A stretch of 64,000 nt of DNA from Gillisia sp. (lineage in GTDB: Bacteria; Bacteroidota; Bacteroidia; Flavobacteriales; Flavobacteriaceae): contig JAGXIL010000089.1 of NCBI GenBank assembly GCA_024635655.1, positions 1 to 64,000 on the forward strand, given 5' to 3'. This document shows, one piece after another, positions 1 through 64,000 of this stretch; the stretch's first letter is position 1, and every line of letters begins with the position of its first letter. The notes beneath the pieces are model-generated. The model made no database searches. It was not told the DNA's origin and saw nothing but the letters and a program-made list of their open reading frames with translations. The translations under genes and the position numbers were made by a program.

Positions 1-24
1 TAATCACCAGTTAACTTACAATTT

Positions 25-132
<108 letters not shown>

Positions 133-140
133 TTTTTGAA

Positions 141-171
141 AACCCTTCATCATTTTGATGAAGGGTTTTTT
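141..171 (+). terminator. rRNA operon terminator
   Basis: A 12-bp inverted repeat (aacccttcatca / tgatgaagggtt) with a 3-nt loop is followed by a T run. It ends the rRNA operon. Confidence 0.9.
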
Positions 172-185
172 TGTTTAAAAAAATT

Positions 186-256
186 GTACTGCTGTATTGT
201 GGGAGCCCTCCCGATAGTTATCGAGACTAATCAAGGGTCGCCGCCTTGTTTTTGAA
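186..256 (+). pseudogene. Remnant of a second 5S rRNA 3' end
   Basis: Positions 186-205 repeat 20 of 20 bases of the real 5S gene (96-115), and 237-256 repeat its last bases and the first bases after it (19 of 20 matches, including the gccttgtttttgaaa junction). Between these blocks the 6 nt of the intact gene are replaced by about 31 nt containing a cgatagttatcg palindrome. The first 95 nt of a 5S gene are missing, so it cannot give a functional 5S RNA. It looks like what is left of a second 5S copy or of a tandem duplication. Confidence 0.75.
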
Positions 257-288
257 AGACCTTTACTGGAAAGTAAAGGTCTTTTTTT
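257..288 (+). terminator. Second terminator after the 5S remnant
   Basis: Inverted repeat agacctttact / agtaaaggtct followed by seven T. Its stem sequence is unrelated to that of the first terminator, so it is not just a copied terminator. Confidence 0.85.
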
Positions 289-301
289 GTTTATACCCTC
301 G

Positions 302-334
302 CCACGTCATGCTGAATTTATTTCAACATCTAAC
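302..334 (+). repeat. Interspersed hairpin repeat, decayed copy
   Basis: This 33-nt element matches 874-906 at about 29 positions and has the same ends (ccacgtca...catctaac). One arm of the hairpin has changed (ttcaaca instead of ttcagca), so the stem is weakened. Confidence 0.7.
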
Positions 335-412
335 TTTCTTGATCTGACCAAATCCTATTGCAGGTTCTCCAGTTCCCAATTTGTGAAAACAGGCGTATGC
401 TCTTTTGTGCGG

Positions 413-540
413 GTATAGATATATCGCTCCTCTGGAGCCAATTTTTGGATGGTTTTAATTGTTCTATACTTATGCCGCTCCCCTGGAGTTAATTTTTGGA
501 TGTTTTTATTGTTCTATAAATATGCCGCTCCTCTGGAGCT
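413..540 (+). repeat. Three direct repeats of about 50 bp with a GCTCC/GGAGC hairpin
   Basis: Three units spaced 51 and 50 bp each contain tat(g/a)(t/c)cgctcc(t/c)ctggag. The hairpin cores are at 426-438, 477-489 and 527-539, and the first two units are followed by the shared tract aatttttggatg. Copies 1 and 3 keep a perfect GCTCC/GGAGC stem and copy 2 is slightly altered. A weaker relative (ctctcctttagagg) lies near 615-629. No coding function is seen. Confidence 0.8.
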
Positions 541-811
541 TTGCTTTACTGCCTACCATTTACTTATATATATTTATATTAATTGATATTAGACAATTAC
601 AATTAGTGAAATAGCTCTCCTTTAGAGGTTCTTCTTTGCATTTTCCCTCCGCTATATATATATATATATTAATAAATCAAATCTTTTAGGACGGTAAACC
701 AGACCTGTCATCAACTAATTCCTTCTCAATGCGCCAAGGTGAATTCGTCTCAGCATCTGGCGTAATTGATATTTTGAACATTCTCGCAAGGTGGCCCATC
801 TCAACTCCATT

Positions 812-837
812 AGACCCTGAAAAAATTTCAGGGTGAC
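812..837 (-). repeat. Interspersed hairpin repeat, CCCTGAA-stem type
   Basis: A perfect stem (accctgaa / ttcagggt) closes a short A/T loop. Read on the minus strand the element starts with GTCA and ends with TCT, the same ends as the element at 874-906, but with a different, compensated stem. Confidence 0.7.
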
Positions 838-873
838 GGTAAACCAGGCGTTTTATCATTTATTATATTCTCT

Positions 874-906
874 CCACGTCATGCTGAACTCGTTTCAGCA
901 TCTAAC
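874..906 (+). repeat. Interspersed hairpin repeat, TGCTGAA-stem type
   Basis: A perfect stem atgctgaa / ttcagcat encloses a 4-5 nt loop, flanked by gtc and ctaac. It is the best-preserved copy of the element also seen at 302-334, with a half copy at 741-758. Confidence 0.75.
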
Positions 907-957
907 GTAGTTGGTCAGTAGATTAGTTTCGCCAGTTTCCCTCCCTCCAACTACGCC

Positions 958-1003
958 AGACCCTGAAATGAACCTGCCTCGCCGGCAGCCAGGTTCAGGG
1001 TGA
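958..1003 (-). repeat. Interspersed hairpin repeat with a nested GC-rich hairpin
   Basis: The outer stem agaccctgaa / ttcagggt is the same as in the copy at 812-837. Inside the loop sits a second GC-rich inverted repeat around cctgcc...ggcagc, so this looks like one repeat inserted in another. Confidence 0.65.
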
Positions 1004-1030
1004 GGGTGTGAAACCTGGCACCCCAAATTT

Positions 1031-1073
1031 TAACCACAGAGGACACAGAGGGAATCACGGAGTTGCACGGAGG
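1031..1073. repeat. CACAGAG/CACGGAG repeat
   Basis: The stretch contains accacagagga, cacagaggga, tcacggagt and gcacggagg, a degenerate 10-12 nt period. Similar CCACAGAG...CACGGAG repeats occur in intergenic DNA of many unrelated bacteria. No function is assigned. Confidence 0.6.
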
Positions 1074-1080
1074 AAAATTA

Positions 1081-1509
1081 TCAGGAGTCAATAACATCTC
1101 CATACTCCAAAAAGAATAGTTCCAATAATTCCATCCGGTCATACAAAAATTCCTGTACCATGGGCCAGTCTTTTTTCCGGTATACATTTACGTTTTTCAG
1201 TTCTACATAGATCCTTGAGACTACTTTTCCTTCAGGTAAAGTATAATGCTCTTCATATTCAGCATCGGGTAGGAAATCAGTGAGGAGGATATTTTTGAGA
1301 GATAGCATTTTGTCGTAGTAATAAGCCCGGATGATCTCATCAGGGGAATAGATGTCCAGAGAAACCTGTGCCACATCAGAAGTGAAGGTGAACTTCAGCT
1401 GAATTTCTTTGATCCTGGTGTTGTATAAGATCCATTTGCGCGGATATTCTTTTCCGAAATTAGTCCAGAATTCTTCCCTTACTTTCTTGGCTTCTTCTTT
1501 ACTGAACAT
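1081..1509 (-). CDS. DUF4268 domain protein
   Basis: A 142-residue soluble protein. The N-terminus, with the pattern SKEEAKKVREEFWTNFGK followed by PRKWILYNT, is characteristic of DUF4268 proteins, which are small and of unknown biochemical role; relatives are fused to or placed near nuclease-like proteins in other bacteria. No signal peptide or membrane segment is present. It starts 1 nt after the stop codon of the ZIP transporter gene, so both are probably on one transcript and translationally coupled. The family call is from sequence pattern. No function can be inferred beyond a possible link to the transporter through the operon. Confidence 0.85.
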   Translation of the reverse strand: MFSKEEAKKVREEFWTNFGKEYPRKWILYNTRIKEIQLKFTFTSDVAQVSLDIYSPDEIIRAYYYDKMLSLKNILLTDFLPDAEYEEHYTLPEGKVVSRIYVELKNVNVYRKKDWPMVQEFLYDRMELLELFFLEYGDVIDS

Positions 1510-1510
1510 T

Positions 1511-2179
1511 TTATAAGAGGTAAGCCAGTAAAATACCTAAAACAATAACTACCAGTTTTGAGGCATTAAATTTATGATTTTTGGAAGCTTCAAATAAAAT
1601 GGTAGTGGATACGTGCAGAAAAATACCTATAACCACGGCATTTATATATGCTTCATACCTTCTTAAAACCTCAAAATTGGCTTCAGCCCAACTTCCCAGG
1701 GGAGTCATAATGGCAAAAATTACAAGAAAAAGGAAAGCCTGTACCCTGGTGATCTTTGAGCTCAATAAAAATGTGGAGAGGATTGCCGCAACAGGAATAT
1801 GATGAATGGCAACGCCATATAATAAATGGTCACTGTTGTTAAGCGGAAATCCTTCTAAAAATGCGTGTATACACAAGCTTATTAAAAGTAAATATGGAAA
1901 ATGTCCGGTTACTTCATTTTGGTGTACGTGGCCATGTTCCACTCCTTTTGAAGTAAATTCCAGCACAATTTGAAGCAATAAACCCAGCATGATGAAAAGT
2001 CCCACATTTGGGTCTCCGGACCGGTAAACTTCAGGCAGCAATTCAAAAACAGTTACAGAAAGCAGGTAAGCCCCACTAAAAGATAGTAATAGTTTAAAAC
2101 CTACAGAGGAAGATGGTTTTAAAAACAGGGAAATAATGAAGCCAATGATTACGGCAAGAAGTGGTAAAATATAAATCAT
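1511..2179 (-). CDS. ZIP family metal transporter
   Basis: A 222-residue integral membrane protein with about eight hydrophobic segments, the usual ZIP size for bacteria. ZIP proteins move Zn2+, Fe2+ or other divalent metals into the cytoplasm. The His-rich loop HGHVH lies at residues 82-86. The metal-site motifs are in the central helices: H105xxxE109-G110 (HAFLEG) and H126-H127-I-P (HHIP). The second motif lacks the usual acidic residue after proline, so metal preference is uncertain. It is the first gene of a two-gene unit with the DUF4268 gene. The ATG start at 2179 is supported by a hydrophobic helix starting straight after it. Confidence 0.9.
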   Translation of the reverse strand: MIYILPLLAVIIGFIISLFLKPSSSVGFKLLLSFSGAYLLSVTVFELLPEVYRSGDPNVGLFIMLGLLLQIVLEFTSKGVEHGHVHQNEVTGHFPYLLLISLCIHAFLEGFPLNNSDHLLYGVAIHHIPVAAILSTFLLSSKITRVQAFLFLVIFAIMTPLGSWAEANFEVLRRYEAYINAVVIGIFLHVSTTILFEASKNHKFNASKLVVIVLGILLAYLL

Positions 2180-2284
2180 TAAAAATTTTTAGAAAATTTT
2201 GAACAGGTTTAAAACGGCTGCCATACCGCTGTCAATTTTGATAATCCGGACCTATCTTCATTATCATATCGCGCAAAATTAATG

Positions 2285-2292
2285 TATTTTTG
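2285..2292 (+). promoter_or_regulatory. -7 promoter element TATTTTTG
   Basis: A perfect TAnnTTTG element 20 nt before the ATG of the RNA methyltransferase gene, giving a short 5' leader of about 16 nt. Confidence 0.6.
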
Positions 2293-2312
2293 CGGTTCTA
2301 GAAGTTTATACA

Positions 2313-3482
2313 ATGGGAAATAATTTTGAGATGGTGGCAAAGACCTTATTTGGGTTTGAGCCTGTGCTGGCAAAGGAACTTAAGGCTTTAGGAGCGATGG
2401 ACATTGTTGAGGGAACAAGGAATGTGCGGTTTGTTGGCGATAAAGGTTTTATGTACAAAGCCAATCTATGCCTTCGTACAGCTATTAAGGTTTTAAAACC
2501 TTTTAAATCTTTCCGCATTAATTCTGAAGATGATCTTTACCGGGAGGTGAACAACATTCCCTGGGAAGAATATATGGAAGTGAAAGACACCCTGGCTATA
2601 GACGCTACGGTCCATTCAGAAAAATTTACCCATTCAAAATATATCGCTCAAAAAACAAAAGATGCTATAGTAGACCGGTTTAGGGATAAATTTGGGGAAA
2701 GGCCGGATGTGGACCTGGATTTTCCAACACTGCGTATCAATGTTCATATTGAAAATGATTATTGTAATCTCTCTTTTGACTCCTCAGGACAATCCCTTCA
2801 CAAGAGGGGATATAAAACAGCTACCAATATCGCTCCCATAAATGAAGTGCTTGCAGCCGGATTACTGTTACTTTCCGGTTGGGACGGGCAATGCGATTTC
2901 CTTGATCCTATGTGCGGGAGCGGAACAATTTTAATTGAAGCTGCCATGATCGCTTCCAATATTCCGCCGAACCTAAACAGGAAGGAATTTGCTTTTGAAA
3001 AGTGGAAGGACTGGGATGTAGATCTTTTTGAAAAAATTGAGGAATCTGTTTTAAAGAAAGTAAGGGATTTCCATTTCACTATTACCGGATACGATACAGC
3101 GCCATCTGCAGTTAATAAAGCTATAGATAATGTGGAGAATGCCAATCTTGCCGATTTTATTAGTATTGAACAACTAGATTTTTTTGAGAGCGAGAAAGTA
3201 AGGGAGAGGCATTTGCATATGGTTTTTAATCCGCCTTATGGAGAGCGACTTGATGTGGATATGCCGGTTTTCTACAAAAGAATAGGGGATACACTCAAGC
3301 AGAATTATCCAGGTACAGAAGCATGGTTTATTACTTCTAATCTTGAAGCCATAAAACATGTGGGACTGCGGCCATCCCGAAAAATTAAAGTATTTAATGG
3401 TGCTTTGGAATCAAAGCTATTGAAATACGAAATTTATGAAGGCACAAAAAAGATCCATAAACTGGAGAATCGGGAACCTTAA
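2313..3482 (+). CDS. THUMP-domain RNA methyltransferase (RlmL N-terminal-like)
   Basis: A 389-residue enzyme expected to put an N2-methyl group on a guanine of rRNA, using S-adenosylmethionine. Residues about 40-155 form the RNA-binding THUMP domain. The Rossmann methyltransferase follows, with the SAM loop DPMCGSGT at 198-205 and the catalytic N-P-P-Y of amino-methyltransferases at 306-309 (NPPYGERL). The length matches the stand-alone COG0116 family rather than the long fused RlmKL of Gammaproteobacteria. Its 3' end overlaps the convergent DUF6048 gene by 4 bp. The exact target base (G2445 in E. coli 23S numbering for RlmL) is inferred from the family. Confidence 0.9.
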   Translation: MGNNFEMVAKTLFGFEPVLAKELKALGAMDIVEGTRNVRFVGDKGFMYKANLCLRTAIKVLKPFKSFRINSEDDLYREVNNIPWEEYMEVKDTLAIDATVHSEKFTHSKYIAQKTKDAIVDRFRDKFGERPDVDLDFPTLRINVHIENDYCNLSFDSSGQSLHKRGYKTATNIAPINEVLAAGLLLLSGWDGQCDFLDPMCGSGTILIEAAMIASNIPPNLNRKEFAFEKWKDWDVDLFEKIEESVLKKVRDFHFTITGYDTAPSAVNKAIDNVENANLADFISIEQLDFFESEKVRERHLHMVFNPPYGERLDVDMPVFYKRIGDTLKQNYPGTEAWFITSNLEAIKHVGLRPSRKIKVFNGALESKLLKYEIYEGTKKIHKLENREP

Positions 3483-4186
3483 TTTCTGGCTTTTCTATAC
3501 AAAGGAACCAGATAAGAAATGTTGTAGCCAAAACCAACCCCAAAAGCACTTTCATCATAGGTGCGATTGAAACCGGGAACTACTAGATTATCATAGTTGG
3601 GTGGCGAAGACTGGGTGATCATTCTTTTCAACTGAACATTGGCTCCCAGATATAAATTATGTATTACCTCTACCTTTAAGCCCACCATAAGTTCAAGCCA
3701 GCTGGCGGTGAGCCCTGAAGTCTCAAAAGGGCCTTCAATGGTAGTAGGCGGAAAAAACTGGTTTACCTGATAGATCTGATATTCTTCAAGAGTTTGAGAG
3801 AAGGTTGAAAATCCAAAACGTGCTCCTACAAAAATAAGGTTTTCCATTCCGGCCCAGTTATCATAAGCGTTGTAATCGGCACCAACCTTGATATAACTTC
3901 CATTTGCGGTTACCTTAATATTGTCGGCATCAAAAGGTAATTGTTCATTACCCAGTTCAGCTGCAAGATAGTAGTTGTCATACACCCTGTAATCTCCAAG
4001 AATTTCAAGTCCGCGATAATCTTCTTCCAGGAAGGTGCGCACGGGCTTACTTAGATCTACACCTACTCTTAATCCGTATCTTTCTCTATACTGTATTGTA
4101 TCTTCAGTGGCTTGTGCATTCACAGAGATAATATTGCAAAGGAAAAACAGGCTAGTGGTAAATAATGATATGAATAGTTGTTTCAT
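3479..4186 (-). CDS. DUF6048 family outer-membrane protein
   Basis: A 235-residue exported protein. A Sec signal peptide ends near NAQA (residue 26). The rest has alternating hydrophobic strands ending in VGFGYNISYLVPLY, as in small beta-barrels of the outer membrane. It matches the flavobacterial DUF6048 family, whose function is unknown. Its start lies 35 nt inside the end of the DUF6452 gene, which in turn overlaps rlmD, so the three are translated from one mRNA. The 3' end overlaps the convergent methyltransferase gene by 4 bp. Confidence 0.85.
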   Translation of the reverse strand: MKQLFISLFTTSLFFLCNIISVNAQATEDTIQYRERYGLRVGVDLSKPVRTFLEEDYRGLEILGDYRVYDNYYLAAELGNEQLPFDADNIKVTANGSYIKVGADYNAYDNWAGMENLIFVGARFGFSTFSQTLEEYQIYQVNQFFPPTTIEGPFETSGLTASWLELMVGLKVEVIHNLYLGANVQLKRMITQSSPPNYDNLVVPGFNRTYDESAFGVGFGYNISYLVPLYRKARN

Positions 4187-4706
4187 TTTCTATGTTTTCT
4201 TCTTCAACTTCAATTGAACTTATCCATGAATCTTCATCATTTGCCGTTCTCAACGTGGCGCTAAGGTTAAGGTAATTTACCTTAAAACTACAGGCCCGGT
4301 TAATATATATTTCCTCAGGAGTATAGGTGAAATTTATAATGTCTGTATTGGAAATGTCATCATCATCATCATCATCATCATTATTTGTTGTGGCCGGGGC
4401 ATTAAGAATAAATTCATATTCAGTTGCATTAATATCAGTCCTTAGCGGAATACTTATTTCAACATCATTCGCTCTGTTCACAATTATGGTGTCAAAATCT
4501 ATGGCTTTCACCCGTAAATTTTGCGGGGGTTTTGGAATATCATTTTCTATAGCATCAAAAAATGAGATGTTAAGTAAAGGGGTGGTTTGGGTTGAGGCCG
4601 GGCAAATATCATCCCGCTGGCAACTAAAATTCAACTGCAGTAGAACGCAGATCAAAATCAGCTTCGGCACTTTCCACCTTATTTTATCTATCTTTTTTCC
4701 AGACAT
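4152..4706 (-). CDS. DUF6452 family lipoprotein
   Basis: A 184-residue protein with a basic N-terminus, a hydrophobic stretch and the lipobox-like LNFSC (Cys 29), so probably a lipoprotein. The motif C-Q-R-D-D-I-C follows the lipid cysteine. The body resembles the flavobacterial DUF6452 family of unknown function. An uninterrupted run of eight Asp (about residues 109-116) comes from a trinucleotide microsatellite. The start codon lies 19 nt inside the end of rlmD, and the 3' end overlaps DUF6048 by 35 nt. The two exported proteins probably act together at the outer membrane; this rests only on operon structure. Confidence 0.85.
   Translation of the reverse strand: MSGKKIDKIRWKVPKLILICVLLQLNFSCQRDDICPASTQTTPLLNISFFDAIENDIPKPPQNLRVKAIDFDTIIVNRANDVEISIPLRTDINATEYEFILNAPATTNNDDDDDDDDISNTDIINFTYTPEEIYINRACSFKVNYLNLSATLRTANDEDSWISSIEVEEENIENETTIHIIIYH
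4357..4382. repeat. TCA trinucleotide microsatellite inside DUF6452
   Basis: About eight tandem TCA units (GAT on the coding strand) encode the run of Asp residues. Gain or loss of units would change the length of the run without shifting the frame. Confidence 0.85.
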
Positions 4707-6097
4707 ACTACGTTTTCTACGTGAAAGGTTTGCGGGAACATATCTACGGGACGTACTTTGGTAACTATGTAATGTGCATCGAGCAATTCCAGGTCTCTGG
4801 CCTGAGTTGCAGAATTACAGCTTACATACACAATACGTTGGGGCAAGATACCTATTATTTGCTCAATTACATCTTTATGCATCCCATCCCGGGGAGGATC
4901 TGTTATGATCACATCCGGCTTCCCATGTTCTTTGATGAAATCTCTCGTAAATACCTTTCTCATATCCCCGGCAAAGAAACTGGTATTTTCAATATTGTTC
5001 CTCAGGGCATTTTGTTTTGCATCTTCAATGGCCACCGGCACCGCTTCGATCCCTACAACTTTCCCTGCCTTTGCTGCAATGAACTGGGCAATTGTACCGG
5101 TTCCCGTATACAGGTCATAAACGAGTTCATTTCCTGTTAATTGTGCAAAATCCCGTGTGATCTTATACAATTCATAGGCTTGTTTGGAATTGGTTTGATA
5201 GAAGGATTTGGCATTGATCTTAAAGTTAAGGCCTTCCATTTCTTCGAAAATATGGTCTCTTCCTGAATAACAAATTACTTCCTGATCATAAATGGTGTCG
5301 TTCCCTTTGGAATTGATCACATACTGCAGAGAAGTAATCTCAGGAAACTCTTCTGCAAGCCTGTCGAGCAAAAGTGTTCGTTTTTCAACATCTTCAGCAA
5401 AGAACTGAACCACGACCATCAATTCTCCCGTTGATGCGGTTCTTATCATTAAGGTGCGAAGTAATCCGTATTGTTCCCGGGTATTAAAGAAGGAGATATC
5501 ATTTTTAGTGGCAAATTCCTTTACAAAATTTCTAATAGCATTGCTCGGATCCTGCTGAAGGTGACATTTCTTAATATCCAGGATCTTATCCCACATTCCG
5601 GGAATGTGAAAACCCAGCGCATTTTTATCTGCAAAATCCCTGTCGCTGTTTATTTCGTCCAGAGTTAGCCAGCGGCTGTCGCTAAAGGAAAATTCCATTT
5701 TATTTCGGTAGAAATATATGTCTTCACTCCCCAGAATGGGTGTAACAGGAGGTAATTCTATTTTTCCTATCCTTTTTAAGTTATTTTCGACTTCCTGTTG
5801 TTTGTAAAATAGTTGATGTTCGTAACCCATAAATTGCCATTTGCAACCTCCGCAGGTTCCAAAATGCTGACATACCGGCTCAACTCGTTTAACTGAATAT
5901 TGGTGGAATTCAATGGCAGTACCTTCGTAAAACGACCTTTTCTTTTTCGTGGTCCTAATATCGGCTATATCTCCCGGAACGGCATTATTAATAAATACCA
6001 CTTTTCCATCGGGCGCCTTTGCAATGCTTTTTCCTTTTGCACCTGCACCTACAATTTCTAACTTCTCAAAAACTATATTTTTATTCTTTCTTCGCAT
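4688..6097 (-). CDS. rlmD: 23S rRNA (uracil-C5) methyltransferase RlmD
   Basis: A 469-residue SAM-dependent enzyme that methylates C5 of a conserved 23S uridine (U1939 in E. coli). Residues 1-62 form a TRAM-type RNA-binding domain. The iron-sulfur cysteines are C76, C82 and C85, plus a later Cys in IKKCHLQ. The methyltransferase core has DLYTGTGT, TDPPRDGM and the catalytic loop VSCNSATQARDL. I place the start at 6097. The frame stays open to 6160, but a TATTTTTG promoter element lies only 4 nt before this ATG, so upstream starts would lie in or before the promoter. It heads an overlapping operon with DUF6452 and DUF6048. Confidence 0.93.
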   Translation of the reverse strand: MRRKNKNIVFEKLEIVGAGAKGKSIAKAPDGKVVFINNAVPGDIADIRTTKKKRSFYEGTAIEFHQYSVKRVEPVCQHFGTCGGCKWQFMGYEHQLFYKQQEVENNLKRIGKIELPPVTPILGSEDIYFYRNKMEFSFSDSRWLTLDEINSDRDFADKNALGFHIPGMWDKILDIKKCHLQQDPSNAIRNFVKEFATKNDISFFNTREQYGLLRTLMIRTASTGELMVVVQFFAEDVEKRTLLLDRLAEEFPEITSLQYVINSKGNDTIYDQEVICYSGRDHIFEEMEGLNFKINAKSFYQTNSKQAYELYKITRDFAQLTGNELVYDLYTGTGTIAQFIAAKAGKVVGIEAVPVAIEDAKQNALRNNIENTSFFAGDMRKVFTRDFIKEHGKPDVIITDPPRDGMHKDVIEQIIGILPQRIVYVSCNSATQARDLELLDAHYIVTKVRPVDMFPQTFHVENVVCLEKR

Positions 6098-6101
6098 AGC
6101 G

Positions 6102-6109
6102 CAAAAATA
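6102..6109 (-). promoter_or_regulatory. -7 promoter element of rlmD (leaderless)
   Basis: Minus-strand TATTTTTG ends 4 nt before the rlmD ATG. With the usual position of this element (about -11 to -4), transcription would begin at or next to the start codon. Confidence 0.6.
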
Positions 6110-6267
6110 GGACAATTGTAAAGATTTATTGAGCGCTGTATTATAAATTTCAGATAACATTTAGTAATTTGCGGCAAAGCAGAAAGGATGATTTCTCTCC
6201 TGTATTTATTCTGTTTTCACCGAAGCACCAAAGAAGGAATAGATTGAAAAACAATAAAAAATTTAAT

Positions 6268-7548
6268 ATGCAATTAGAAAAGATTACAACATCACAGCAA
6301 GCCATTGAAATGGAAGACAAGCACGGAGCACATAATTATCATCCATTGCCTGTAGTGCTTTCAAAAGGAGAAGGAGTTTATGTATGGGATGTTGAAGGTA
6401 AAAAATACTATGATTTTCTTTCTGCCTATTCTGCAGTAAATCAAGGGCATTGCCATCCAAAAATTGTAAATGCAATGCACGAGCAGGCATCAAAGTTGGC
6501 TCTTACTTCCAGGGCTTTTTACAATGACGTTCTTGGACCTTACGAAAAATTTGCCACAGAATATTTTAAGTTTGATAAGATCCTGCCTATGAATACCGGT
6601 GCAGAAGCTGTTGAAACAGCAATTAAGATCGCACGAAAATGGGCTTATGAAAAAAAAGGAGTAGAGGAGAAGGAAGCACAGATAATTGTATGTGAAAATA
6701 ATTTCCACGGAAGAACAACCACGGTAATTTCCTTCTCAAATGATGAAAATGCCCGCAAGAATTTTGGGCCCTATACACCCGGATTTATTAAAATTCCCTA
6801 CAATGATATTGATGCTCTGGAAAATGCCATTATGGAAAATAAAAATATTGCCGGATTTTTAGTAGAACCTATACAGGGAGAAGCGGGAGTATACACCCCG
6901 GCCGATGATTACATGAAAAGGGCGAAAGATATCTGTACCAAAAATAATGTGCTTTTTATTGCAGATGAGATCCAGACAGGGATAGCCAGAACCGGTGCTT
7001 TACTTGCTGTATGTGGAGATTGCACCTGTGAAAACCATTGCGAGCGACAAGAAACCTATACCAGGCCTGACCTGTTGATTTTAGGAAAAGCACTATCAGG
7101 AGGGAATTATCCTGTTTCTGCTGTTTTGGCTGATAATGAGGTCATGAATGTTATCAAACCAGGACAACATGGCTCTACCTTTGGAGGGAATCCGGTTGCA
7201 GGAGCAACTGCAGTGGCTGCGCTTCAAGTAGTGAGCGAGGAACACCTTATTCAGAATGCCAGAAAATTGGGGAATCTCTTCAGAAGAAAAATGAATGACT
7301 ATATAAGAAATTCAAATATTGTAAACCTGGTAAGAGGTAGAGGTTTATTGAATGCCATTGTTATAAATGATTCTGAAGACAGTTCTACTGCCTGGGATAT
7401 TTGTATGGCCTTAAAAGAAAATGGCCTTCTGGCTAAGCCAACCCACGGAAATATAATTCGGTTTGCACCGCCTCTTGTGATGAACGAAGAGCAACTGATG
7501 GAGTGTGTAGAGATCATTACCAAAACTTTAAAGGATTTCGAAAAATAG
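6268..7548 (+). CDS. rocD: Ornithine aminotransferase
   Basis: A 426-residue class III PLP aminotransferase that converts ornithine and 2-oxoglutarate to glutamate semialdehyde and glutamate, linking arginine breakdown to proline and glutamate. Family blocks are NTGAEAVETAIK (PLP phosphate binding), IVCENNFHGRT, VEPIQGEAG, FIADEIQTG (Asp contacting the PLP ring) and LGKALSGG with the Schiff-base Lys. An insert GDCTCENHCERQ with three Cys precedes the Lys motif, an unusual local detail. The start is the ATG at 6268, which begins the family-like N-terminus; upstream in-frame codons to 6169 have only non-ATG starts and lie in the promoter and leader. Confidence 0.93.
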   Translation: MQLEKITTSQQAIEMEDKHGAHNYHPLPVVLSKGEGVYVWDVEGKKYYDFLSAYSAVNQGHCHPKIVNAMHEQASKLALTSRAFYNDVLGPYEKFATEYFKFDKILPMNTGAEAVETAIKIARKWAYEKKGVEEKEAQIIVCENNFHGRTTTVISFSNDENARKNFGPYTPGFIKIPYNDIDALENAIMENKNIAGFLVEPIQGEAGVYTPADDYMKRAKDICTKNNVLFIADEIQTGIARTGALLAVCGDCTCENHCERQETYTRPDLLILGKALSGGNYPVSAVLADNEVMNVIKPGQHGSTFGGNPVAGATAVAALQVVSEEHLIQNARKLGNLFRRKMNDYIRNSNIVNLVRGRGLLNAIVINDSEDSSTAWDICMALKENGLLAKPTHGNIIRFAPPLVMNEEQLMECVEIITKTLKDFEK

Positions 7549-7568
7549 AGATACCTTATTTTAAACAA

Positions 7569-7604
7569 AAGGCTGTCTGAACTTAATTTCAGGCAGCCTT
7601 TTTT
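7569..7604 (+). terminator. Terminator after rocD
   Basis: Stem aaggctgtctgaa / ttcaggcagcctt followed by a T run, before trmH. Confidence 0.85.
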
Positions 7605-7627
7605 GATATTCGATAAAATAACAATAG

Positions 7628-8284
7628 ATGCCAGATCCTGAATTCATAGCCTATCTTGAAGATTTACTCACTCCAAGGAGAAAAGAGTTATTTAATAAAG
7701 TGCTAGAACTGCGAACCAACCATTTTACTGTAGCCACAGAAGATGTGTACCAGTTGCACAATACCAGTGCGGTGATAAGGAGTTGTGATGTGTTTGGGAT
7801 CCAGAACATTCACGTTATCGAGGAACGAAACAGAAGAAAGATCGACAGGGAGATTGCAATGGGAGCACAAAAGTGGGTTACCCTTAACAGATATCATTCC
7901 AGTGAAGAGTGTATTGATTCCCTTAAGGAAAAAGGATATCAGATTGTTGCTACCATGCCACATGGAAATGCCGTAAACCTGGCAGATTTTGATATTTCCA
8001 AACCATCGGCAATATTCTTTGGAACTGAGCAGGATGGCCTTTCATCGCAGATGGTAAGCAGGGCAGACCAGTTTTTAAAAATTCCTATGGCCGGTTTTAC
8101 AGACAGTTTAAATATTTCGGTTTCTGCGGCAATAATATTACAACAGCTTACCCAAAAATTAAGAAATAGTAATATTTCCTGGGAATTGCCTGAAAGTCAG
8201 AAAAATGCCATTAAATTTGAATGGTTGAGTAAAAATTTTAAAAATATGCCTGAATTAATGAAAAGGTTTCAGAATAACGGTTAA
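7628..8284 (+). CDS. trmH: tRNA (guanosine-18-2'-O)-methyltransferase TrmH
   Basis: A 218-residue SPOUT enzyme that 2'-O-methylates G18 in the D-loop of tRNA. The three SpoU motifs are all present: N45-T-S-A-V-I-R51 (motif 1, with the catalytic Arg), FGTEQDGLS at 131-139 (motif 2) and IPMAG..DSLNISVSAAI at 152-169 (motif 3, trefoil-knot SAM site). An N-terminal helical extension precedes the knot, and a C-terminal tail follows it as in E. coli TrmH. It is probably cotranscribed with the downstream SRPBCC gene, 33 nt away. Confidence 0.92.
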   Translation: MPDPEFIAYLEDLLTPRRKELFNKVLELRTNHFTVATEDVYQLHNTSAVIRSCDVFGIQNIHVIEERNRRKIDREIAMGAQKWVTLNRYHSSEECIDSLKEKGYQIVATMPHGNAVNLADFDISKPSAIFFGTEQDGLSSQMVSRADQFLKIPMAGFTDSLNISVSAAIILQQLTQKLRNSNISWELPESQKNAIKFEWLSKNFKNMPELMKRFQNNG

Positions 8285-8317
8285 TTAACTATTTTTACTA
8301 TTCCCTAACAAAATTAG

Positions 8318-8884
8318 ATGACATTAGTTTTTTACATTTTTATTGCCATAATCACTTTTTTCGCCTTTCTCCACGCGTGGGCCAGAAAAGAATTTGATAT
8401 CAGCAGGACTGTGGTGATAAATCGTCCTAAAGAAGAGGTTTTTAATTTTGTAAGACAATTAAAAAAGGAACATCTCTGGATGCCATGGTTTAAAATTGAG
8501 TATAATGGGGTTCTGAAGTATGACGGTGAAGATGGGAAAATGGATGCCTTACTATATTGGAAAGGCCACAAACATTTTTATGAAGGTACTCAAAAAATAG
8601 TTAAACTAAATCAGGGGAAGATCATAGAGACCCGGCTTTTGCTGGTGAGACCTTTTAGGTTGGTTCTTTTGGAATATAAAGGACTAAAGGAAATTGACGA
8701 AAACAGAACAAAAATGGTTTGGGGTATAAGAGGAGGTCTCGCCTTTCCTCTTTCAGTCATGGCTCTTATTCATCCTGTAGACAAAGCTTATGGGAAAGAC
8801 CTTGAAATGGGATTGAAAAATATTAAAAGCATTTTGGAAGCCAAGAATGAAAAATCTCCTGTGGCCTCTGGTATTCCTAAGTAA
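8318..8884 (+). CDS. Membrane-anchored SRPBCC (START-like) protein
   Basis: A 188-residue protein with one N-terminal membrane segment (residues 1-18) followed by a START/Bet v1-like fold. SRTVVINRPKEEVFNFV is the typical first strand and helix of polyketide-cyclase or SRPBCC domains. Such domains hold hydrophobic ligands in a cavity; no catalytic residues can be assigned. It follows trmH by 33 nt and converges with the next gene, leaving 4 nt between the two stops. Confidence 0.8.
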   Translation: MTLVFYIFIAIITFFAFLHAWARKEFDISRTVVINRPKEEVFNFVRQLKKEHLWMPWFKIEYNGVLKYDGEDGKMDALLYWKGHKHFYEGTQKIVKLNQGKIIETRLLLVRPFRLVLLEYKGLKEIDENRTKMVWGIRGGLAFPLSVMALIHPVDKAYGKDLEMGLKNIKSILEAKNEKSPVASGIPK

Positions 8885-8888
8885 ATTT

Positions 8889-9647
8889 CTACCGCCTTAG
8901 TACTTTGTATTCTTCGTAACATCCGCTTATCGCGTCAAGTATTTGAAGATCATTGGCACTCCGCATAAAGTCGTTTGAGTAGTTACACCGGGCCAGGATT
9001 TCATCAATATCTATCTGCGATATCTGAAGTACGGCCGCCAAAGTTTGCCGGTCATATTTGTTTTGAAGCAGCGTCCTGATTTCATCATCAGCTTTCATTT
9101 GCCTCAATTTCTTCATCTGTTTTGGCTTGGTACCAAAAATGTTATACAGGGCATCGGCTGGATTAAAAATGGCCCCAAGGAGGTTTCCTGCCGCTGAAGG
9201 AGAACTATTTCCCGCCTCATAACCTACATCAAGTCCTGAAATACTGTATCTGTAGTTTTCGTAAATAGGGATGTTTTTCGCATCAATTTCCAAATATCCT
9301 GTAAGTTGTATGGGTTTCACCACCACTTCTTCCAGTGCGATACCTATTTCGGTCATTTTCACTTTTACAGATCCATATTTTAACCAGTCATTGGTGACCC
9401 TTACCTGGATGGTCTTAAAACCCAAGTAGGAAAAATAGAGCGTGTCATTAACTTCCGCAATAATTTCAAAATATCCTTCGCTGTCGGTGGTAGTTCCTTT
9501 TACCTGATTAAGGTTTACAAGGTTTACGTTTTCCAGCGCCTTATCATTAGCAGCATTTTCAACCCTACCTGAAACTATGGTAGGCTCTTGCGCAAAACTG
9601 CTGATGGCTAAAAATAATGAAAATATAAGGGTAGTATATAATCTCAT
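8889..9647 (-). CDS. Exported protein with carboxypeptidase-D-like regulatory domain
   Basis: A 252-residue secreted or surface protein. The signal peptide ends at SSFAQ (residue 20). Residues about 24-115 form a CarboxypepD_reg-like beta-sandwich (VSGRVENAANDKALENVNLVN... GTTTDSEGYFEI... FSYLGFKT), the domain that often opens TonB-dependent receptors in Bacteroidota. Here no plug or barrel follows; instead there is an alpha-helical C-terminal region of unknown role. Function unknown. Confidence 0.8.
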   Translation of the reverse strand: MRLYTTLIFSLFLAISSFAQEPTIVSGRVENAANDKALENVNLVNLNQVKGTTTDSEGYFEIIAEVNDTLYFSYLGFKTIQVRVTNDWLKYGSVKVKMTEIGIALEEVVVKPIQLTGYLEIDAKNIPIYENYRYSISGLDVGYEAGNSSPSAAGNLLGAIFNPADALYNIFGTKPKQMKKLRQMKADDEIRTLLQNKYDRQTLAAVLQISQIDIDEILARCNYSNDFMRSANDLQILDAISGCYEEYKVLRR

Positions 9648-9721
9648 ATGGTGATATAAAAATAGGGATATATTTGTTATAGTAAATACTATACCAAACT
9701 TACCCCTATAGTTTGCTTTTT

Positions 9722-11572
9722 TTATGATCGTCTGGATTTCCTTCTATTAACGGAACTTTCTATATTCCTTTTTCTACCTCCGTCTCTTCCGGATGGTTTA
9801 TCTCCTCCTTCAGAAGATCTTCTTCTGCCACCCCCATCAGAGGAACCACCTGAACCTGAAGATCTGCGGTTAAAGCCGCCATCTGATCCGGAGCCTGATG
9901 ATCTACGACCTCCGCCGCCACCTTCACCTCTTGGTTTGCGGCTTCTGCCGGAAGATCTTCCGCCACCGCCGCCATCCTGGGATACTTCAACGCTAATGCG
10001 TCTTCCCTGATGCTGAAAATTTTCAAAAGTTGAAAGAACCTTATCGGCTATTTCAGAATTTGTGTTGAAGAAAGAGAAACTTTCCTTAACATCTACTCTA
10101 AATACATCATCTCTTCCAAGATCAAGCGTTGCTTTCAAAAAGTCTTTTAATGTCATCCAGTCAAAATCATCCTTGGTTCCCACATTTATAAAGAAACGTG
10201 AACTGTCTCCACCACCTGATCCTGCAGAGCTTTCATCTCTTGATGAGACTTTGGCATTAAGATCTGATGAATTTTTATAATAGTTAAAGAAGCGGGTAAA
10301 TTCAACAGAAAACACTTTTTTAATAAGTTCTTCTTTAGAGAAATCCTGAAGGTATTCTTCAATACCGGGTAGGTAAGGATCTATGTCATGATTGATCTCT
10401 GTATTCTTAATTTGATTGGCCAAATGGTAAAGCTGCACTCTGCAGATCTCCATTCCATCCGGAATTTCTTTTTTCTCAAAAGGTTGCTTAATGATACGCT
10501 CAATACTTTTGATCTTCCGCACTTCACTTTTTGATACGATCACCATAGAAACTCCACTTTTCCCAGCACGTCCGGTTCTACCGCTACGGTGAGTGTAGAT
10601 TTCGGGTTCATCTGGCAACTGGTAGTGAATTACGTGAGTAATATCTTCCACGTCAATTCCACGGGCAGCAACATCTGTTGCCACTAACATCTGGATCTGA
10701 CGGCTTCTAAAGCTTTTCATCACCAAATCTCTCTGGTTCTGGCTAAGGTCCCCATGTAAGGCGGCTGCATTGTAGCCATCCTCAATAAGTTGTTCGGCTA
10801 CTTTTTGAGTATCCCGCTTGGTTCTGCAAAAGATCACGGAGAAAATATCAGGATTTGCATCAGCCAGGCGTTTAAGAGCCGAATAACGGTCTCTGGAATT
10901 CACAGCATAATACTCGTGAGAAACATTCGCTGTTCCCTGATTTTTAGTTCCCACAGTGATCTCAACCGGAGTGCGCATAAATTTCTTAGCGATGGTTGAC
11001 ACTTCTTTAGGCATAGTAGCCGAAAATAACCAGGTATTTTTCTCTTTAGGAGTATGCGATAAAATTGCAGTAATATCTTCAAAGAATCCCATGTTCAGCA
11101 TCTCATCAGCCTCATCAAGAATGCAAAATTCAATTTTGGATATATCAACCAACCTGCGGTTGATCATATCCTGCATTCTTCCGGGAGTTGCAACTATAAT
11201 TTGTGCTCCTCGTTGGATTAGCTTTGATTGATCGGTAATACTGGCTCCTCCGTAAACTGCAACTGTGTGCAATCCCGGAGTATGTTTAGCGTAATTTTTA
11301 AGCTCATTGGTAATTTGCAAACACAATTCCCGGGTAGGGGAAAGAATTAATCCTTGAGTATGCTTACTGTTAGCGTTGATCTTTTGAATGAGTGGAAAAC
11401 CAAAAGCTGCGGTTTTTCCGGTACCGGTTTGTGCAAGTGCCACCATATCGGTGTCTTTTTGCAATAGAATAGGGATCGCTTTTTCCTGTACTTCACTCGG
11501 GGTTTCGAAGCCCATTTCTTCAATTGCCTTGAGTATTGCAGGGTTTAATCCTAATTGTTCAAATTTATTCAT
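9722..11572 (-). CDS. DEAD-box RNA helicase with DbpA-type RNA-binding domain and RGS-rich tail
   Basis: A 616-residue ATP-dependent RNA helicase, probably acting in ribosome assembly or mRNA turnover. Motifs in order: Q motif (res 3-35), Walker A AQTGTGKT (47-54), PTREL, DEAD at 153-156, SAT, then the second RecA domain with HRSGRTGRAG. A DbpA/CsdA-like RNA-binding domain follows (about 470-550). The last 60 residues are an Arg/Gly/Ser low-complexity tail expected to be disordered and to bind RNA. A promoter element (TACCTTTG) lies just upstream, so it can be transcribed apart from the rlmH-rdgB pair preceding it. Symbols deaD or csdA would be plausible but are not certain. Confidence 0.92.
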   Translation of the reverse strand: MNKFEQLGLNPAILKAIEEMGFETPSEVQEKAIPILLQKDTDMVALAQTGTGKTAAFGFPLIQKINANSKHTQGLILSPTRELCLQITNELKNYAKHTPGLHTVAVYGGASITDQSKLIQRGAQIIVATPGRMQDMINRRLVDISKIEFCILDEADEMLNMGFFEDITAILSHTPKEKNTWLFSATMPKEVSTIAKKFMRTPVEITVGTKNQGTANVSHEYYAVNSRDRYSALKRLADANPDIFSVIFCRTKRDTQKVAEQLIEDGYNAAALHGDLSQNQRDLVMKSFRSRQIQMLVATDVAARGIDVEDITHVIHYQLPDEPEIYTHRSGRTGRAGKSGVSMVIVSKSEVRKIKSIERIIKQPFEKKEIPDGMEICRVQLYHLANQIKNTEINHDIDPYLPGIEEYLQDFSKEELIKKVFSVEFTRFFNYYKNSSDLNAKVSSRDESSAGSGGGDSSRFFINVGTKDDFDWMTLKDFLKATLDLGRDDVFRVDVKESFSFFNTNSEIADKVLSTFENFQHQGRRISVEVSQDGGGGGRSSGRSRKPRGEGGGGGRRSSGSGSDGGFNRRSSGSGGSSDGGGRRRSSEGGDKPSGRDGGRKRNIESSVNRRKSRRS

Positions 11573-11591
11573 ATAAAATTTTAATAAGTTG

Positions 11592-11599
11592 CAAAGGTA
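11592..11599 (-). promoter_or_regulatory. -7 promoter element of the DEAD-box helicase gene
   Basis: Minus-strand TACCTTTG, a perfect TAnnTTTG, 19 nt before the start codon. Confidence 0.6.
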
Positions 11600-11647
11600 A
11601 GCATTAGTTTACAGCTTATTGTACAATTTTGACAGGAAAAAATCAGG

Positions 11648-12220
11648 TCATTGGGAGAGGTAATCTATCAGATCCCGAAGGGCAATTCCGCGGTGGCTTA
11701 TCGTGGATTTTTCGTCCAGATCCATTTGTGCAAATGTTCTGTTACTTCCCATGGGCTGAAAAACAGGGTCGTAGCCAAAACCTTTCTCTCCTCTTCTTTC
11801 CTTTGTAATGCTTCCTTTGCAGGTACCCATAAATAAATGCTGGTGCTCTTCCAGGTTTAGCGCGATGACTGTTTTGAATTGTGCTGCCCTGTTTTCCTGA
11901 TCTTCAAGTTCAGAAAGCAATTTATCAATATTATCCTCTGCATTTTTTCCTTCCCCTGCATAACGCGCAGAAAGTACTCCCGGTGCCCCGTTTAAAGCAG
12001 CAACTTCAAGGCCGGTATCATCGGCAAAACAATCTAACTTATAGTTGTCTTTTACGAAATTGGCTTTAATGATGGCATTACCTTCTATAGTTTCTGCAGT
12101 TTCGGGAATTTCATCATAACATCCAATATCATCCAGGGATAATAGTTTAATTGTGGAGGGCATTAAAGCCTGTACCTCTTTAAGTTTGTTTAAATTATGG
12201 GTGGCAAATACAAGGTTCAT
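11648..12220 (-). CDS. rdgB: Non-canonical purine NTP diphosphatase (RdgB/HAM1)
   Basis: A 190-residue enzyme that hydrolyses ITP, dITP and XTP to the monophosphate and so keeps deaminated purines out of nucleic acids. Family signatures: the N-terminal nucleotide-binding FATHNLNKLKE, the metal/catalytic FADDTGLEVAALNGAPGV with the two Asp, SARYAG, and GEKGFGYDPVF. Length is as usual. It lies 12 nt downstream of rlmH on the same strand, so the two form an operon. Confidence 0.93.
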   Translation of the reverse strand: MNLVFATHNLNKLKEVQALMPSTIKLLSLDDIGCYDEIPETAETIEGNAIIKANFVKDNYKLDCFADDTGLEVAALNGAPGVLSARYAGEGKNAEDNIDKLLSELEDQENRAAQFKTVIALNLEEHQHLFMGTCKGSITKERRGEKGFGYDPVFQPMGSNRTFAQMDLDEKSTISHRGIALRDLIDYLSQ

Positions 12221-12232
12221 TTTCAGGGGAAT

Positions 12233-12706
12233 TTATCTGTGGTGGTAAGGTTCGTTCTTTAATATGGTATATGCCCGGTATAATTGTTCAATAAAGAACA
12301 AGCGTACCATTTGATGAGAAAAAGTCATTTTTGACAAGGATAGTTTAGCATCGGCCCGCATATAAACATCCTCAGAGAACCCATAGGGTCCTCCAATAAT
12401 GAAAATTAATTGTTTTATTCCGCTGTTCATTCTCTTCTGAAGGAAAACCGAAAATTCTTCTGAAGAATATTGTTTGCCGTTTTCATCCAGGAGCACTACA
12501 AAATCTGAAGCTGATATCTTGTTGAGCAGTAATTCCCCTTCCTTTTGTTTTTGCTGGTTCTCATCAAGGTTTTTTGAATTTTTAATATCGGGAATGAGTT
12601 CCACATCAACTTTATTGTAGAACTGAAGTCGTTTTATATATACTTCAGTTAAGGCTTGAAGTGAGGGATCGTCGGTTTTACCTATCCCAAGTAATTTTAT
12701 GGTCAT
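12233..12706 (-). CDS. rlmH: 23S rRNA (pseudouridine-1915-N3)-methyltransferase RlmH
   Basis: A 157-residue SPOUT methyltransferase acting on the assembled ribosome at pseudouridine 1915 of helix 69. The knot signature is complete: LLDENGKQYSSEEF, FIIGGPYGF, and the C-terminal LSLSKMTFSHQMVRL...EQLYRAYTI ending in YHHR, where the terminal aromatic and basic residues are used by the family. First gene of the rlmH-rdgB unit, with a TATTTTTG promoter 25 nt upstream. Confidence 0.95.
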   Translation of the reverse strand: MTIKLLGIGKTDDPSLQALTEVYIKRLQFYNKVDVELIPDIKNSKNLDENQQKQKEGELLLNKISASDFVVLLDENGKQYSSEEFSVFLQKRMNSGIKQLIFIIGGPYGFSEDVYMRADAKLSLSKMTFSHQMVRLFFIEQLYRAYTILKNEPYHHR

Positions 12707-12730
12707 TTTAGTCAGACTTTGCTACATTTA

Positions 12731-12738
12731 CAAAAATA
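12731..12738 (-). promoter_or_regulatory. -7 promoter element of rlmH
   Basis: Minus-strand TATTTTTG in the 41-nt gap between the divergent rlmH and nadC genes. Confidence 0.6.
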
Positions 12739-12747
12739 AGTAATGCA

Positions 12748-13605
12748 ATGATCTCACAAGCACAATTTGAAAAGGAAATTGAAATTATTATCTCCAATGC
12801 GGTAAGGGAAGATGTAGGGGAAGGAGATCATAGTTCGCTTGCCTGTATTCCTGAAAATGCAAGGGGCAGGGCAAAACTGCTAGTTAAAGATAACGGTATA
12901 ATTGCAGGGGTAGATTTCGCAAAGATGGTTTTTAATATTATCGATCCTGAACTTAAGGTGGAGACTTTGATTGAAGATGGCGGAGAAGTAAAAAAGTGGG
13001 ACGTGGTATTTTATGTGGAAGGTTATTCCCAATCTATTTTAAAAGCAGAAAGAATAGTATTGAACGGAATGCAAAGAATGAGTGCAATTGCTACCAAGAC
13101 TAAAGAATTTGTACATAAGCTCGAAGGAACCAAAACCAAGATCCTCGACACCCGGAAAACCACTCCGGGAATTAGGGCGCTTGAAAAGTGGGCGGTAAAG
13201 ATAGGGGGAGGAGAAAACCACAGATTTGGTTTGTTTGATATGATCATGCTTAAGGATAATCATATAGATTTTGCCGGTGGCATAACTTCTGCAATTGAAA
13301 AAACAAAACAATATTTAAAGGAAAACAACCTGGCCCTAAAGATCGTTGTGGAAGCCAGGGATATGGAAGAGGTTAAGGAAATTCTAAGCTGTGACGGAAT
13401 TTACCGGATCCTGATAGATAATTTTAATTATGAGGAGACAAGAGCAGCAGTTGAGCTTATTGATCACAGAGTTTTGACTGAATCCAGCGGAGGAATTACC
13501 CTTGAGACGGTGAGAAAATTTGCCGAATGTGGGGTTGATTATGTTTCCAGTGGAGCTCTAACCCATTCCATTTCAAATATGGATCTAAGCCTTAAAGCAG
13601 TATAA
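12748..13605 (+). CDS. nadC: Nicotinate-nucleotide pyrophosphorylase (carboxylating)
   Basis: A 285-residue enzyme of de novo NAD synthesis. It joins quinolinate and PRPP and releases CO2, giving nicotinate mononucleotide. Visible motifs: AREDVGEGDHS-like start, ERIVLNGMQRMSAIAT, the substrate loop ILDTRKTTPGIR, GGGENHRFGL, and MLKDNHI; the late ESSGGI...YVSSGALTHS block binds the phosphates. Length fits the family. It is followed 13 nt later by the YihY-type membrane protein gene. No nadA or nadB is in the window. Confidence 0.94.
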   Translation: MISQAQFEKEIEIIISNAVREDVGEGDHSSLACIPENARGRAKLLVKDNGIIAGVDFAKMVFNIIDPELKVETLIEDGGEVKKWDVVFYVEGYSQSILKAERIVLNGMQRMSAIATKTKEFVHKLEGTKTKILDTRKTTPGIRALEKWAVKIGGGENHRFGLFDMIMLKDNHIDFAGGITSAIEKTKQYLKENNLALKIVVEARDMEEVKEILSCDGIYRILIDNFNYEETRAAVELIDHRVLTESSGGITLETVRKFAECGVDYVSSGALTHSISNMDLSLKAV

Positions 13606-13618
13606 ATAGAAAAACTGA

Positions 13619-14539
13619 ATGGGCACTAAAGAATCGCCAACATTTATAAAAAGGATTTCCAGAGGTTGGGAGAAAAAGACCCGAAAGATAATCCTTCCGG
13701 GTATGGATGGATTAACAGCTTATGACCTTTGGGTAATATATTCCGGGGGAATCATAGAGGGAACTTTTTCTACAAGGGCCAGTGCTATTGCTTTCAGTTT
13801 TTTTATGGCAATTTTTCCATTTTTAATTTTCATACTTAACCTTATACCTTTTATATCCTTTATTGATGATTTTCAAATTGAGTTCCTAATCTTTATGGAC
13901 TCATCATTACCTCCCACCACTTACGAGCTTTTCGAAGAAATTTTTCTGGACATTGCAAACAACCCAAGGGGAGGGTTGCTTTCCTTAACTTTCGTGCTTT
14001 CCATCTTTTTAATGACCAATGGGATAAATGCGATTTTCACCGGATTTGAATTTTCTTATCATACCCACGTGAACCGTTCTATAGTGCGACAATACTTTGT
14101 GGCTGTGGGGGTTTCAATTATCATGGCATTGTTGTTGCTTCTTACTGTGATTCTGGGAGTTTATCTCACTTATGCTGTTGATGATCTCACAAGCCTGGGG
14201 CTGCTGTTTGATAATGTTTTTACAGCACAACTTGTTACTTATAGTGTTTTTATATTATTGGTTTATTTTGCGGTAGCAACCCTTTATTATTTTGGGACCC
14301 GGGAAGGAAGGTTATCAAGATTTTTTTCAGTAGGAGCTTTGTTTACAACACTTTTGATCATTTTAACAACATTTCTATTTGGAATATATATCAATAATTT
14401 TTCTTCCTACAACGAATTGTACGGGTCTATAGGAGCATTATTGGTACTGATGGTATATATTTGGTTAAATTCTAATATACTTTTACTAGGCTTTGAGTTA
14501 AATGCCTCATTAATAAAATTAAAAAGAAATTTTAAATAA
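13619..14539 (+). CDS. YihY/BrkB family inner-membrane protein
   Basis: A 306-residue protein with about six membrane helices. The typical family pattern is RASAIAFSFFMAIFPFLIF in the first helix region, GGLLSLTFVLSIFLMTNGINAI in the middle, and the closing YGSIGALLVLMVYIWL..N.LLLGFELNA. The family is wrongly named ribonuclease BN in older databases; its actual role (proposed transporter) is not settled. It follows nadC by 13 nt and precedes the chalcone-isomerase-like gene by 18 nt. Confidence 0.9.
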   Translation: MGTKESPTFIKRISRGWEKKTRKIILPGMDGLTAYDLWVIYSGGIIEGTFSTRASAIAFSFFMAIFPFLIFILNLIPFISFIDDFQIEFLIFMDSSLPPTTYELFEEIFLDIANNPRGGLLSLTFVLSIFLMTNGINAIFTGFEFSYHTHVNRSIVRQYFVAVGVSIIMALLLLLTVILGVYLTYAVDDLTSLGLLFDNVFTAQLVTYSVFILLVYFAVATLYYFGTREGRLSRFFSVGALFTTLLIILTTFLFGIYINNFSSYNELYGSIGALLVLMVYIWLNSNILLLGFELNASLIKLKRNFK

Positions 14540-14557
14540 TAACCCTAAACTAAATTT

Positions 14558-15118
14558 ATGAAAAAAGTACTTTTCTTATTTTTTGCAATGATTTTTATAG
14601 CAGTTGCCCCGGCTCAGACTAAAGCGGGAGGAGTTACCATACCAAATACCGTAAGTTTTGAAGGTCAAAAATTGATACTGAATGGAGTAGGGGTAAGAGA
14701 GAAATTCTGGATGGATATGTATGCAGGTGCCCTTTATTTAAATTCCAAAAAATCAGATGCCAAAACAATTATTTCGGCAAATGAACCTATGGCCATAAAA
14801 ATTCACATTGTTTCCAAGTTGATAAGCAGTGACAAAATGATAGATGCTGTTAATGAAGGTTTTGAAAGCAGTACTAATGGCAATGTTGCTCCTATAGCTG
14901 CGGAAGCTGAGAAATTTAAGAACTTCTTTAAGGAGGAAATTAGCCAGAATGATATTTTTGATATTGTATACCTTCCCTCACGCGGAGTAGTTGTTTACAA
15001 GAATGGAACTGAAAAAGGAGTGATCAAAGGTCAGGAGTTTAAAAAAGCCTTATTTGGGATCTGGTTGTCTGATAATCCTGCCGATAAAAAATTAAAATCG
15101 GGAATGTTGGGCAAATAA
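14558..15118 (+). CDS. Exported chalcone isomerase-like protein
   Basis: A 186-residue exported protein. The signal peptide is cleaved near APAQT (residue about 21). The mature part has the chalcone-isomerase-like fold signature: VTIPNTVSFEG..L.LNGVGVREKFWMDMYAGALYL, and the C-terminal KALFGIWLSDNPAD. Bacterial relatives are not flavonoid enzymes and probably bind fatty acids or other small ligands in the periplasm. It is in a run of same-strand genes with the DUF2147 gene 47 nt downstream. Confidence 0.87.
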   Translation: MKKVLFLFFAMIFIAVAPAQTKAGGVTIPNTVSFEGQKLILNGVGVREKFWMDMYAGALYLNSKKSDAKTIISANEPMAIKIHIVSKLISSDKMIDAVNEGFESSTNGNVAPIAAEAEKFKNFFKEEISQNDIFDIVYLPSRGVVVYKNGTEKGVIKGQEFKKALFGIWLSDNPADKKLKSGMLGK

Positions 15119-15165
15119 TGTTGTTGAGTTACAACCCCCCTGTATGCTAACTTAAAAATTGCCCG

Positions 15166-15594
15166 ATGAAGATGAAAAACACGTTGTTCCTTATACTGTT
15201 CCTTACAGGTTATGCTTTTCAGGCTCAAACTATTTTTGGGAAATGGAAGACTATAAACGAAGAGACCGGTAAACCCAATTCTATCATAGAAATTTATGAA
15301 GATGATGGAGTAGTGAACGGAAAGGTAGTAAGGATCCTCAAGGATTCAGATAAAGACCTGCTTTGCAATAATTGCGCAGGAGATCTAAAAGACCAGCCTA
15401 TTGAAGGCCTTGAACTTATGAGAGGCCTTGAAAAAAGCGGAAAAGAATATGCCGGAGGTGTTATAACCGATCCCAAGACCGGAAAAGAATACAAAGTAAA
15501 AATTTGGGTAGATGAAACCAATCCCGACAGATTGAAAGTAAGAGGCTACATAGCTTTCTTCTTCAGGACCGAAACCTGGCACCGGTCAAAATAA
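15166..15594 (+). CDS. DUF2147 family exported protein
   Basis: A 142-residue exported protein with a signal peptide ending at AFQAQT. The mature part has the DUF2147 pattern: GKWKTINEETGKPNSIIEIY, a C-x2-C pair (LLCNNC), GLELMRGLEK, YAGGVITDPKTGKEYKVKIWV and a closing FFRTETWHR, a small lipocalin-like barrel. The function of the family is not known. The preceding chalcone-isomerase-like gene is on the same strand, and a terminator follows. Confidence 0.9.
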   Translation: MKMKNTLFLILFLTGYAFQAQTIFGKWKTINEETGKPNSIIEIYEDDGVVNGKVVRILKDSDKDLLCNNCAGDLKDQPIEGLELMRGLEKSGKEYAGGVITDPKTGKEYKVKIWVDETNPDRLKVRGYIAFFFRTETWHRSK

Positions 15595-15611
15595 TTTATA
15601 GAAATTTTATA

Positions 15612-15647
15612 AAAGCCATTCTTAATTTTAAGGATGGTTTTTTATTT
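15612..15647 (+). terminator. Terminator after the DUF2147 gene
   Basis: An imperfect stem (aaagccattcttaa / ttaaggatggttt) followed by TTTTTTA. Confidence 0.7.
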
Positions 15648-15691
15648 GCCCTGAAAAGAAGTTTAAATTTGTTATTAACTTAATCCCGGTT

Positions 15692-18145
15692 ATGAGTTTT
15701 TTTATCAATGTCATTCTACCTCTTCCTTTAGAAAAACATTTTACTTATGAAGTAACCCGGGAAGAGGCCGAATTTTTAAAACCGGGAATGAGAGTTGCTG
15801 TTCCTTTTGGAAAAACAAAGATATATACGGGAATAGTAGCAAAGATCCACCAAACAGCACCGGAAGTATATGAGGCTAAACCTATTGAGCAAATACTTGA
15901 TGAATCTTCCCTGGTAACTGGTATCCAACTGGAATTCTGGAGTTGGATCGCCAAATATTATATGTGTGCTGAAGGAGAGGTTTTACGCGCAGCCTTGCCC
16001 AGTGGTTTTTTGCTGGAAAGTGAAACTATGGTCCAACTTTCTACTAACCCAGACATTGATGAAAAAAACCTAAGCGATCATGAATACCTGATTTATGAAG
16101 CTTTACAAACCCAGTCTTCATTAAAGATCCAGGAGATCATGCAGTTACTGGATAAAAAAACTGTGCTACCGGTTATTAATAAACTTGTTGCTAAAAATAT
16201 TGTGGTCGTAAATCAGGAGATATTTGAGCAATATAAACCCAAATTGATCCGGTTCGTAAAGCTTGAAGACAAATATAAAACAGAAGATGAAATGCATCGG
16301 CTCCTGGATGAATTGAGTAAGGCACCAAAGCAGCGAGATGCAGTATTGACCTGGTTTCACTTGCATGCCCAATCTAAAAAACCAATTAAATTGAAGGATC
16401 TGTCCCATGCCAGCGGGGCTTCATCCGCAATTATAAAGACATTAATTGATAAGCAGATATTTTCAGAATATCACCTGCAAACAGATAGGGTGCAATTTGA
16501 TCTTGATGAAGCTGATAGCAGTCTGGAACTAAACAACTGGCAACAAGAGGCACTGGAGGAGATAGAAAATGTATTTAGCGAAGGCGAAGTTTGTTTACTG
16601 CACGGGGTTACATCATCAGGGAAAACAGAGATCTATATTAAATTGATAGAGAAAGTGATTGCTGAAGGAAAACAGGTTCTTTATCTGCTTCCGGAAATTG
16701 CATTAACCTCTCAACTCGTCAACAGGCTTCAGGCATTTTTTGGCGATCAGGTGCTGGTATACCACAGCAAATATTCAGTTAACGAAAGAATGGAAGTGTA
16801 TAATCATGTGCTGGGTGATGATCTAAAAGCCAGGATTGTTTTGGGAGCCAGATCTTCTTTGTTCCTGCCATTCAAGGAGCTGGGTTTGATCGTTGTTGAT
16901 GAGGAACACGAAACGACCTTTAAACAATTTGATCCTGCGCCGCGATATAATGCCAGGGATGCTGCTGTTGTACTCGCTAATATGCATAAGGCCCAATTGA
17001 TCTTAGGTTCTGCAACCCCTTCTTTAGAATCTTACTATAACGCAACTCATAACAAATACAGGCTGGTATCCCTAAAACATCGCTACGGTAATGTGCTGAT
17101 GCCTGAAATAGAAATTGTGGATATCAAGGAAAAGTACCGGAAAAAACAAATGACCGGCCATTTTTCTGATCGTTTGCTGGAGGAAATAAAAACTACTCTT
17201 GAACTTGGGGAGCAGGTAATACTTTTTCAGAACAGGAGAGGTTATTCTCCTATCCTTGAATGTACAACCTGCGGCCATTCTCCCCAGTGCCCTAATTGTG
17301 ATGTTAGCTTAACCTTCCATAACTTCAGCAATCAACTGCGGTGTCACTATTGCGGCTACCATATGGCGATGCAACAAAAGTGTATGGCCTGTGACAGTGT
17401 GGACCTAACAACTAAAGGTTTTGGAACGGAACAAATAGAAACTGAGCTCAAGGCATTATTGCCGGATGCTAAAATAGACCGGATGGATTTTGACACAACC
17501 CGCGGAAAACACGGGCATCAAAAGATCATTACCGCCTTTGAACAGGAGACTATAGATATCTTAGTTGGAACACAAATGCTTAGTAAGGGCCTTGATTTTC
17601 GAAAAGTAAGACTGGTTGGGATCATGAATGCAGATACGCTTTTAAATTTTCCGGATTTCAGAGCACACGAGCGCAGTTTTCAGTTAATGTTACAGGTGGC
17701 CGGCAGGGCAGGAAGAACTCAGAACAGGGGTAGGGTACTTATTCAAACCTACAACCCGCATCACCAAATAGTTAAACAGGTTTCTGTTAATGATTATGAA
17801 GAAATGTCCAAGGAACAACTGGAGGACAGGTACCAGTATAAATATCCGCCTTTCTATAAACTCATAAAATTCACGCTCAAAAGCAGAGATTATTCCAGGA
17901 CAAATGAGGCAGCAGAATGGGTTGCGAAAGGCCTTCAGAATGTATTTAAAGAAAATGTTCTGGGCCCGGAGTTTCCGCCGGTGGCCAGAATAAGAAATGA
18001 ATATTATAAGAATATCCTTCTGAAAATTCCGCCTCAGCAATCTTTGGGAAAAACAAAAAGTTACGTAGAGAAGATCCTTTCCAGTTTTAAATCTATAGGT
18101 GCGTACAGGAATGTGAGGGTAATTGTTAACGTAGATCCATATTAA
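15692..18145 (+). CDS. priA: Primosomal protein N' (PriA helicase)
   Basis: An 817-residue 3'-5' DNA helicase that reloads the replisome at stalled forks. The N-terminal 3'-DNA-binding domain is residues about 1-110, followed by a winged-helix region. The helicase core carries LLHGVTSSGKTEIY (Walker A), VVDEEHETTFKQ (DEEH box) and LGSATPS. The zinc module with eight Cys (CTTCGHSPQCPNC, CHYCG, CMAC) follows, then the second RecA lobe with GTQMLSKGLDF and QVAGRAGR. The length is near the upper end for the family. It stands alone, convergent with the LytTR regulator gene. Confidence 0.96.
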   Translation: MSFFINVILPLPLEKHFTYEVTREEAEFLKPGMRVAVPFGKTKIYTGIVAKIHQTAPEVYEAKPIEQILDESSLVTGIQLEFWSWIAKYYMCAEGEVLRAALPSGFLLESETMVQLSTNPDIDEKNLSDHEYLIYEALQTQSSLKIQEIMQLLDKKTVLPVINKLVAKNIVVVNQEIFEQYKPKLIRFVKLEDKYKTEDEMHRLLDELSKAPKQRDAVLTWFHLHAQSKKPIKLKDLSHASGASSAIIKTLIDKQIFSEYHLQTDRVQFDLDEADSSLELNNWQQEALEEIENVFSEGEVCLLHGVTSSGKTEIYIKLIEKVIAEGKQVLYLLPEIALTSQLVNRLQAFFGDQVLVYHSKYSVNERMEVYNHVLGDDLKARIVLGARSSLFLPFKELGLIVVDEEHETTFKQFDPAPRYNARDAAVVLANMHKAQLILGSATPSLESYYNATHNKYRLVSLKHRYGNVLMPEIEIVDIKEKYRKKQMTGHFSDRLLEEIKTTLELGEQVILFQNRRGYSPILECTTCGHSPQCPNCDVSLTFHNFSNQLRCHYCGYHMAMQQKCMACDSVDLTTKGFGTEQIETELKALLPDAKIDRMDFDTTRGKHGHQKIITAFEQETIDILVGTQMLSKGLDFRKVRLVGIMNADTLLNFPDFRAHERSFQLMLQVAGRAGRTQNRGRVLIQTYNPHHQIVKQVSVNDYEEMSKEQLEDRYQYKYPPFYKLIKFTLKSRDYSRTNEAAEWVAKGLQNVFKENVLGPEFPPVARIRNEYYKNILLKIPPQQSLGKTKSYVEKILSSFKSIGAYRNVRVIVNVDPY

Positions 18146-18183
18146 AGGAAAGTTAGCCTGTTCAAGCCCAGTCACTTTTTTGC

Positions 18184-18216
18184 AAAAAAAATTCGGCCTT
18201 AGGGTGCCGAATAAAA
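18184..18216 (-). terminator. Terminator between priA and the LytTR regulator
   Basis: Stem attcggc / gccgaat. On the minus strand it is followed by seven T (18184-18190), serving the regulator gene; on the plus strand it may also stop priA transcripts. Confidence 0.75.
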
Positions 18217-18253
18217 ATTACCGGAATACCGGTTACCTGGAGTCGTTGAATTT

Positions 18254-18967
18254 TTATTCCTGCATTGCACTCAAAGCTTCAATTAAATTGCTTTTTTTAT
18301 GCCTGCTAAGCGGAATTTGCTGTTTATCGATCTCAATGTTCTTACTGTTATACCTTTCAACCTTTTCCAGGTTTACAATATAAGATTTGTGGATCCTTAA
18401 AAACTGCTCAGACGGAAGCTGGTTTTCAAAAGATTTCATCGTGGCCAGTACCACAAATGTATCCTTCTCTGTTACAAATTTTACGTAATCACCTAAGGCT
18501 TCGATGTATTTTAATTTATTTAAAAAGACTTTTCGATTTTTGAGATTGCTTTTAACAAAGATGAAGTTCTCATCTTCAATAGGAGTTCCGTTGGTCTTTA
18601 AATTGTGAAGGTTGATCGCTTTGCTTACTGCATTGTTAAAGCGTTCTCTGTTTACCGGCTTGTGGATATAATCTACTGCATCATAATCAAAAGCTTTAAA
18701 AGCATATTTGGTTTTCCCGGTAACAAAGATGATCTGAGGTTTATTGGGTAGGTCGTCCAGCAATTCAAAACCGGTTAAGATTGGCATTTCGATATCAAGG
18801 AAAATAAGATCTACTTCTGTATCCAGAAGGCCGTTCTTTGTTTCTATCGCGTTGTTGTACTCTGCTACTAATTTTAAATTAGGATGATCTTTAATAAGTT
18901 TTACAATTGATAGGCGTTGTAAACTTGAATCATCAACCACAGCACATTTGAGTAGTGTTTCTTCCAC
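18254..18967 (-). CDS. LytTR-type response regulator
   Basis: A 237-residue two-domain regulator. Residues about 6-120 are a receiver domain with the acidic pair D12-D13, the phospho-acceptor D58 (LIFLDIEMP) and the conserved Lys in VTGKTKYA. Residues about 135-235 are a LytTR DNA-binding domain (FVKSNLKNRKVFLNKLKYIEALGDYVKFV... FLRIHKSYIVNL...IPLSR). No sensor kinase gene is adjacent, so it is an orphan here; partners in this phylum are usually 7TM/His-kinase (YehU-like) proteins. The start codon is GTG at 18967. Confidence 0.92.
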   Translation of the reverse strand: MEETLLKCAVVDDSSLQRLSIVKLIKDHPNLKLVAEYNNAIETKNGLLDTEVDLIFLDIEMPILTGFELLDDLPNKPQIIFVTGKTKYAFKAFDYDAVDYIHKPVNRERFNNAVSKAINLHNLKTNGTPIEDENFIFVKSNLKNRKVFLNKLKYIEALGDYVKFVTEKDTFVVLATMKSFENQLPSEQFLRIHKSYIVNLEKVERYNSKNIEIDKQQIPLSRHKKSNLIEALSAMQE

Positions 18968-19084
18968 GGGAAAATGTTAAGTGTAAACGGTTAGGTGTAA
19001 ACAATATTAATCATAAAATTTTATTAAAACAAGCTTAATTGGAATTTCATCGATAATAAATGTACTTTGACGTGCAACAAAGGC

Positions 19085-19115
19085 TTTGCAGTTATAAAAA
19101 AATATGTTACTTTTG
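19085..19115 (+). promoter_or_regulatory. Promoter of rpsF-rpsR-rplI
   Basis: TTTG at 19085-19088 and TACTTTTG at 19108-19115, separated by 19 nt, a full match to the Bacteroidota housekeeping promoter. The leader is about 25 nt. Confidence 0.75.
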
Positions 19116-19143
19116 CAGCCAATTTAATTTAAATCATATTTTT

Positions 19144-19482
19144 ATGAATCATTATGAAACTGTTTTCATCTTGAATCCCGTTTTATCTGATGAACAGATA
19201 AAGGAAACAGTAAAGAAGTATGAAGATTTTCTTGTTTCTAACGGAGCCGAGATGGTATCTAAAGAAGACTGGGGGCTTAAAAAGCTTGCTTACCCCATTC
19301 AACACAAAAAGAGTGGCTTCTACCACTTATTTGAATTTAAAGCTCCAGGAGAGGCTATTAACCCTCTGGAAGTAGAATTTAGAAGAGAGGAACGTATGAT
19401 GCGTTACCTTACTGTAAGGTTGGATAAGCATGCTATCGCCTGGGCAGAGAAGAGAAGAAACAGAAACAAAGAAAAAGCGTAG
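19144..19482 (+). CDS. rpsF: 30S ribosomal protein S6
   Basis: A 112-residue ribosomal protein that binds the central domain of 16S rRNA as a pair with S18. The start at 19144 gives the typical [12 protein letters not shown] beginning; the frame is open upstream to 19060, but that part includes the promoter. Features include [18 protein letters not shown] and a Lys/Arg-rich end. First gene of the rpsF-rpsR-rplI operon. Confidence 0.96.
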
Positions 19483-19484
19483 TT

Positions 19485-19781
19485 ATGTCATCTATTGAAC
19501 AACAAGCAAAAGGAAAAAAAGACGGAGAGATCAGGTATCTAACTCCTCTAAACATAGAGACCAACAAGACTAAAAAGTATTGTAGGTTTAAAAGATCCGG
19601 TATTAAATATATCGATTATAAAGATCCAGACTTTTTAATGAGTTTTGTAAACGAGCAGGGGAAATTATTACCCCGACGTTTAACAGGAACTTCTTTAAAA
19701 TATCAGCGTAAAACGGCTGTTGCGGTTAAACGAGCGCGTCATTTAGCATTAATGCCGTATGTTGGCGATTTATTAAAATAA
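19485..19781 (+). CDS. rpsR: 30S ribosomal protein S18
   Basis: A 98-residue protein, partner of S6 on the 30S platform. It has [39 protein letters not shown] and [15 protein letters not shown]. The N-terminus carries about 20 extra residues ([18 protein letters not shown]) relative to short bacterial S18 proteins, as is common in Bacteroidota. It begins 2 nt after rpsF. Confidence 0.97.
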
Positions 19782-19794
19782 CAAAGAGGCAATT

Positions 19795-20244
19795 ATGGAA
19801 TTGATACTTAAACAAGACGTTGAGAATTTAGGATTTAAAGATGATGTAGTGACTGTTAAAAACGGTTTTGCACGTAATTATCTTATCCCACAGGGTCATG
19901 CAGCTTTGGCAACCCCATCTGCAAAGAAAGCCCTTGCTGAAACTATTAAGCAACGCGCTTATAAAGAGCAAAAGAATATAGACGAAGCTAAGAAGCAAGC
20001 CGCTAAATTAAGTGGACTTGAACTTAAGCTAACTGCAAAAGCAGGTGGTGGAGACAAAATTTTTGGATCTGTAACTGATGCCGACCTGGCGGAAGCTTTA
20101 TCTAAAGAAGGAATTGAATTAGAAAAGAAATACATCACTATCGCCGGTGGAAACATTAAGCGATTAGGTCAATATGAAGCAACTTTGCGTTTTCACCGTG
20201 AGGTTATTTCCAACTTCACTTTTGATGTAGTAGCTGAAGCTTAA
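19795..20244 (+). CDS. rplI: 50S ribosomal protein L9
   Basis: A 149-residue protein with the two-lobe L9 design: an N-terminal rRNA-binding domain (LKQDVENLGFKDDVVTVKNGFARNYLIPQG, residues 4-33), a long central helix, and a C-terminal domain with KIFGSVTDADLAEAL. Third gene of the ribosomal operon; a terminator follows. Confidence 0.97.
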   Translation: MELILKQDVENLGFKDDVVTVKNGFARNYLIPQGHAALATPSAKKALAETIKQRAYKEQKNIDEAKKQAAKLSGLELKLTAKAGGGDKIFGSVTDADLAEALSKEGIELEKKYITIAGGNIKRLGQYEATLRFHREVISNFTFDVVAEA

Positions 20245-20261
20245 GCTAAGAAAGAATAAAG

Positions 20262-20298
20262 TAAAAGCCTGCTCCCTGTGAGTAGGCTTTTCTATTTT
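20262..20298 (+). terminator. Terminator of the rpsF operon
   Basis: Stem aaagcctgctc / gagtaggcttt followed by a T-rich tract. Confidence 0.8.
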
Positions 20299-20328
20299 TA
20301 ACAAGCCTCCCTGTAAAATTTTTATAAC

Positions 20329-20802
20329 ATGAAATTTACCCGACTTACAAAAGAACAATTTGAGGAACTGCAGCAGGAATTCATTAATTTTCTTGCATCG
20401 CAATCTATAACAGCTAAGGAATGGGAGGAAATAAAAACCCTGAAACCGGAAGTAGCTGAAGAAGAACTGGATGTTTTTAGCGATCTTATTTGGGAAGGCG
20501 TGCTGGACAAGGTAACCCATCTTGAACATTTTTCACCACAACAAATATTTTTGTTTCACATCACTCAGGTTGAGATCCATCTTATAGGAATAAGGGTAGA
20601 AAATGAAGCGATAGATCTAACTTCCCGTGCCGGATATCAATGGCTGCAGAAGAACCTTATGGATGATGCTGTCAATCTATACACTTCTACAAAAGCATTA
20701 ACCGATGACAGGAACAAAGATATTTTTGCATTGATCCAACAGGGAGCTTCAATAACCAAAGGTCAGCTTTTTGATTATTTCCAAAAGACCATTACTAAGT
20801 AA
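20329..20802 (+). CDS. DUF6495 family protein
   Basis: A 157-residue acidic cytosolic protein with no signal or membrane segment. It opens with FTRLTKEQFEELQQEFINFLA and continues with WEEIKTLKPEVAEEELDVFSDLIWEGVL, the pattern of the flavobacterial DUF6495 family. Function unknown. It stands between the L9 operon terminator and the convergent ABC permease gene, 4 nt from the latter's stop. Confidence 0.85.
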   Translation: MKFTRLTKEQFEELQQEFINFLASQSITAKEWEEIKTLKPEVAEEELDVFSDLIWEGVLDKVTHLEHFSPQQIFLFHITQVEIHLIGIRVENEAIDLTSRAGYQWLQKNLMDDAVNLYTSTKALTDDRNKDIFALIQQGASITKGQLFDYFQKTITK

Positions 20803-20806
20803 TTAG

Positions 20807-22048
20807 CTATTCATAATGTAAGGATTCTACGGGGTCTTGTTTAGCAGCTTTGCTTGCAGGATAGCTGCCGGCCAGGATGGCAACAAGAATAGTTATCCCG
20901 GTGGCCCATAACATCGCCTTCCAGGGAGTAACAAAGTCAAAATTAGCAAGGGAAGAAACCCCAAAACCCACCAGGATACCCAGAAAAATTCCCAATAGTC
21001 CCCCAAATTGACCAATGATGAGGGTTTCCATAAAAAATTGCGTGGCAATGGTACTGCGTTTAGCTCCAAGCGCTTTCCGAATTCCTATTTCCCGGGTGCG
21101 TTCAGCAACAGAGACCAGCATGATATTCATAAGGGCTATGGATGAACCAAAAATAGTAATGATTGATATTATCCAGGCTGCCAAATTAAGATAGCCGGTT
21201 ATTGAAAATATTTGGTTTATGAGATCATCGCTTTTTCCAATTCCAAAATTGTTCTCTTCAACGGGGTTTAATCCCCGTATGTTCCTAAAAGCCATAATAG
21301 CTTCGCTTTGTGCTCCTTCCAGCATTTCCTTGTTCTCCACCATAACACTCAAATTATAATTAATGTGGGCCTGGGTGAAAATGGATCGGGCGATTTCAAT
21401 AGGTATTAAAACCCTTAGATCCTGGTTATTTCCAAAGGTTGAGCCTTTGGATTCTAAAATTCCTATTACCGTAAATTTTGCCCCCCTGATATTGATGGTT
21501 TTTTCAATAGGAGAAGTTCCCTTAAACAAGCCATCTGCAAAATCGGCTCCAAGGATAGCAACATTGTTGTTGTTCTGAATATCAAAGTAAGTAAATTCAC
21601 GGCCTTCTTCAAGGGCCAGGCCGGCGTTGGGTAAATAAAATTCATTCACCCCCAGGACCGAAACTTCAGGGTCGGTTTTTTTATCCTCGTATTTTACTTC
21701 TGCAGAGGAAGTCCCTGTAAAGAATAGCGAAGTTTGAATTCCGGGATACTCAAACCCATCTTTAAATTCTTTGACTTCCCTATAGGAGATGATGGGGTTT
21801 ATTTTAGGTTTCTCTCCACCACCTCTGGCTTGTGAATTAAACTCGTAGCGCTGCAGGTTAAAAGTATTTGCCCCCATGGATGCAAAATCACTGCTTATGG
21901 TGTTTTCTAAAGCGCTCACGGCACTTAAAATGCCTACAAGAGCAGTTATGCCAATTGCTATAATAAGGACGGTAAGAATGGTTCTGAGAATTTGACTTTT
22001 AATAGAATCAAAAGCTATTCTGATATTTTCCTTTAGAAGTGGGAACAT
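20807..22048 (-). CDS. MacB/FtsX-like ABC transporter permease
   Basis: A 413-residue permease of the type VII (mechanotransmission) ABC exporters. One membrane helix near residues 17-40 (LRTILTVLIIAIGITALVGI) is followed by a periplasmic MacB_PCD domain (about 45-250) and three C-terminal helices with LMNIMLVSVAERTREIGIRKALGAKRS, the coupling-helix signature. The closing ILAGSYPASKAAKQDPVESLHYE is standard. Its ATPase and adaptor are not in the window, so the substrate cannot be guessed; lipoprotein, peptide or antibiotic export are family options. Confidence 0.93.
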   Translation of the reverse strand: MFPLLKENIRIAFDSIKSQILRTILTVLIIAIGITALVGILSAVSALENTISSDFASMGANTFNLQRYEFNSQARGGGEKPKINPIISYREVKEFKDGFEYPGIQTSLFFTGTSSAEVKYEDKKTDPEVSVLGVNEFYLPNAGLALEEGREFTYFDIQNNNNVAILGADFADGLFKGTSPIEKTINIRGAKFTVIGILESKGSTFGNNQDLRVLIPIEIARSIFTQAHINYNLSVMVENKEMLEGAQSEAIMAFRNIRGLNPVEENNFGIGKSDDLINQIFSITGYLNLAAWIISIITIFGSSIALMNIMLVSVAERTREIGIRKALGAKRSTIATQFFMETLIIGQFGGLLGIFLGILVGFGVSSLANFDFVTPWKAMLWATGITILVAILAGSYPASKAAKQDPVESLHYE

Positions 22049-22117
22049 AATTTAATTCGGTCAATATGTAAGTTAGACTAAGAAGGTGCCGGAATGTTAC
22101 TTAAAAAAGGAAAATTG

Positions 22118-22147
22118 TTTGGGATAGGTTAAATTTTAGGATATTTG
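22118..22147 (+). promoter_or_regulatory. Probable hisS promoter
   Basis: TTTG at 22118-22121 and GATATTTGC near 22140-22148, 18 nt apart. The -7 element is imperfect (GA instead of TA), so confidence is moderate. The leader would be about 90 nt. Confidence 0.4.
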
Positions 22148-22238
22148 CACTTTTATTACCGGTGCAATTTGATCAGAAGTTTTAGCTGTTTTTCCAGTTC
22201 CACCGGTTCACAATCATTCACCACCAGAAATATCAACA

Positions 22239-23609
22239 ATGGCACAAAAACCTTCTACTCCTAAAGGAACCAGGGACTTTACACCCGCAGAAGTAGCAAA
22301 ACGGAATTATATATTTGACAAAATAAAATCCCAGTTTGAAAAATTTGGATTTCAGCCAATTGAAACCCCGAGTTTTGAGAATTCAGAAACCCTTATGGGA
22401 AAATATGGGGAAGAGGGTGATCGTCTAATTTTTAAGATCTTGAATTCCGGTGATTTTTTGAGCAAAGCTAATGAGGAAGCCTATAAAGAAAAAGACAGTT
22501 TAAAAATCACTTCTTCCATAAGTGAAAAAGCATTGCGCTATGACCTCACGGTACCCTTTGCGCGATATGTTGTTCAGCATCAAAGTGAGATTGAATTTCC
22601 TTTCAAAAGATACCAGATCCAACCCGTTTGGCGGGCAGACAGGCCGCAGAAAGGAAGGTTCAGAGAATTTTTTCAATGTGATGCAGATGTGGTTGGGAGT
22701 GAAAGTCTTTGGCAGGAGGTGGAGTTTGTTCAGCTTTATGATGCGGTTTTTTCTGAACTAGGTTTGGAAGGAGTTACTATTAAAATTAATAACCGAAAGA
22801 TCTTATCAGGTTTTGCTGAAGTCATTGGGGAGCAGGATAGATTAATAGATTTCACAGTCGCTCTTGATAAGCTTGATAAGATAGGAGAAGAAGGAGTTAA
22901 AAAGGAAATGCGGGAAAAAGGTATTTCTGAGGTAGCTCTTGAGAAGATCCGGCCTATCTTTAGCCTGAAGGGCAGCTTTTCCGAAAAAACAGAGATTTTG
23001 AGCGGGATATTAAATTCTTCTGAAACAGGAAAGCAGGGAATTGAGGAGCTGAAATTTGTACATCGTGCCATCTCAGAACTTACATTAAAAACCGCGGCGC
23101 TTGAACTTGACGTTACGCTTGCCAGGGGGTTGAATTACTATACAGGGGCAATATTTGAAGTTGCCGCTCCGGAAAATGTACAAATGGGTTCTATAGGTGG
23201 GGGAGGCAGGTATGACGACCTCACTGGGATCTTTGGACTCAAAAACGTGAGTGGGGTAGGAATTTCTTTTGGTTTAGACCGCATTTACCTGGTGATGGAG
23301 GAATTGAGATTGTTTCCGGCAACAGTGACTCAAAACACTAAGATCCTTTTTATCAATTTTGGGGAAGCAGAAGCCTTATACGCCCTACGGGCTATTCAAA
23401 AATTAAGATCGACGGGAATTGCTGCAGAATTATATCCCGATGCTGCCAAGATGAAAAAACAAATGAATTACGCCAACAAAAGGGAAATTCCCTATGTAGT
23501 CTTAGCAGGGCCTGAAGAAGTGATGGCTCAACGCTATGGGTTAAAAAATATGATTTCCGGAGAGCAGGAGAAAGTTTCAATAGAAGATCTTGCAAAACAT
23601 TTAAAATAA
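22239..23609 (+). CDS. hisS: Histidyl-tRNA synthetase
   Basis: A 456-residue class II aminoacyl-tRNA synthetase that charges tRNA-His. Motif 1 lies in the early [11 protein letters not shown]...F.PIETPSFE region; motif 2 is around [19 protein letters not shown]; the histidine-specific [14 protein letters not shown] and GGGGRYDDL (part of motif 3 region [11 protein letters not shown]) follow. The C-terminal anticodon-binding domain begins near TKILFINFG. Length fits the family. Monocistronic, with a convergent terminator after it. Confidence 0.97.
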
Positions 23610-23641
23610 ATTTTATTTCCTTGACTCAGATGTTATGGAAT

Positions 23642-23675
23642 AAATAAGGCCAGGAAAATCCCGGCCTTATTTCAT
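23642..23675 (+). terminator. Terminator between hisS and the CCC-motif gene
   Basis: Stem aaataaggcc / ggccttattt, symmetric and therefore probably used in both directions. Confidence 0.7.
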
Positions 23676-23688
23676 ACTTTAAATAATT

Positions 23689-24018
23689 TTAGCCCCCGTA
23701 TTGTTCCATCATTTCACGCTGCATTTCCTGGATCCCGTCCCATCCAAAGAGAACCAGCCCAACAATATTGGCTACTAGTGCAATACCACTTAAGATCATC
23801 CCAATTATTGCCAGAATTCTTCCGGTCTTCACATTTTGAAAACCTGTATACATTTCAGGATTGGCATTGTAGATCTCCGTGGCCCTTTTAGCCATTATGA
23901 GGGCAATGATCCCAAATACCAATCCCACGACACCCCAGCAGCAACATCCTACGATAGACAGGATTCCGAATACGAGAATGAGGGTTGCATTGGGGAGTTG
24001 TTGTCTTTCTGTTTCCAT
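23689..24018 (-). CDS. CCC-motif membrane protein
   Basis: A 109-residue protein with two membrane regions. The first hydrophobic segment carries three consecutive Cys (IVGCCCWGVVGLVFG), and the second is GRILAIIGMILSGIALVANIVGLVLFG. The architecture resembles DUF4190-like small membrane proteins and the group named CCC-motif membrane proteins in flavobacteria; function unknown. The gene is downstream of a DUF2752 gene on the same strand (61 nt gap), and both proteins have Cys in a membrane-proximal position. Confidence 0.8.
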   Translation of the reverse strand: METERQQLPNATLILVFGILSIVGCCCWGVVGLVFGIIALIMAKRATEIYNANPEMYTGFQNVKTGRILAIIGMILSGIALVANIVGLVLFGWDGIQEMQREMMEQYGG

Positions 24019-24079
24019 ATTAAGTTTTAATTTTTCTTGGTTAGTTATTAGTTGTTTTTGGTTGTAAATCGATTAATCA

Positions 24080-24364
24080 TTAAGTGAAAAAATAAAACAT
24101 CTTGACAAGATAATTACCCAGGATAACCCCTGCTGTTAAAAGGATCAGGCCGATCTTAATAAGATAATCAAATTTGAATTTCAGGAACAGGTTTACCAGT
24201 ACGAACCCCAATAAACCCAGAAGCGGATAAATGGCCGGAAACATTGCAAATGCAGCTGCAAACTCCCCATTGAAAAGCAGGACCATTGCTCTCTGGCCTC
24301 CGCAGCCATAGCAGTCCATTCCAAAAATTTCTTTATTTAGGCAGGGAAGCAGGAATTCTTCCAT
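24080..24364 (-). CDS. DUF2752 membrane protein
   Basis: A 94-residue protein. It has the DUF2752 signature near residue 17, D-C-Y-G-C-G-G-Q-R-A, a CxxCG motif followed by an Arg, and then two or three hydrophobic helices. The family has no proven role. It lies between a T9SS cargo gene (11 nt upstream) and the CCC-motif gene, so the three are probably one transcript. Confidence 0.85.
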   Translation of the reverse strand: MEEFLLPCLNKEIFGMDCYGCGGQRAMVLLFNGEFAAAFAMFPAIYPLLGLLGFVLVNLFLKFKFDYLIKIGLILLTAGVILGNYLVKMFYFFT

Positions 24365-24374
24365 ATCATTTTTG

Positions 24375-26123
24375 TTAATTCTTTGAAATTATAACTTTTT
24401 TGGAAATTACCGTACCTTCTGCAGACAAAATTTTGATTATGTAGATCCCTTTGCTTAAATTTTCTGTGGAAATTTCGTAATAATTCTGATCTTCCAAACC
24501 TGTAATTTCCCTGACCTTTCTCCCGGAGCTATCGTAAAGAAAAATACCTTCAGTTGAAGAATTAGCGGGGGATTGTATCTCGGTTCTATTCAAAGAATTG
24601 TTTTGGAAAATCTGATAAATATGAGGGTTTGCGATTTCAGGTTCCTGTGGAATAGTATCATCCTTTTCACCGGTACCGAACCTTATCCAAAACCTTTTTG
24701 AAAATTCTCCTTCAGGAAGAGAAAGGGTTACATCCTGACCTTTTAGATCATAATAAATTTCTGTTTCAGAATCATAGAGATAAAGGTTGGGCAGAATATT
24801 TTGAGAATGGGCCAGTTTAAATTTTATGTTTGTTTCTGAACCGGTGGATATTATTAATGGAGTTTCAATAAATTCAGAAGGATTAACGGCCGTAACATAA
24901 AAATCATGATCAATTTCCCAACCTGCATCGCTTTCAAGGGGAGAAAGATTTTTTGCATCCAATGCACGATCTGCTTCGGTGGTGGCTTGGGGGAGAAAGG
25001 CAAGTAATAATTCCCTAACATAAAGATCGTCAAATTCAACCTGGAGCCTTAAAAAAGGAAATTCATCTTCAGTAAAATTTTCCGGTATTTTGAACTGGGA
25101 GTTTTCGGAGTTTTCTTTTGCAAAGACCCGGTAGCTGTTTTTAAATAATATATCTCCATCTTTTAAACCCTCTACTATGAAACCCTGGGCTACAGGACAA
25201 AATTTTCGGGCGTAACTATTTCCTGTAGATCCTGTTTCTGAACCAGGTATTCCCTCGTTGTCATATTTTCTAAAAACAGCAGGAACATATCCCTCATTTC
25301 CCAACCCGGGAGAATATGCTCCATAGCCACCTTCATAATCCTGCAGATAATGAGAAGGAACCGATTGCGAATCCCAGAAATAGGCAATCCCGGTGGTGCT
25401 GATATTTTCTTCAAGAAACCGGTCCAGATCCAAAGCAGATGGGTATGGATTTCCCACCAACTTTATCTCTTTTGTTTTAATATTTAAGGAATAACTTCCT
25501 GTGTTAGGTAACCCCCTAAAGTCATATCGCTGCTCATTGCCCGGATTATTGGCTACATCATACAAGATCACCTCCTTATTAATACCATCAACCCCTTTCA
25601 TAGTAAAACCTTCTCCGGGAAGTAAGTTGAAATTATTAGCAAGGAAAACCCAATCGGCATATTCTTCACCGGCAAGTTTATATAACCACCTGCCTGCGAT
25701 CTGTAACGGATTTGCCTTTCCGTTATATTCTGAACTTATTTGTGAATTCCGGCTATTGGTTTTGGAGATGGGTTCAAAGATCAAATTGCCGAAGGAAAGG
25801 TCTTCAGAAGTGATTTTAACAGGGGAACTCCAGTAGTTATAAGTATAAGCAGTGGCTTTTCCTTCCTGAAAGACAGATAATAATCCGTCACCTGAATTTG
25901 TAATGTTCTCATCCCCCTGAAGAAGTTGAGATTCATCCCGCAGGTAAATACTAGCCTTAGTGGAATTTCCCGGATTGATCTTCAAATTTATTTCCTTTTC
26001 AACAAAAAGTATTTGGTTCTGTACAAAAACATAGCTATCCTTATTTCCATTTGGCAAAACATGCAACTGGGAAAAACACCAAATTGGTAGAAAAAATAAG
26101 CTTATAACGTATATTTGTCTCAT
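24375..26123 (-). CDS. Large secreted protein with a T9SS type A sorting domain
   Basis: About 582 residues. The signal peptide MRQIYVISLFFLPIWCFSQ is cleaved after CFSQ. The mature part is beta-rich and ends with a C-terminal T9SS sorting domain (about the last 80 residues: IYQIFQNNS... GIFLYDSSGRKVREI... LSKGIYIIKILSAEGTVISKKVIIS), which directs the protein through the outer membrane, where it is normally cleaved and attached or released. No enzymatic domain is recognised. The frame also allows an ATG at 26153, adding 10 residues before the signal peptide; I prefer 26123 because it gives a standard signal. Confidence 0.88.
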   Translation of the reverse strand: MRQIYVISLFFLPIWCFSQLHVLPNGNKDSYVFVQNQILFVEKEINLKINPGNSTKASIYLRDESQLLQGDENITNSGDGLLSVFQEGKATAYTYNYWSSPVKITSEDLSFGNLIFEPISKTNSRNSQISSEYNGKANPLQIAGRWLYKLAGEEYADWVFLANNFNLLPGEGFTMKGVDGINKEVILYDVANNPGNEQRYDFRGLPNTGSYSLNIKTKEIKLVGNPYPSALDLDRFLEENISTTGIAYFWDSQSVPSHYLQDYEGGYGAYSPGLGNEGYVPAVFRKYDNEGIPGSETGSTGNSYARKFCPVAQGFIVEGLKDGDILFKNSYRVFAKENSENSQFKIPENFTEDEFPFLRLQVEFDDLYVRELLLAFLPQATTEADRALDAKNLSPLESDAGWEIDHDFYVTAVNPSEFIETPLIISTGSETNIKFKLAHSQNILPNLYLYDSETEIYYDLKGQDVTLSLPEGEFSKRFWIRFGTGEKDDTIPQEPEIANPHIYQIFQNNSLNRTEIQSPANSSTEGIFLYDSSGRKVREITGLEDQNYYEISTENLSKGIYIIKILSAEGTVISKKVIISKN

Positions 26124-26209
26124 TGAAGCAAAGGCTTTTTTTAAAAGTAGCATTATTAATTTGAGGATTAAGTTAAAAAATATGCTTAAGTGCTAAAAAT
26201 CGGTTAATT

Positions 26210-26425
26210 ATGAATAAAAAAAATGGCCAGGTAATAAATACCATTTTAATTGTAATAGGAGGGGGATTATTGATTTACACTATTGCTGTTGAAGAGCCTC
26301 AGAAATATATCCAGATCATTGGGTTTGTTATTATTATGCTGGGTCTGTACAGGGCTACAAATCATTGGGTAGAGACCAAAGATGATCATAAAGAGGAACA
26401 GGGACAACAAGAACGGGAACAATGA
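26210..26425 (+). CDS. Small two-helix membrane protein
   Basis: A 71-residue protein with two hydrophobic segments (about 9-26 and 34-48) and a very hydrophilic, Glu/Gln-rich C-terminal tail (ETKDDHKEEQGQQEREQ). No family recognised with confidence. Its stop overlaps the start of the downstream Smr gene (ATGA), strongly suggesting translational coupling and a common mRNA. Confidence 0.75.
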   Translation: MNKKNGQVINTILIVIGGGLLIYTIAVEEPQKYIQIIGFVIIMLGLYRATNHWVETKDDHKEEQGQQEREQ

Positions 26426-26973
26426 AATTGGAATTAAACGATAAGGTAGAGGTTCTGGACGATGCGCTTAAAGGCCGGGTAGTGGCAATTCAAGGGGAAA
26501 CAATTTCCATAGAAACTACTGAAGGATTTTCGCTGAATTATCACATATCTGAATTGGTAAAGACCAGTAATGAGCAAAATCGACTGATCTCAACATCCAA
26601 TGTTGAAATCTCTGAAATCTTAAGGGAAAAACAATTACCCAAAAAACATAAGTCTCAAAGAGTTAAGCCTAAAGAGCGGAATGCGCCTCCTATGGAAATT
26701 GATCTTCATATTGAAAAACTTGTAAATTCTCACCGGGGAATGTCAAATTATGACATTTTAAACCTACAGATGGAAACGGCAAAAAGACAAATAGAATTTG
26801 CCGGCCGAAAACGAATACAAAAGATCGTATTCATTCATGGAGTTGGGGAAGGAGTTTTAAAAGCCGAACTTGACTTTTTGCTTGGGCGTTATGATAACCT
26901 GAAATTCTATGATGCCGATTATCAAAAATACGGGATAGGGGCAACAGAAGTTTATTTTTTCCAGAATCCCTGA
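26422..26973 (+). CDS. Smr-domain protein
   Basis: A 183-residue protein. The N-terminal region (1-70) looks like a small beta-barrel (KVEVLDDALKGRVVAIQGETISIET) of the kind seen ahead of Smr domains in Bacteroidota. The C-terminal Smr domain (about 95-183) has the DLHIEKL motif with the catalytic-type D-x-H and IVFIHGVGEGVLKAEL for the HGxGxG loop. Smr domains nick RNA or branched DNA; recent work in other bacteria links stand-alone Smr proteins to collided-ribosome rescue. Its exact target here is not known. Coupled to the small membrane protein upstream through a 4-nt overlap. Confidence 0.88.
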   Translation: MKLELNDKVEVLDDALKGRVVAIQGETISIETTEGFSLNYHISELVKTSNEQNRLISTSNVEISEILREKQLPKKHKSQRVKPKERNAPPMEIDLHIEKLVNSHRGMSNYDILNLQMETAKRQIEFAGRKRIQKIVFIHGVGEGVLKAELDFLLGRYDNLKFYDADYQKYGIGATEVYFFQNP

Positions 26974-27000
26974 TCTTTTACGATTTTCAAAAAAGATCTA

Positions 27001-27999
27001 TTAACCTTCATTATTATTGTCAGTATCATCTTCATCACCACCTTCATCTGTTGGTTCTAATACTACATCTACCTGACCAGAGGTAAAAGAACCCAGATTT
27101 TTTAAAGTAAACGATATCTCCTCGCCATCTCCCCCCAGGTTTCTTAATTGAAGGTTTTGAACCACTACATCTGATCTGTATCGAACCTTAATAATGTTAT
27201 CTATAAGATTTCCGGGTTCGCCTGTATATCTTTGAGTAAAGTTCGGGTCCAGGTAACGGGGAGAGGTATTTTCATCATTTTGATTTCGGGCAGGATATAG
27301 ATTGTCTTCCGTCACTTCCAGTCTTGTAAGAACTCCATCGCCATCATCATCGGGATCCAGATAATTGGGAATTCCATCCTCATCGGTATCAAGATATCCG
27401 TTGGCAGTAGGATCATCAGTATTTGCGTCTCTTTCTACGCTGGTTTCAACATTATCCCCGTCATCATCCCGGTCCAGATAATCAGGAATGCCATCTCCAT
27501 CTGTATCCAGTCCTTCATCCATTCCTTCTTCTATTGAAGGTATGCCATCTCCATCATGATCTAAGACACCATCCCGGTTTAAAGTAGGTAATTGGCTGGT
27601 AGTAATAACTACTATTCCTCCCACACTTTCATACTCCTGCAGTACTGTAGGCGTTGCAGGTGGAATATCCCTACAAAAGTAATCGCCGGGAGCTTCGGGA
27701 ACTTCAGCATTATAGGTTCGGTAAATGATACGGTTATTTCCGGAAAGAGGAATTTCAATAGGATTATCTGAAACCGTTAATACCTGATCTTCCTGGGTAA
27801 ACAGGTTGTTGCTGAGTTCCATTGAAAGGGATTCAAAAACATTAAGATTGTTTGTATGATAGAGAACCTTCTCCCGTGTATTACTGCTGCACATGGTCAA
27901 ATTCTCCTCATCAAAATCAAAGGTGGTCACAATGATCTCTCCGTCATCACAAGAAGTCAATAACATCACCAAAACAATTAACCCCAGATATAACCGCAT
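27001..27999 (-). CDS. Lipoprotein with thrombospondin type 3-like calcium repeats
   Basis: About 332 residues. The start at 27999 gives the lipoprotein signal MRLYLGLIVLVMLLTSC with an acidic residue after the Cys; a longer frame begins at 28017. The middle (nt about 27340-27580) carries tandem calcium-binding motifs: DHDGDGIPSIEEG, DTDGDGIPDYLDRDDDGD, DTDEDGIPNYLDPDDDGDGV. The C-terminal part has beta-strand character and ends in an Asp/Asn/Glu-rich tail. Such repeats rigidify cell-surface proteins on Ca2+ binding, as would suit a marine organism. No partner is clear; the gene is alone and divergent from the cysteine desulfurase gene. Confidence 0.82.
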   Translation of the reverse strand: MRLYLGLIVLVMLLTSCDDGEIIVTTFDFDEENLTMCSSNTREKVLYHTNNLNVFESLSMELSNNLFTQEDQVLTVSDNPIEIPLSGNNRIIYRTYNAEVPEAPGDYFCRDIPPATPTVLQEYESVGGIVVITTSQLPTLNRDGVLDHDGDGIPSIEEGMDEGLDTDGDGIPDYLDRDDDGDNVETSVERDANTDDPTANGYLDTDEDGIPNYLDPDDDGDGVLTRLEVTEDNLYPARNQNDENTSPRYLDPNFTQRYTGEPGNLIDNIIKVRYRSDVVVQNLQLRNLGGDGEEISFTLKNLGSFTSGQVDVVLEPTDEGGDEDDTDNNNEG

Positions 28000-28071
28000 A
28001 ATGAACAATTTTAGCAAAAATAATCTTTTGTAATTTATTGAAGAGCATCGGCTTAATTATTTAATTTCTTT

Positions 28072-28079
28072 TATTTTTG
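28072..28079 (+). promoter_or_regulatory. -7 promoter element of the cysteine desulfurase gene (leaderless)
   Basis: TATTTTTG with its last base 6 nt before the ATG at 28086. The transcript would have a leader of only about 3 nt. Confidence 0.6.
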
Positions 28080-28085
28080 TGGTCG

Positions 28086-29234
28086 ATGAAAAAAGTATAC
28101 TTAGACAGCGCAGCCACAACTCAAATGAGGGATGAGGTTATTGAAAAAATGATATCTGTAATGAAGGAAACCTACGGAAATCCTTCCTCTATCCATGCCT
28201 TTGGTAGATCCTCAAAATCCCTTATAGAAAACGCCAGGAAAACAGTTGCCGGTTATTTGAAGGTCTCTGCTTCAGAAATTATTTTCACTTCGGGAGGAAC
28301 TGAAGCTGATAATCTCGCACTAAATTCTTCTGTTCGGGATCTGGGTGTAAAGCGGATCATTACCTCAAGGATCGAGCATCATGCAGTGTTATATACTGTT
28401 GATCAGTTAAAGCAATGTTTTAATATTGAGGTTGAATACGTCGATCTAAAAGAGACCGGTCAGGTTGATATTGAACACCTTAAAGCATTGCTTGAGGAAT
28501 CTAATACCAAGACATTAGTGAGTCTAATGCACGTTAATAATGAAATAGGAAATGTGCTTGATATTAATGCTGTAGGAAATTTATGTAAAGAAAATAAGGC
28601 ACTTTTTCATTGTGATATGGTGCAGTCAATAGGACATTTTAATGTAGATCTTTCTGCTGTACCCGTAGATTTCACGGCAGTAAGCGCTCATAAATTTCAC
28701 GGGCCCAAAGGTGTTGGCTTTGCTTATATCAGGAAGAACAGCGGATTGCGACCTTTGATCTTCGGAGGCGAGCAGGAGCGGGGGCAAAGAGCGGGTACAG
28801 AGAGTGTTCATAATATCGTAGGCCTCGAGGAAGCATTAAAGATCGCTTATGCAAATTTGAAAGAGGAAAAGGAATATGTCACTGCCCTAAAAGCTCATTT
28901 TATAGAGACACTAAAAAAGGAGATACCGGGTGTAAAGTTTAATGGAGATTGTTTAAATGCTGAAACAAGTACGTATACCTTAATTAATGTTTGTCTTCCC
29001 GTAAGTAGTGAGAAGGCACTTATGCTTCTGTTTCAATTGGATCTTAAAGGAATTGCCTGTTCAAAAGGTAGTGCCTGCCAAAGTGGAAGTGACAAAGGTT
29101 CTCACGTTTTAAACGCCTTTCTTTCCCAAGAAGACCTGCAAAAACCCTCTCTGCGATTCTCATTTTCGCATTACAATACCAAAGAAGAAATTAATTATGT
29201 AGTTTCTGTTCTAAAGGATTTTGTTGAGTCTTAG
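28086..29234 (+). CDS. Cysteine desulfurase (NifS/IscS-like)
   Basis: A 382-residue class V PLP enzyme that takes sulfur from cysteine as a persulfide for Fe-S clusters, thiouridines and other uses. Visible: YLDSAATT at the start, TSGGTEADN, the Schiff-base Lys in SAHKFHGPKG, and the active-site Cys in KGSACQSGS within the C-terminal loop. The short ACSKGSACQSG loop is of group I (IscS/NifS) type rather than SufS. No iscU, sufBC or thiI gene is adjacent. The ATG at 28086 is chosen because upstream in-frame starts fall inside a TATTTTTG promoter element. Confidence 0.93.
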   Translation: MKKVYLDSAATTQMRDEVIEKMISVMKETYGNPSSIHAFGRSSKSLIENARKTVAGYLKVSASEIIFTSGGTEADNLALNSSVRDLGVKRIITSRIEHHAVLYTVDQLKQCFNIEVEYVDLKETGQVDIEHLKALLEESNTKTLVSLMHVNNEIGNVLDINAVGNLCKENKALFHCDMVQSIGHFNVDLSAVPVDFTAVSAHKFHGPKGVGFAYIRKNSGLRPLIFGGEQERGQRAGTESVHNIVGLEEALKIAYANLKEEKEYVTALKAHFIETLKKEIPGVKFNGDCLNAETSTYTLINVCLPVSSEKALMLLFQLDLKGIACSKGSACQSGSDKGSHVLNAFLSQEDLQKPSLRFSFSHYNTKEEINYVVSVLKDFVES

Positions 29235-29341
29235 GTCATTATTCGCTGATGCACAGGTATAATTTTTAACCTATTTCTGAGTTTTCGTTCTGAAAATTAT
29301 AACCAGCTTCCGTTGTACCCGTATTTCATTGTAAGGTCAAT

Positions 29342-31066
29342 CTAGTTTTCTAAACCTACTTCCGGTTCAGAAACAGGTTGTTTTCTATTAAACGTAGCTT
29401 CATAAGTTTTGCTGTTGCCAACATTATCTGTCACAATTACTTTCAGCTGGTTCTCTGTATCTGTAACAATTCCATCACTAAAGTCGTGGGTAAGCGTGGC
29501 ATTTTTGTATTCGTATTCCATAAGGATGAATTTTCCATTCACTGTAGCTCTAAAATCCTTAATACCTGAAAGGTCGTCTGAGATCTTCAGGACTAAATGA
29601 GAAGCATTCGAGATCCATTGGCCATTTTTAAAATTTACCGGAGCAATGGAAGGAGGCCTTACATCCCTGGCAAGGGTATAATTTCCAAAGGTCCTGACCC
29701 CGGTAGTAAATCGGGTCCCTTTTTTTGTTGTGGAATTATAGTACGGTCTGCCTCCGTATCCAAGACGTGCGATAAACATTTTCTCTCTATCTTCAGCAGT
29801 GTATTTGCTTGCATCAAAACCTACAGTAATATTACTGTGAATAGGGGTGTGATCCTTGTGTAGATAAACAGTATCTCCTTTAAACTTTATATCTAGGTAA
29901 GTGTCCTCATAGAGACTCCCCTTTGGTATATATACATCAATTCCGTTTTCTTCAACATTAAAAGCCTGATTGGCATTTATTGCATATTCAGTTTCTAGTG
30001 AATTCCTGGGCTGAAGATTTACCGGTTGCTTCCCTTCAATAGGTATACGTACAAGCCGCTCATTGCCCGCAAAATCCAGGACCTTGATACTATAGACATA
30101 GCTAAGGCTATCCTCAATATTGGCCCGACCTTTATTGGCCACATTGGTATAGATACTTAATGGGTTGTTATTACCTAAAAAGAGTTGAGTGACCCGGCTT
30201 CGGTTGGAACTGAAATATTCGTAATCTATCAATTGATTGAGGTGACGGGTTTCATTAAATGAAAACCTATCCATATTCATTTCAAATATTATATATCCGT
30301 TAAGGTTGGCAGTTATTTTGTATACACCATTATTATTAGCGGCTCCGTCCTGCTTGTCATAAGTAGAAATTCCAAAACCTATTTCTCCGCAGGCGTTGAT
30401 CTGGTCAGTTTTAAAGGAACCATCTTTAAGCGGAATGAGACGCAAACGTTGGCGGTTAGCCGATCCATTAACATGAGCATCTTCCCCTAAAGGATAAACA
30501 AATAAGCTATTGATATTTGGAGGCTGGGTATCCTTGACATTTATTCCAAAAAGCTTGGGATTCATGGGCCTTTGCTGGCCGTCCCTTATTTCAAAATGGA
30601 GGTGAGGCCCACCGCTTCCTCCTGTATTCCCGCTTAATGCCACCAGGTCACCCTGGGTAACAGGAAGAACCCCTTCTTCAGGATATAGCTCCACTTCATA
30701 AGATTCCCTGGCGTATTGATGTTTCTTGATATATGCCTCAATTTCCGGTGAAAATTTCTTTAAATGGCCATAGACGGTAGTGTATCCGTTGGGGTGCTGA
30801 ATATATAAAGCTTTTCCGTATCCGAAATGTGCCACATTAATTCTGCTTACATAGCCTGTAGCAGATGCTAAAATATTTAATCCTTCCCGTTGCTGGGTTT
30901 TAATATCCAATCCGCTGTGGAAGTGATTGGATCGTAATTCTCCAAAGGTTCCTGAGAGCACCAGGCCAACATCGAGAGGGCTGTGAAAATATTCTGTTGG
31001 AACTTTTGGTTGAGCCAGTAATCCAAAGGCTGAAAGGAATAGGGAAAGGGCAAATATCTTCTTCAT
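29342..31066 (-). CDS. M23 family metallopeptidase
   Basis: A 574-residue exported protein. The signal peptide ends at GLLAQP (residue 19). A LytM/M23 domain (about 35-180) has the zinc ligands H50 and D54 (NHFHSGLD) and H155/H157 (GGPHLHFEIRDG), all present, so it should be an active cell-wall or peptide-bridge endopeptidase. The remaining 390 residues are beta-rich and unannotated; they end with DNVGNSKTYEATF, an Ig-like strand pattern. The gene is monocistronic and convergent with the cysteine desulfurase gene. Confidence 0.92.
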   Translation of the reverse strand: MKKIFALSLFLSAFGLLAQPKVPTEYFHSPLDVGLVLSGTFGELRSNHFHSGLDIKTQQREGLNILASATGYVSRINVAHFGYGKALYIQHPNGYTTVYGHLKKFSPEIEAYIKKHQYARESYEVELYPEEGVLPVTQGDLVALSGNTGGSGGPHLHFEIRDGQQRPMNPKLFGINVKDTQPPNINSLFVYPLGEDAHVNGSANRQRLRLIPLKDGSFKTDQINACGEIGFGISTYDKQDGAANNNGVYKITANLNGYIIFEMNMDRFSFNETRHLNQLIDYEYFSSNRSRVTQLFLGNNNPLSIYTNVANKGRANIEDSLSYVYSIKVLDFAGNERLVRIPIEGKQPVNLQPRNSLETEYAINANQAFNVEENGIDVYIPKGSLYEDTYLDIKFKGDTVYLHKDHTPIHSNITVGFDASKYTAEDREKMFIARLGYGGRPYYNSTTKKGTRFTTGVRTFGNYTLARDVRPPSIAPVNFKNGQWISNASHLVLKISDDLSGIKDFRATVNGKFILMEYEYKNATLTHDFSDGIVTDTENQLKVIVTDNVGNSKTYEATFNRKQPVSEPEVGLEN

Positions 31067-31190
31067 TTTGTAGGTTTAGCGGCATTTTTTTGCGTGGGTA
31101 AAGATAAATAAACTTTTACTAAAAAATAACCCTCTGGATATGTGTAATCTACATTTATTTCCTGCAATTTTGAAAATAGATTTAAAAGTA

Positions 31191-31221
31191 TTGGGAAATT
31201 TCAAGCGGTATGTTAACTTTG
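31191..31221 (+). promoter_or_regulatory. Promoter upstream of the zapA region
   Basis: TTG at 31191-31193 and a perfect TAACTTTG at 31214-31221 with 20 nt between. It would start transcription about 25 nt before the coiled-coil gene. Confidence 0.6.
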
Positions 31222-31248
31222 TAAGAATAAGTAGCACATTGAGCTTTT

Positions 31249-31539
31249 ATGAGTGATTTGACAGAAATAGTTGATACCCTTGAAAATAGAATTAGTAAAT
31301 TGCTCCATAAGTATGAAGCACTAAAACATTCTTATCAATCTGTTCAGGAGGAATTGACATCTTACAAACAGGAAAATTCACGCCTGGAAGAAGAAAAGCA
31401 ACATTCCCTAAGTCAGGTCCAAACTTTAAAAGCAGCCAATGCGTTGCTTGGCAGTAATGAATTTAAAAAAGAGACTAAACTCAAAATAAACGGCCTAATA
31501 CGGGAAATTGATCAATGTATTGTTCAATTATCAGAATAA
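31249..31539 (+). CDS. Short coiled-coil protein upstream of zapA
   Basis: A 96-residue, almost fully helical protein. Heptads run through most of it (LENRISKLLHKYEALKHSY... ELTSYKQENSRLEEEK). Size and layout recall ZapB or other small division coiled coils, and it is 6 nt upstream of zapA, but there is not enough similarity to give it that name. A role as partner of ZapA at the division site is an inference from position only. Confidence 0.82.
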   Translation: MSDLTEIVDTLENRISKLLHKYEALKHSYQSVQEELTSYKQENSRLEEEKQHSLSQVQTLKAANALLGSNEFKKETKLKINGLIREIDQCIVQLSE

Positions 31540-31545
31540 AATATA

Positions 31546-31839
31546 ATGGCAGACGCGCTTAAGATCAAATTATCAATTGCAGACAGGGTGTACCCTTTAA
31601 CTATTCAAGCCCATCAGGAAGAGGGTTTGCGAAAGGCTGCAAAGAAGATTGAAGCGATGATCAAACAATTTGAGCAAAGTTATGCCGTTAGGGATAAGCA
31701 GGATGTACTGGCCATGTGTGCCTTACAATTTGCAGCCCAAACCGAGCAAAAAACAATAAATAATGCCGGCGAGGTGCAACAGGCAGAAGAGAGATTAAAA
31801 AATCTTAATGATCTTCTTCAGGAGCATTTAGCAACATAG
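31546..31839 (+). CDS. zapA: Cell division protein ZapA
   Basis: A 97-residue protein. The N-terminal globular part (LKIKLSIADRVYPLTIQAHQ, then EGLRKAAKKIEAMIKQF) is the ZapA fold that bundles FtsZ filaments; the C-terminal half is a coiled coil for tetramerisation. It lies 6 nt after the coiled-coil gene and directly before a 6S RNA-like transcript, the same order (zapA then ssrS) found in many Gammaproteobacteria. Confidence 0.88.
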   Translation: MADALKIKLSIADRVYPLTIQAHQEEGLRKAAKKIEAMIKQFEQSYAVRDKQDVLAMCALQFAAQTEQKTINNAGEVQQAEERLKNLNDLLQEHLAT

Positions 31840-31859
31840 TTCTTTTAAATAACATAAAG

Positions 31860-32034
31860 GTTTACTGCCTGTATTAGTGATTTTTTTTGATAAACTCAAC
31901 ATGCATTCTTTAAAAAGGGTGAGTTTTAGTTGTAAAAGCGAGCCGTCTTTGAGCGGATACTTGATCAGCTTGTTAGCCCTATACTTGTTTTAAGGAGTTT
32001 ATACAAAACCTGAGCTAATACAGGCTTTTTTTTT
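31860..32034 (+). ncRNA. ssrS: Probable 6S RNA (6S-Flavo type)
   Basis: A structured, non-coding stretch between zapA and rny. The 5' strand GCCTGTATTAG (31867-31877) pairs perfectly over 11 bp with CTAATACAGGC (32015-32025), which is followed by nine T, so the closing stem also acts as the terminator. Inside, AAACTCA (31892-31898) pairs with TGAGTTT (31920-31926), and the rest leaves a large, mostly unpaired middle, as expected for 6S RNA, which mimics an open promoter and holds RNA polymerase. The position after zapA matches ssrS in other phyla. I cannot run a covariance-model search, so the family name is an inference from structure and place. Confidence 0.72.
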
Positions 32035-32051
32035 ACATCTAATTTAAATAT

Positions 32052-33623
32052 ATGGAGACAATTACTATAGTTACTATTATTATTTCAGTTATAATTGGCC
32101 TTGCAGTTGGGTTTGCAATTGCAAAAATTCTTGAAAGAAACAATGCATCAAAAGTAATTCAGCGTGCAAAAAAATCTGCTGCAGGAATTTTAAAAGAAGC
32201 TAAAACTGAAGCAGAGAGCATTAAAAAAGATAAAATACTTCAGGCAAAAGAGAAATTTATTGAACTAAAGAGTGAACATGAAAAGGTGATCCTTTCACGG
32301 GACAAAAAAATTGCTGATGCCGAAAAACGAATAAGAGATAAGGAAACAACTGTTTCTTCAGAACTGGCAAAAAACAAAAATCTGAACAAGGAGCTAGAGG
32401 AAAAGATCCTTGACTATAATAACAGAAACGAATACCTGGAGAAAAAACAACAGGAGGTTGATAAATTACACTTTAGTAAAATTCAGCAGCTTGAAGTGAT
32501 CTCCGGTCTTTCTGCAGAAGAAGCCAAAGCCCAACTCACTGAATCCTTAAAGGATACAGCTAAGGCAGATGCCATGGCGCTTATTCAGGATACTATAGAA
32601 GAGGCCAAACTTACCGCACAAACTGAAGCCAAAAAAATAATTATCACCACCATACAACGAATTGGAACTGAAGAGGCTATAGACAACTGTGTATCGGTTT
32701 TCAACCTGGAAAGTGACGATGTGAAAGGTAGGATAATTGGGAGGGAAGGTAGAAATATCAGGGCCATTGAAGCCGCAACAGGTGTAGAGATCATTGTTGA
32801 TGATACCCCCGAAGCCATTATTCTTTCCTGTTTTGATACTGTTAGAAGAGAAGTTGCGCGATTGTCCTTACATAAACTTGTAACAGACGGAAGAATTCAC
32901 CCCGCCCGAATTGAGGAAGTGGTGAAGAAAACCCGGAAGTCTATTGATGAAGAGATTATTGATATTGGAAAACGTACAGTAATAGACCTGGGAATTCATG
33001 GATTACACCCGGAGTTGATCAAAACGGTAGGAAGAATGAAATACCGTTCTTCTTATGGGCAGAACTTACTGCAACACTCCAGGGAGGTGGCAAAATTATG
33101 TGGTGTAATGGCAGCAGAACTTGGCCTGAATACAAAACTTGCCAAAAGAGCGGGATTATTGCACGATATAGGAAAAGTGCCTGATACTGAAACTGAAATG
33201 CCTCACGCGCTTTTAGGAATGCAATGGGCTGAGAAATACGGAGAAAAACCTGAGGTATGTAATGCCATAGGAGCCCACCACGATGAAATTGAAATGACCT
33301 CTTTGCTTTCACCTATCATTCAGGTTTGTGATGCCATAAGCGGAGCAAGACCTGGTGCAAGAAGACAGGTTCTGGATTCATATATACAGCGATTAAAAGA
33401 CCTCGAGGATATTGCCTTTGGGTTTGGAGGAGTTAAAAAAGCTTACGCTATTCAGGCAGGTAGAGAACTAAGGGTAATTGTGGAAAGCGAAAGAGTTACA
33501 GATGATAAAGCCGCTAATTTATCTTTCGAGATCTCACAAAAGATCCAGACAGATATGACTTATCCGGGGCAGGTAAAAGTTACCGTAATACGGGAAACGA
33601 GAGCGGTGAATATTGCAAAATAA
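32052..33623 (+). CDS. rny: Ribonuclease Y
   Basis: A 523-residue membrane-anchored endoribonuclease that starts mRNA decay. The order is: N-terminal membrane helix (about 5-26), a long coiled coil (about 30-190), a KH RNA-binding domain ([21 protein letters not shown]) and an HD hydrolase domain with the metal-binding LLHDIGK and AIGAHHDE. Length equals that of Bacillus RNase Y. It begins 17 nt after the T run of the 6S-like RNA. Confidence 0.96.
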
Positions 33624-33688
33624 TTAAATAATTCTGTTATAGCATTTACCTTTTGAGTGCTGGTATAGCAAAGGAATAGATATAGATC

Positions 33689-33720
33689 AAAAAAAAAACC
33701 TCCAATTGGAGGTTTTTTTT
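33689..33720 (+). terminator. Bidirectional terminator after rny
   Basis: Palindromic aacctccaattggaggtt flanked by an A run on the left and a T run on the right, so it can stop both rny (+) and the aldo/keto reductase (-). Confidence 0.85.
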
Positions 33721-33744
33721 AATAAATACTAAAGAATTACCTTT

Positions 33745-34692
33745 TCAATCATCAAAGATGTTTTCATAGGAATTTCCTTCAGTAACAAAAAATTTCCCGT
33801 TAATATACCGGAAGTGCCGGTCTAGTTCGGCAATTTTGGAAAGATCTTCCTCGGTGAGATCAAGGTTAGCACTTTCCAGGTTTTGCTTTATTCGTTTTGG
33901 ATTTGTAGATTTTGGAATCACAGCAGTACCTCGTGAAAGATGCCATTTTATAAGCACCTGCGCAGGGGAGGCATCGTGTTTTTTGGCGATTTGATTTATT
34001 AATTCGTCTTCCAGCAGCGACGGCTCATTTTCGGCCTTCATAGAGCTTGATCTGTCTCCGCTTCCCAAAGGGGAATAACCAGTCATGTGAATTTTATTGG
34101 CTTTACAGAAATTCAACAAATCATCTTGTTGTAGGTAAGGATGTAATTCCACCTGATCCATTTCCGGTGGCTGGTTTGTTTTACCCAACAAATCTTTCAA
34201 TTTCGGGATGCTGAAATTAGAGACCCCTATATGCTTTACCAGTCCTCTCTTTTTTGCCTCCACAAGTATATTCCAGGTTTCAATTATTGGTACTTCCTCC
34301 ATGGATAAGTAGTCCTCGTCGCTTTTAGGAGATGCCACTCCGGGCTTAAAGGCAACCGGCCAATGGATAAGGTAGAGGTCCAGGTAATCCAACTGCAGAT
34401 CATTTAAAGATTGTTCAAGTGCAGGTATTACGTCTTCTTTTTTATGTGCGTTATTCCACAATTTTGAGGTGATCCAGAGCTCTTCCCGCTTTACTTCTCC
34501 CTTTTTAAAAATTTCAGAAAAAGCTTCTCCTATTTCGGTTTCATTTCCATAAGTGGCCGCACAATCTATATGGCGATAACCTGCTTCAATTGCTAAGTGT
34601 ACTGCTTTACCCACTTCTCCTTTTTCTGATTTCCAGGTTCCAAGTCCTATTGCGGGAAGTTCATCCCCATTGCTGAATTTTAAGGTTTGCAT
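33745..34692 (-). CDS. Aldo/keto reductase
   Basis: About 315 residues, a NADPH-dependent (beta/alpha)8 oxidoreductase. The catalytic tetrad can be traced: Asp and Tyr in HIDCAATYGNE, Lys in WITSKLW and His in YLIHWP. The cofactor loop IPKSTNPKRIKQN is at the C-terminal side. The beginning MQTLKFSNGDELPAIGLGTW is standard for AKR enzymes, so I start at 34692 rather than at the in-frame ATG at 34707. The substrate is not predictable. It is followed by the rny/AKR shared terminator. Confidence 0.9.
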   Translation of the reverse strand: MQTLKFSNGDELPAIGLGTWKSEKGEVGKAVHLAIEAGYRHIDCAATYGNETEIGEAFSEIFKKGEVKREELWITSKLWNNAHKKEDVIPALEQSLNDLQLDYLDLYLIHWPVAFKPGVASPKSDEDYLSMEEVPIIETWNILVEAKKRGLVKHIGVSNFSIPKLKDLLGKTNQPPEMDQVELHPYLQQDDLLNFCKANKIHMTGYSPLGSGDRSSSMKAENEPSLLEDELINQIAKKHDASPAQVLIKWHLSRGTAVIPKSTNPKRIKQNLESANLDLTEEDLSKIAELDRHFRYINGKFFVTEGNSYENIFDD

Positions 34693-34772
34693 GATATTAT
34701 TTTTCATGAATTTTCCTCAAGATAAAAGGAATAAGGAGGATGCCGACTATCAAATTTCTTTTTAGCACAAAT

Positions 34773-35675
34773 TTAATAACTGCTTCGCGGGTGAAAATCT
34801 CGTATAACTCCACTTAAGTGACTTTTATCTACGTGCATATATATTTCGGTAGTTGTGATGCTTTCGTGTCCCAGCATCTGCTGGATTGCCCTTAGATCAG
34901 CTCCGTTTTCCAATAAGTGGGTGGCAAATGAGTGCCTGAAGGTATGCGGACTTATTTTCTTATTCAAATTTGCGGCTACAGCCAGATTCTTTACAATGGT
35001 AAATATCATGGCGCGGGTGAGCATATTGCCGCGTCGATTTAGAAATAATATATCTGTTGCTTTCTTTTGCACAGGAACTTCTGTTCGGGATTGTAGAAGG
35101 TATTCATTTATGTATTGCTGCGTTACGTCGCCAATAGGCACAAACCTTTCCTTGTTTCCTTTTCCGGTAACTTTAATAAACCCTTCCTTGAAGAAGAGGT
35201 CTGAAATTTTTAGTGTGGTTACTTCCGTTACCCTTAGGCCGCATCCATACAGGGTTTCAATGATAGCCCTGTTGCGTTCCCCTTCTTTGATTGACAGGTC
35301 TATAGAAGCTATAAGTGCGTCAATCTCCTGCAGTGAAAGGGTGTCGGGTAGTTTTCTTCCGGTCTTTGGAGTTTCAATTAACTCCATGGGGTTATCATTT
35401 CGATAGCCTTCAAAGATTAAATAATTAAAAAAACTTTTTAACCCGGAAATGATCCTCGCCTGGGATCGGGCGTTCAATATTCTGGCAACTTCATATATAA
35501 ATTTCTGAAGGGTTTCATCAGTTATTAAGCCGGGAGAAATACTCATTTTATTAACCTCCAAATGGTTGATAAGTTTTGAAATGTCCAGGCTGTAATTCTT
35601 AACTGAATTCTCTGCCATGCCACGTTCAATAAGTAAGTAATTCTCAAAATCTTTTTTAGCATGTTGCCAGTTCAT
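34773..35675 (-). CDS. xerD: Tyrosine recombinase XerD-like
   Basis: About 300 residues, the usual size for XerC/XerD. The N-terminal SAM-like DNA-binding domain covers about 1-90. The catalytic domain has Arg in YGCGLRVTE, the Lys-containing beta hairpin GKGNKERFVPI, HTFRHSFATHLL (H-x-x-R), LGHESITTTEIYMHV with the second His and the nucleophilic Tyr. It resolves chromosome dimers at dif. It is not near transposition genes, and codon use is ordinary, so a chromosomal housekeeping recombinase is more likely than an integrase. Start at the ATG 35675; an in-frame TTG lies at 35693. Confidence 0.88.
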   Translation of the reverse strand: MNWQHAKKDFENYLLIERGMAENSVKNYSLDISKLINHLEVNKMSISPGLITDETLQKFIYEVARILNARSQARIISGLKSFFNYLIFEGYRNDNPMELIETPKTGRKLPDTLSLQEIDALIASIDLSIKEGERNRAIIETLYGCGLRVTEVTTLKISDLFFKEGFIKVTGKGNKERFVPIGDVTQQYINEYLLQSRTEVPVQKKATDILFLNRRGNMLTRAMIFTIVKNLAVAANLNKKISPHTFRHSFATHLLENGADLRAIQQMLGHESITTTEIYMHVDKSHLSGVIRDFHPRSSY

Positions 35676-35757
35676 AGGTGAAGTTATTAACAATTTAATA
35701 TCCTGTAATTAGTAAACCTTTATGCTGAGTTAAGGAGTTATTTAACAAATGTAGCCC

Positions 35758-35765
35758 TAAATTTG
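35758..35765 (+). promoter_or_regulatory. -7 promoter element TAAATTTG
   Basis: A perfect TAnnTTTG, 23 nt before the ATG of the barrel-protein gene at 35789. Confidence 0.55.
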
Positions 35766-35788
35766 TAATCAAATTAAAAACAAAAGAA

Positions 35789-36400
35789 ATGAAAAAATCA
35801 ATTTTATTAGTAGCAATCGCTTTATTTGGATTTACTACAGTTAGCGCTCAGGAGTATGTGATGTTTGGTGCTAAAGGTGGTGTGAATTTTTCCTCCTTCT
35901 ATGGAGATGGAGTACCGGCTTTTACAGATCATAAAGGAAGAACTTCTTTTCATTTAGGATTAGTGGCTGAAATCCCAATGTCTGAAAGATTTTCTATTCA
36001 ACCAGAAGTTTTGTATTCAGGACAGGGTTATGACCTTGCTACTATAAGAGATGGAAGCAATGTTGAATATCAATTGGAATATATTAATGTTCCGGTTATA
36101 GCTAAATTTTATGTTTTTGAAGGTTTGGCTCTTGAAGCCGGACCACAGGTAGGTTTTCTGGTAAGCAGTGAAATTGACTACGATCCTTCCTCATTTAATG
36201 ATGATAATTCTGTAGACCTGGATGAGGATCAGTTTAATAAAACAGATTTTAGTTTGGCTCTTGGAGCTTCTTACAAATTAAGAGGTGGACTATTTGTAAA
36301 CGGAAGATATAACATTGGTCTTAGAGAAGTTTATGACGAAAGCATAGGAGCAGAAGCAAAACATTCTGTAGTTCAACTAGGACTTGGTTTTATGTTCTAA
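35789..36400 (+). CDS. Outer-membrane beta-barrel protein (porin family)
   Basis: A 203-residue protein with a signal peptide ending at TVSAQ (residue 21). The mature part has the OMP_b-brl_2 / PorT-like pattern: GAKGGVNFSSFYGDG, MSERFSIQPEVLYSGQGY, YINVPVIAKFYV, GPQVGFLVS, and a final aromatic residue (LGLGFMF), typical for an eight-strand barrel. Function unknown; such barrels are common in flavobacteria. It stands alone with its own promoter and terminator. Confidence 0.88.
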   Translation: MKKSILLVAIALFGFTTVSAQEYVMFGAKGGVNFSSFYGDGVPAFTDHKGRTSFHLGLVAEIPMSERFSIQPEVLYSGQGYDLATIRDGSNVEYQLEYINVPVIAKFYVFEGLALEAGPQVGFLVSSEIDYDPSSFNDDNSVDLDEDQFNKTDFSLALGASYKLRGGLFVNGRYNIGLREVYDESIGAEAKHSVVQLGLGFMF

Positions 36401-36418
36401 GAGAGCACCAAATTTTTT

Positions 36419-36449
36419 AAAAGCGGAAGTTTAATCTTCCGCTTTTTTT
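36419..36449 (+). terminator. Terminator after the barrel gene
   Basis: Stem aaagcggaag / cttccgcttt with a T run. Confidence 0.9.
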
Positions 36450-36547
36450 ATGCCTGATAATCTGTATTATGTTGGCAATAAGTTAAGTATATTTCATTTT
36501 TCCGAAAAATTGGTTTAAATTGATGTATAAACCAAAAACGGGGAATT

Positions 36548-37012
36548 ATGAAAAAATTATTATTATTGGCTTTCACGGCCTTATTTGGAGTGACATCTGC
36601 TTTTAGTCAGGATACCAACTATAGATTTGGAGTAAATGCCGGTAGCCCGGTTGGAAATTCAGGAGATTATACAACCTTTCAAGTGGGAGCAGATATTGCT
36701 TATGCTTACAGTTTTTTAAACACCATTGAATTGGGAGGATTGGTTGGATACAGCAATTTTCTTGGGGAAGATGGGTTTGATAATGTACAGTTTGTACCTC
36801 TGGCTCTTACCGGACGCACAACTCTGGCCACTTTTTTGGTTGGCGCAGATGTGGGTTATGCAGTGGGACTAGGCAACGGGGGAGGTTTTTACTTCCGGCC
36901 TAAAGTAGGTTACAATTTTCTGTTACTTTCAATAATAGCATCTTATTCTGAAGTAAGCAGGAGTGGTGATAATTTTTCATCGGTTAACCTGGGGGTTGAG
37001 ATTGGTATTTAA
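36548..37012 (+). CDS. Small outer-membrane beta-barrel protein
   Basis: A 154-residue exported protein. The signal peptide ends near TSAFSQ (residue 21). Gly-rich alternating strands (FGVNAGSPVGNSGDYTTFQVG... IELGGLVGYSNFLGED... VGADVGYAVGLG... FYFRPKVGYNFLLLS... VNLGVEIGI) indicate an eight-strand-like barrel. It does not look like a copy of the previous barrel gene and has no assigned role. Confidence 0.8.
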   Translation: MKKLLLLAFTALFGVTSAFSQDTNYRFGVNAGSPVGNSGDYTTFQVGADIAYAYSFLNTIELGGLVGYSNFLGEDGFDNVQFVPLALTGRTTLATFLVGADVGYAVGLGNGGGFYFRPKVGYNFLLLSIIASYSEVSRSGDNFSSVNLGVEIGI

Positions 37013-37027
37013 CTTTGTTATTTGCGC

Positions 37028-37057
37028 AAAAAAGCAGGTATAAGCCTGCTTTTTTTT
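37028..37057 (+). terminator. Terminator after the small barrel gene
   Basis: Stem aaagcagg / cctgcttt followed by a run of T. Confidence 0.9.
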
Positions 37058-37083
37058 ATCCTTAATTTTAATACCTTTAGCCT

Positions 37084-37503
37084 ATGAAATTAATAATAAT
37101 TAATGGGCCTAATCTTAATCTTTTAGGTTCACGTGAACCGGAAACCTACGGGAAAGAAAGTTTTGAAGCGTATTTCTCCCAAATACAATTTCAGTTTCGG
37201 GAAATTGAATTATCTTTTTATCAAAGCAATATTGAGGGGGAGCTCATAGATGAGATCCAGAGAGCCGATAAAGAATTTGACGGAATTATTTTAAATGCTG
37301 CTGCATATACACATACTTCCATTGGGATTGGAGACGCTGTAAAAGCCATCTCAACTCCTGTTGTAGAAGTGCATATCTCCAATACTTTTTCAAGGGAAAC
37401 TTTTCGTCATTCCTCGTACATTTCAGCCAATGCAAAAGGAGTGATTATAGGTTTCGGTCTTCAAAGTTATGATCTCGCTATCTCCAGCTTCTTGCCAAAG
37501 TGA
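37084..37503 (+). CDS. aroQ: 3-Dehydroquinate dehydratase, type II
   Basis: A 139-residue dodecameric enzyme of the shikimate pathway that converts 3-dehydroquinate to 3-dehydroshikimate. Family motifs: INGPNLNLLGSREPETYG with the catalytic Tyr, the flexible lid Arg in this block, QSNIEGELID, NAAAYTHTSI with the Asn, and VEVHISN with the catalytic His. The stop codon is nearly contiguous with the Dph6-like gene, so both are likely coexpressed. Confidence 0.95.
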   Translation: MKLIIINGPNLNLLGSREPETYGKESFEAYFSQIQFQFREIELSFYQSNIEGELIDEIQRADKEFDGIILNAAAYTHTSIGIGDAVKAISTPVVEVHISNTFSRETFRHSSYISANAKGVIIGFGLQSYDLAISSFLPK

Positions 37504-37508
37504 CCACC

Positions 37509-38234
37509 ATGAAAAAAGCTTATTTAAACTGGAGCAGTGGGAAAGATGCAGCCTTTGCTTTATATAATATTCAGAAGGAAAAACATTTTGAAATAAGTAA
37601 ACTTGTTACAACAGTAAATAGTGAAGTAGATAGGGTCTCTATGCATGGAACCCGTGAAAATCTTTTAATTCAACAGGCGGAAAGTTTACAAATTCCATTA
37701 CAAATTATTCCTCTTCATGGAGATCTTTCTATGACTTCTTATAATGAGGTAATGAAAAAACATACCTCCCAACTTCTAAACGAAGGATATACCCACAGTG
37801 TTTTTGGTGATATTTTTTTACAGGATCTAAGAGACTACAGGGAGAAACAATTGCAGGAAATTGGAATGGAGGCAGTTTTTCCCCTTTGGAAAGCAGATAC
37901 TCATCAATTGATTCGGGATTTTCTAGAAAGAGGATTTAAAGCCATAACAGTAAGTGTAAATGCAAAGGTTCTGGATAAAACTTTTTGTGGAAGGATTCTG
38001 GATATGGATTTCCTGAAGGAACTGCCTGCCCACGTTGATCCTTGTGGTGAAAATGGCGAATTCCATACCTTTGTTTTTGACGGACCCAATTTCCGTAAGC
38101 CAATAAATTTTGAGATAGGGGAGGTAGTTGAAAAATCCTATTTTCCCACAGAAGACAAAGATGACTGCTTTTGCAATGAAAAGACCACCTGGGATACCTC
38201 CTTCTATTATTGCGACCTTCTTCCGCAGGGTTGA
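37509..38234 (+). CDS. Dph6-like PP-loop ATP pyrophosphatase
   Basis: A 241-residue adenine-nucleotide alpha hydrolase. The PP-loop W-S-S-G-K-D-A-A-F lies at residues 7-15, with Ala in place of the usual second Ser (SGKDS). The C-terminal part contains DPCGENGEFHTFV, a signature of the diphthine-ammonia ligase family. Bacteria do not make diphthamide, so the actual amidation or adenylation substrate is unknown. A GTG at 37500 overlaps the aroQ stop codon; the ATG at 37509 gives the family-like MKKAYLNWSSGKD, so I use it. Confidence 0.87.
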   Translation: MKKAYLNWSSGKDAAFALYNIQKEKHFEISKLVTTVNSEVDRVSMHGTRENLLIQQAESLQIPLQIIPLHGDLSMTSYNEVMKKHTSQLLNEGYTHSVFGDIFLQDLRDYREKQLQEIGMEAVFPLWKADTHQLIRDFLERGFKAITVSVNAKVLDKTFCGRILDMDFLKELPAHVDPCGENGEFHTFVFDGPNFRKPINFEIGEVVEKSYFPTEDKDDCFCNEKTTWDTSFYYCDLLPQG

Positions 38235-38289
38235 ATATAAACTTGTTATTTAAACCAAAAGGCTAATTCATTAATTTAAGACAAGGCAT

Positions 38290-38319
38290 AAAAAAGACCC
38301 TGAATTTACAGGGCCTTTA
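38290..38319 (-). terminator. Terminator of lpdA
   Basis: Read on the minus strand, aaaggccctg / cagggtcttt with a T run follows the lpdA stop. Confidence 0.75.
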
Positions 38320-38367
38320 GATATAGCTTCTTAAGCCAAGATTTCGGCTCCGGATTATTATATGTTT

Positions 38368-39759
38368 TTACAAGTGTATTACCTCATCATAAGCAGCAGC
38401 GACGGCTTCCATCACAGCTTCACTCATCGTTGGGTGCGGGTGGATCGCTTTTAATACCTCATGTCCTGTTGTTTCAAGCTTTCTACCAAGTACTGCTTCT
38501 GCGATCATATCGGTTACTCCGGCACCAATCATGTGACATCCGAGCCATTCTCCGTATTTGGCGTCAAAGATCACTTTGACAAACCCATCAGGTGTTCCTG
38601 CGGCTTTGGCTTTACCCGAAGCAGAGAAAGGGAATTTTCCTATTTTAAGTTCATAACCTGCGTCTTTAGCTTGTTTTTCTGTCATTCCCACAGATGCTAT
38701 TTCAGGAGATGCATAAGTACATCCGGGAATATTTCCATAATCAATCGGCTCTACGTGTATTCCAGCAATTTTTTCTACACAGGTAATTCCTTCCGCAGAA
38801 GCTACGTGAGCAAGAGCAGGGCCTGCAACTACGTCACCAATAGCATAGATACCATCCACGTTTGTTTTATACCACTCGTCAACAACAATCTTTTCTCTTT
38901 CTGTTTTTATTCCTAATTCTTCTAAACCTATATTTTCAATGTTGGTTTTAATACCTACCGCTGAAAGTACGATATCGGCTTCAAGGATTTCTTCTCCTTT
39001 TTTGGTTTTTACTGTGGCTTTTACTTTTTTGCCGGAAACATCAACGCTTTCTACAGAAGAATTGGTCATTACTTTAATGCCCGCTTTTTTGATACTGCGC
39101 TCAAATTGTTTTGAGATCTCTTCATCTTCCAGGGGAACCAGGTTTGGCAAAAATTCTACTACGGTCACTTCTGTTCCCATAGCATTGTAAAAATGCGCAA
39201 ATTCAACTCCAATAGCACCCGAACCAACTACGATCATTGATTCAGGTTGTTCTTTTAAAGTCATTGCCTCCCGGTATCCAATAACTTTTTTTCCATCTTG
39301 TTTTAAATTTTCCAATTCTCTTGAACGTGCTCCGGTAGCAACAATTATATGTTTTGCTTCGTAATCTGTTGTTTTACCATCATGATCTTTTACCTCGATC
39401 TTTTTTCCCGATTTCAGTTTTCCAAAGCCGGCGATTACATCGATCTTATTCTTCTTCATTAAAAACTGAACTCCTTTGCTCATCCCGTCTGCAACATCTC
39501 TGCTTCTCTTAACAACCGCTCCAAAATCTTTATCAGCCTTTTCCAGAATAAGTCCGTAATCTTCAGCATGTTTTAAGTAGTTGAATACCTCAGCACTTTT
39601 TAACAGTGCTTTTGTAGGGATACACCCCCAATTCAAACATACACCTCCAAGGCTTTCTTTTTCGATTATAGCTGTTTTAAATCCCAGTTGCGAAGCACGA
39701 ATGGCGGTAACATATCCCCCCGGTCCACTTCCTAAAACAATGATATCGTATTTACTCAT
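38368..39759 (-). CDS. lpdA: Dihydrolipoyl dehydrogenase (E3)
   Basis: A 463-residue FAD/NAD flavoprotein that reoxidises the lipoyl group of 2-oxoacid dehydrogenases and glycine cleavage. Residues: FAD-binding VLGSGPGGYVTAIRA, the redox pair C-x4-C in GGVCLNWGCIPTK, NAD-binding VVGSGAIGVEFA, the second FAD contact YAIGDVVAG, and the His-Glu catalytic pair in HPHPTMSEAV near the end. No E1 or E2 genes are adjacent. A TAAATTCG element with TTTG upstream lies in the leader (about 39792-39820 on the minus strand). Confidence 0.95.
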   Translation of the reverse strand: MSKYDIIVLGSGPGGYVTAIRASQLGFKTAIIEKESLGGVCLNWGCIPTKALLKSAEVFNYLKHAEDYGLILEKADKDFGAVVKRSRDVADGMSKGVQFLMKKNKIDVIAGFGKLKSGKKIEVKDHDGKTTDYEAKHIIVATGARSRELENLKQDGKKVIGYREAMTLKEQPESMIVVGSGAIGVEFAHFYNAMGTEVTVVEFLPNLVPLEDEEISKQFERSIKKAGIKVMTNSSVESVDVSGKKVKATVKTKKGEEILEADIVLSAVGIKTNIENIGLEELGIKTEREKIVVDEWYKTNVDGIYAIGDVVAGPALAHVASAEGITCVEKIAGIHVEPIDYGNIPGCTYASPEIASVGMTEKQAKDAGYELKIGKFPFSASGKAKAAGTPDGFVKVIFDAKYGEWLGCHMIGAGVTDMIAEAVLGRKLETTGHEVLKAIHPHPTMSEAVMEAVAAAYDEVIHL

Positions 39760-39860
39760 AGTTGTTTTTTTTGTAACAGATTAAGAAGTTGCGAATTTAC
39801 GGAATAATAGGCTAAACAAAAAGTATAAAAAATTAAGGTTTTAGGTTTGGAACTTCAACA

Positions 39861-39898
39861 AATAAAATGGCTTACCACCTTTCAGCGATAAGCCATTT
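39861..39898 (-). terminator. Terminator of the collagen-like lipoprotein gene
   Basis: Perfect 10-bp inverted repeat aaatggctta / taagccattt with a 14-nt loop and a T-rich tail on the minus strand. Confidence 0.6.
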
Positions 39899-39921
39899 GA
39901 TCATTTCAAAAATACTTAATT

Positions 39922-40473
39922 TTAAAAATTCGCTTTTTTAATGTCCTGATCGTTAATTTTTAGTTCATTTAATACCGCATCCATGTTAGACATGTCCACA
40001 CCTGAACTGGCAAACTCGGCTGGTACAACAACAATCCGAATTACACGATCATTGGTGTATTGTGCATCAAGGGATGCGAAGTCAATAGTACCGTCAAGGA
40101 AAACCAGAACTTCAAAAAAGGTAAAGTCATAATTATACTGCAATACTCCTTCGTCCAAAAAATATGTTTGCGGAAGCAATCTAAAAACCTCTACAGGTAA
40201 TCCATCAGCAGTGCCGTCTTCACCGGTTTTTATATATACAAATACGGCATCAGTTTCAAAAACTTCAAGCCCGGCATCATTAAAATTAATCTCTAAAGAG
40301 TAGCTGTCATCGGCTGTAAAGTTTACGCCTTCGTATTCAACCACCTGAGCAAATTCTAATCCGCCATCTTCACCGGGAGGTCCCGGAGGTCCTGGAGGTC
40401 CAACAACACCATCGTCACTGCACGATGTGAAAGCAAAAACCGAAACAAACAATAATGTGAAAATCTTTTTCAT
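39922..40473 (-). CDS. Lipoprotein with a short collagen-like GPP segment
   Basis: A 183-residue protein. A lipoprotein signal (MKKIFTLLFVSVFAFTSC) is followed by SDDGVVGPPGPPGPPGEDGG, four consecutive Gly-x-y triplets just after the lipid-anchored Cys, and then a beta-rich domain of about 140 residues without known relatives that I can name. The Gly-Pro-Pro run is too short for a stable triple helix and probably acts as a spacer. It stands directly after the msrB pair on the same strand with an 18-nt gap, so it could be read from the same mRNA. Confidence 0.8.
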   Translation of the reverse strand: MKKIFTLLFVSVFAFTSCSDDGVVGPPGPPGPPGEDGGLEFAQVVEYEGVNFTADDSYSLEINFNDAGLEVFETDAVFVYIKTGEDGTADGLPVEVFRLLPQTYFLDEGVLQYNYDFTFFEVLVFLDGTIDFASLDAQYTNDRVIRIVVVPAEFASSGVDMSNMDAVLNELKINDQDIKKANF

Positions 40474-40491
40474 AATTTAAATTTTTAATAG

Positions 40492-40884
40492 TTACTTTTT
40501 AAATTCTATACTGGCTGAATTAACACAGTATCTTTGCCCGGTTTCGGTTGGGCCATCATCAAAGACGTGCCCCAAATGACTTCCGCAGTTGGCACAAAGG
40601 ATCTCTGTGCGCCTCATGCCAAAAGTTTTATCCTGCACATATTCAACACTTCCATCTATGGCCTTGTCAAAACTGGGCCAGCCGCATCCACTTTCGAATT
40701 TGGTTTCGCTCTCGAAAAGTTTTTGATTACAGGCGGCGCAGTGGTATTCCCCATTCTCAAAATGAAGATTGTATTTTCCGGTGTGGGGAGCCTCTGTTCC
40801 TTTTTGTCTAAGTACCTTAAATTGATCTTCCCCAAGCTGCTTTTTCCATTCTTCTTCAGATTTTTCGATCTTATATTTTTTCAT
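40492..40884 (-). CDS. msrB: Peptide-methionine (R)-S-oxide reductase, cytosolic
   Basis: A 130-residue MsrB, which reduces the R-form of methionine sulfoxide in proteins. Structural zinc is held by two Cys pairs (CAAC and CANC), the substrate pocket is in SGCGWPSFDKAI, and the catalytic Cys is in RYCVNSASI. The start is placed at 40884, giving MKKYKIEKSEEEWKK, which aligns with the first residues of other MsrB proteins; the frame is open further upstream to 40998, overlapping the next gene. It is the partner of an exported copy 59 nt upstream on the same strand. Confidence 0.93.
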   Translation of the reverse strand: MKKYKIEKSEEEWKKQLGEDQFKVLRQKGTEAPHTGKYNLHFENGEYHCAACNQKLFESETKFESGCGWPSFDKAIDGSVEYVQDKTFGMRRTEILCANCGSHLGHVFDDGPTETGQRYCVNSASIEFKK

Positions 40885-40943
40885 CTGCGTAAAATAATTT
40901 AATTCACAACCGGACTGTAAAACAGCAGCTCGTGAAATGTTAT

Positions 40944-41438
40944 TTAGATTTTCTCTTTCGAATCGGGAATGAATTTCATAGCCACTCCATTCATACAATG
41001 TCTCTTTCCTGTGGTTTCTCTTGGGCCATCATTAAAAACATGGCCTAAGTGGCCACCACAGTCGGCACAATGAATTTCATCCCTGGAATACCCCAGCTTT
41101 GTGTCTGACCCATATTCAACACCGCCTTCTATAGCCCTGTCAAAACTCGGCCATCCTGTTCCGCTTTCAAATTTGTGTTCAGTTTTATAAAGTTCATTTC
41201 CGCAACCGGCACAAACAAAAGTCCCCGGCTCTTCAACATCATTTAGCTCACTGGAATAAGGTCTTTCTGTGCCGGCCTTTCTTAAAACTTCGAATTGTTG
41301 AGGGGTCAAAATACGCTTCCATTCCTGTTCAGACTTTGTTACTTCAAAATTGGAAGTGGTTTGGGAGGAATTTTTTTGTGCGTTGGAGTTACACCCCATA
41401 AACACAACGGCCAGAATTGCCAACATGAAATTTTTCAT
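40944..41438 (-). CDS. msrB: Peptide-methionine (R)-S-oxide reductase, exported lipoprotein
   Basis: A 164-residue MsrB with a lipoprotein signal (AVVFMGC, Cys 16) and an Asn/Ser/Gln-rich linker before the catalytic domain (about 33-160). All functional groups are present: CAGC and CADC for zinc, SGTGWPSFDRAI and the catalytic Cys in RHCMNGVAM. It would repair oxidised methionines of periplasmic or outer-membrane proteins, while the downstream copy works in the cytosol. Confidence 0.92.
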   Translation of the reverse strand: MKNFMLAILAVVFMGCNSNAQKNSSQTTSNFEVTKSEQEWKRILTPQQFEVLRKAGTERPYSSELNDVEEPGTFVCAGCGNELYKTEHKFESGTGWPSFDRAIEGGVEYGSDTKLGYSRDEIHCADCGGHLGHVFNDGPRETTGKRHCMNGVAMKFIPDSKEKI

Positions 41439-41465
41439 ACTTTTTTATTTTTAAACTTACAAATA

Positions 41466-42341
41466 TTATACCGCGAAGAACGTTGTGATTTTGTTAATTA
41501 CATTAGGATCTCCCAATACCTTTCGATGACCCTGGCCTTCAGTAATATATAATTCCCCATTTATTAAAGCATCTTTTATTTCGTAAGCCGAACTCACATG
41601 TACATCAACATCATGCACATCGTGGACCACGAGGGTTGGAATGCTAACACCTTTAGCCGAAAAGGCTCCTGATAAATTGTCCATATCCTCTCCAAATTTT
41701 TTATCAAAATAGGATTTCATTTTTTTGGCTACTTTTTCCGGAAGCTCCAGATTTCTTACAAATTCCCGGGTGATATGCGTAATGCTGTTGGCGGTCCCAA
41801 TGATCACAAGTTTTTTTAAAGGTAAGCCTTCCTTTACCGCATTTAATAAAGACATTCCTCCCAGGGAATGGCCAATGGCTCCATAAAAAGGGCCGTAAAG
41901 TTTATCCAGGTGTAGTATTGAATCAATAAAATGGGGCATCATACTCATATTACCAGATGCTCTTCCATGGGCCGGAGCATCAAAACTTACGATCTCATAT
42001 CCAGCATGAATAAGTTTTAAAGCAATGTCAGGCATTTGGGTTCCCCGGCCACTCCAGCCATGAGCCAGTAAAACAGTTTTTCCAGATGCGGCAGTTTTGT
42101 TGAAATAAGCAACAATCTCTCTGTCAATGGAGGGCACTGTCACCCGCTCGTAATGGAACTGTTTATCTAATTCTTTTTCTCTTTCGGGTAATTTGTATTT
42201 ATAAGGTTTTAAAAATAGCCATGCTGTGAACCTGCTTGCAAGTTTTGGTGAAACAGCTGCTAATACTTTTCCCGTAAATTTTATATAAGACGGAGTAAGA
42301 AGAACCTGGACCGGTTTTCCTGCTTTCTCTGATTTTGTCAT
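41466..42341 (-). CDS. Alpha/beta hydrolase
   Basis: A 291-residue hydrolase. The nucleophile elbow G-H-S-L-G-G (GAIGHSLGGMSLL) holds the catalytic Ser; the oxyanion-hole region is LLAHGWSGRGTQ; an Asp in VVHDVHDVDVHVSS and the final His in EGQGHRKVLGDP complete a plausible Ser-Asp-His triad. No signal peptide is visible. The substrate is unknown; it is 27 nt upstream of the exported msrB gene on the same strand, perhaps in one transcript. Confidence 0.88.
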   Translation of the reverse strand: MTKSEKAGKPVQVLLTPSYIKFTGKVLAAVSPKLASRFTAWLFLKPYKYKLPEREKELDKQFHYERVTVPSIDREIVAYFNKTAASGKTVLLAHGWSGRGTQMPDIALKLIHAGYEIVSFDAPAHGRASGNMSMMPHFIDSILHLDKLYGPFYGAIGHSLGGMSLLNAVKEGLPLKKLVIIGTANSITHITREFVRNLELPEKVAKKMKSYFDKKFGEDMDNLSGAFSAKGVSIPTLVVHDVHDVDVHVSSAYEIKDALINGELYITEGQGHRKVLGDPNVINKITTFFAV

Positions 42342-42512
42342 AAAGTTTAAAAAGCCGCAAGATAATCAATTACGGGGTGGTAGGAAATATCCAAGTGGAG
42401 TTAGAATTTTTTTGGTATCATTTTTGAAATTGCCTGAATTGTTAAAGCGAGCACAAACCCGCTAAAACAAAGTTCACTGTTTTGTACATTTAACACTTTA
42501 AAACCAAAAATT

Positions 42513-43334
42513 ATGAGATTTAGAAATTTATTTATAATGGTATTTGCAGTTCTTGTACTAGCAGGCTGTAAGACAAATCCCTTCACCGGTGAGAAGAATC
42601 TGAATTTTGTTTCCAATCAGCAATTATTTCCTATGGCTTTTGCCCAGTACGATCAGTTTTTAACTGAAAACAAGGTTGTTACAGGAACACCAGAAGCTCA
42701 AACGGTGAAGAATGTGGGGCAAAAAGTAGTTACCGCAGCAGAACGATATTTGAATGCCAATGGATATCAGGGGTATCTGGAAGAATTTCAGTGGGAATTC
42801 AATCTTGTTGATGATGAAGCCGTAAATGCCTGGGCCATGCCTGGTGGAAAGATCGTGTTTTATACAGGAATCTTACCCGTAGCACAGGATGAAACCGGAA
42901 TTGCAGCGATCATGGCACACGAAGTTGCCCACGCCCTTGCTGATCACGGCGCACAACGAATGAGCGCTGGTCAATTACAACAATTGGGAGCTGTTGCAGG
43001 AAGTGTGGCAGTAAGTGGAAGAAGTCAGCAAACACAACAAATTTTTGCTCAGGCTTATGGATTAGGTTCTCAGTTAGGAGTTATGTTGCCCTTTAGCAGA
43101 AGCCATGAAACAGAAGCTGATCGAATTGGTCTTACATTAATGGCCATTGCAGGTTATGATCCGGCCGAAGCTGCAGAGCTTTGGAAAAGAATGGCTGCAC
43201 AGGCTCAGGGAGAATCACCACCTGAATTCCTTAGCACTCACCCTGCTTCTTCTACAAGGATCACCAATATCAACAAATGGGCTCCTGAGGCTAAAGAAGA
43301 AGCCAGAAAATATGGAGTGACTACTTTTAAATAA
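42513..43334 (+). CDS. M48 family metallopeptidase, lipoprotein
   Basis: A 273-residue periplasmic Zn peptidase, like BepA or LoiP. The lipobox LVLAGC places the lipidated Cys at residue 19. The active site is H136-E137-V-A-H140 (MAHEVAHALADH), and the third ligand Glu is in the later SHETEADRIGL. Such proteins degrade or assist folding of outer-membrane proteins. The chain ends after the catalytic domain, with no TPR domain. The gene is monocistronic with its own terminator. Confidence 0.92.
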   Translation: MRFRNLFIMVFAVLVLAGCKTNPFTGEKNLNFVSNQQLFPMAFAQYDQFLTENKVVTGTPEAQTVKNVGQKVVTAAERYLNANGYQGYLEEFQWEFNLVDDEAVNAWAMPGGKIVFYTGILPVAQDETGIAAIMAHEVAHALADHGAQRMSAGQLQQLGAVAGSVAVSGRSQQTQQIFAQAYGLGSQLGVMLPFSRSHETEADRIGLTLMAIAGYDPAEAAELWKRMAAQAQGESPPEFLSTHPASSTRITNINKWAPEAKEEARKYGVTTFK

Positions 43335-43357
43335 TCGGCATTTTAAAATATCTTTTG

Positions 43358-43395
43358 AGAAAGCTGCCCAAAACGGGCAGCTTTTTCTATTTTTA
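43358..43395 (+). terminator. Terminator after the M48 gene
   Basis: Stem aaagctgccc / gggcagcttt followed by a T-rich tract that reaches almost to the next ATG. Confidence 0.9.
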
Positions 43396-43399
43396 AGCA

Positions 43400-44725
43400 A
43401 TGAAAAACCACCCCAAAGGAAGTGCTAAATTGTTAAATGCATGGGCATTTTACGATTGGGCCAATTCTGTTTACAGCCTTGTTATAGCATCAGCTATCTT
43501 CCCAATATTCTACGGTGCTATAACTATTGTAAAAGATGAGCAGGGAATAATTCTGGATGATACAATTAGATTCCTGGGAATAAATTTTAATAACGATTCC
43601 CTTATAAGTTATGTGACCGCCCTTGCTTTTCTAGTCGTTTCAATTATAAGCCCCCTGCTATCCGGGATCTCTGATTATGTGGGAAACAAAAAATCCTTTC
43701 TAAAATTTTTTTGCTACCTCGGGGCAGTATCCTGTATAGGCCTTTTTTGGTTTAGTCTGGATAATCTCTGGTTCGGGTTATTGTGTTATTTTCTGGCCCT
43801 GATAGGATTTTGGGCCAGTCTTGTATTTTATAATTCTTACCTGCCGGATATCGCTTTTCCAGATCAACAGGATAAAATTAGTGCAAAGGGATTTTCCCTG
43901 GGCTATATAGGGAGCGTGATCCTGTTGATTTTCTGTTTGCTTATGATTTTGAATTACGAGTGGTTTGGTTTTGAAAATGAAGGTTTACCCACACGGTTAT
44001 CTTTTGTTCTAACCGGCTTATGGTGGATAGGTTTTAGCCAGTACACCTATTTTCATTTGCCTAAGGGAAATAAACAACAGTCTATGACCCGAAACGTATT
44101 ATTTAACGGATATAGGGAATTGCAGAAGATATGGAATTCACTGGGAGAAGAAACGCTCCTTAAGAGATACCTCATGGCTTTTTTTACATATAGTATGGCA
44201 GTGCAAACTATTATGCTGATTGCTACCTACTTTGGGATTGAAGAATTAGACTGGGGGGAACAGGATGCAACTACCGGATTAATTTTTAGTATACTTCTCA
44301 TTCAATTAGTAGCCGTTGCAGGAGCTACTTTAACTTCCCGGCTGGCTATACGAATTGGAAATATTAAGGTTTTGATCTATCTCAATTTGTTCTGGATCCT
44401 CATTTGTGTATATGCCTATTTTATAACTACTCCCCAGGAATTTTACGTGGCAGCAGCATCTGTAGGTTTAATCATGGGTGGGATACAAGCCCTTTCCCGA
44501 TCTACATATTCTAAAATGCTGCCTGAAACAAAGGATACCGCCAGTTATTTTAGTTTTTACGATGTTTCAGAAAAAATAGGTATTGTAATAGGAATGTCCA
44601 TGTATGGTGCAGTTGCTCAAATAACCGGCAGTGTGAGAAATGCAATCTTATTTTTGATCATATTCTTTATTGCTGGAGTAATTTTGTTGATGCGTGTGCC
44701 TAAGGCTGTACCATTAGAAAGTTAG
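43400..44725 (+). CDS. MFS transporter, UMF1/Atg22 family
   Basis: A 441-residue membrane protein with about 12 hydrophobic helices. The N-terminal NAWAFYDWANSVYSLVI and the closing AVAQITGSVRNAILFLIIFF are typical of the UMF1 (Atg22-like) family of the major facilitator superfamily. Middle motifs include SPLLSGISDYVGNKKSFL and GGIQALSRSTYSKMLPE. Yeast Atg22 exports amino acids from vacuoles; bacterial substrates are not defined. It begins only 4 nt beyond the terminator of the M48 gene. Confidence 0.9.
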   Translation: MKNHPKGSAKLLNAWAFYDWANSVYSLVIASAIFPIFYGAITIVKDEQGIILDDTIRFLGINFNNDSLISYVTALAFLVVSIISPLLSGISDYVGNKKSFLKFFCYLGAVSCIGLFWFSLDNLWFGLLCYFLALIGFWASLVFYNSYLPDIAFPDQQDKISAKGFSLGYIGSVILLIFCLLMILNYEWFGFENEGLPTRLSFVLTGLWWIGFSQYTYFHLPKGNKQQSMTRNVLFNGYRELQKIWNSLGEETLLKRYLMAFFTYSMAVQTIMLIATYFGIEELDWGEQDATTGLIFSILLIQLVAVAGATLTSRLAIRIGNIKVLIYLNLFWILICVYAYFITTPQEFYVAAASVGLIMGGIQALSRSTYSKMLPETKDTASYFSFYDVSEKIGIVIGMSMYGAVAQITGSVRNAILFLIIFFIAGVILLMRVPKAVPLES

Positions 44726-44943
44726 ATTTATGGCTTCCTACTGATTATTTAATGATTAGCCATTATTACTTGTTATATATGAATTAGGAAAACTATAGAA
44801 TGGGAGGTTTCTGCATTTAAAAAGTTTATCATTTACCGGATAATGTTTGTTTAGTAAAAAAATGACCTTCCGGAAAAATTTGAGTCCTATAGTGCAAAGG
44901 ACAGCTTAAAGTTAGGATTTGTGAATAGAACAGATTTTATAAA

Positions 44944-44984
44944 CAAAAAAACCTTCGGAAAGTTCAAACACTTCCCGAAGGTTT
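44944..44984 (-). terminator. Terminator of the sigma-factor operon
   Basis: A long stem (aaaccttcggaaag / cttcccgaaggttt) followed on the minus strand by a T run. It ends the operon that stretches from 47965 to 45006. The 280-nt gap to the MFS gene holds nothing else. Confidence 0.85.
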
Positions 44985-45005
44985 CTGGATCATAAGGATC
45001 TAAGT

Positions 45006-45740
45006 CTAGCTTTTAGAAACTGACCCTGATCCGGTAGTCTTAAAGTTTTGTTTCCCCGGATTTCCTCTATACTTTATATCTCCCGATCCTGCTATTTTAG
45101 CATTTAATTCATTTCCCGGAGAGATTTCTATATCTCCCGAGCCCAAAACGGAAGCATCTATATTATTTGCCTGTAAATCATAGGCAAGGAAATCTCCCGA
45201 GCCTGTTACCTTTACTTTAAAATTCTCAGTATTTCCCCGTAGTATGACATCTCCCGAACCGGTTATTGATCCTTCCAGATTTTGGGAAACAAGGCTTAAA
45301 TTCACATTTCCTGAGCCTGTAACAGTAATGTCAAAATCTTTTTCTCTTATCTCATCTCTGTTGCTGATATTACCTGAACCTGTAAGAGTCACGGCATAAA
45401 TACTCTCAAAAGGGACTACCAATCTTATTGGGTGATTGTTAGAAGGCTGTAGGTTATAACCTTTTTTTACAGAAATTTTTAAATGGCCGCCGCTTACTTC
45501 AGTTTCAATAAGTTCCAAAAGGTTGCTTTCAGCTTCAATATCAATTCTTCCTTCTTTTCCGGCTACCAGTTGCACCTCCATCATTCCCGTTACGGAAACC
45601 TGATCATAATCACTTATAGATCTGGTTTGTTTAACCATTTCCTTGTTACCGGAAATTCTTTCAGAGCTACTCCACCATTGTGCAAAAACTGTATTTGTAC
45701 TAAAGAATAATACAGTTAGGATAAAAATTAGTTTTTTCAT
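45006..45740 (-). CDS. GIN-domain (DUF2807) exported repeat protein
   Basis: A 244-residue exported protein (signal peptide ends at NTVFAQ). After a leading region it is built from repeats with a GSG(N/D) motif at residues 121, 142, 161, 180, 200, 218 and 237, a spacing of 18-21 residues, which suggests a beta-solenoid with the GSG turns stacked. This is the DUF2807 (putative auto-transporter adhesin, head GIN) family. It is the last gene of an operon with an ECF sigma factor, an anti-sigma protein and the DUF4097-like repeat protein; a role in envelope stress or surface binding is inferred from that setting. Confidence 0.9.
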   Translation of the reverse strand: MKKLIFILTVLFFSTNTVFAQWWSSSERISGNKEMVKQTRSISDYDQVSVTGMMEVQLVAGKEGRIDIEAESNLLELIETEVSGGHLKISVKKGYNLQPSNNHPIRLVVPFESIYAVTLTGSGNISNRDEIREKDFDITVTGSGNVNLSLVSQNLEGSITGSGDVILRGNTENFKVKVTGSGDFLAYDLQANNIDASVLGSGDIEISPGNELNAKIAGSGDIKYRGNPGKQNFKTTGSGSVSKS

Positions 45741-45770
45741 TTTAATTTAATTTTAGATGTTAATTTATAT

Positions 45771-46880
45771 TTATTGCTTTTGAAAGGATATACTGGCATA
45801 GTTAGAATTCACCACGATATTGCTGTTATTCACACTGGACAGATGATAGCCGGCAAAACTTTTACTTGAACCAGACTGGTTCTGTTTATTGACTTCAAAA
45901 CCATCTAATCCGTTGACATTTCCATAAGCACTATTTAAAGTGAAACTAAAGGGGTGGCTTTCTGCATATCCTATTTTTACCCCGGCATAATCTGTTTTGA
46001 TCTTTACATCCCCGGCTCCTCTAATTATTTTGTCAATACTTACATTTCCATAAGCCATACTTAAGTCGGCAGATTGGTGGAGATCTCCTATTTTTGTACT
46101 TAAATAATCTGCATTGCCGGCAATTCGTTTTACCTTATCTACCTGCAGGCTTCCGTAATCACAATTAAATTTCAGCAGTTCTACGCGCTTTAGTCTTGAA
46201 GTAGTATAATCAGCATTGAGCTCAATGGAACGGGCATCATCGATAATAAATTCAGAATAATCGGCATTAATAACTGCCCGGTTAATGTACCCAAAGGTGC
46301 TGCTTCGGGAGTAGTCAAAATTTAGTTGATTATTTTCTCCACGAAGCTCCCCAATGTCAAGTCTTCCGTAATCACAGCTTATCCTGGAATTTCCGGTTAA
46401 TTTGTCCAGGAAAATATTTCCGTAGTCATTACTCAGATCTACATTATTGGTCACAGGAGCTCTAACTATATAATTGATCTCCATATTTACATTTGAAGTA
46501 TTGCTAAAAAAGCTACTCCACCAGGAACTATTCTCTTTGGCAAAATGTGTTTTTGCACTTACTCCTGCTGAATTTTGCTGAAATTGCACATTGATCTCGT
46601 CCAGTTTTTCTTTTACCTTTTGCTCATCATTACCATTTGTTTTGATAATAACCTCTATACTTACCGCATTCTGATTCCAGGTGGAGATATCTACATTTCC
46701 GTAGCTGTTATTGATCTTTAATGTAGCATTAGGAGCTACAGTGAATTTTTTAGAGATCTTCTTTTCTTTGGTATGTTTTCCGTTGAGATCATTGCTGTTT
46801 CCGTCGCTACAAAAAGCAATACCAGGTGACAGTGCCAAAATGATCAGGAATTTATATAATGTTGTTTTCATTGTTTTCAT
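45771..46880 (-). CDS. DUF4097-like repeat protein with a tyrosine ladder
   Basis: A 369-residue exported protein. The signal peptide ends near AFCSD. After a first beta domain, motifs of the type (N/D)-(x)-Y-(G/S/A/T) repeat with Tyr at 153, 171, 190, 208, 225, 242, 259, 277, 298 and 319, i.e. every 17-21 residues, as in stacked rungs of a beta-helix. The pattern fits the DUF4097 family. The start overlaps the end of the anti-sigma gene by 29 nt (a second in-frame ATG is at 46871). Together with the downstream GIN protein it forms the effector part of the operon. Ligand and exact place (periplasm or surface) are unknown. Confidence 0.87.
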   Translation of the reverse strand: MKTMKTTLYKFLIILALSPGIAFCSDGNSNDLNGKHTKEKKISKKFTVAPNATLKINNSYGNVDISTWNQNAVSIEVIIKTNGNDEQKVKEKLDEINVQFQQNSAGVSAKTHFAKENSSWWSSFFSNTSNVNMEINYIVRAPVTNNVDLSNDYGNIFLDKLTGNSRISCDYGRLDIGELRGENNQLNFDYSRSSTFGYINRAVINADYSEFIIDDARSIELNADYTTSRLKRVELLKFNCDYGSLQVDKVKRIAGNADYLSTKIGDLHQSADLSMAYGNVSIDKIIRGAGDVKIKTDYAGVKIGYAESHPFSFTLNSAYGNVNGLDGFEVNKQNQSGSSKSFAGYHLSSVNNSNIVVNSNYASISFQKQ

Positions 46881-47415
46881 TTTTTAATTCTTTAATAGTT
46901 TCAATACGGGATAAAACATTGTTTAAAACATCTATTCGTTGTTGCAGGTTTGATATCATCGCAAAAATGACTCTGTTATCCTGCCCGCTTTTTTTAAGGT
47001 CAACCTTTAAAGCTTCATAATCTTTATCCAGTTTTTCCATTTGAACCAGGGCATCTTCAACAATAGCCTTTGTCTCAGGTGTACTGGCTTCCTGAACTTT
47101 TGCCAATTCTGTTTGGATCATGCTGGTGTAAAAAAGCTGTGTTTGTTCCATTTCCGGTGAAATATTGGCAAGGTCTGCAGATTCCGAATTTATGTTGATC
47201 CCCAGGAAATTCCCGGCCAGTATCACAATCAAAGCAAGTCCTGCCGCCACAGCCAAAATTGGACTCCAGAGTGTTCTAACTTTAGTGAATTTTTTCACCG
47301 GTTTAATATTGGCCTTTTTCAGCTTTTCCAGAAACCTTTCCTGATGCCCCTGTGATGGTTCAGCTACATCAAAATCTACATCCCTGAAAAACTCTTCTAA
47401 ATTTTTATTTTCCAT
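46852..47415 (-). CDS. Probable anti-sigma factor
   Basis: A 187-residue protein. The N-terminal 48 residues are hydrophilic and cytosolic (NLEEFFRDVDFDVAEP), followed by one membrane helix (about 51-72) and a helical periplasmic part with heptad-like order. Its start overlaps the end of the sigma gene by 11 nt, and this size and layout are typical for flavobacterial anti-sigma proteins, although there is no clear zinc-binding ZAS motif. It probably holds the sigma factor at the membrane until an envelope signal arrives. Confidence 0.78.
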   Translation of the reverse strand: MENKNLEEFFRDVDFDVAEPSQGHQERFLEKLKKANIKPVKKFTKVRTLWSPILAVAAGLALIVILAGNFLGININSESADLANISPEMEQTQLFYTSMIQTELAKVQEASTPETKAIVEDALVQMEKLDKDYEALKVDLKKSGQDNRVIFAMISNLQQRIDVLNNVLSRIETIKELKNENNENNII

Positions 47416-47965
47416 CTTCCATTAATTTTTTTCTCAGGCTTTCTTTTGCCCTTGAGATCGTTGTTCTGCAACTGGCTGAGCTTATTTGCAGGATTTCACA
47501 TATTTCATCGTAATCATAACCTTCAATTAAATGCAGGTTTAAAACAATTCTATAGCTTTCTTTTAATTTCTGCATTGCCTTTAATACTTTTTGCACTTTT
47601 GAATTTTCTTCCTCTTCTTTAAGATCTATACCTTCATCTTCTTCCACTTCATGTTTGAACTTATCTTCGTAAGACACATTTTGATATTTTGAATTTTTAT
47701 TTATGGAATTCAAACTCAAATTTACTGTGATCTTCTTAAGCCAGGCTCCAAAAGTGGATTTCTCCTGAAAAGTATCAATCTTTGAAAAGGCTCTTATAAA
47801 AGCTTCCTGCATTACATCTTCAGCTTCAGCAGTGTCGTTTACAATTCTAAGAGCAGTATTATACATAGCCTTACAATATTTGTTGTAAATTTCTAGTTGC
47901 GCCCGTTGATCGCCTTTACGACAACGTGCTACTAATTCTTCGGTATAAGTGATGGTTGGTGTCAA
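47405..47965 (-). CDS. ECF sigma factor
   Basis: A 186-residue sigma-70 family factor with only regions 2 and 4. Region 2 is residues about 10-85 (LVARCRKGDQRAQLEIYNKY... AEDVMQEAFIRAF for the -10 contacts), and region 4 is about 125-180 (SYRIVLNLHLIEGYDYDEICEIL, helix-turn-helix RTTISRAKESLRKKL). A Glu-rich linker (EVEEDEGIDLKEEEEN) separates them. The only start that keeps region 2 complete is TTG at 47965; an in-frame TAG stands 6 codons upstream and no ATG lies between. Likely autoregulated, as for most ECF operons. Confidence 0.9.
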   Translation of the reverse strand: MTPTITYTEELVARCRKGDQRAQLEIYNKYCKAMYNTALRIVNDTAEAEDVMQEAFIRAFSKIDTFQEKSTFGAWLKKITVNLSLNSINKNSKYQNVSYEDKFKHEVEEDEGIDLKEEEENSKVQKVLKAMQKLKESYRIVLNLHLIEGYDYDEICEILQISSASCRTTISRAKESLRKKLMEDGK

Positions 47966-48179
47966 AAAATTATACTTAAGCTACTTTAAAGATAGCTTTG
48001 ATTTCAAATTGTTACACTTTCAGTAAAAAAAAATTTCATTTCCCCCGTGGCATAGGAATTGGAATACAAGGTTGAAAGAAATACCTTTTATGCCCAGTGT
48101 TAGGCATTTAGATAGATGATGAAGGTTTTGTAAAGATATAAATAACCAACTGTAGTGACAGTTTGACTTAAAAAGAAAT

Positions 48180-50630
48180 ATGGCTAAATCCAAAATATTG
48201 AATATTGACAGTTTGTCATTTCAGGGAATAGATGAAGATGCAGAATTGATCCCTCTAATGACGCCTGAAGACGAAGAGGAAATCAACAATGAAGACTTAC
48301 CTGATATACTACCCATTTTGCCCCTGAGAAATACAGTGCTGTTTCCCGGGGTAGTGATCCCAATTACTGCAGGCCGTGATGCTTCTATTAAATTAATTAA
48401 TGATGCCAATAACGGAAGTAAAGTTATAGGGGTTGTAGCTCAAAAAGATGAGGAGGTTGAAAATCCTACAGTAAAGGATATTCACAATACAGGAGTAGTA
48501 GCAAGGATCCTGAGGGTTTTAAAGATGCCTGATGGAAATACCACTGTTATTATCCAGGGTAAAAAGAGGTTTAAAGTTTCTGAGGTGATTTCAGAAAAGC
48601 CTTATTTATCGGCTACCATTACAGAAGTACCGGAGAAAAGACCCGATGCCACCAATCCTGAATTTAGCGCTATTATAGATTCTATAAAAGATCTTGCGCT
48701 TCAAATCATTAAAGGCAGTCCAAACATTCCTACCGAAGCTTCTTTTGCAATTAAGAATATAGAGAGTCCCTCATTCCTTATCAATTTTGTCTCTTCCAAT
48801 ATGAATCTTTCTGTGGAAGAGAAACAAAAATTGCTGGAAACAAACAACCTTAAAGATCGGGCACTGGCTACCCTGAAGTATATGAATGTTGAATTCCAGA
48901 AGCTGGAATTAAAGAATGATATACAGAGCAGGGTTCAAAGTGATATGAGCCAGCAGCAAAGGGAATATTTCCTTCACCAGCAAATGAAAACCATCCAGGA
49001 AGAACTTGGAGGGGTATCTCACGAAGATGAGGTGGAAGAAATGAAGGCTCGCGGGAAGAAAAAGAAATGGAGTGAAGATGTAAAGAAGCATTTCATGAAA
49101 GAGCTTTCCAAGCTGCAGCGAATGAATCCTCAGGTAGCTGAATATTCCATTCAGCGCAATTACCTTGATCTCTTCCTGGAACTTCCATGGAACGAATTCA
49201 GTAAGGATAAATTTGATCTTAAGAGGGCCCAGAAGGTTTTGGACAGGGATCATTACGGGCTGGAGGATGTAAAGGAAAGGATCATAGAATATCTGGCGGT
49301 TTTAAAACTACGGAATGATATGAAATCTCCCATTCTTTGTTTGTATGGACCTCCCGGAGTAGGTAAAACCTCCCTGGGTAGATCTGTAGCCGAAGCTTTG
49401 GGAAGAGAATATGTTCGCATCTCCTTAGGAGGATTACGTGATGAAGCAGAAATTCGTGGCCATAGAAAAACTTATATAGGAGCCATGCCGGGTAGAATTA
49501 TTCAAAGTCTTAAAAAAGCGGGGACTAGTAATCCGGTCTTTGTTCTTGATGAAATAGATAAACTGGCGGCCGGAAATCAGGGAGATCCTTCTTCAGCATT
49601 ACTGGAGGTACTTGATCCCGAGCAAAACAGTGAATTTCACGACAATTTTCTTGAAATGGGCTTTGACCTTTCAAAGGTAATGTTCATTGCTACTGCCAAC
49701 AGCCTAAATACCATTCAACCTGCCCTTAAGGACAGAATGGAAATTATCAATGTAACCGGCTATACCATAGAAGAAAAGGTAGAGATAGCCAAACAGCATT
49801 TATTGCCAAAGCAGTTGAAGGAGCACGGATTAACAAAAGAGCACCTGAAAATTGGAAAAGCGCAGCTGGAAAAGATAGTAGAAGGCTACACTAGAGAATC
49901 GGGAGTTAGAAATCTTGAAAAGCAAATTGCGAAAATGGTACGTTATGCGGCCAAAAGCATTGCCATGGATGAAAAATACCAGGTGAAGATAAGCAATGAA
50001 GATGTGCTAAAGGTTCTTAAAAGCCCCAGGCTGGAGCGCGATAAATACGAAAGTAATGACGTTGCCGGAGTTGTGACGGGTCTTGCCTGGACACAGGTGG
50101 GAGGAGATATTTTATTCATTGAGTCTATACTTTCTATAGGAAAAGGAAATTTAAATATTACCGGAAACCTTGGAAAAGTGATGAAAGAATCTGCAACCAT
50201 AGCTATGGAATACATAAAATCCAATGCTGAAATGTGGGGTATAGATCCTGAAGTCTTTAATAAATACAATGTGCATATTCACGTTCCTGAAGGTGCCACT
50301 CCCAAAGATGGGCCCAGTGCCGGGATCACGATGTTGACCTCCCTTGTTTCCCTCTTTACCCAAAAGAAGGTGAAGAAGAGCATTGCAATGACCGGTGAAA
50401 TTACCCTGCGAGGAAAAGTACTTCCGGTGGGTGGCCTAAAGGAGAAGATCCTTGCAGCTAAACGGGCCCAGATCAAAGAGATCATTTTATGTGTAGAGAA
50501 TAAGCGGGATATTGCTGAGATCAAGGAAGATTACGTAAAAGGGCTTACCTTTCACTATGTAACCGATATGAGCGAGGTAATTGATATTGCCATTATAGAT
50601 GAGAAAGTTAAGAATGCTAAGGTGCTTTAA
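48180..50630 (+). CDS. lon: ATP-dependent protease Lon
   Basis: An 816-residue protease that degrades damaged and short-lived regulatory proteins. An N-terminal LON substrate-binding domain (about 45-240, [19 protein letters not shown]) and a coiled segment precede the AAA+ ATPase with Walker A at residue 390 (GPPGVGKTS) and Walker [10 protein letters not shown]. The C-terminal protease has the Ser-Lys dyad: S713 in DGPSAGITM and the Lys of [13 protein letters not shown] about 40 residues later. The acidic N-terminal extension of about 45 residues is normal for this phylum. It is a single gene with a strong terminator after it. Confidence 0.97.
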
Positions 50631-50659
50631 AGAATAAGCAGTTTTATAAAAGTGATCCA

Positions 50660-50708
50660 AAATCCTGTGTAAATGATCTTTATGTGGATCTTTTACAGAG
50701 GATTTTTT
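50660..50708 (+). terminator. Terminator of lon
   Basis: An 18-nt imperfect stem (aatcctgtgtaaatgatc / gatcttttacagaggatt, 16 of 18 positions pair) with an 8-nt loop and six T. Confidence 0.8.
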
Positions 50709-50714
50709 GGTTGG

Positions 50715-52409
50715 CTAAATTTCATCTTCTGTTCTTATATTCAGGGAGTCTACTAAAAGTTTAAAAGTATTTTTACTTATTTTCCAGTTGGGAGGTTCAA
50801 TTTCACCCCAGGCCTCAGGCACATCACTGTTGTTAAAGTAACTCACGGCGATGATCTGACGATTGGTATTAATAGTTTTTGCTGCTTCTTTGAGCCACCG
50901 GTTTTGGAAATCCTCATCGCCCATTACCCCGAATTCCGTAATAAAGTAAGGTTTATTTATAAATCTTAACCTTGTTGATTTCCTATTAAAGATCTTGGAA
51001 AAGGTTTCCTGTTTTTCGGGATCAGTAATATTTACATCCGGTATCCCATATATAGAAATACTTACATAATCTACCACATCGTTTCCCGGCCACCATTCTA
51101 AAGATCCACGATCTCCTGCCGGACCCCATATGTATTCTATATTATTAGTTTGTTCCCTGTTGAACTCCACAAAATATCTATAGGCTTTTATATACTCTAT
51201 AGGATCCTGGCTTTGCCAGGAATAGCGGGTTATGGGAATTTCCATTTCATGGGCAAATCTAATGTAGATTTGGTGATCCTGAGCAGGTAGAAGAGAGTAG
51301 AATTTTTCCAAAACCTCGTCGTGTTTTCCGGAGGAAACAGATGTAAGGATATTTGAGTTGGTATTATCATCTCCATAAGATCCCGGCTCAACTGTAATTA
51401 GAAGGTCATTACCCCTGCCTGTTACTTCTTTTATTGCAGTAGTAAGATCTCCATTAGTTATATCTGAAAAATTTGCAAATAAGTGCTCTATGGAAATTGA
51501 TTTTTGAAGTACCAACAAATCATCCGGATCATAAACTCCCAAGAGAACATCTTCTGTTCTTTCACGTTTTCCGGAGGTTATATTCCGGTAATTCTCTTCT
51601 GCATATGCTATTTCCTCGTTATCAGAAATAAAATTATTGACATCAGAAATAACATTATCATTAAAGTTGGAAAGATCCATATTCCTGGAACCCAGGATGA
51701 AAACGGGCTTATCAATGAATCTTAAGCGGTGTAGTTTTCTCTGAAGCGAATATGGAATTGAATCATGATTTTGGTTCAGAAGAGTTTCGGTCAAACTATT
51801 CAAAGTTATTGATGCCGCGTCTACAAAATTGTCTTCAGGATAACTTTCCATTGCTCCGGGGTATCCGGCAGGCCCCCAAACAATTTCTATATCCGGGGAA
51901 ATGCCTTTTATTATCTGTGAAAACCTATTAAAGGCCGGAATATAATGTTGAGGTGTCATCTCCCAGGCGTAATGTCCTGCGGGAACATCCATTTCAGGAT
52001 TCCAGCGAATATAAATTTGCCTTTTACTGTTTAGTATTTCAGCAAAAAAAGTTTTTATATTTTCATCATAATCACCCCCGGCCACTTTTTTTAAAATACT
52101 GCTATCCCACATTTCAACCGTTAGCAAAACGGGAATATTCTCAGGCAGGTCCTTTAAAAGGTTTTCCGAGATCTTCCAGTTTTTATCACTATTTAAAATG
52201 AGCGCGTAATGTTTCAGGGATTTTGCTTTAGCCTGGGATATATTTTGCTGCCTGTCATATACCCCCAGTACCGGTTCTTCAAAGCGCTCTTCCATTTGAC
52301 TTTTCATCAACAGCATTTTAATTGTTGCAGAATTGGAAAGCCTGTAGCCTGCATAAATAAAACCTAATGATACCAGGATCAATAACCCTATGACAAGAAT
52401 TTTCTTCAT
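50715..52409 (-). CDS. Two-copy GH26-like glycosidase, first copy degenerate
   Basis: A 564-residue protein with an N-terminal membrane helix (about 4-22) and two related halves. Half 2 (about 287-500) has the glycoside hydrolase 26 layout: acid/base H387-E388 in RFAHEM, WGPAG at 428-432, and nucleophile E492 in YFITEFG. Half 1 (about 46-243) follows the same order with R135-W-N-P-E139-M, WGPAG at 178-182, then V236-F-I-L-G240, where the nucleophile Glu is replaced by Gly and the His before the acid/base by Pro. Half 1 is therefore probably inactive, and half 2 may still hydrolyse a beta-mannan or related beta-glycan. No sugar-uptake (Sus) genes are next to it. Confidence 0.82.
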   Translation of the reverse strand: MKKILVIGLLILVSLGFIYAGYRLSNSATIKMLLMKSQMEERFEEPVLGVYDRQQNISQAKAKSLKHYALILNSDKNWKISENLLKDLPENIPVLLTVEMWDSSILKKVAGGDYDENIKTFFAEILNSKRQIYIRWNPEMDVPAGHYAWEMTPQHYIPAFNRFSQIIKGISPDIEIVWGPAGYPGAMESYPEDNFVDAASITLNSLTETLLNQNHDSIPYSLQRKLHRLRFIDKPVFILGSRNMDLSNFNDNVISDVNNFISDNEEIAYAEENYRNITSGKRERTEDVLLGVYDPDDLLVLQKSISIEHLFANFSDITNGDLTTAIKEVTGRGNDLLITVEPGSYGDDNTNSNILTSVSSGKHDEVLEKFYSLLPAQDHQIYIRFAHEMEIPITRYSWQSQDPIEYIKAYRYFVEFNREQTNNIEYIWGPAGDRGSLEWWPGNDVVDYVSISIYGIPDVNITDPEKQETFSKIFNRKSTRLRFINKPYFITEFGVMGDEDFQNRWLKEAAKTINTNRQIIAVSYFNNSDVPEAWGEIEPPNWKISKNTFKLLVDSLNIRTEDEI

Positions 52410-52516
52410 TTTTTATAAATGTTCAATAAATATAGATTTTAAAATATAAATGGGAAGCTGTTTTACCTTGTGAAAAAAGGTTAAGAAAGAAGGGCCCTCT
52501 GCCAGATCAAATTGTT

Positions 52517-52524
52517 TATTTTTG
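52517..52524 (+). promoter_or_regulatory. -7 promoter element of cmk
   Basis: A perfect TATTTTTG, 22 nt before the ATG. Confidence 0.6.
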
Positions 52525-52546
52525 CACCTGCTATTATTTAAAAAAC

Positions 52547-53251
52547 ATGAACAATAAGATTACCATTGCGATAGACGGATTTTCTTCAACCGGAAAAAGT
52601 ACGGTTGCCAAACAACTTGCCAAAGAACTTGAATATATATATGTAGATACCGGAGCGATGTACAGGGCGGTAACTTTATTTGCGCTTAGAAATTCCCTAA
52701 TTTCAGAAACTTCTTTTGACAGGGAAGGTCTTATCGCAAAATTGCCGGAGGTGGATCTCAACTTTTTTTATGATAATACATTAGGATTTGCAGCGATATA
52801 TCTAAATGAGGAGAATGTTGAGGAGGAAATAAGACGCATGGAAGTTTCAGGTTATGTAAGTCAGGTGGCAGCAGTTTCTGAAGTTCGGGAAAAATTGGTA
52901 GCAGAGCAGCAGCAAATGGGAAAGGAAAAAGGGATTGTAATGGATGGCCGGGATATTGGAACCGTGGTTTTCCCAGATGCTGAATTGAAAATATTTATGA
53001 ATGCTTCAGCTGAAGAAAGGGCTGAGCGAAGATTTAAGGAAATGCAGCAAAAGGGGCAGGCGGTAAGTTTCGAGGAGGTCCTGAAGAATGTACAGGACAG
53101 GGATCATCAGGATACCACCCGGGAGGATTCTCCATTGATCCTGGCTGAAGATGCTATAGAAATCGATAATTCTTATTTAACTCCTGAAGATCAATTCCGG
53201 ATCGTTCTGGAACTGGCGGAAGAAAAAATAGCAGAACAGAAAGTTATTTAA
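52547..53251 (+). CDS. cmk: Cytidylate kinase
   Basis: A 234-residue nucleoside-monophosphate kinase that phosphorylates CMP and dCMP. P-loop GFSSTGKSTVAKQLA at about residues 11-25, the CMP-binding DTGAMYRAVTLFA, DGRDIGTVVFPDAELKIFM, and the lid RDHQDTTREDSPL are all present. Length is as expected. In many bacteria cmk is next to rpsA, and here rpsA follows within 700 nt, with one convergent lipoprotein gene between. Confidence 0.95.
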   Translation: MNNKITIAIDGFSSTGKSTVAKQLAKELEYIYVDTGAMYRAVTLFALRNSLISETSFDREGLIAKLPEVDLNFFYDNTLGFAAIYLNEENVEEEIRRMEVSGYVSQVAAVSEVREKLVAEQQQMGKEKGIVMDGRDIGTVVFPDAELKIFMNASAEERAERRFKEMQQKGQAVSFEEVLKNVQDRDHQDTTREDSPLILAEDAIEIDNSYLTPEDQFRIVLELAEEKIAEQKVI

Positions 53252-53709
53252 ATTTTAAAGGACACTTCCAGGGTGTCACTCATGGCATTTTCCTCCAGCC
53301 CGGAAGGATTTGCCCGGTGAAAAATTAAGTAACCTTTTTGAGTAGAAGGGGTGGGAAATTCCAATGTACCTTCAAAAGGCACCCAATCATCTGTCATCCA
53401 TTCGCCTTGAGCAGATATATAACTTTTAGCCATTGGCTCAAAATTTTCATTGACAAGTTCAACAGGAGCATCAGCTTCGAAAAACCAATAGCCTCTTGCT
53501 TCCCCTTCCAATGTAGTAGGTGAAGAAAAACTTTGGTTCTCTTGTGGCGTTTTCACCTTTAAAAGATCAGTAAACCTATGTTTTTCCGCACTGTTCAACT
53601 TCACTTCAGCAGCAGTCGGAAGCGGATCTTCAGTTTTGGATTCCTGAGAATTATATTTGCAGGAGTTCAGGAATAAGGGGAGAATTAATAAGAAAATCAG
53701 GTTTTTCAT
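53248..53709 (-). CDS. Gmad2-domain lipoprotein
   Basis: A 153-residue lipoprotein (signal LPLFLNSC, Cys 17). After a linker rich in Glu, Ser and Pro comes a Gmad2-type immunoglobulin-like domain (about 50-150) with VKTPQENQSFSSPTTLEGEARGYWFFEA, GEWMTDDWVPFEGTLEF and LIFHRANPSG. This domain is known from spore-germination proteins and cell-surface proteins of Gram-positives, but also occurs in Bacteroidota lipoproteins; its role is unknown. Its stop overlaps the convergent cmk stop by 4 nt. Confidence 0.83.
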   Translation of the reverse strand: MKNLIFLLILPLFLNSCKYNSQESKTEDPLPTAAEVKLNSAEKHRFTDLLKVKTPQENQSFSSPTTLEGEARGYWFFEADAPVELVNENFEPMAKSYISAQGEWMTDDWVPFEGTLEFPTPSTQKGYLIFHRANPSGLEENAMSDTLEVSFKI

Positions 53710-53792
53710 ATGTTGAATTAAATTTATTCAGATAAATTTTTCTCTTCAGGGCAATTTACTTCAATATAGGGATTGTAAAGAAGCTGTAATCC

Positions 53793-53824
53793 TTTGAGAA
53801 TTAAAATAATTAATTGTATTTTTG
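53793..53824 (+). promoter_or_regulatory. Promoter of rpsA
   Basis: TTTG at 53793-53796 and TATTTTTG at 53817-53824, with 20 nt between, a close match to the consensus. It gives a leader of about 120 nt before rpsA, long enough for a regulatory structure, but I could not see a strong one. Confidence 0.75.
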
Positions 53825-53949
53825 CACTCCTTTTCGGCAAAATAATGGAAAAAAGAAAAGGGTTGAAAACCAAAACATAATCGCTTCTGTGTTTTTTATT
53901 GCCTAAATTTTTTCCGAAGAAACCCAGGATACAAATATTACAATCAGCA

Positions 53950-55776
53950 ATGGCTGAAGAAACAAAAAACCAAGAAGTTCAGGAGAACGAATCCTCTGAA
54001 GTTCAAACGCAAGCGGCTCCGTCGCCACAACAGGAAAACCCTGAGAAATTCTTAGAAGATTTTAACTGGCACAACTACGAGGAAGGAATTGATCCTGTAG
54101 ATGATACCAAGTTGGAAGAATTTGAGAAATTGGTAGCAGAGAACTTTGTAGACACTTTAGATGATGAAGTTACTACAGGAAGAGTAATCAACATTACAGA
54201 TCGTGATGCTATTATTGACATTAACGCGAAAAGTGAAGGAGTAATCTCCCTGAATGAATTTCGTTACAATCCAGACCTTAAAGTAGGGGATGAGGTAGAG
54301 GTTTTAATTGATGTGCGTGAAGATGCTACAGGACAATTAATTCTTTCTCACCGTAAAGCCCGTGTGATCATGGCATGGGATCGTGTAAACAAAGCACACG
54401 ATGAGAGTTTGATCGTAAACGGATTTGTAAAATGTCGTACCAAAGGTGGTATGATCGTTGACGTTTTTGGAATTGAGGCATTCTTGCCTGGATCTCAAAT
54501 AGACGTTAAACCTATTCGTGATTACGATGCTTATGTTGGTAAAACAATGGAGTTCAAAGTAGTGAAGATCAACCACGAATTCAAAAACGTTGTAGTTTCT
54601 CACAAAGCACTTATCGAAGCCGATATTGAAGAGCAGAAAAAAGAAATTATTGGTCAATTAGAAAAAGGTCAGGTACTTGAAGGTACTGTGAAGAACATTA
54701 CTTCTTATGGAGTATTTGTTGATCTTGGTGGTGTTGATGGACTTATCCATATTACAGACCTTAGCTGGTCTCGTATCAACCATCCTAATGAGATCGTTGA
54801 ACTTGATCAAAAATTAAACGTTGTAATTCTTGACTTCGATGAAGCTAAAACAAGAATTCAATTAGGATTGAAACAATTACATAAGCATCCTTGGGAAGCT
54901 TTAGATCAGGATCTTAAAGTAGGTGATAAAGTAAAAGGTAAAGTTGTGGTTATTGCAGACTACGGTGCTTTTATTGAAGTTGCTGAAGGTGTTGAAGGTC
55001 TTATCCACGTTTCTGAAATGTCATGGAGCACGCATTTGCGTTCTGCCCAGGATTTCGTGAAAGTAGGGGATGAGGTTGAAGCTCAGATCTTAACTTTAGA
55101 CCGTGATGACCGTAAAATGTCACTTGGTATTAAGCAATTAACTCCAGATCCATGGACTGATATTACGGCTAAATATCCTGTAGGTTCCAAACACACAGGT
55201 ATCGTTCGTAACTTCACCAACTTTGGGGTGTTTGTAGAATTGGAAGAAGGAATTGACGGACTTATCTATATTTCTGACCTTTCCTGGACCAAAAAGATCA
55301 AGCATCCAAGTGAATTCACCAATGTAGGTGATAAACTTGAAGTTGTGGTATTGGAATTGGATGTGGAAGGACGTAAACTTAGTTTAGGTCACAAGCAAAC
55401 CGAATCTAACCCATGGGATAAATACGAAACTGAATTTGCCGTTGGAACAACCCATACTTCAGAAGTATCAGAGATCGTTGACAAAGGGGCTACAGTAGAA
55501 TTTAATGAAGATATCACTGCGTTTGTTCCTACCCGTCACCTTGAGAAAGAAGATGGTAAGAAATTAAGCCAGGGAGAAACAGCAGAATTCCAGATCATTG
55601 AATTTAATAAAGAATTCAAGCGAGTGGTAGCATCTCATACTGCAATACATAAAGAAGAAGAACAACAAATTGTGAAGCAAGCTGCTAAGAAAGCTGCTCA
55701 AACAAATGACAAAACCACCATTGGTGATGTTAATGCTGAACTTCAGGCTTTAAAAGATAAAATGGAAGGTAAGTAA
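53950..55776 (+). CDS. rpsA: 30S ribosomal protein S1
   Basis: A 608-residue RNA-binding protein that brings mRNA to the 30S subunit, important where Shine-Dalgarno sites are weak. I count six S1 (OB-fold) domains at about 72-137, 155-219, 238-307, 323-393, 410-480 and 497-562; domains 3-5 are the most typical (GTVKNITSYGVFVDLGGVDGLIHITDLSW). A Gln/Glu-rich N-terminal extension of about 35 residues and a Lys-rich tail are normal here. The start is the ATG at 53950 (MAEETKN); an in-frame ATG-like opening exists at 53899, but that part lacks S1-like sequence. Confidence 0.95.
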   Translation: MAEETKNQEVQENESSEVQTQAAPSPQQENPEKFLEDFNWHNYEEGIDPVDDTKLEEFEKLVAENFVDTLDDEVTTGRVINITDRDAIIDINAKSEGVISLNEFRYNPDLKVGDEVEVLIDVREDATGQLILSHRKARVIMAWDRVNKAHDESLIVNGFVKCRTKGGMIVDVFGIEAFLPGSQIDVKPIRDYDAYVGKTMEFKVVKINHEFKNVVVSHKALIEADIEEQKKEIIGQLEKGQVLEGTVKNITSYGVFVDLGGVDGLIHITDLSWSRINHPNEIVELDQKLNVVILDFDEAKTRIQLGLKQLHKHPWEALDQDLKVGDKVKGKVVVIADYGAFIEVAEGVEGLIHVSEMSWSTHLRSAQDFVKVGDEVEAQILTLDRDDRKMSLGIKQLTPDPWTDITAKYPVGSKHTGIVRNFTNFGVFVELEEGIDGLIYISDLSWTKKIKHPSEFTNVGDKLEVVVLELDVEGRKLSLGHKQTESNPWDKYETEFAVGTTHTSEVSEIVDKGATVEFNEDITAFVPTRHLEKEDGKKLSQGETAEFQIIEFNKEFKRVVASHTAIHKEEEQQIVKQAAKKAAQTNDKTTIGDVNAELQALKDKMEGK

Positions 55777-55819
55777 TCACCTCTCCCTGTAAAGGGGAAT
55801 CTATTTTTTCAAATTATTA

Positions 55820-55850
55820 AACCTTCCCGGGAAACCGGGAAGGTTTTTTA
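55820..55850 (+). terminator. Terminator of rpsA
   Basis: A perfect 11-bp stem aaccttcccgg / ccgggaaggtt closed by a GAAA tetraloop and followed by T. Confidence 0.95.
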
Positions 55851-56011
55851 TTTTACATCTATACGATTTGAACCATATATAACTAACTGTTTTAAATTAA
55901 CAAATCCTTAACGACTGTGGAAAAACTAAGCGCTTTGTTCCTTCGTACATTTTAATGTTCCCAATCTTTCTTAGCCGTATTATTAATTTTTTAACCATTA
56001 ATTTATTAATT

Positions 56012-56779
56012 ATGAAAAAACCAATTATTAAAGTGAGTACGGCCGGTTCATCCCGGGAAAGGGTAAATGACTCCCGAAGAAGATTTCTAAAAACAGGGGG
56101 GATCGCCCTTGTGGGAACAAGTCTGCTCATGTACGGCTGTGATGTAGACGAAAACGAGACTTTTAATACTGCGGACCTGCATGGAGAGGATTCCAAAGGA
56201 AGAAAAGTTTTTAACCTTGGGAAAGGAGATTTTGGAATTTTAAATTATGCTTATGTATTAGAGCAACTGGAAGCTGCTTTTTACACCAATGTTTTGGATG
56301 GCGCTTATTTTGCAGGTGCGGTAGCAGAGGAGCGGTTGATTTTAGAAGATCTTTATAAGCACGAAGTCATTCATAGGGAATTCTTTAAAACGGTGCTAAG
56401 TACCATCAGGCCTTCTACTGATGTGCTTCCGGACCTTGAATTCGATTTTACCTCAATTGATTTCAACAGCAGAGATTCAGTTTTAGCAACTGCAAGGTTG
56501 CTGGAAGATACCGGAGTAGCTGCTTATAATGGAGCAGGGCCTTTGTTGGAAAATGCGACCTATTTATTACTTGCAGGGAAAATAGTTTCTGTAGAAGCCC
56601 GTCACGCTGCAGCAATTCGTTCTATTTATTTAAGTGATCCCACTGCTTTTGCAGGGGATGATATCATTGACGGTAACGGTTTGGATCTGGCCTTTGATCC
56701 TCAAACGGTATTAAATGCTGTTGAGGAAACAGGATTAATCGTTACAAAGATCATAGGAAGAAATTTACCGAAAGGGTAA
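56012..56779 (+). CDS. Ferritin-like protein with Tat lipoprotein signal
   Basis: About 255 residues. The twin-arginine signal D-S-R-R-R-F-L-K-T-G precedes a hydrophobic segment ending in LLMYGC, so a Tat-exported lipoprotein is likely. The mature part is a four-helix ferritin-like domain (Ferritin_2 type) with metal-ligand patterns YVLEQLEAAFY, YKHEVIHREFF and VEARHAAAIR, i.e. E...ExxH pairs. Relatives include desiccation-related proteins. Start at the ATG 56012; the frame is open to 55955 but the upstream part is AT-rich non-coding DNA. The next gene encodes a second protein of the same family 28 nt downstream. Confidence 0.88.
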   Translation: MKKPIIKVSTAGSSRERVNDSRRRFLKTGGIALVGTSLLMYGCDVDENETFNTADLHGEDSKGRKVFNLGKGDFGILNYAYVLEQLEAAFYTNVLDGAYFAGAVAEERLILEDLYKHEVIHREFFKTVLSTIRPSTDVLPDLEFDFTSIDFNSRDSVLATARLLEDTGVAAYNGAGPLLENATYLLLAGKIVSVEARHAAAIRSIYLSDPTAFAGDDIIDGNGLDLAFDPQTVLNAVEETGLIVTKIIGRNLPKG

Positions 56780-56807
56780 TTAAAACTAACACTTAAATAA
56801 AAAAATC

Positions 56808-57635
56808 ATGAATATTATAAAATTTTTAGACGAATTTACATCAGAGAACCTGACAAAGAAAATGTCCTCCAGAAGAGAGGTATTTGGAACTATGGGATCA
56901 TTAAGTAAAAAAGCTGCTCTTGCCGCTGTTCCATTTGGCCTTGCCGGTTCAGGAAAAGCCTATGCACAAACGAGTAAGGCGCACGAAGGGCCTTTGCAGC
57001 TGGCGTTAACCTTGGAATATCTTGAGGCTGAATTTTACATTAAGGCATTACAATCCGGAGTGTTACCATCCGCAGGAAAGGCAGAAGCTATTTACAGCCA
57101 GATATCCAAACATGAAACTGCACACGTGGAATTTCTAAAAGCTGCATTGGGAGATGCCTCTATTGAATCTCCGGAATTTGATTTTACTGCCGGAGGAGCT
57201 TTTGATCCCTTTAATGCTAATTTTGATGGGGCCTATGCACAACTATTAGCTTTGGCCCAGGCATTTGAAGATACCGGAGTGAGAGCTTATAAAGGACAGG
57301 CAGGGAATTTAATTGGTACTCCATTTTTAAAACCTGCACTTCAGATACATTCTGTTGAAGCAAGACACGCTTCTGAAATCAGGAGATTGAGAGCTTCTTT
57401 TATTGGAGATCCTCTTAATGAAGATGCCCTGGGTTGGATCACTTTAAATAACAGAGGACCGGGAATGCCGGCGGCTACACAGCCTGTATATGACGGAGAG
57501 GAAAATGTGGTTCAGGCGGGAGTCAATCTTGTAGATGCTACCAATTTTGGTGCAGTAGCTGTATCGCAATCTTATGATGAACCTATAAGTGGGGAAACTG
57601 CGGTTGCAATTGCCAGTTTATTTATAGTCTCTTAA
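56808..57635 (+). CDS. Second ferritin-like exported protein
   Basis: A 275-residue protein from the same family as the upstream gene. It has a Tat-like start (S-S-R-R-E-V-F-G) with a long, weakly hydrophobic region and a cleavage site at AYAQ (about residue 54). The ferritin-like helices show LALTLEYLEAEFYIKAL, ISKHETAHVEFLKAAL, FEDTGVRAYKGQ and HSVEARHASEIRRLR, again with ExxH pairs. Both proteins keep the DTGV.AY block, so they are diverged duplicates that may form a hetero-oligomer. A terminator follows. Confidence 0.88.
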   Translation: MNIIKFLDEFTSENLTKKMSSRREVFGTMGSLSKKAALAAVPFGLAGSGKAYAQTSKAHEGPLQLALTLEYLEAEFYIKALQSGVLPSAGKAEAIYSQISKHETAHVEFLKAALGDASIESPEFDFTAGGAFDPFNANFDGAYAQLLALAQAFEDTGVRAYKGQAGNLIGTPFLKPALQIHSVEARHASEIRRLRASFIGDPLNEDALGWITLNNRGPGMPAATQPVYDGEENVVQAGVNLVDATNFGAVAVSQSYDEPISGETAVAIASLFIVS

Positions 57636-57662
57636 AAGAAGTTTATTTAGTTTGTTTTTCAG

Positions 57663-57698
57663 AAAAGGTTGCCACTCAAATGGCAGCCTTTTTTTTTG
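57663..57698 (+). terminator. Terminator of the ferritin-like pair
   Basis: Stem aaaggttgcca / tggcagccttt followed by nine T. Confidence 0.9.
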
Positions 57699-57809
57699 GC
57701 AACAATTTATGTTAAGTATTGTATGAAAAATATTCCTTTTACGGTTTTACCATGAAATTATTATCTGCAGTTCATTTTATTTCTGCCTGATTAAATTCTA
57801 AAATTATCT

Positions 57810-57817
57810 TACTTTTG
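57810..57817 (+). promoter_or_regulatory. -7 promoter element of pyrR-pyrB
   Basis: TACTTTTG, a perfect TAnnTTTG, 27 nt before the pyrR ATG; the leader is too short for a PyrR attenuator. Confidence 0.6.
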
Positions 57818-57844
57818 TTTCCGACCCAATCCAATGAATAAATT

Positions 57845-58384
57845 ATGAGCCAAAAAGTGTTGCTTAATTCTAAAGAGATCAACATTATTCTTCACCGCTT
57901 GGCTTGTCAATTAATAGAAAACCATTCCAATTTTAAAAACACAGTTATTATAGGAATTCAGCCAAGAGGAGTGTTTCTTGCAAACAGGATCATTAATATC
58001 CTGGAAAAGGACTACGGGATCAAAGATATTCCCTCAGGCCAACTTGACATTACCTTTTACAGGGACGATTTTAGAAGAAGTGATAAACCTCTGGAAGCCA
58101 ATAAAACCAAAATTGATTTTATAGTAGAAGATAAGCATGTAATATTTATAGATGATGTCCTGTTTACCGGAAGAAGCATACGTGCAGCTTTAACTGCCGT
58201 TCAATCTTTTGGAAGGCCAAAAGAGATTGAACTTCTTACTTTTATAGACAGAAGGTTCAGCAGGCATTTACCTATCCAACCCGATTATAACGGCCGCCAG
58301 GTGGATGCTATAAATGACGAGCAGGTAAAAGTGCATTGGAAAGAAATTCAGGGAGAAGATGCAGTATATCTTATATCAAAATAG
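57845..58384 (+). CDS. pyrR: PyrR, pyrimidine regulator / uracil phosphoribosyltransferase
   Basis: A 179-residue phosphoribosyltransferase of the PyrR type. The PRPP loop is VIFIDDVLFTGRSIRAAL; QPRGVFLANRI and DRRFSRHLPIQPDYNGRQV are also family signatures. It has the sequence of Firmicutes PyrR, which is an RNA-binding attenuation protein with weak UPRT activity; no attenuator-like leader is visible here, so it may act mainly as an enzyme or on another target. It lies 8 nt upstream of pyrB. Confidence 0.93.
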   Translation: MSQKVLLNSKEINIILHRLACQLIENHSNFKNTVIIGIQPRGVFLANRIINILEKDYGIKDIPSGQLDITFYRDDFRRSDKPLEANKTKIDFIVEDKHVIFIDDVLFTGRSIRAALTAVQSFGRPKEIELLTFIDRRFSRHLPIQPDYNGRQVDAINDEQVKVHWKEIQGEDAVYLISK

Positions 58385-58392
58385 TATAATAC

Positions 58393-59322
58393 ATGAATGA
58401 ACTAAGTGTAAATCACTTATTGGGTATTAAATATCTAAATCAGGCAGATATAGACCTTATCTTCAAAACAGCCGATCATTTTAAAGAGGTGATTAACCGG
58501 CCTATTAAAAAAGTTCCTTCTCTGCGGGATATTACCATTGCCAATCTCTTTTTTGAAAACAGCACCAGGACCAGGCTTTCCTTTGAACTTGCAGAAAAAA
58601 GACTTAGTGCAGATATTATAAACTTTTCCTCTTCCTCCTCTTCAGTAAGTAAAGGAGAAACGCTAATTGATACCGTAAATAATATCCTGTCTATGAAGGT
58701 TGATATGGTGGTTATGAGACATCCCAATCCCGGAGCGGGAATTTTTCTTTCAAAACATATTGAAGCAAGTATAATAAATGCAGGGGATGGGACTCACGAA
58801 CATCCTACCCAGGCACTGTTGGATTCTTATTCAATAAGAGAAAAACTTGGAGAAGTAAAGGGGAAAAAAGTTGTGATCGTTGGGGATATCCTGCACAGCA
58901 GAGTAGCTCTATCTAATATATTTGCGCTTAAATTACAGGGAGCTGAAGTAAAAGTATGTGGACCAAAGACGCTTATTCCAAAGCATATTGAATCTTTGGG
59001 AGTCACTGTAGAATTTAATCTAAGAAAAGCTTTGGATTGGTGTGATGTGGCCAATATGCTAAGGGTGCAAAATGAACGGATGGAAATAAGCTATTTTCCC
59101 AGTACCAGGGAATATACGCAACAATTTGGGCTCAATAAAGCCATTTTAGATTCTTTGAACAAAGAGATAATTATCATGCACCCTGGTCCAATAAATAGAG
59201 GAGTAGAGATCACCAGTGATGTTGCAGATTCCAGTCAGGCTATTATTTTAGATCAGGTTCAAAATGGGGTTGCCATAAGAATGGCGGTAATTTATTTACT
59301 CGCTTCCAAAATTAAACCTTAA
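58393..59322 (+). CDS. pyrB: Aspartate carbamoyltransferase, catalytic subunit
   Basis: A 309-residue enzyme for the first committed step of pyrimidine synthesis, making carbamoyl-aspartate. Signatures: carbamoyl-phosphate loop FFENSTRTRLSFE, SSSSSVSKGETLIDT (the 80s loop region), MRHPNPGAG, DGTHEHPTQALLD, VGDILHSRVA and HPGPINRGVEI. Length fits the catalytic chain. pyrI is not adjacent. The serine-rich 80s loop has six Ser in a row, longer than usual. Confidence 0.95.
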   Translation: MNELSVNHLLGIKYLNQADIDLIFKTADHFKEVINRPIKKVPSLRDITIANLFFENSTRTRLSFELAEKRLSADIINFSSSSSSVSKGETLIDTVNNILSMKVDMVVMRHPNPGAGIFLSKHIEASIINAGDGTHEHPTQALLDSYSIREKLGEVKGKKVVIVGDILHSRVALSNIFALKLQGAEVKVCGPKTLIPKHIESLGVTVEFNLRKALDWCDVANMLRVQNERMEISYFPSTREYTQQFGLNKAILDSLNKEIIIMHPGPINRGVEITSDVADSSQAIILDQVQNGVAIRMAVIYLLASKIKP

Positions 59323-59349
59323 ATTCAGAGGGAAATAAAATTAAGACTT

Positions 59350-59685
59350 ATGAAAATCACCAGGAAAGAAAATTACATTATTATTGAAGATGAAAAAGAT
59401 GATATCACAGCGTTTGCAACCTATCTTTCCAAACACCATTCAGATTTTGAGAACGAAAATGTGGTAGTGAATATATTAGATAAAGAAGACCTTGACGAAA
59501 AAGACCTTTTAATGTTTCTGGAGATATCTAACCTGCACCGTATGCAGAAAAAGTCATTCGTAATTGCAAGTATGCCCGTTTCCATTGAGGCTTCCCTTCC
59601 TGAAGAATTAATGATAGCACCTACCTTACGCGAAGCAGAAGACATAATTAATATGGAAGAACTTGAAAGGGAGCTGGGCTTTTAA
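59350..59685 (+). CDS. Small STAS-like protein upstream of rnz
   Basis: A 111-residue acidic soluble protein with alternating strands and helices (ENVVVNILDKEDLDEKDLLMFLEISNLHRMQKKSFVIA... PTLREAEDIINMEELERELGF). The end pattern (TLREAEDIINMEELER) recalls STAS or anti-sigma-antagonist-like folds, but there is no clear phospho-Ser motif. It is 51 nt upstream of rnz on the same strand and 27 nt downstream of pyrB, an arrangement I believe common in flavobacteria, though I cannot confirm that here. Function unknown. Confidence 0.75.
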   Translation: MKITRKENYIIIEDEKDDITAFATYLSKHHSDFENENVVVNILDKEDLDEKDLLMFLEISNLHRMQKKSFVIASMPVSIEASLPEELMIAPTLREAEDIINMEELERELGF

Positions 59686-59736
59686 AATTTAAGATCCGGA
59701 CAAACCTTTATTGGTTAAGAAAAAATGTAAAATAGA

Positions 59737-60642
59737 ATGAAACTTACCATTTTAGGGTGTTATGCTGCTACCCCCCGGTCTTTCACCAACCCTTCTTCCC
59801 AGGTACTTGAAATTAATAATCATAAGTTTTTAATCGATTGCGGGGAAGGCACCCAGGTTGAGTTACGCAGGAACAAAATTAAATTCTCCAGGATACAGCA
59901 TATTTTCATTTCTCACCTTCACGGAGATCATTTCTATGGGTTAGTTGGCCTTATTTCTACTTTCCGGCTTCTCAACAGGGAGACAGACCTACATGTATAC
60001 GGGCCTAAAGGAATCAAGGAGATTATTACCCTTCAGTTAAAACTAGCCAATTCCTGGACCAATTATCAGTTGTATTTCCATGAGCTTCAGAGTAAGGAGC
60101 CTGAAGTCCTTTTTGAAGACGAAAAGGTAATTGTGGAAACCATTCCCTTAAAACACCGGATCTATACCAATGGTTTTCTTTTTAAAGAGAAACCAGGCCA
60201 AAGGAAACTTCTAATAAATGAAGCGGTGAATAATAATATTGATGTCTCTTTATATCAAAGTTTAAAGCTGGGTAAAGATGTAGTCTCTGAAGATGGAAAA
60301 GTGATAACCAATGATTTGGTTACTGCGCCGCCAGACCCTCCTAAAAGTTACGCATATTGTAGTGATACTGTTTTTGATACTGGAATAATTGAACAGATCA
60401 AAGATACCACCGTTCTCTACCACGAATCTACTTTTCTTGAAGAAAATAGTGATCTCGCATTTCCTACCAAACATTCAACTGCCATTCAGGCTGCAATTAT
60501 CGCCAGGGAGGCAGGAGTGAAAAAACTTATTCTTGGCCATTTTTCTACCAGATACGGTGATATATCTCCTTTTAAAGCCGAAGCAGTAACCGTATTTAAA
60601 AATACAGATCTTGCCGATGACGGAAAGATCTTTAAATTCTAA
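59737..60642 (+). CDS. rnz: Ribonuclease Z
   Basis: A 301-residue metallo-beta-lactamase-fold endonuclease that removes 3' trailers from pre-tRNAs. The zinc motif is H60-L-H62-G-D64-H65 (ISHLHGDHFYG), and later ligands sit in YCSDTVFD, VLYHESTFLEE (the AxDHS-like region) and LILGHFSTRY. Length is that of the short RNase Z (ElaC) form. It follows the STAS-like gene, probably in one transcript with pyrR-pyrB. Confidence 0.94.
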   Translation: MKLTILGCYAATPRSFTNPSSQVLEINNHKFLIDCGEGTQVELRRNKIKFSRIQHIFISHLHGDHFYGLVGLISTFRLLNRETDLHVYGPKGIKEIITLQLKLANSWTNYQLYFHELQSKEPEVLFEDEKVIVETIPLKHRIYTNGFLFKEKPGQRKLLINEAVNNNIDVSLYQSLKLGKDVVSEDGKVITNDLVTAPPDPPKSYAYCSDTVFDTGIIEQIKDTTVLYHESTFLEENSDLAFPTKHSTAIQAAIIAREAGVKKLILGHFSTRYGDISPFKAEAVTVFKNTDLADDGKIFKF

Positions 60643-60831
60643 AGCTCACCTTACATCTCCATTTATTTTCTTGCCAAAATTATTCTGAAAATTATTTTTC
60701 TTAATTATAAAATGTAAGATATCAGCTACATTATTTGTTAAACTTTTATTTATTTTTCGTTACAATGCATATTATTGTGCTTTTAATCGATTTTTTGTGT
60801 ATTTTGGCTATCCCAAGTTTACTTAACCTAT

Positions 60832-61341
60832 ATGCCTATGTACACCATTACAAAACACCTGTGTTTAACTTTGGTCTGTGTTCTAATGTTTAGTTCCTGC
60901 GCCACTGATTCAGATCTACCTGAAAATACTGAATTAAAAACCGCAGACCTGGTTGATTATGTAACCTATAGTCAAATTGAAATAGATGTTCTTGAGGCGG
61001 TGAATGATCACCGAATAAGTAAAGGTTTGTCTTCCTTAAAAAGAGTTGACGAAATTACTTTTCAGGCTTATGACCACAATGAATATATGATTCAGCAGAA
61101 AAAGGTAAGCCATGATAATTTTTCCACAAGATACACGAATCTGGTGAATGAGATAGGCGCGAAAGCTGTTGGAGAAAATATTGCTTATGGCTACCGTACC
61201 GCAGGAGCTGCTTTGAAAGGCTGGCTTAACAGCGAAGGCCACAGCGAAAATATGGAAGGGGATTATACTCACTTCGGAATCTCTGTAGCTCAGGACGAAG
61301 ATGGAAAAAATTATTTTACAAATATATTTGTTAGAAGGTAA
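60832..61341 (+). CDS. CAP-domain (SCP/PR1-like) lipoprotein
   Basis: A 169-residue lipoprotein (signal VCVLMFSSC, a Cys at about residue 23). The CAP domain (about 45-165) contains the helix EIDVLEAVNDHRISKGLSSLKR, the cavity residues in YDHNEYMIQQKKVSHDNF, GENIAYGY and HFGISVA. The His and Glu residues that bind metal in CAP proteins are at H-D (SHDNF) and E-N (GENIA). Function in bacteria is not settled. Two ATGs (60832 and 60838) are in frame; either gives the same signal peptide. Confidence 0.88.
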   Translation: MPMYTITKHLCLTLVCVLMFSSCATDSDLPENTELKTADLVDYVTYSQIEIDVLEAVNDHRISKGLSSLKRVDEITFQAYDHNEYMIQQKKVSHDNFSTRYTNLVNEIGAKAVGENIAYGYRTAGAALKGWLNSEGHSENMEGDYTHFGISVAQDEDGKNYFTNIFVRR

Positions 61342-61388
61342 ACTAAACCTTCAGATTTTTTGGAATGTTGATTTAATTTGAATGTAGA

Positions 61389-61426
61389 GATCCCGGCTGT
61401 TATTGATCCGGGATTTCTTTTTTTTT
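61389..61426 (+). terminator. Terminator after the CAP gene
   Basis: Stem atcccgg / ccgggat with an 11-nt loop and a long T-rich tract. Confidence 0.8.
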
Positions 61427-61678
61427 GTAGTCATCATTTGTATATAAGCAGGTAATTCTTCTTCTTCTTCCTATTATCTCTTAAAACCTAAGAAACGATC
61501 TAACCTTGTTATAAATTATTTAAGGATACTAAATTCAGTTACAATGATTTTCATACAGCGGTCTATTTAATGCCCCTTATATCAAGAGAAATGTTTTGAA
61601 GCTTTCTAGATTGAAGTTTCCCAGATCAGTTATTATTTTAAATATGGCCGGCGAAAACAGATTTTGAATAAAATAATT

Positions 61679-61710
61679 AAGGGTAGACATCATGTCTACC
61701 CTTAACTTTT
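61679..61710 (-). terminator. Terminator of the OmpA-like gene
   Basis: A near-perfect palindrome aagggtagacat / atgtctaccctt (12 bp) next to the stop of the OmpA-family gene. The T tract on the minus strand is interrupted, so its strength is uncertain. Confidence 0.6.
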
Positions 61711-61730
61711 CATTTGCCCCAAATATATTC

Positions 61731-63605
61731 TTATTTCATTTGAACTACGCTAAATATTGAGCGGCGGTTTAACTGGTGCTCCTCTTTATTACATCTGGAA
61801 CAATCTACAGCAAGCTCTTTTTCCCCAAAACCTTTATAGGCTTCAACTCTTTCAGCTTTTACTCCATTAGTAACCAAATAGTCAAAAGTGGATTGTGCTC
61901 GTCTTTCAGCTAAACCTTCATTGTATTGGTCACTACCTCTTACATCTGTATGAGAACCTATTTCTATTACAAGTTCCGGATATTTGTTGATCATAAGATC
62001 GACCAGTTTATCAAGTTCATTTGCCGCATCAGGCCTAATGTTGTGTTTGTCAAAATCGAAATAAATGATATTTATTTCAGCAAGATATTCTACATCGGCT
62101 ACGGGATCCAGTTGTATGTTGTAAATAAGTTCTTCCTTATCATCTGAGTCCATAGAACTAACCATCCCAGATTTCTCCTGATATTCAATATGTTTGGATT
62201 CTATGGGATATTCCTTATTTCGGCTAATGGCCGTGGTATAGTTACCATCTGCATCTGTCTCCAAAAAGGCGATTTGCACATTGTCTTTATCCAGCAATCT
62301 TACAGTAGCATTTGGTATGGGCCTGTTGTTTACGGCATCTGTAACCTTGCCTTTTAACTGCAGGGGTTTAAGCAAGTTAAAACCATAAATATTATCACTT
62401 CCTCCTTCTCTGTTGGATGAGAAATATCCCGTGCTGCTTTCCTCTTTCTGAAAATAAGCAAAGTCATCAAGATTACTGTTTACCGGAGCTCCTAGGTTTT
62501 CTACTTTAACGATCATTTCGCCAAGATCTGCTTTGAAAATATCCATCAATCCTAGGCCAAGGTGGCCATTTGAGGAGAAGTATAAAACATTGTATTCAGT
62601 AACAAATGGAAAGGCCTCATTATAGCTCGTGTTGATCTCCTCTCCGAGATTTACCGGACTTCCGTATAAATTTTCTCCAAGAATCTCCACTTTGTAGATA
62701 TCTGTTCCACCCAACCCATTTGGCATATCTGATGCAAAATATAAAGTTTTTTCATCTGCCGAAAGAGCGGGGTGACCTACAGAATAGGTATTATCGTTAA
62801 AAGGTAATTCAACTACATCATCCCATTGCCCGTTGTTATTTGTGGCTCTGTAGATCTTTAAGTGATTGGTATTTTCTTTATCTTTTTTACCTCGCCTGTT
62901 ATTGATATAGTTATTGCGATTAAAATACATATATTTTCCATCTTTTGTAATCGTAATAGGACCGTCATGTAATACGGTGTTCACATCTCCTGCAACAGGG
63001 GAAACATTTTCACCGTCCAATTGGTAAACATCAAGAAATGGTTCACCATTCCAGGAGTAGACCTTGTTCTTTTTTGACATTCCTGCATCACGGGCAGAAA
63101 CAAAATACACTTTTCCGTCTCTTTCATAAGCCCCAAAATCACTCATTCCTGAATTGAAGGTTACATCATTAACTGTATACTCATCACTGATATCAAAATC
63201 TGCTATATCTGTAGAAAGCATATTGTCAATATCACTTGATCTTCCCTGAGAATCCCTGTATTTTTGTAACCATTCCCGGGATTCATCATAGCGTTTTACC
63301 CCGCGCAAAGCCTGGGCATATTTAAAATAATATTCGGGAGAGACATTTTCAGCTTTTAATCCGTCTTCATAATAAAAAACAGCATTCTCAGGACTGCTTA
63401 GTTTCATATAGCTATCGCCAAGTCTAAATCTGTTTTCAGAGGTATTAAATTCTTTTTCGATAAGTTCCTTATACACATCAACGGCTTCTATGTAAGCGAG
63501 GTCATCATAAAGTTTATCGGCTTTTTTCTGTTTTCCGTTTTGAGCAGAAACCATATAACTATTTCCGATAAAAAGCAGAAGTATTAAGTAGTTGAAATTC
63601 TTCAT
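61731..63605 (-). CDS. OmpA-family protein with TPR, PD40 and carboxypeptidase-like domains
   Basis: About 624 residues. The signal peptide ends at YMVSAQ. Order: TPR-like helices (about 20-125, KLYDDLAYIEAVDVYKELIEKEF), a PD40 (WD40-like) propeller (about 150-405, e.g. YFASDMPNGLGGTDIYKV and YFSSNGHLGLGLMDIFKA), a CarboxypepD_reg-like fold (about 410-490, LKGKVTDAVNNRPIPNATVRLLD), and a C-terminal OmpA peptidoglycan-binding domain (IIYFDFDKHNIRPDA... SHTDVRGSDQYNEGLAERRAQS). The Cys pair CSRC is in the OmpA domain. Such OmpA proteins act with PorP/SprF in anchoring T9SS-secreted adhesins. The start is the ATG at 63605, which gives the signal peptide. Confidence 0.93.
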   Translation of the reverse strand: MKNFNYLILLLFIGNSYMVSAQNGKQKKADKLYDDLAYIEAVDVYKELIEKEFNTSENRFRLGDSYMKLSSPENAVFYYEDGLKAENVSPEYYFKYAQALRGVKRYDESREWLQKYRDSQGRSSDIDNMLSTDIADFDISDEYTVNDVTFNSGMSDFGAYERDGKVYFVSARDAGMSKKNKVYSWNGEPFLDVYQLDGENVSPVAGDVNTVLHDGPITITKDGKYMYFNRNNYINNRRGKKDKENTNHLKIYRATNNNGQWDDVVELPFNDNTYSVGHPALSADEKTLYFASDMPNGLGGTDIYKVEILGENLYGSPVNLGEEINTSYNEAFPFVTEYNVLYFSSNGHLGLGLMDIFKADLGEMIVKVENLGAPVNSNLDDFAYFQKEESSTGYFSSNREGGSDNIYGFNLLKPLQLKGKVTDAVNNRPIPNATVRLLDKDNVQIAFLETDADGNYTTAISRNKEYPIESKHIEYQEKSGMVSSMDSDDKEELIYNIQLDPVADVEYLAEINIIYFDFDKHNIRPDAANELDKLVDLMINKYPELVIEIGSHTDVRGSDQYNEGLAERRAQSTFDYLVTNGVKAERVEAYKGFGEKELAVDCSRCNKEEHQLNRRSIFSVVQMK

Positions 63606-63621
63606 AATAGCTTTGGATTTG

Positions 63622-64000
63622 TTAGAAAAATCTAGGGGATTTATATTTAGTATTTTTAGCTCGTAGTTCATAGATCAACAGGATCTCGTGTGATCCGGTG
63701 GTATAAGGTCTAAGATCTGAAATAGAGTACTCATAAGCATATCCAACCCGCAGGGGTTCGAAGATCTGAAAATCTACAAAAGCTCCTATCGCATCATCAA
63801 TTCTATAGGTGCCACCCAAATACACTTTTTCATCATAAATAACAGCAGCAGACATATCAAAGGAAAGGGGAGCCCCGTTGGTAACTTTTGCCAGAGCTGT
63901 AGGCCTCAATTTCCAGGTATCGCTCAAATCAAAAACATATCCCCCGGTTAAGTAATAATGCACCTGCTCCAGCGCAACATACTGGTTAAACTCATTATTG
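63622..64000 (-). CDS. PorP/SprF family protein (partial, N-terminus off the window)
   Basis: About 125 C-terminal residues of an outer-membrane barrel. Motifs of PorP/SprF are visible: YYLTGGYVFDLSDTWKLRPTALAK, AVIYDEKVYLGGTYRID, DDAIGAFVDFQIFEPLRVGYAYEYSISDLRPYTTGSHEILLIYEL. The reading frame continues without a stop to the right edge, so the gene starts beyond 64000. The OmpA gene follows 16 nt later, the usual PorP-OmpA pair behind a gliding or surface adhesin gene. Confidence 0.9.
   Translation of the reverse strand, partial: NNEFNQYVALEQVHYYLTGGYVFDLSDTWKLRPTALAKVTNGAPLSFDMSAAVIYDEKVYLGGTYRIDDAIGAFVDFQIFEPLRVGYAYEYSISDLRPYTTGSHEILLIYELRAKNTKYKSPRFF

Follow-up and report, generated by a model that had tools for sequence, protein, structure and literature searches.

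Glycosyltransferases of family 2 (GT2) that make polysaccharides pass the chain out of the cytoplasm, and the hydrolases associated with them process that chain (PMC7710045). In the clostridial cellulose synthase locus the hydrolase is CcsZ, whose specificity was used to infer the clostridial polymer (PMC7710045). PelA of the Pel system is likewise a glycoside hydrolase belonging to an exopolysaccharide synthase system, the product of which it cuts, and the study that describes it calls the physiological role of synthase-linked hydrolases unclear (PMC9894940). RiGT2 from Romboutsia ilealis, a cellulose-synthase-like GT2 found without bcsB at its locus, makes (1,3;1,4)-β-glucan (PMC10374906). 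As for family GH26, one of its members, WpsE, is encoded in the wps-1 exopolysaccharide biosynthesis cluster of Actinoplanes missouriensis, and the authors of that work know of no characterized Wzx/Wzy cluster with a GH26 (PMC13390465). In a tree of 107 GH26 sequences the lichenase branch and branches of unknown function are small, and the text of that paper contains neither the term GT2 nor the term glycosyltransferase (PMC6556568).

The gene described here, hereafter B, encodes a membrane-anchored protein made of two GH26 domains in tandem, and lies in a 64 kb stretch of Gillisia sp. DNA that I call the window. In other genomes it keeps company with three partner genes called D, C and A, which encode a cellulose-synthase-like GT2, a GH158-like protein and a protein with a Sulfatase-superfamily domain, respectively. 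Like B in the reading proposed below, CcsZ is a synthase-associated hydrolase with a single predicted N-terminal membrane anchor; unlike B, it is a single-domain GH5 from a different operon (PMC7710045). PelA resembles B in its proposed setting and differs in fold family and polymer, and the accessible part of the PelA study mentions no inactive tandem duplicate of its domain (PMC9894940). RiGT2 is comparable to D, but neither ‘GH26’ nor ‘glycoside hydrolase’ occurs in the text of the RiGT2 study (PMC10374906). The wps-1 cluster shares with the proposed B system a GH26 in a biosynthetic setting; it is, however, of the Wzx/Wzy type, and the accessible part of its description contains no duplex (PMC13390465). 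No description of a GH26 duplex or of a GT2-GH26 fusion was recognized in the open-licence papers searched. The closest solved relative of both halves of B by VIA-align is CtLic26A, the GH26 lichenase of Clostridium thermocellum (PDB 2vi0, 2cip), which has the same fold and catalytic pair as the second half but, in contrast to B, is a single active domain with a degradative function. I know of no dead copy and no synthase partner of CtLic26A. The analysis below makes it reasonably probable that B serves a synthase-dependent exopolysaccharide system, one of the β-glucan type, as a periplasmic accessory or processing subunit, in which half 2 cuts or edits the chain while half 1 holds it or serves as a dock.

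B occupies positions 50715..52409 of the minus strand and was delimited from ATG to stop and by its translation (564 aa). Its residues 2-25 (52335..52406, minus strand) are hydrophobic and helical in the structure model, and this predicted N-terminal membrane helix would anchor B in the inner membrane with the remainder facing the periplasm. Half 1 spans residues 45-284 (51558..52277, minus strand) and half 2 residues 285-564 (50718..51557, minus strand). The original prediction, which had described the protein from its sequence as an anchored pair of GH26-like copies, agrees with the model on the membrane helix and was right about the paired motifs, carried by both halves in the same order, and about the numbering of the key residues: P138, E139 and G240 in half 1, H387, E388 and E492 in half 2.

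The resemblance of the halves is far beyond chance. In single comparisons, BLASTP matches half 1 to half 2 within the window protein with E=3e-29 (29% identity, 231 columns), and profiles built from 17 homologues align with E=3.8e-39 over 233 columns, values that exclude a fortuitous similarity; profiles from 21 rows, one of which is a truncated copy, give E=4.9e-44, again as a single comparison. As judged by these alignments, the halves are true tandem duplicates. Their kinship with GH26 is most direct for half 2, which taken alone narrowly passes the Pfam GH26 model (PF02156; 20.5 bits for a cut-off of 20.2) and which phmmer aligns, over residues 304-528, with CtLic26A (E=1.6e-10). In that alignment E388 and E492 stand opposite residues 109 and 222 of CtLic26A, which I take to be its catalytic pair. 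Neither half 1 nor the whole protein has a Pfam GH26 match, so that the profile check called for by the original prediction succeeded for half 2 only, and a search of NCBIfam with the B protein returned nothing useful.

Structure models point the same way. The model of whole B (17-row alignment, pLDDT 82.7, pTM 0.83) has CtLic26A as first match in both Foldseek (E=1.6e-15) and VIA-align, where it covers residues 286-559 (Z 25.8, 2.9 Å, 249 aligned residues). Half 1 was also modelled alone (13-row alignment, pLDDT 75), and VIA-align again ranks CtLic26A best (Z 13.9, 2.8 Å, 185 aligned), the best row outside the GH26 enzymes being BuGH158 (Z 11.1). With Foldseek, by contrast, four of the matches listed for half 1 reach an E value of 0.001 and no GH26 entry is among the best 50 listed; the fold of half 1 therefore rests on VIA-align and on its profile match to half 2. 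The proposal that the halves share a fold is thus favoured by VIA-align, with CtLic26A best for each half, and not by the Foldseek listing for half 1. Neither model shows the final barrel strand of half 1.

The catalytic residues were followed through 20 distinct homologues, leaving out L135, a truncated copy of L093. In half 2 the His and acid/base Glu (H387-E388, 51246..51251, minus strand) and the nucleophile Glu (E492, 50934..50936, minus strand) are kept in 20/20. The half-1 counterparts are P138-E139 (51993..51998, minus strand) and G240 (51690..51692, minus strand). The His column is Pro in all 20 homologues, and the acid/base column holds Glu in 16, Asp in two, Val in one and Asn in one, so that E139, reported as kept, is indeed present in the window protein and is replaced in four of its homologues. 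The nucleophile column is Gly in 16, Ser in two, Thr in one and Ala in one. Glu was found there in none, which disposes of the idea that some homologues have an intact half 1; the nearest approach is L049, with a Glu one residue after that column. The main claims made for B at the outset, GH26 kinship, duplication, and loss of catalytic residues from half 1, are thus all upheld by the alignments of halves and homologues. On this sequence evidence half 1 is without a nucleophile in every member examined, and half 2 is probably a working enzyme and half 1 one that died long ago.

A tree of 70 GH26 domains, including 21 B rows (L135 among them) and midpoint-rooted for drawing only, places the two B halves in one group (100/98) that is separate from D-type and single-domain rows. 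Half 1 forms one clade (100/97), and so does half 2, with weaker support (83/69). The halves thus split before the 20 homologues diverged, which rules out a recent duplication, and the topology is consistent with a single duplication that predates every sampled member. The stem of half 1 measures 1.03 changes per column against 0.23 for half 2, and some half-1 rows sit on long branches. Nevertheless, by codon comparisons half 1 is under purifying selection where this can be measured: in three of seven pairs its dN/dS is 0.21, 0.24 and 0.14, versus 0.13, 0.10 and 0.10 for half 2, while half-1 dS is saturated in the other four pairs and is already 1.3 in one of the three usable ones. A single-domain GH26 with a hydrophobic N-terminus, 31% identical to half 2, is encoded beside a different GT2 gene in genome G206 (L079, 2925-5596, minus strand) and is a possible unduplicated counterpart of B.

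What, then, does half 1 do? One possibility is that it never touches glycan and is a structural spacer, or a dock for the synthase or for A, with all the chemistry done by half 2. Its faster evolution would fit, as would the loss of the His and the nucleophile in 20/20 homologues and of the acid/base Glu in 4/20, and the last barrel strand that is absent from the models. Several positions, however, are conserved in both halves, including E99/E341, G112/G361, R135/R384, W149/W398, Y156/Y406, G185/G435, P191/P441 and D197/D447; among them, W149, Y156, G185 and P191 of half 1 are identical in 20/20 homologues and match the residues of half 2, and a pure spacer would not need them. Moreover, W149 (51963..51965, minus strand), at the position of W398, is a Trp in 20/20 homologues in both halves and in 33/33 D-type GH26 rows, and this conserved Trp lies two strands' motif away from the catalytic Glu. 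I therefore consider it doubtful, if possible, that half 1 makes no contact with glycan.

The genomic surroundings bear on the role of the protein as a whole. In the window B is a lone minus-strand gene between two plus-strand genes, which from their sequences I take to be lon-like and cmk-like. No complete open reading frame of the window exceeds 817 aa, hence there is no SusC-sized gene; this rules against B being an enzyme of a polysaccharide-utilization locus and, as far as ORF size can tell, fits the original statement that it is not in one. Nearby, a short ORF that resembles a lipoprotein carries a Gmad2 domain (53248-53709, minus strand), a similar one being found at the same place in G003 (L003), and two adjacent ORFs of 274 and 275 aa, paralogue-like by eye, occupy 55955-57635 (plus strand). 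In G003, G010 and G312, B sits between the same two neighbours, and C and D are present elsewhere in the genome. The picture is different in other genomes. In G032 (L075) the order is C-D-A-B in a row; in G063, G065, G066 and G068 (L080, L081, L082 and L089), C-D was found in the same fetched stretch as B; and in G686 and G641 (L151 and L152) the order is C-D'-B, where D' consists of GT2 and tail and is without the GH26 domain (L151, 5091-7994, plus strand; L152, 7156-10137, minus strand). B is thus linked to C-D or C-D' in at least 7/20 homologues, a lower bound given that some homologues are known from a short contig or from separate places. In 11/20 homologues A is the next gene upstream of B, in the same orientation, and in G553 it lies one gene downstream. 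Between A-B and C-D of L082 there is also a membrane protein with the Pfam domain Acyl_transf_3 (8817-10457, minus strand), and ORFs with a similar start occupy the same place in L081; an O-acylation step is possible.

D is about 1260 aa long. Its GT2 part is cellulose-synthase-like and nearest to BcsA chains (6.6e-33), and reaches 153.8 of 699 bits with the NCBIfam CelA model, far under the cut-off. For its GH26 part, which has both Glu in 33/33 rows and the His in 32/33, the nearest match is CtLic26A (1.2e-19). C, of about 440 aa, is GH158-like and matches BuGH158 at 8.3e-55, an endo-β-1,3-glucanase whose activity depends on N136, E137 and E220 (PMC7157763). Each of the 19 true C rows carries Glu at the two catalytic columns. 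The Bcs cellulose system is recognized by BcsB, BcsC and the GH8 BcsZ; the hydrolases seen with B are GH26 and GH158-like. The C-terminal tail of D, of about 400 aa, itself aligns with C by profile (E=2.9e-16, 14% identity, 319 columns); an example is the last 400 aa of the D protein at 7445-11236 (minus strand) of L025. Among 36 tail rows, unique by their last 150 residues and including broken or partial genes, the acid/base column has no Glu, with Asp in 24, Asn in four, Thr in three and others in the remainder, the preceding Asn being kept in 31, and the nucleophile column has Glu in 10, Asp in 15, Ser in seven and others elsewhere. From this low-identity alignment the tail looks like a degenerate, distant GH158-like domain, and may be another retired glycosidase of this system.

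A, of about 830 aa, combines a hydrophobic N-terminal part with a Sulfatase-superfamily domain. Among its matches are VP1736, sulfatases, LtaS and the phosphoglycerol transferase I model; no equivalog cut-off is passed. The motif CxPxR, which marks sulfatases, is found in 0/13 A-type rows, whereas a conserved HxPxTNxS is found in 10/13 (two of the three rows without it are partial ORFs at locus ends), which makes a classical sulfatase less likely. I call A LtaS/OpgB-like; that it acts as a phosphotransferase is a guess.

Co-occurrence was quantified in 18 B-containing genomes, those of homologues L026 and L021 being left out. D has a match of at least 625 bits in 15/18 (one of these, G032, supplied the query), the genomes without it being G060, G061 and G000, the genome of the window, in which the best match, of 366 bits, is a different GT2 gene. 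A strong match to A (at least 526 bits) is present in 10/18, the query again coming from one of them (G066). Across a family sample of 397 genomes, B occurs in six, D-length frames in 21 and both in four (Fisher p=8e-5, uncorrected for relatedness), D-positive meaning a GH26-matching open frame of at least 1240 aa, counted by eye with at most three candidates scored per genome. B is not essential to D, since 17/21 D genomes have no B match. A phylum sample of 395 genomes contains B in five (G000, G171, G553, G641 and G686), four of them with D or D'. Within the genus, B is present in 3/16 genomes; in another member, G013, D is broken into several frames (L088, about 6028-9819, plus strand) and the genome has no B match. 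Gene order and co-occurrence together establish, as far as sequences can, the partnership of B with D, C and A in other genomes.

The genome of the window itself was searched for A, C and a full-length D, and none was found. The G000 assembly is 82% complete and has no match to the citrate-synthase-like gene that neighbours C-D in G003, so that the absence of C-D from it is uninformative; C-D may be missing from the assembly rather than from the strain, which would then have a partner synthase. A candidate partner of B in this strain is encoded on contig C18 of G000 (L072, 5154-9524, minus strand), where a TPR protein, a cellulose-synthase-like GT2 and a single membrane-type GH26 of 383 aa stand in a row; L096 has a similar GT2 and GH26 pair. 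The earlier suggestion that B acts on a glycan of the cell's own is thus favoured by the GT2 linkage in other genomes (15/18 by co-occurrence, at least 7/20 in the same stretch) and not by the window strain, in which B is alone and the genome shows no full D.

These same facts invite another reading, in which B is a stand-alone scavenging endo-glucanase working on periplasmic β-glucan oligosaccharides, half 1 is a CBM-like binding domain and any association with a synthase is fortuitous or has been lost in this lineage. B is indeed alone between unrelated genes in the window and in G003, G010 and G312, its own genome has no A, C or full D, and the nearest characterized enzyme is a degradative lichenase. 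But G003, G010 and G312 carry C and D elsewhere, D is present in 15/18 B genomes and the window holds no SusC-sized ORF; I consider this scavenging role unlikely. B probably trims or guides a polysaccharide that the cell has made, rather than digesting food.

In the preferred, processing-subunit reading, D would extrude a β-linked chain, probably a β-glucan. A GT2 accompanied by lichenase-like GH26 and GH158-like partners suggests, by the logic of the clostridial case, a β-1,3/1,4- or β-1,3-glucan. Half 2, as a putative lichenase-type GH26, would cut or edit the emerging chain and thereby set its length or release it, the lichenase specificity being taken from a nearest relative at about 25% identity. 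Half 1, the old dead copy, would most likely hold or position the chain, or dock the enzyme, beside the active half, and A may decorate the polymer. The membrane topology of B, the activity of half 2, the identity of the polymer, its decoration by A, glycan binding by half 1 and a partner synthase in the window strain are inferred. The C-D'-B arrangement of G686 and G641 points to B as a substitute for the GH26 domain of the synthase itself.

A more elaborate version, speculative and to my mind quite unlikely, would have the system keep live and retired copies of two glycosidase folds, GH26 (live in half 2 of B and in D, retired in half 1 of B) and GH158-like (live in C, retired in the tail of D). 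It would fall to the retired copies to hold the growing chain and read it, letting the live ones cut at set positions and give a defined length or linkage pattern; the retired glycosidases would thus act as a ruler in an undescribed Bacteroidota β-glucan system decorated by an LtaS/OpgB-like transferase. I rate this version low because the profile match between the D tail and C is comparatively weak and because Asp frequently stands in the tail at positions that are Glu in C. Finally, I consider it very unlikely that half 2 acts as a transglycosylase, joining or rearranging chains (for instance by inserting β-1,3 links), and not as a hydrolase. Transglycosylation would be feasible for a retaining GH26 whose nucleophile is conserved, and B sits in a biosynthetic context, but I found no sequence feature that separates transglycosylase from hydrolase.

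That hydrolases travel with polysaccharide synthases was already known. The B family amounts to a natural experiment, in that a live cutter and its dead counterpart are joined in one protein, and it makes a contrast available between a synthase without its own GH26 beside the duplex, as in G686 and G641, and a synthase with its own GH26 and no duplex. It also points to an apparently uncharacterized matrix polymer, probably of the β-glucan type, in Bacteroidota.
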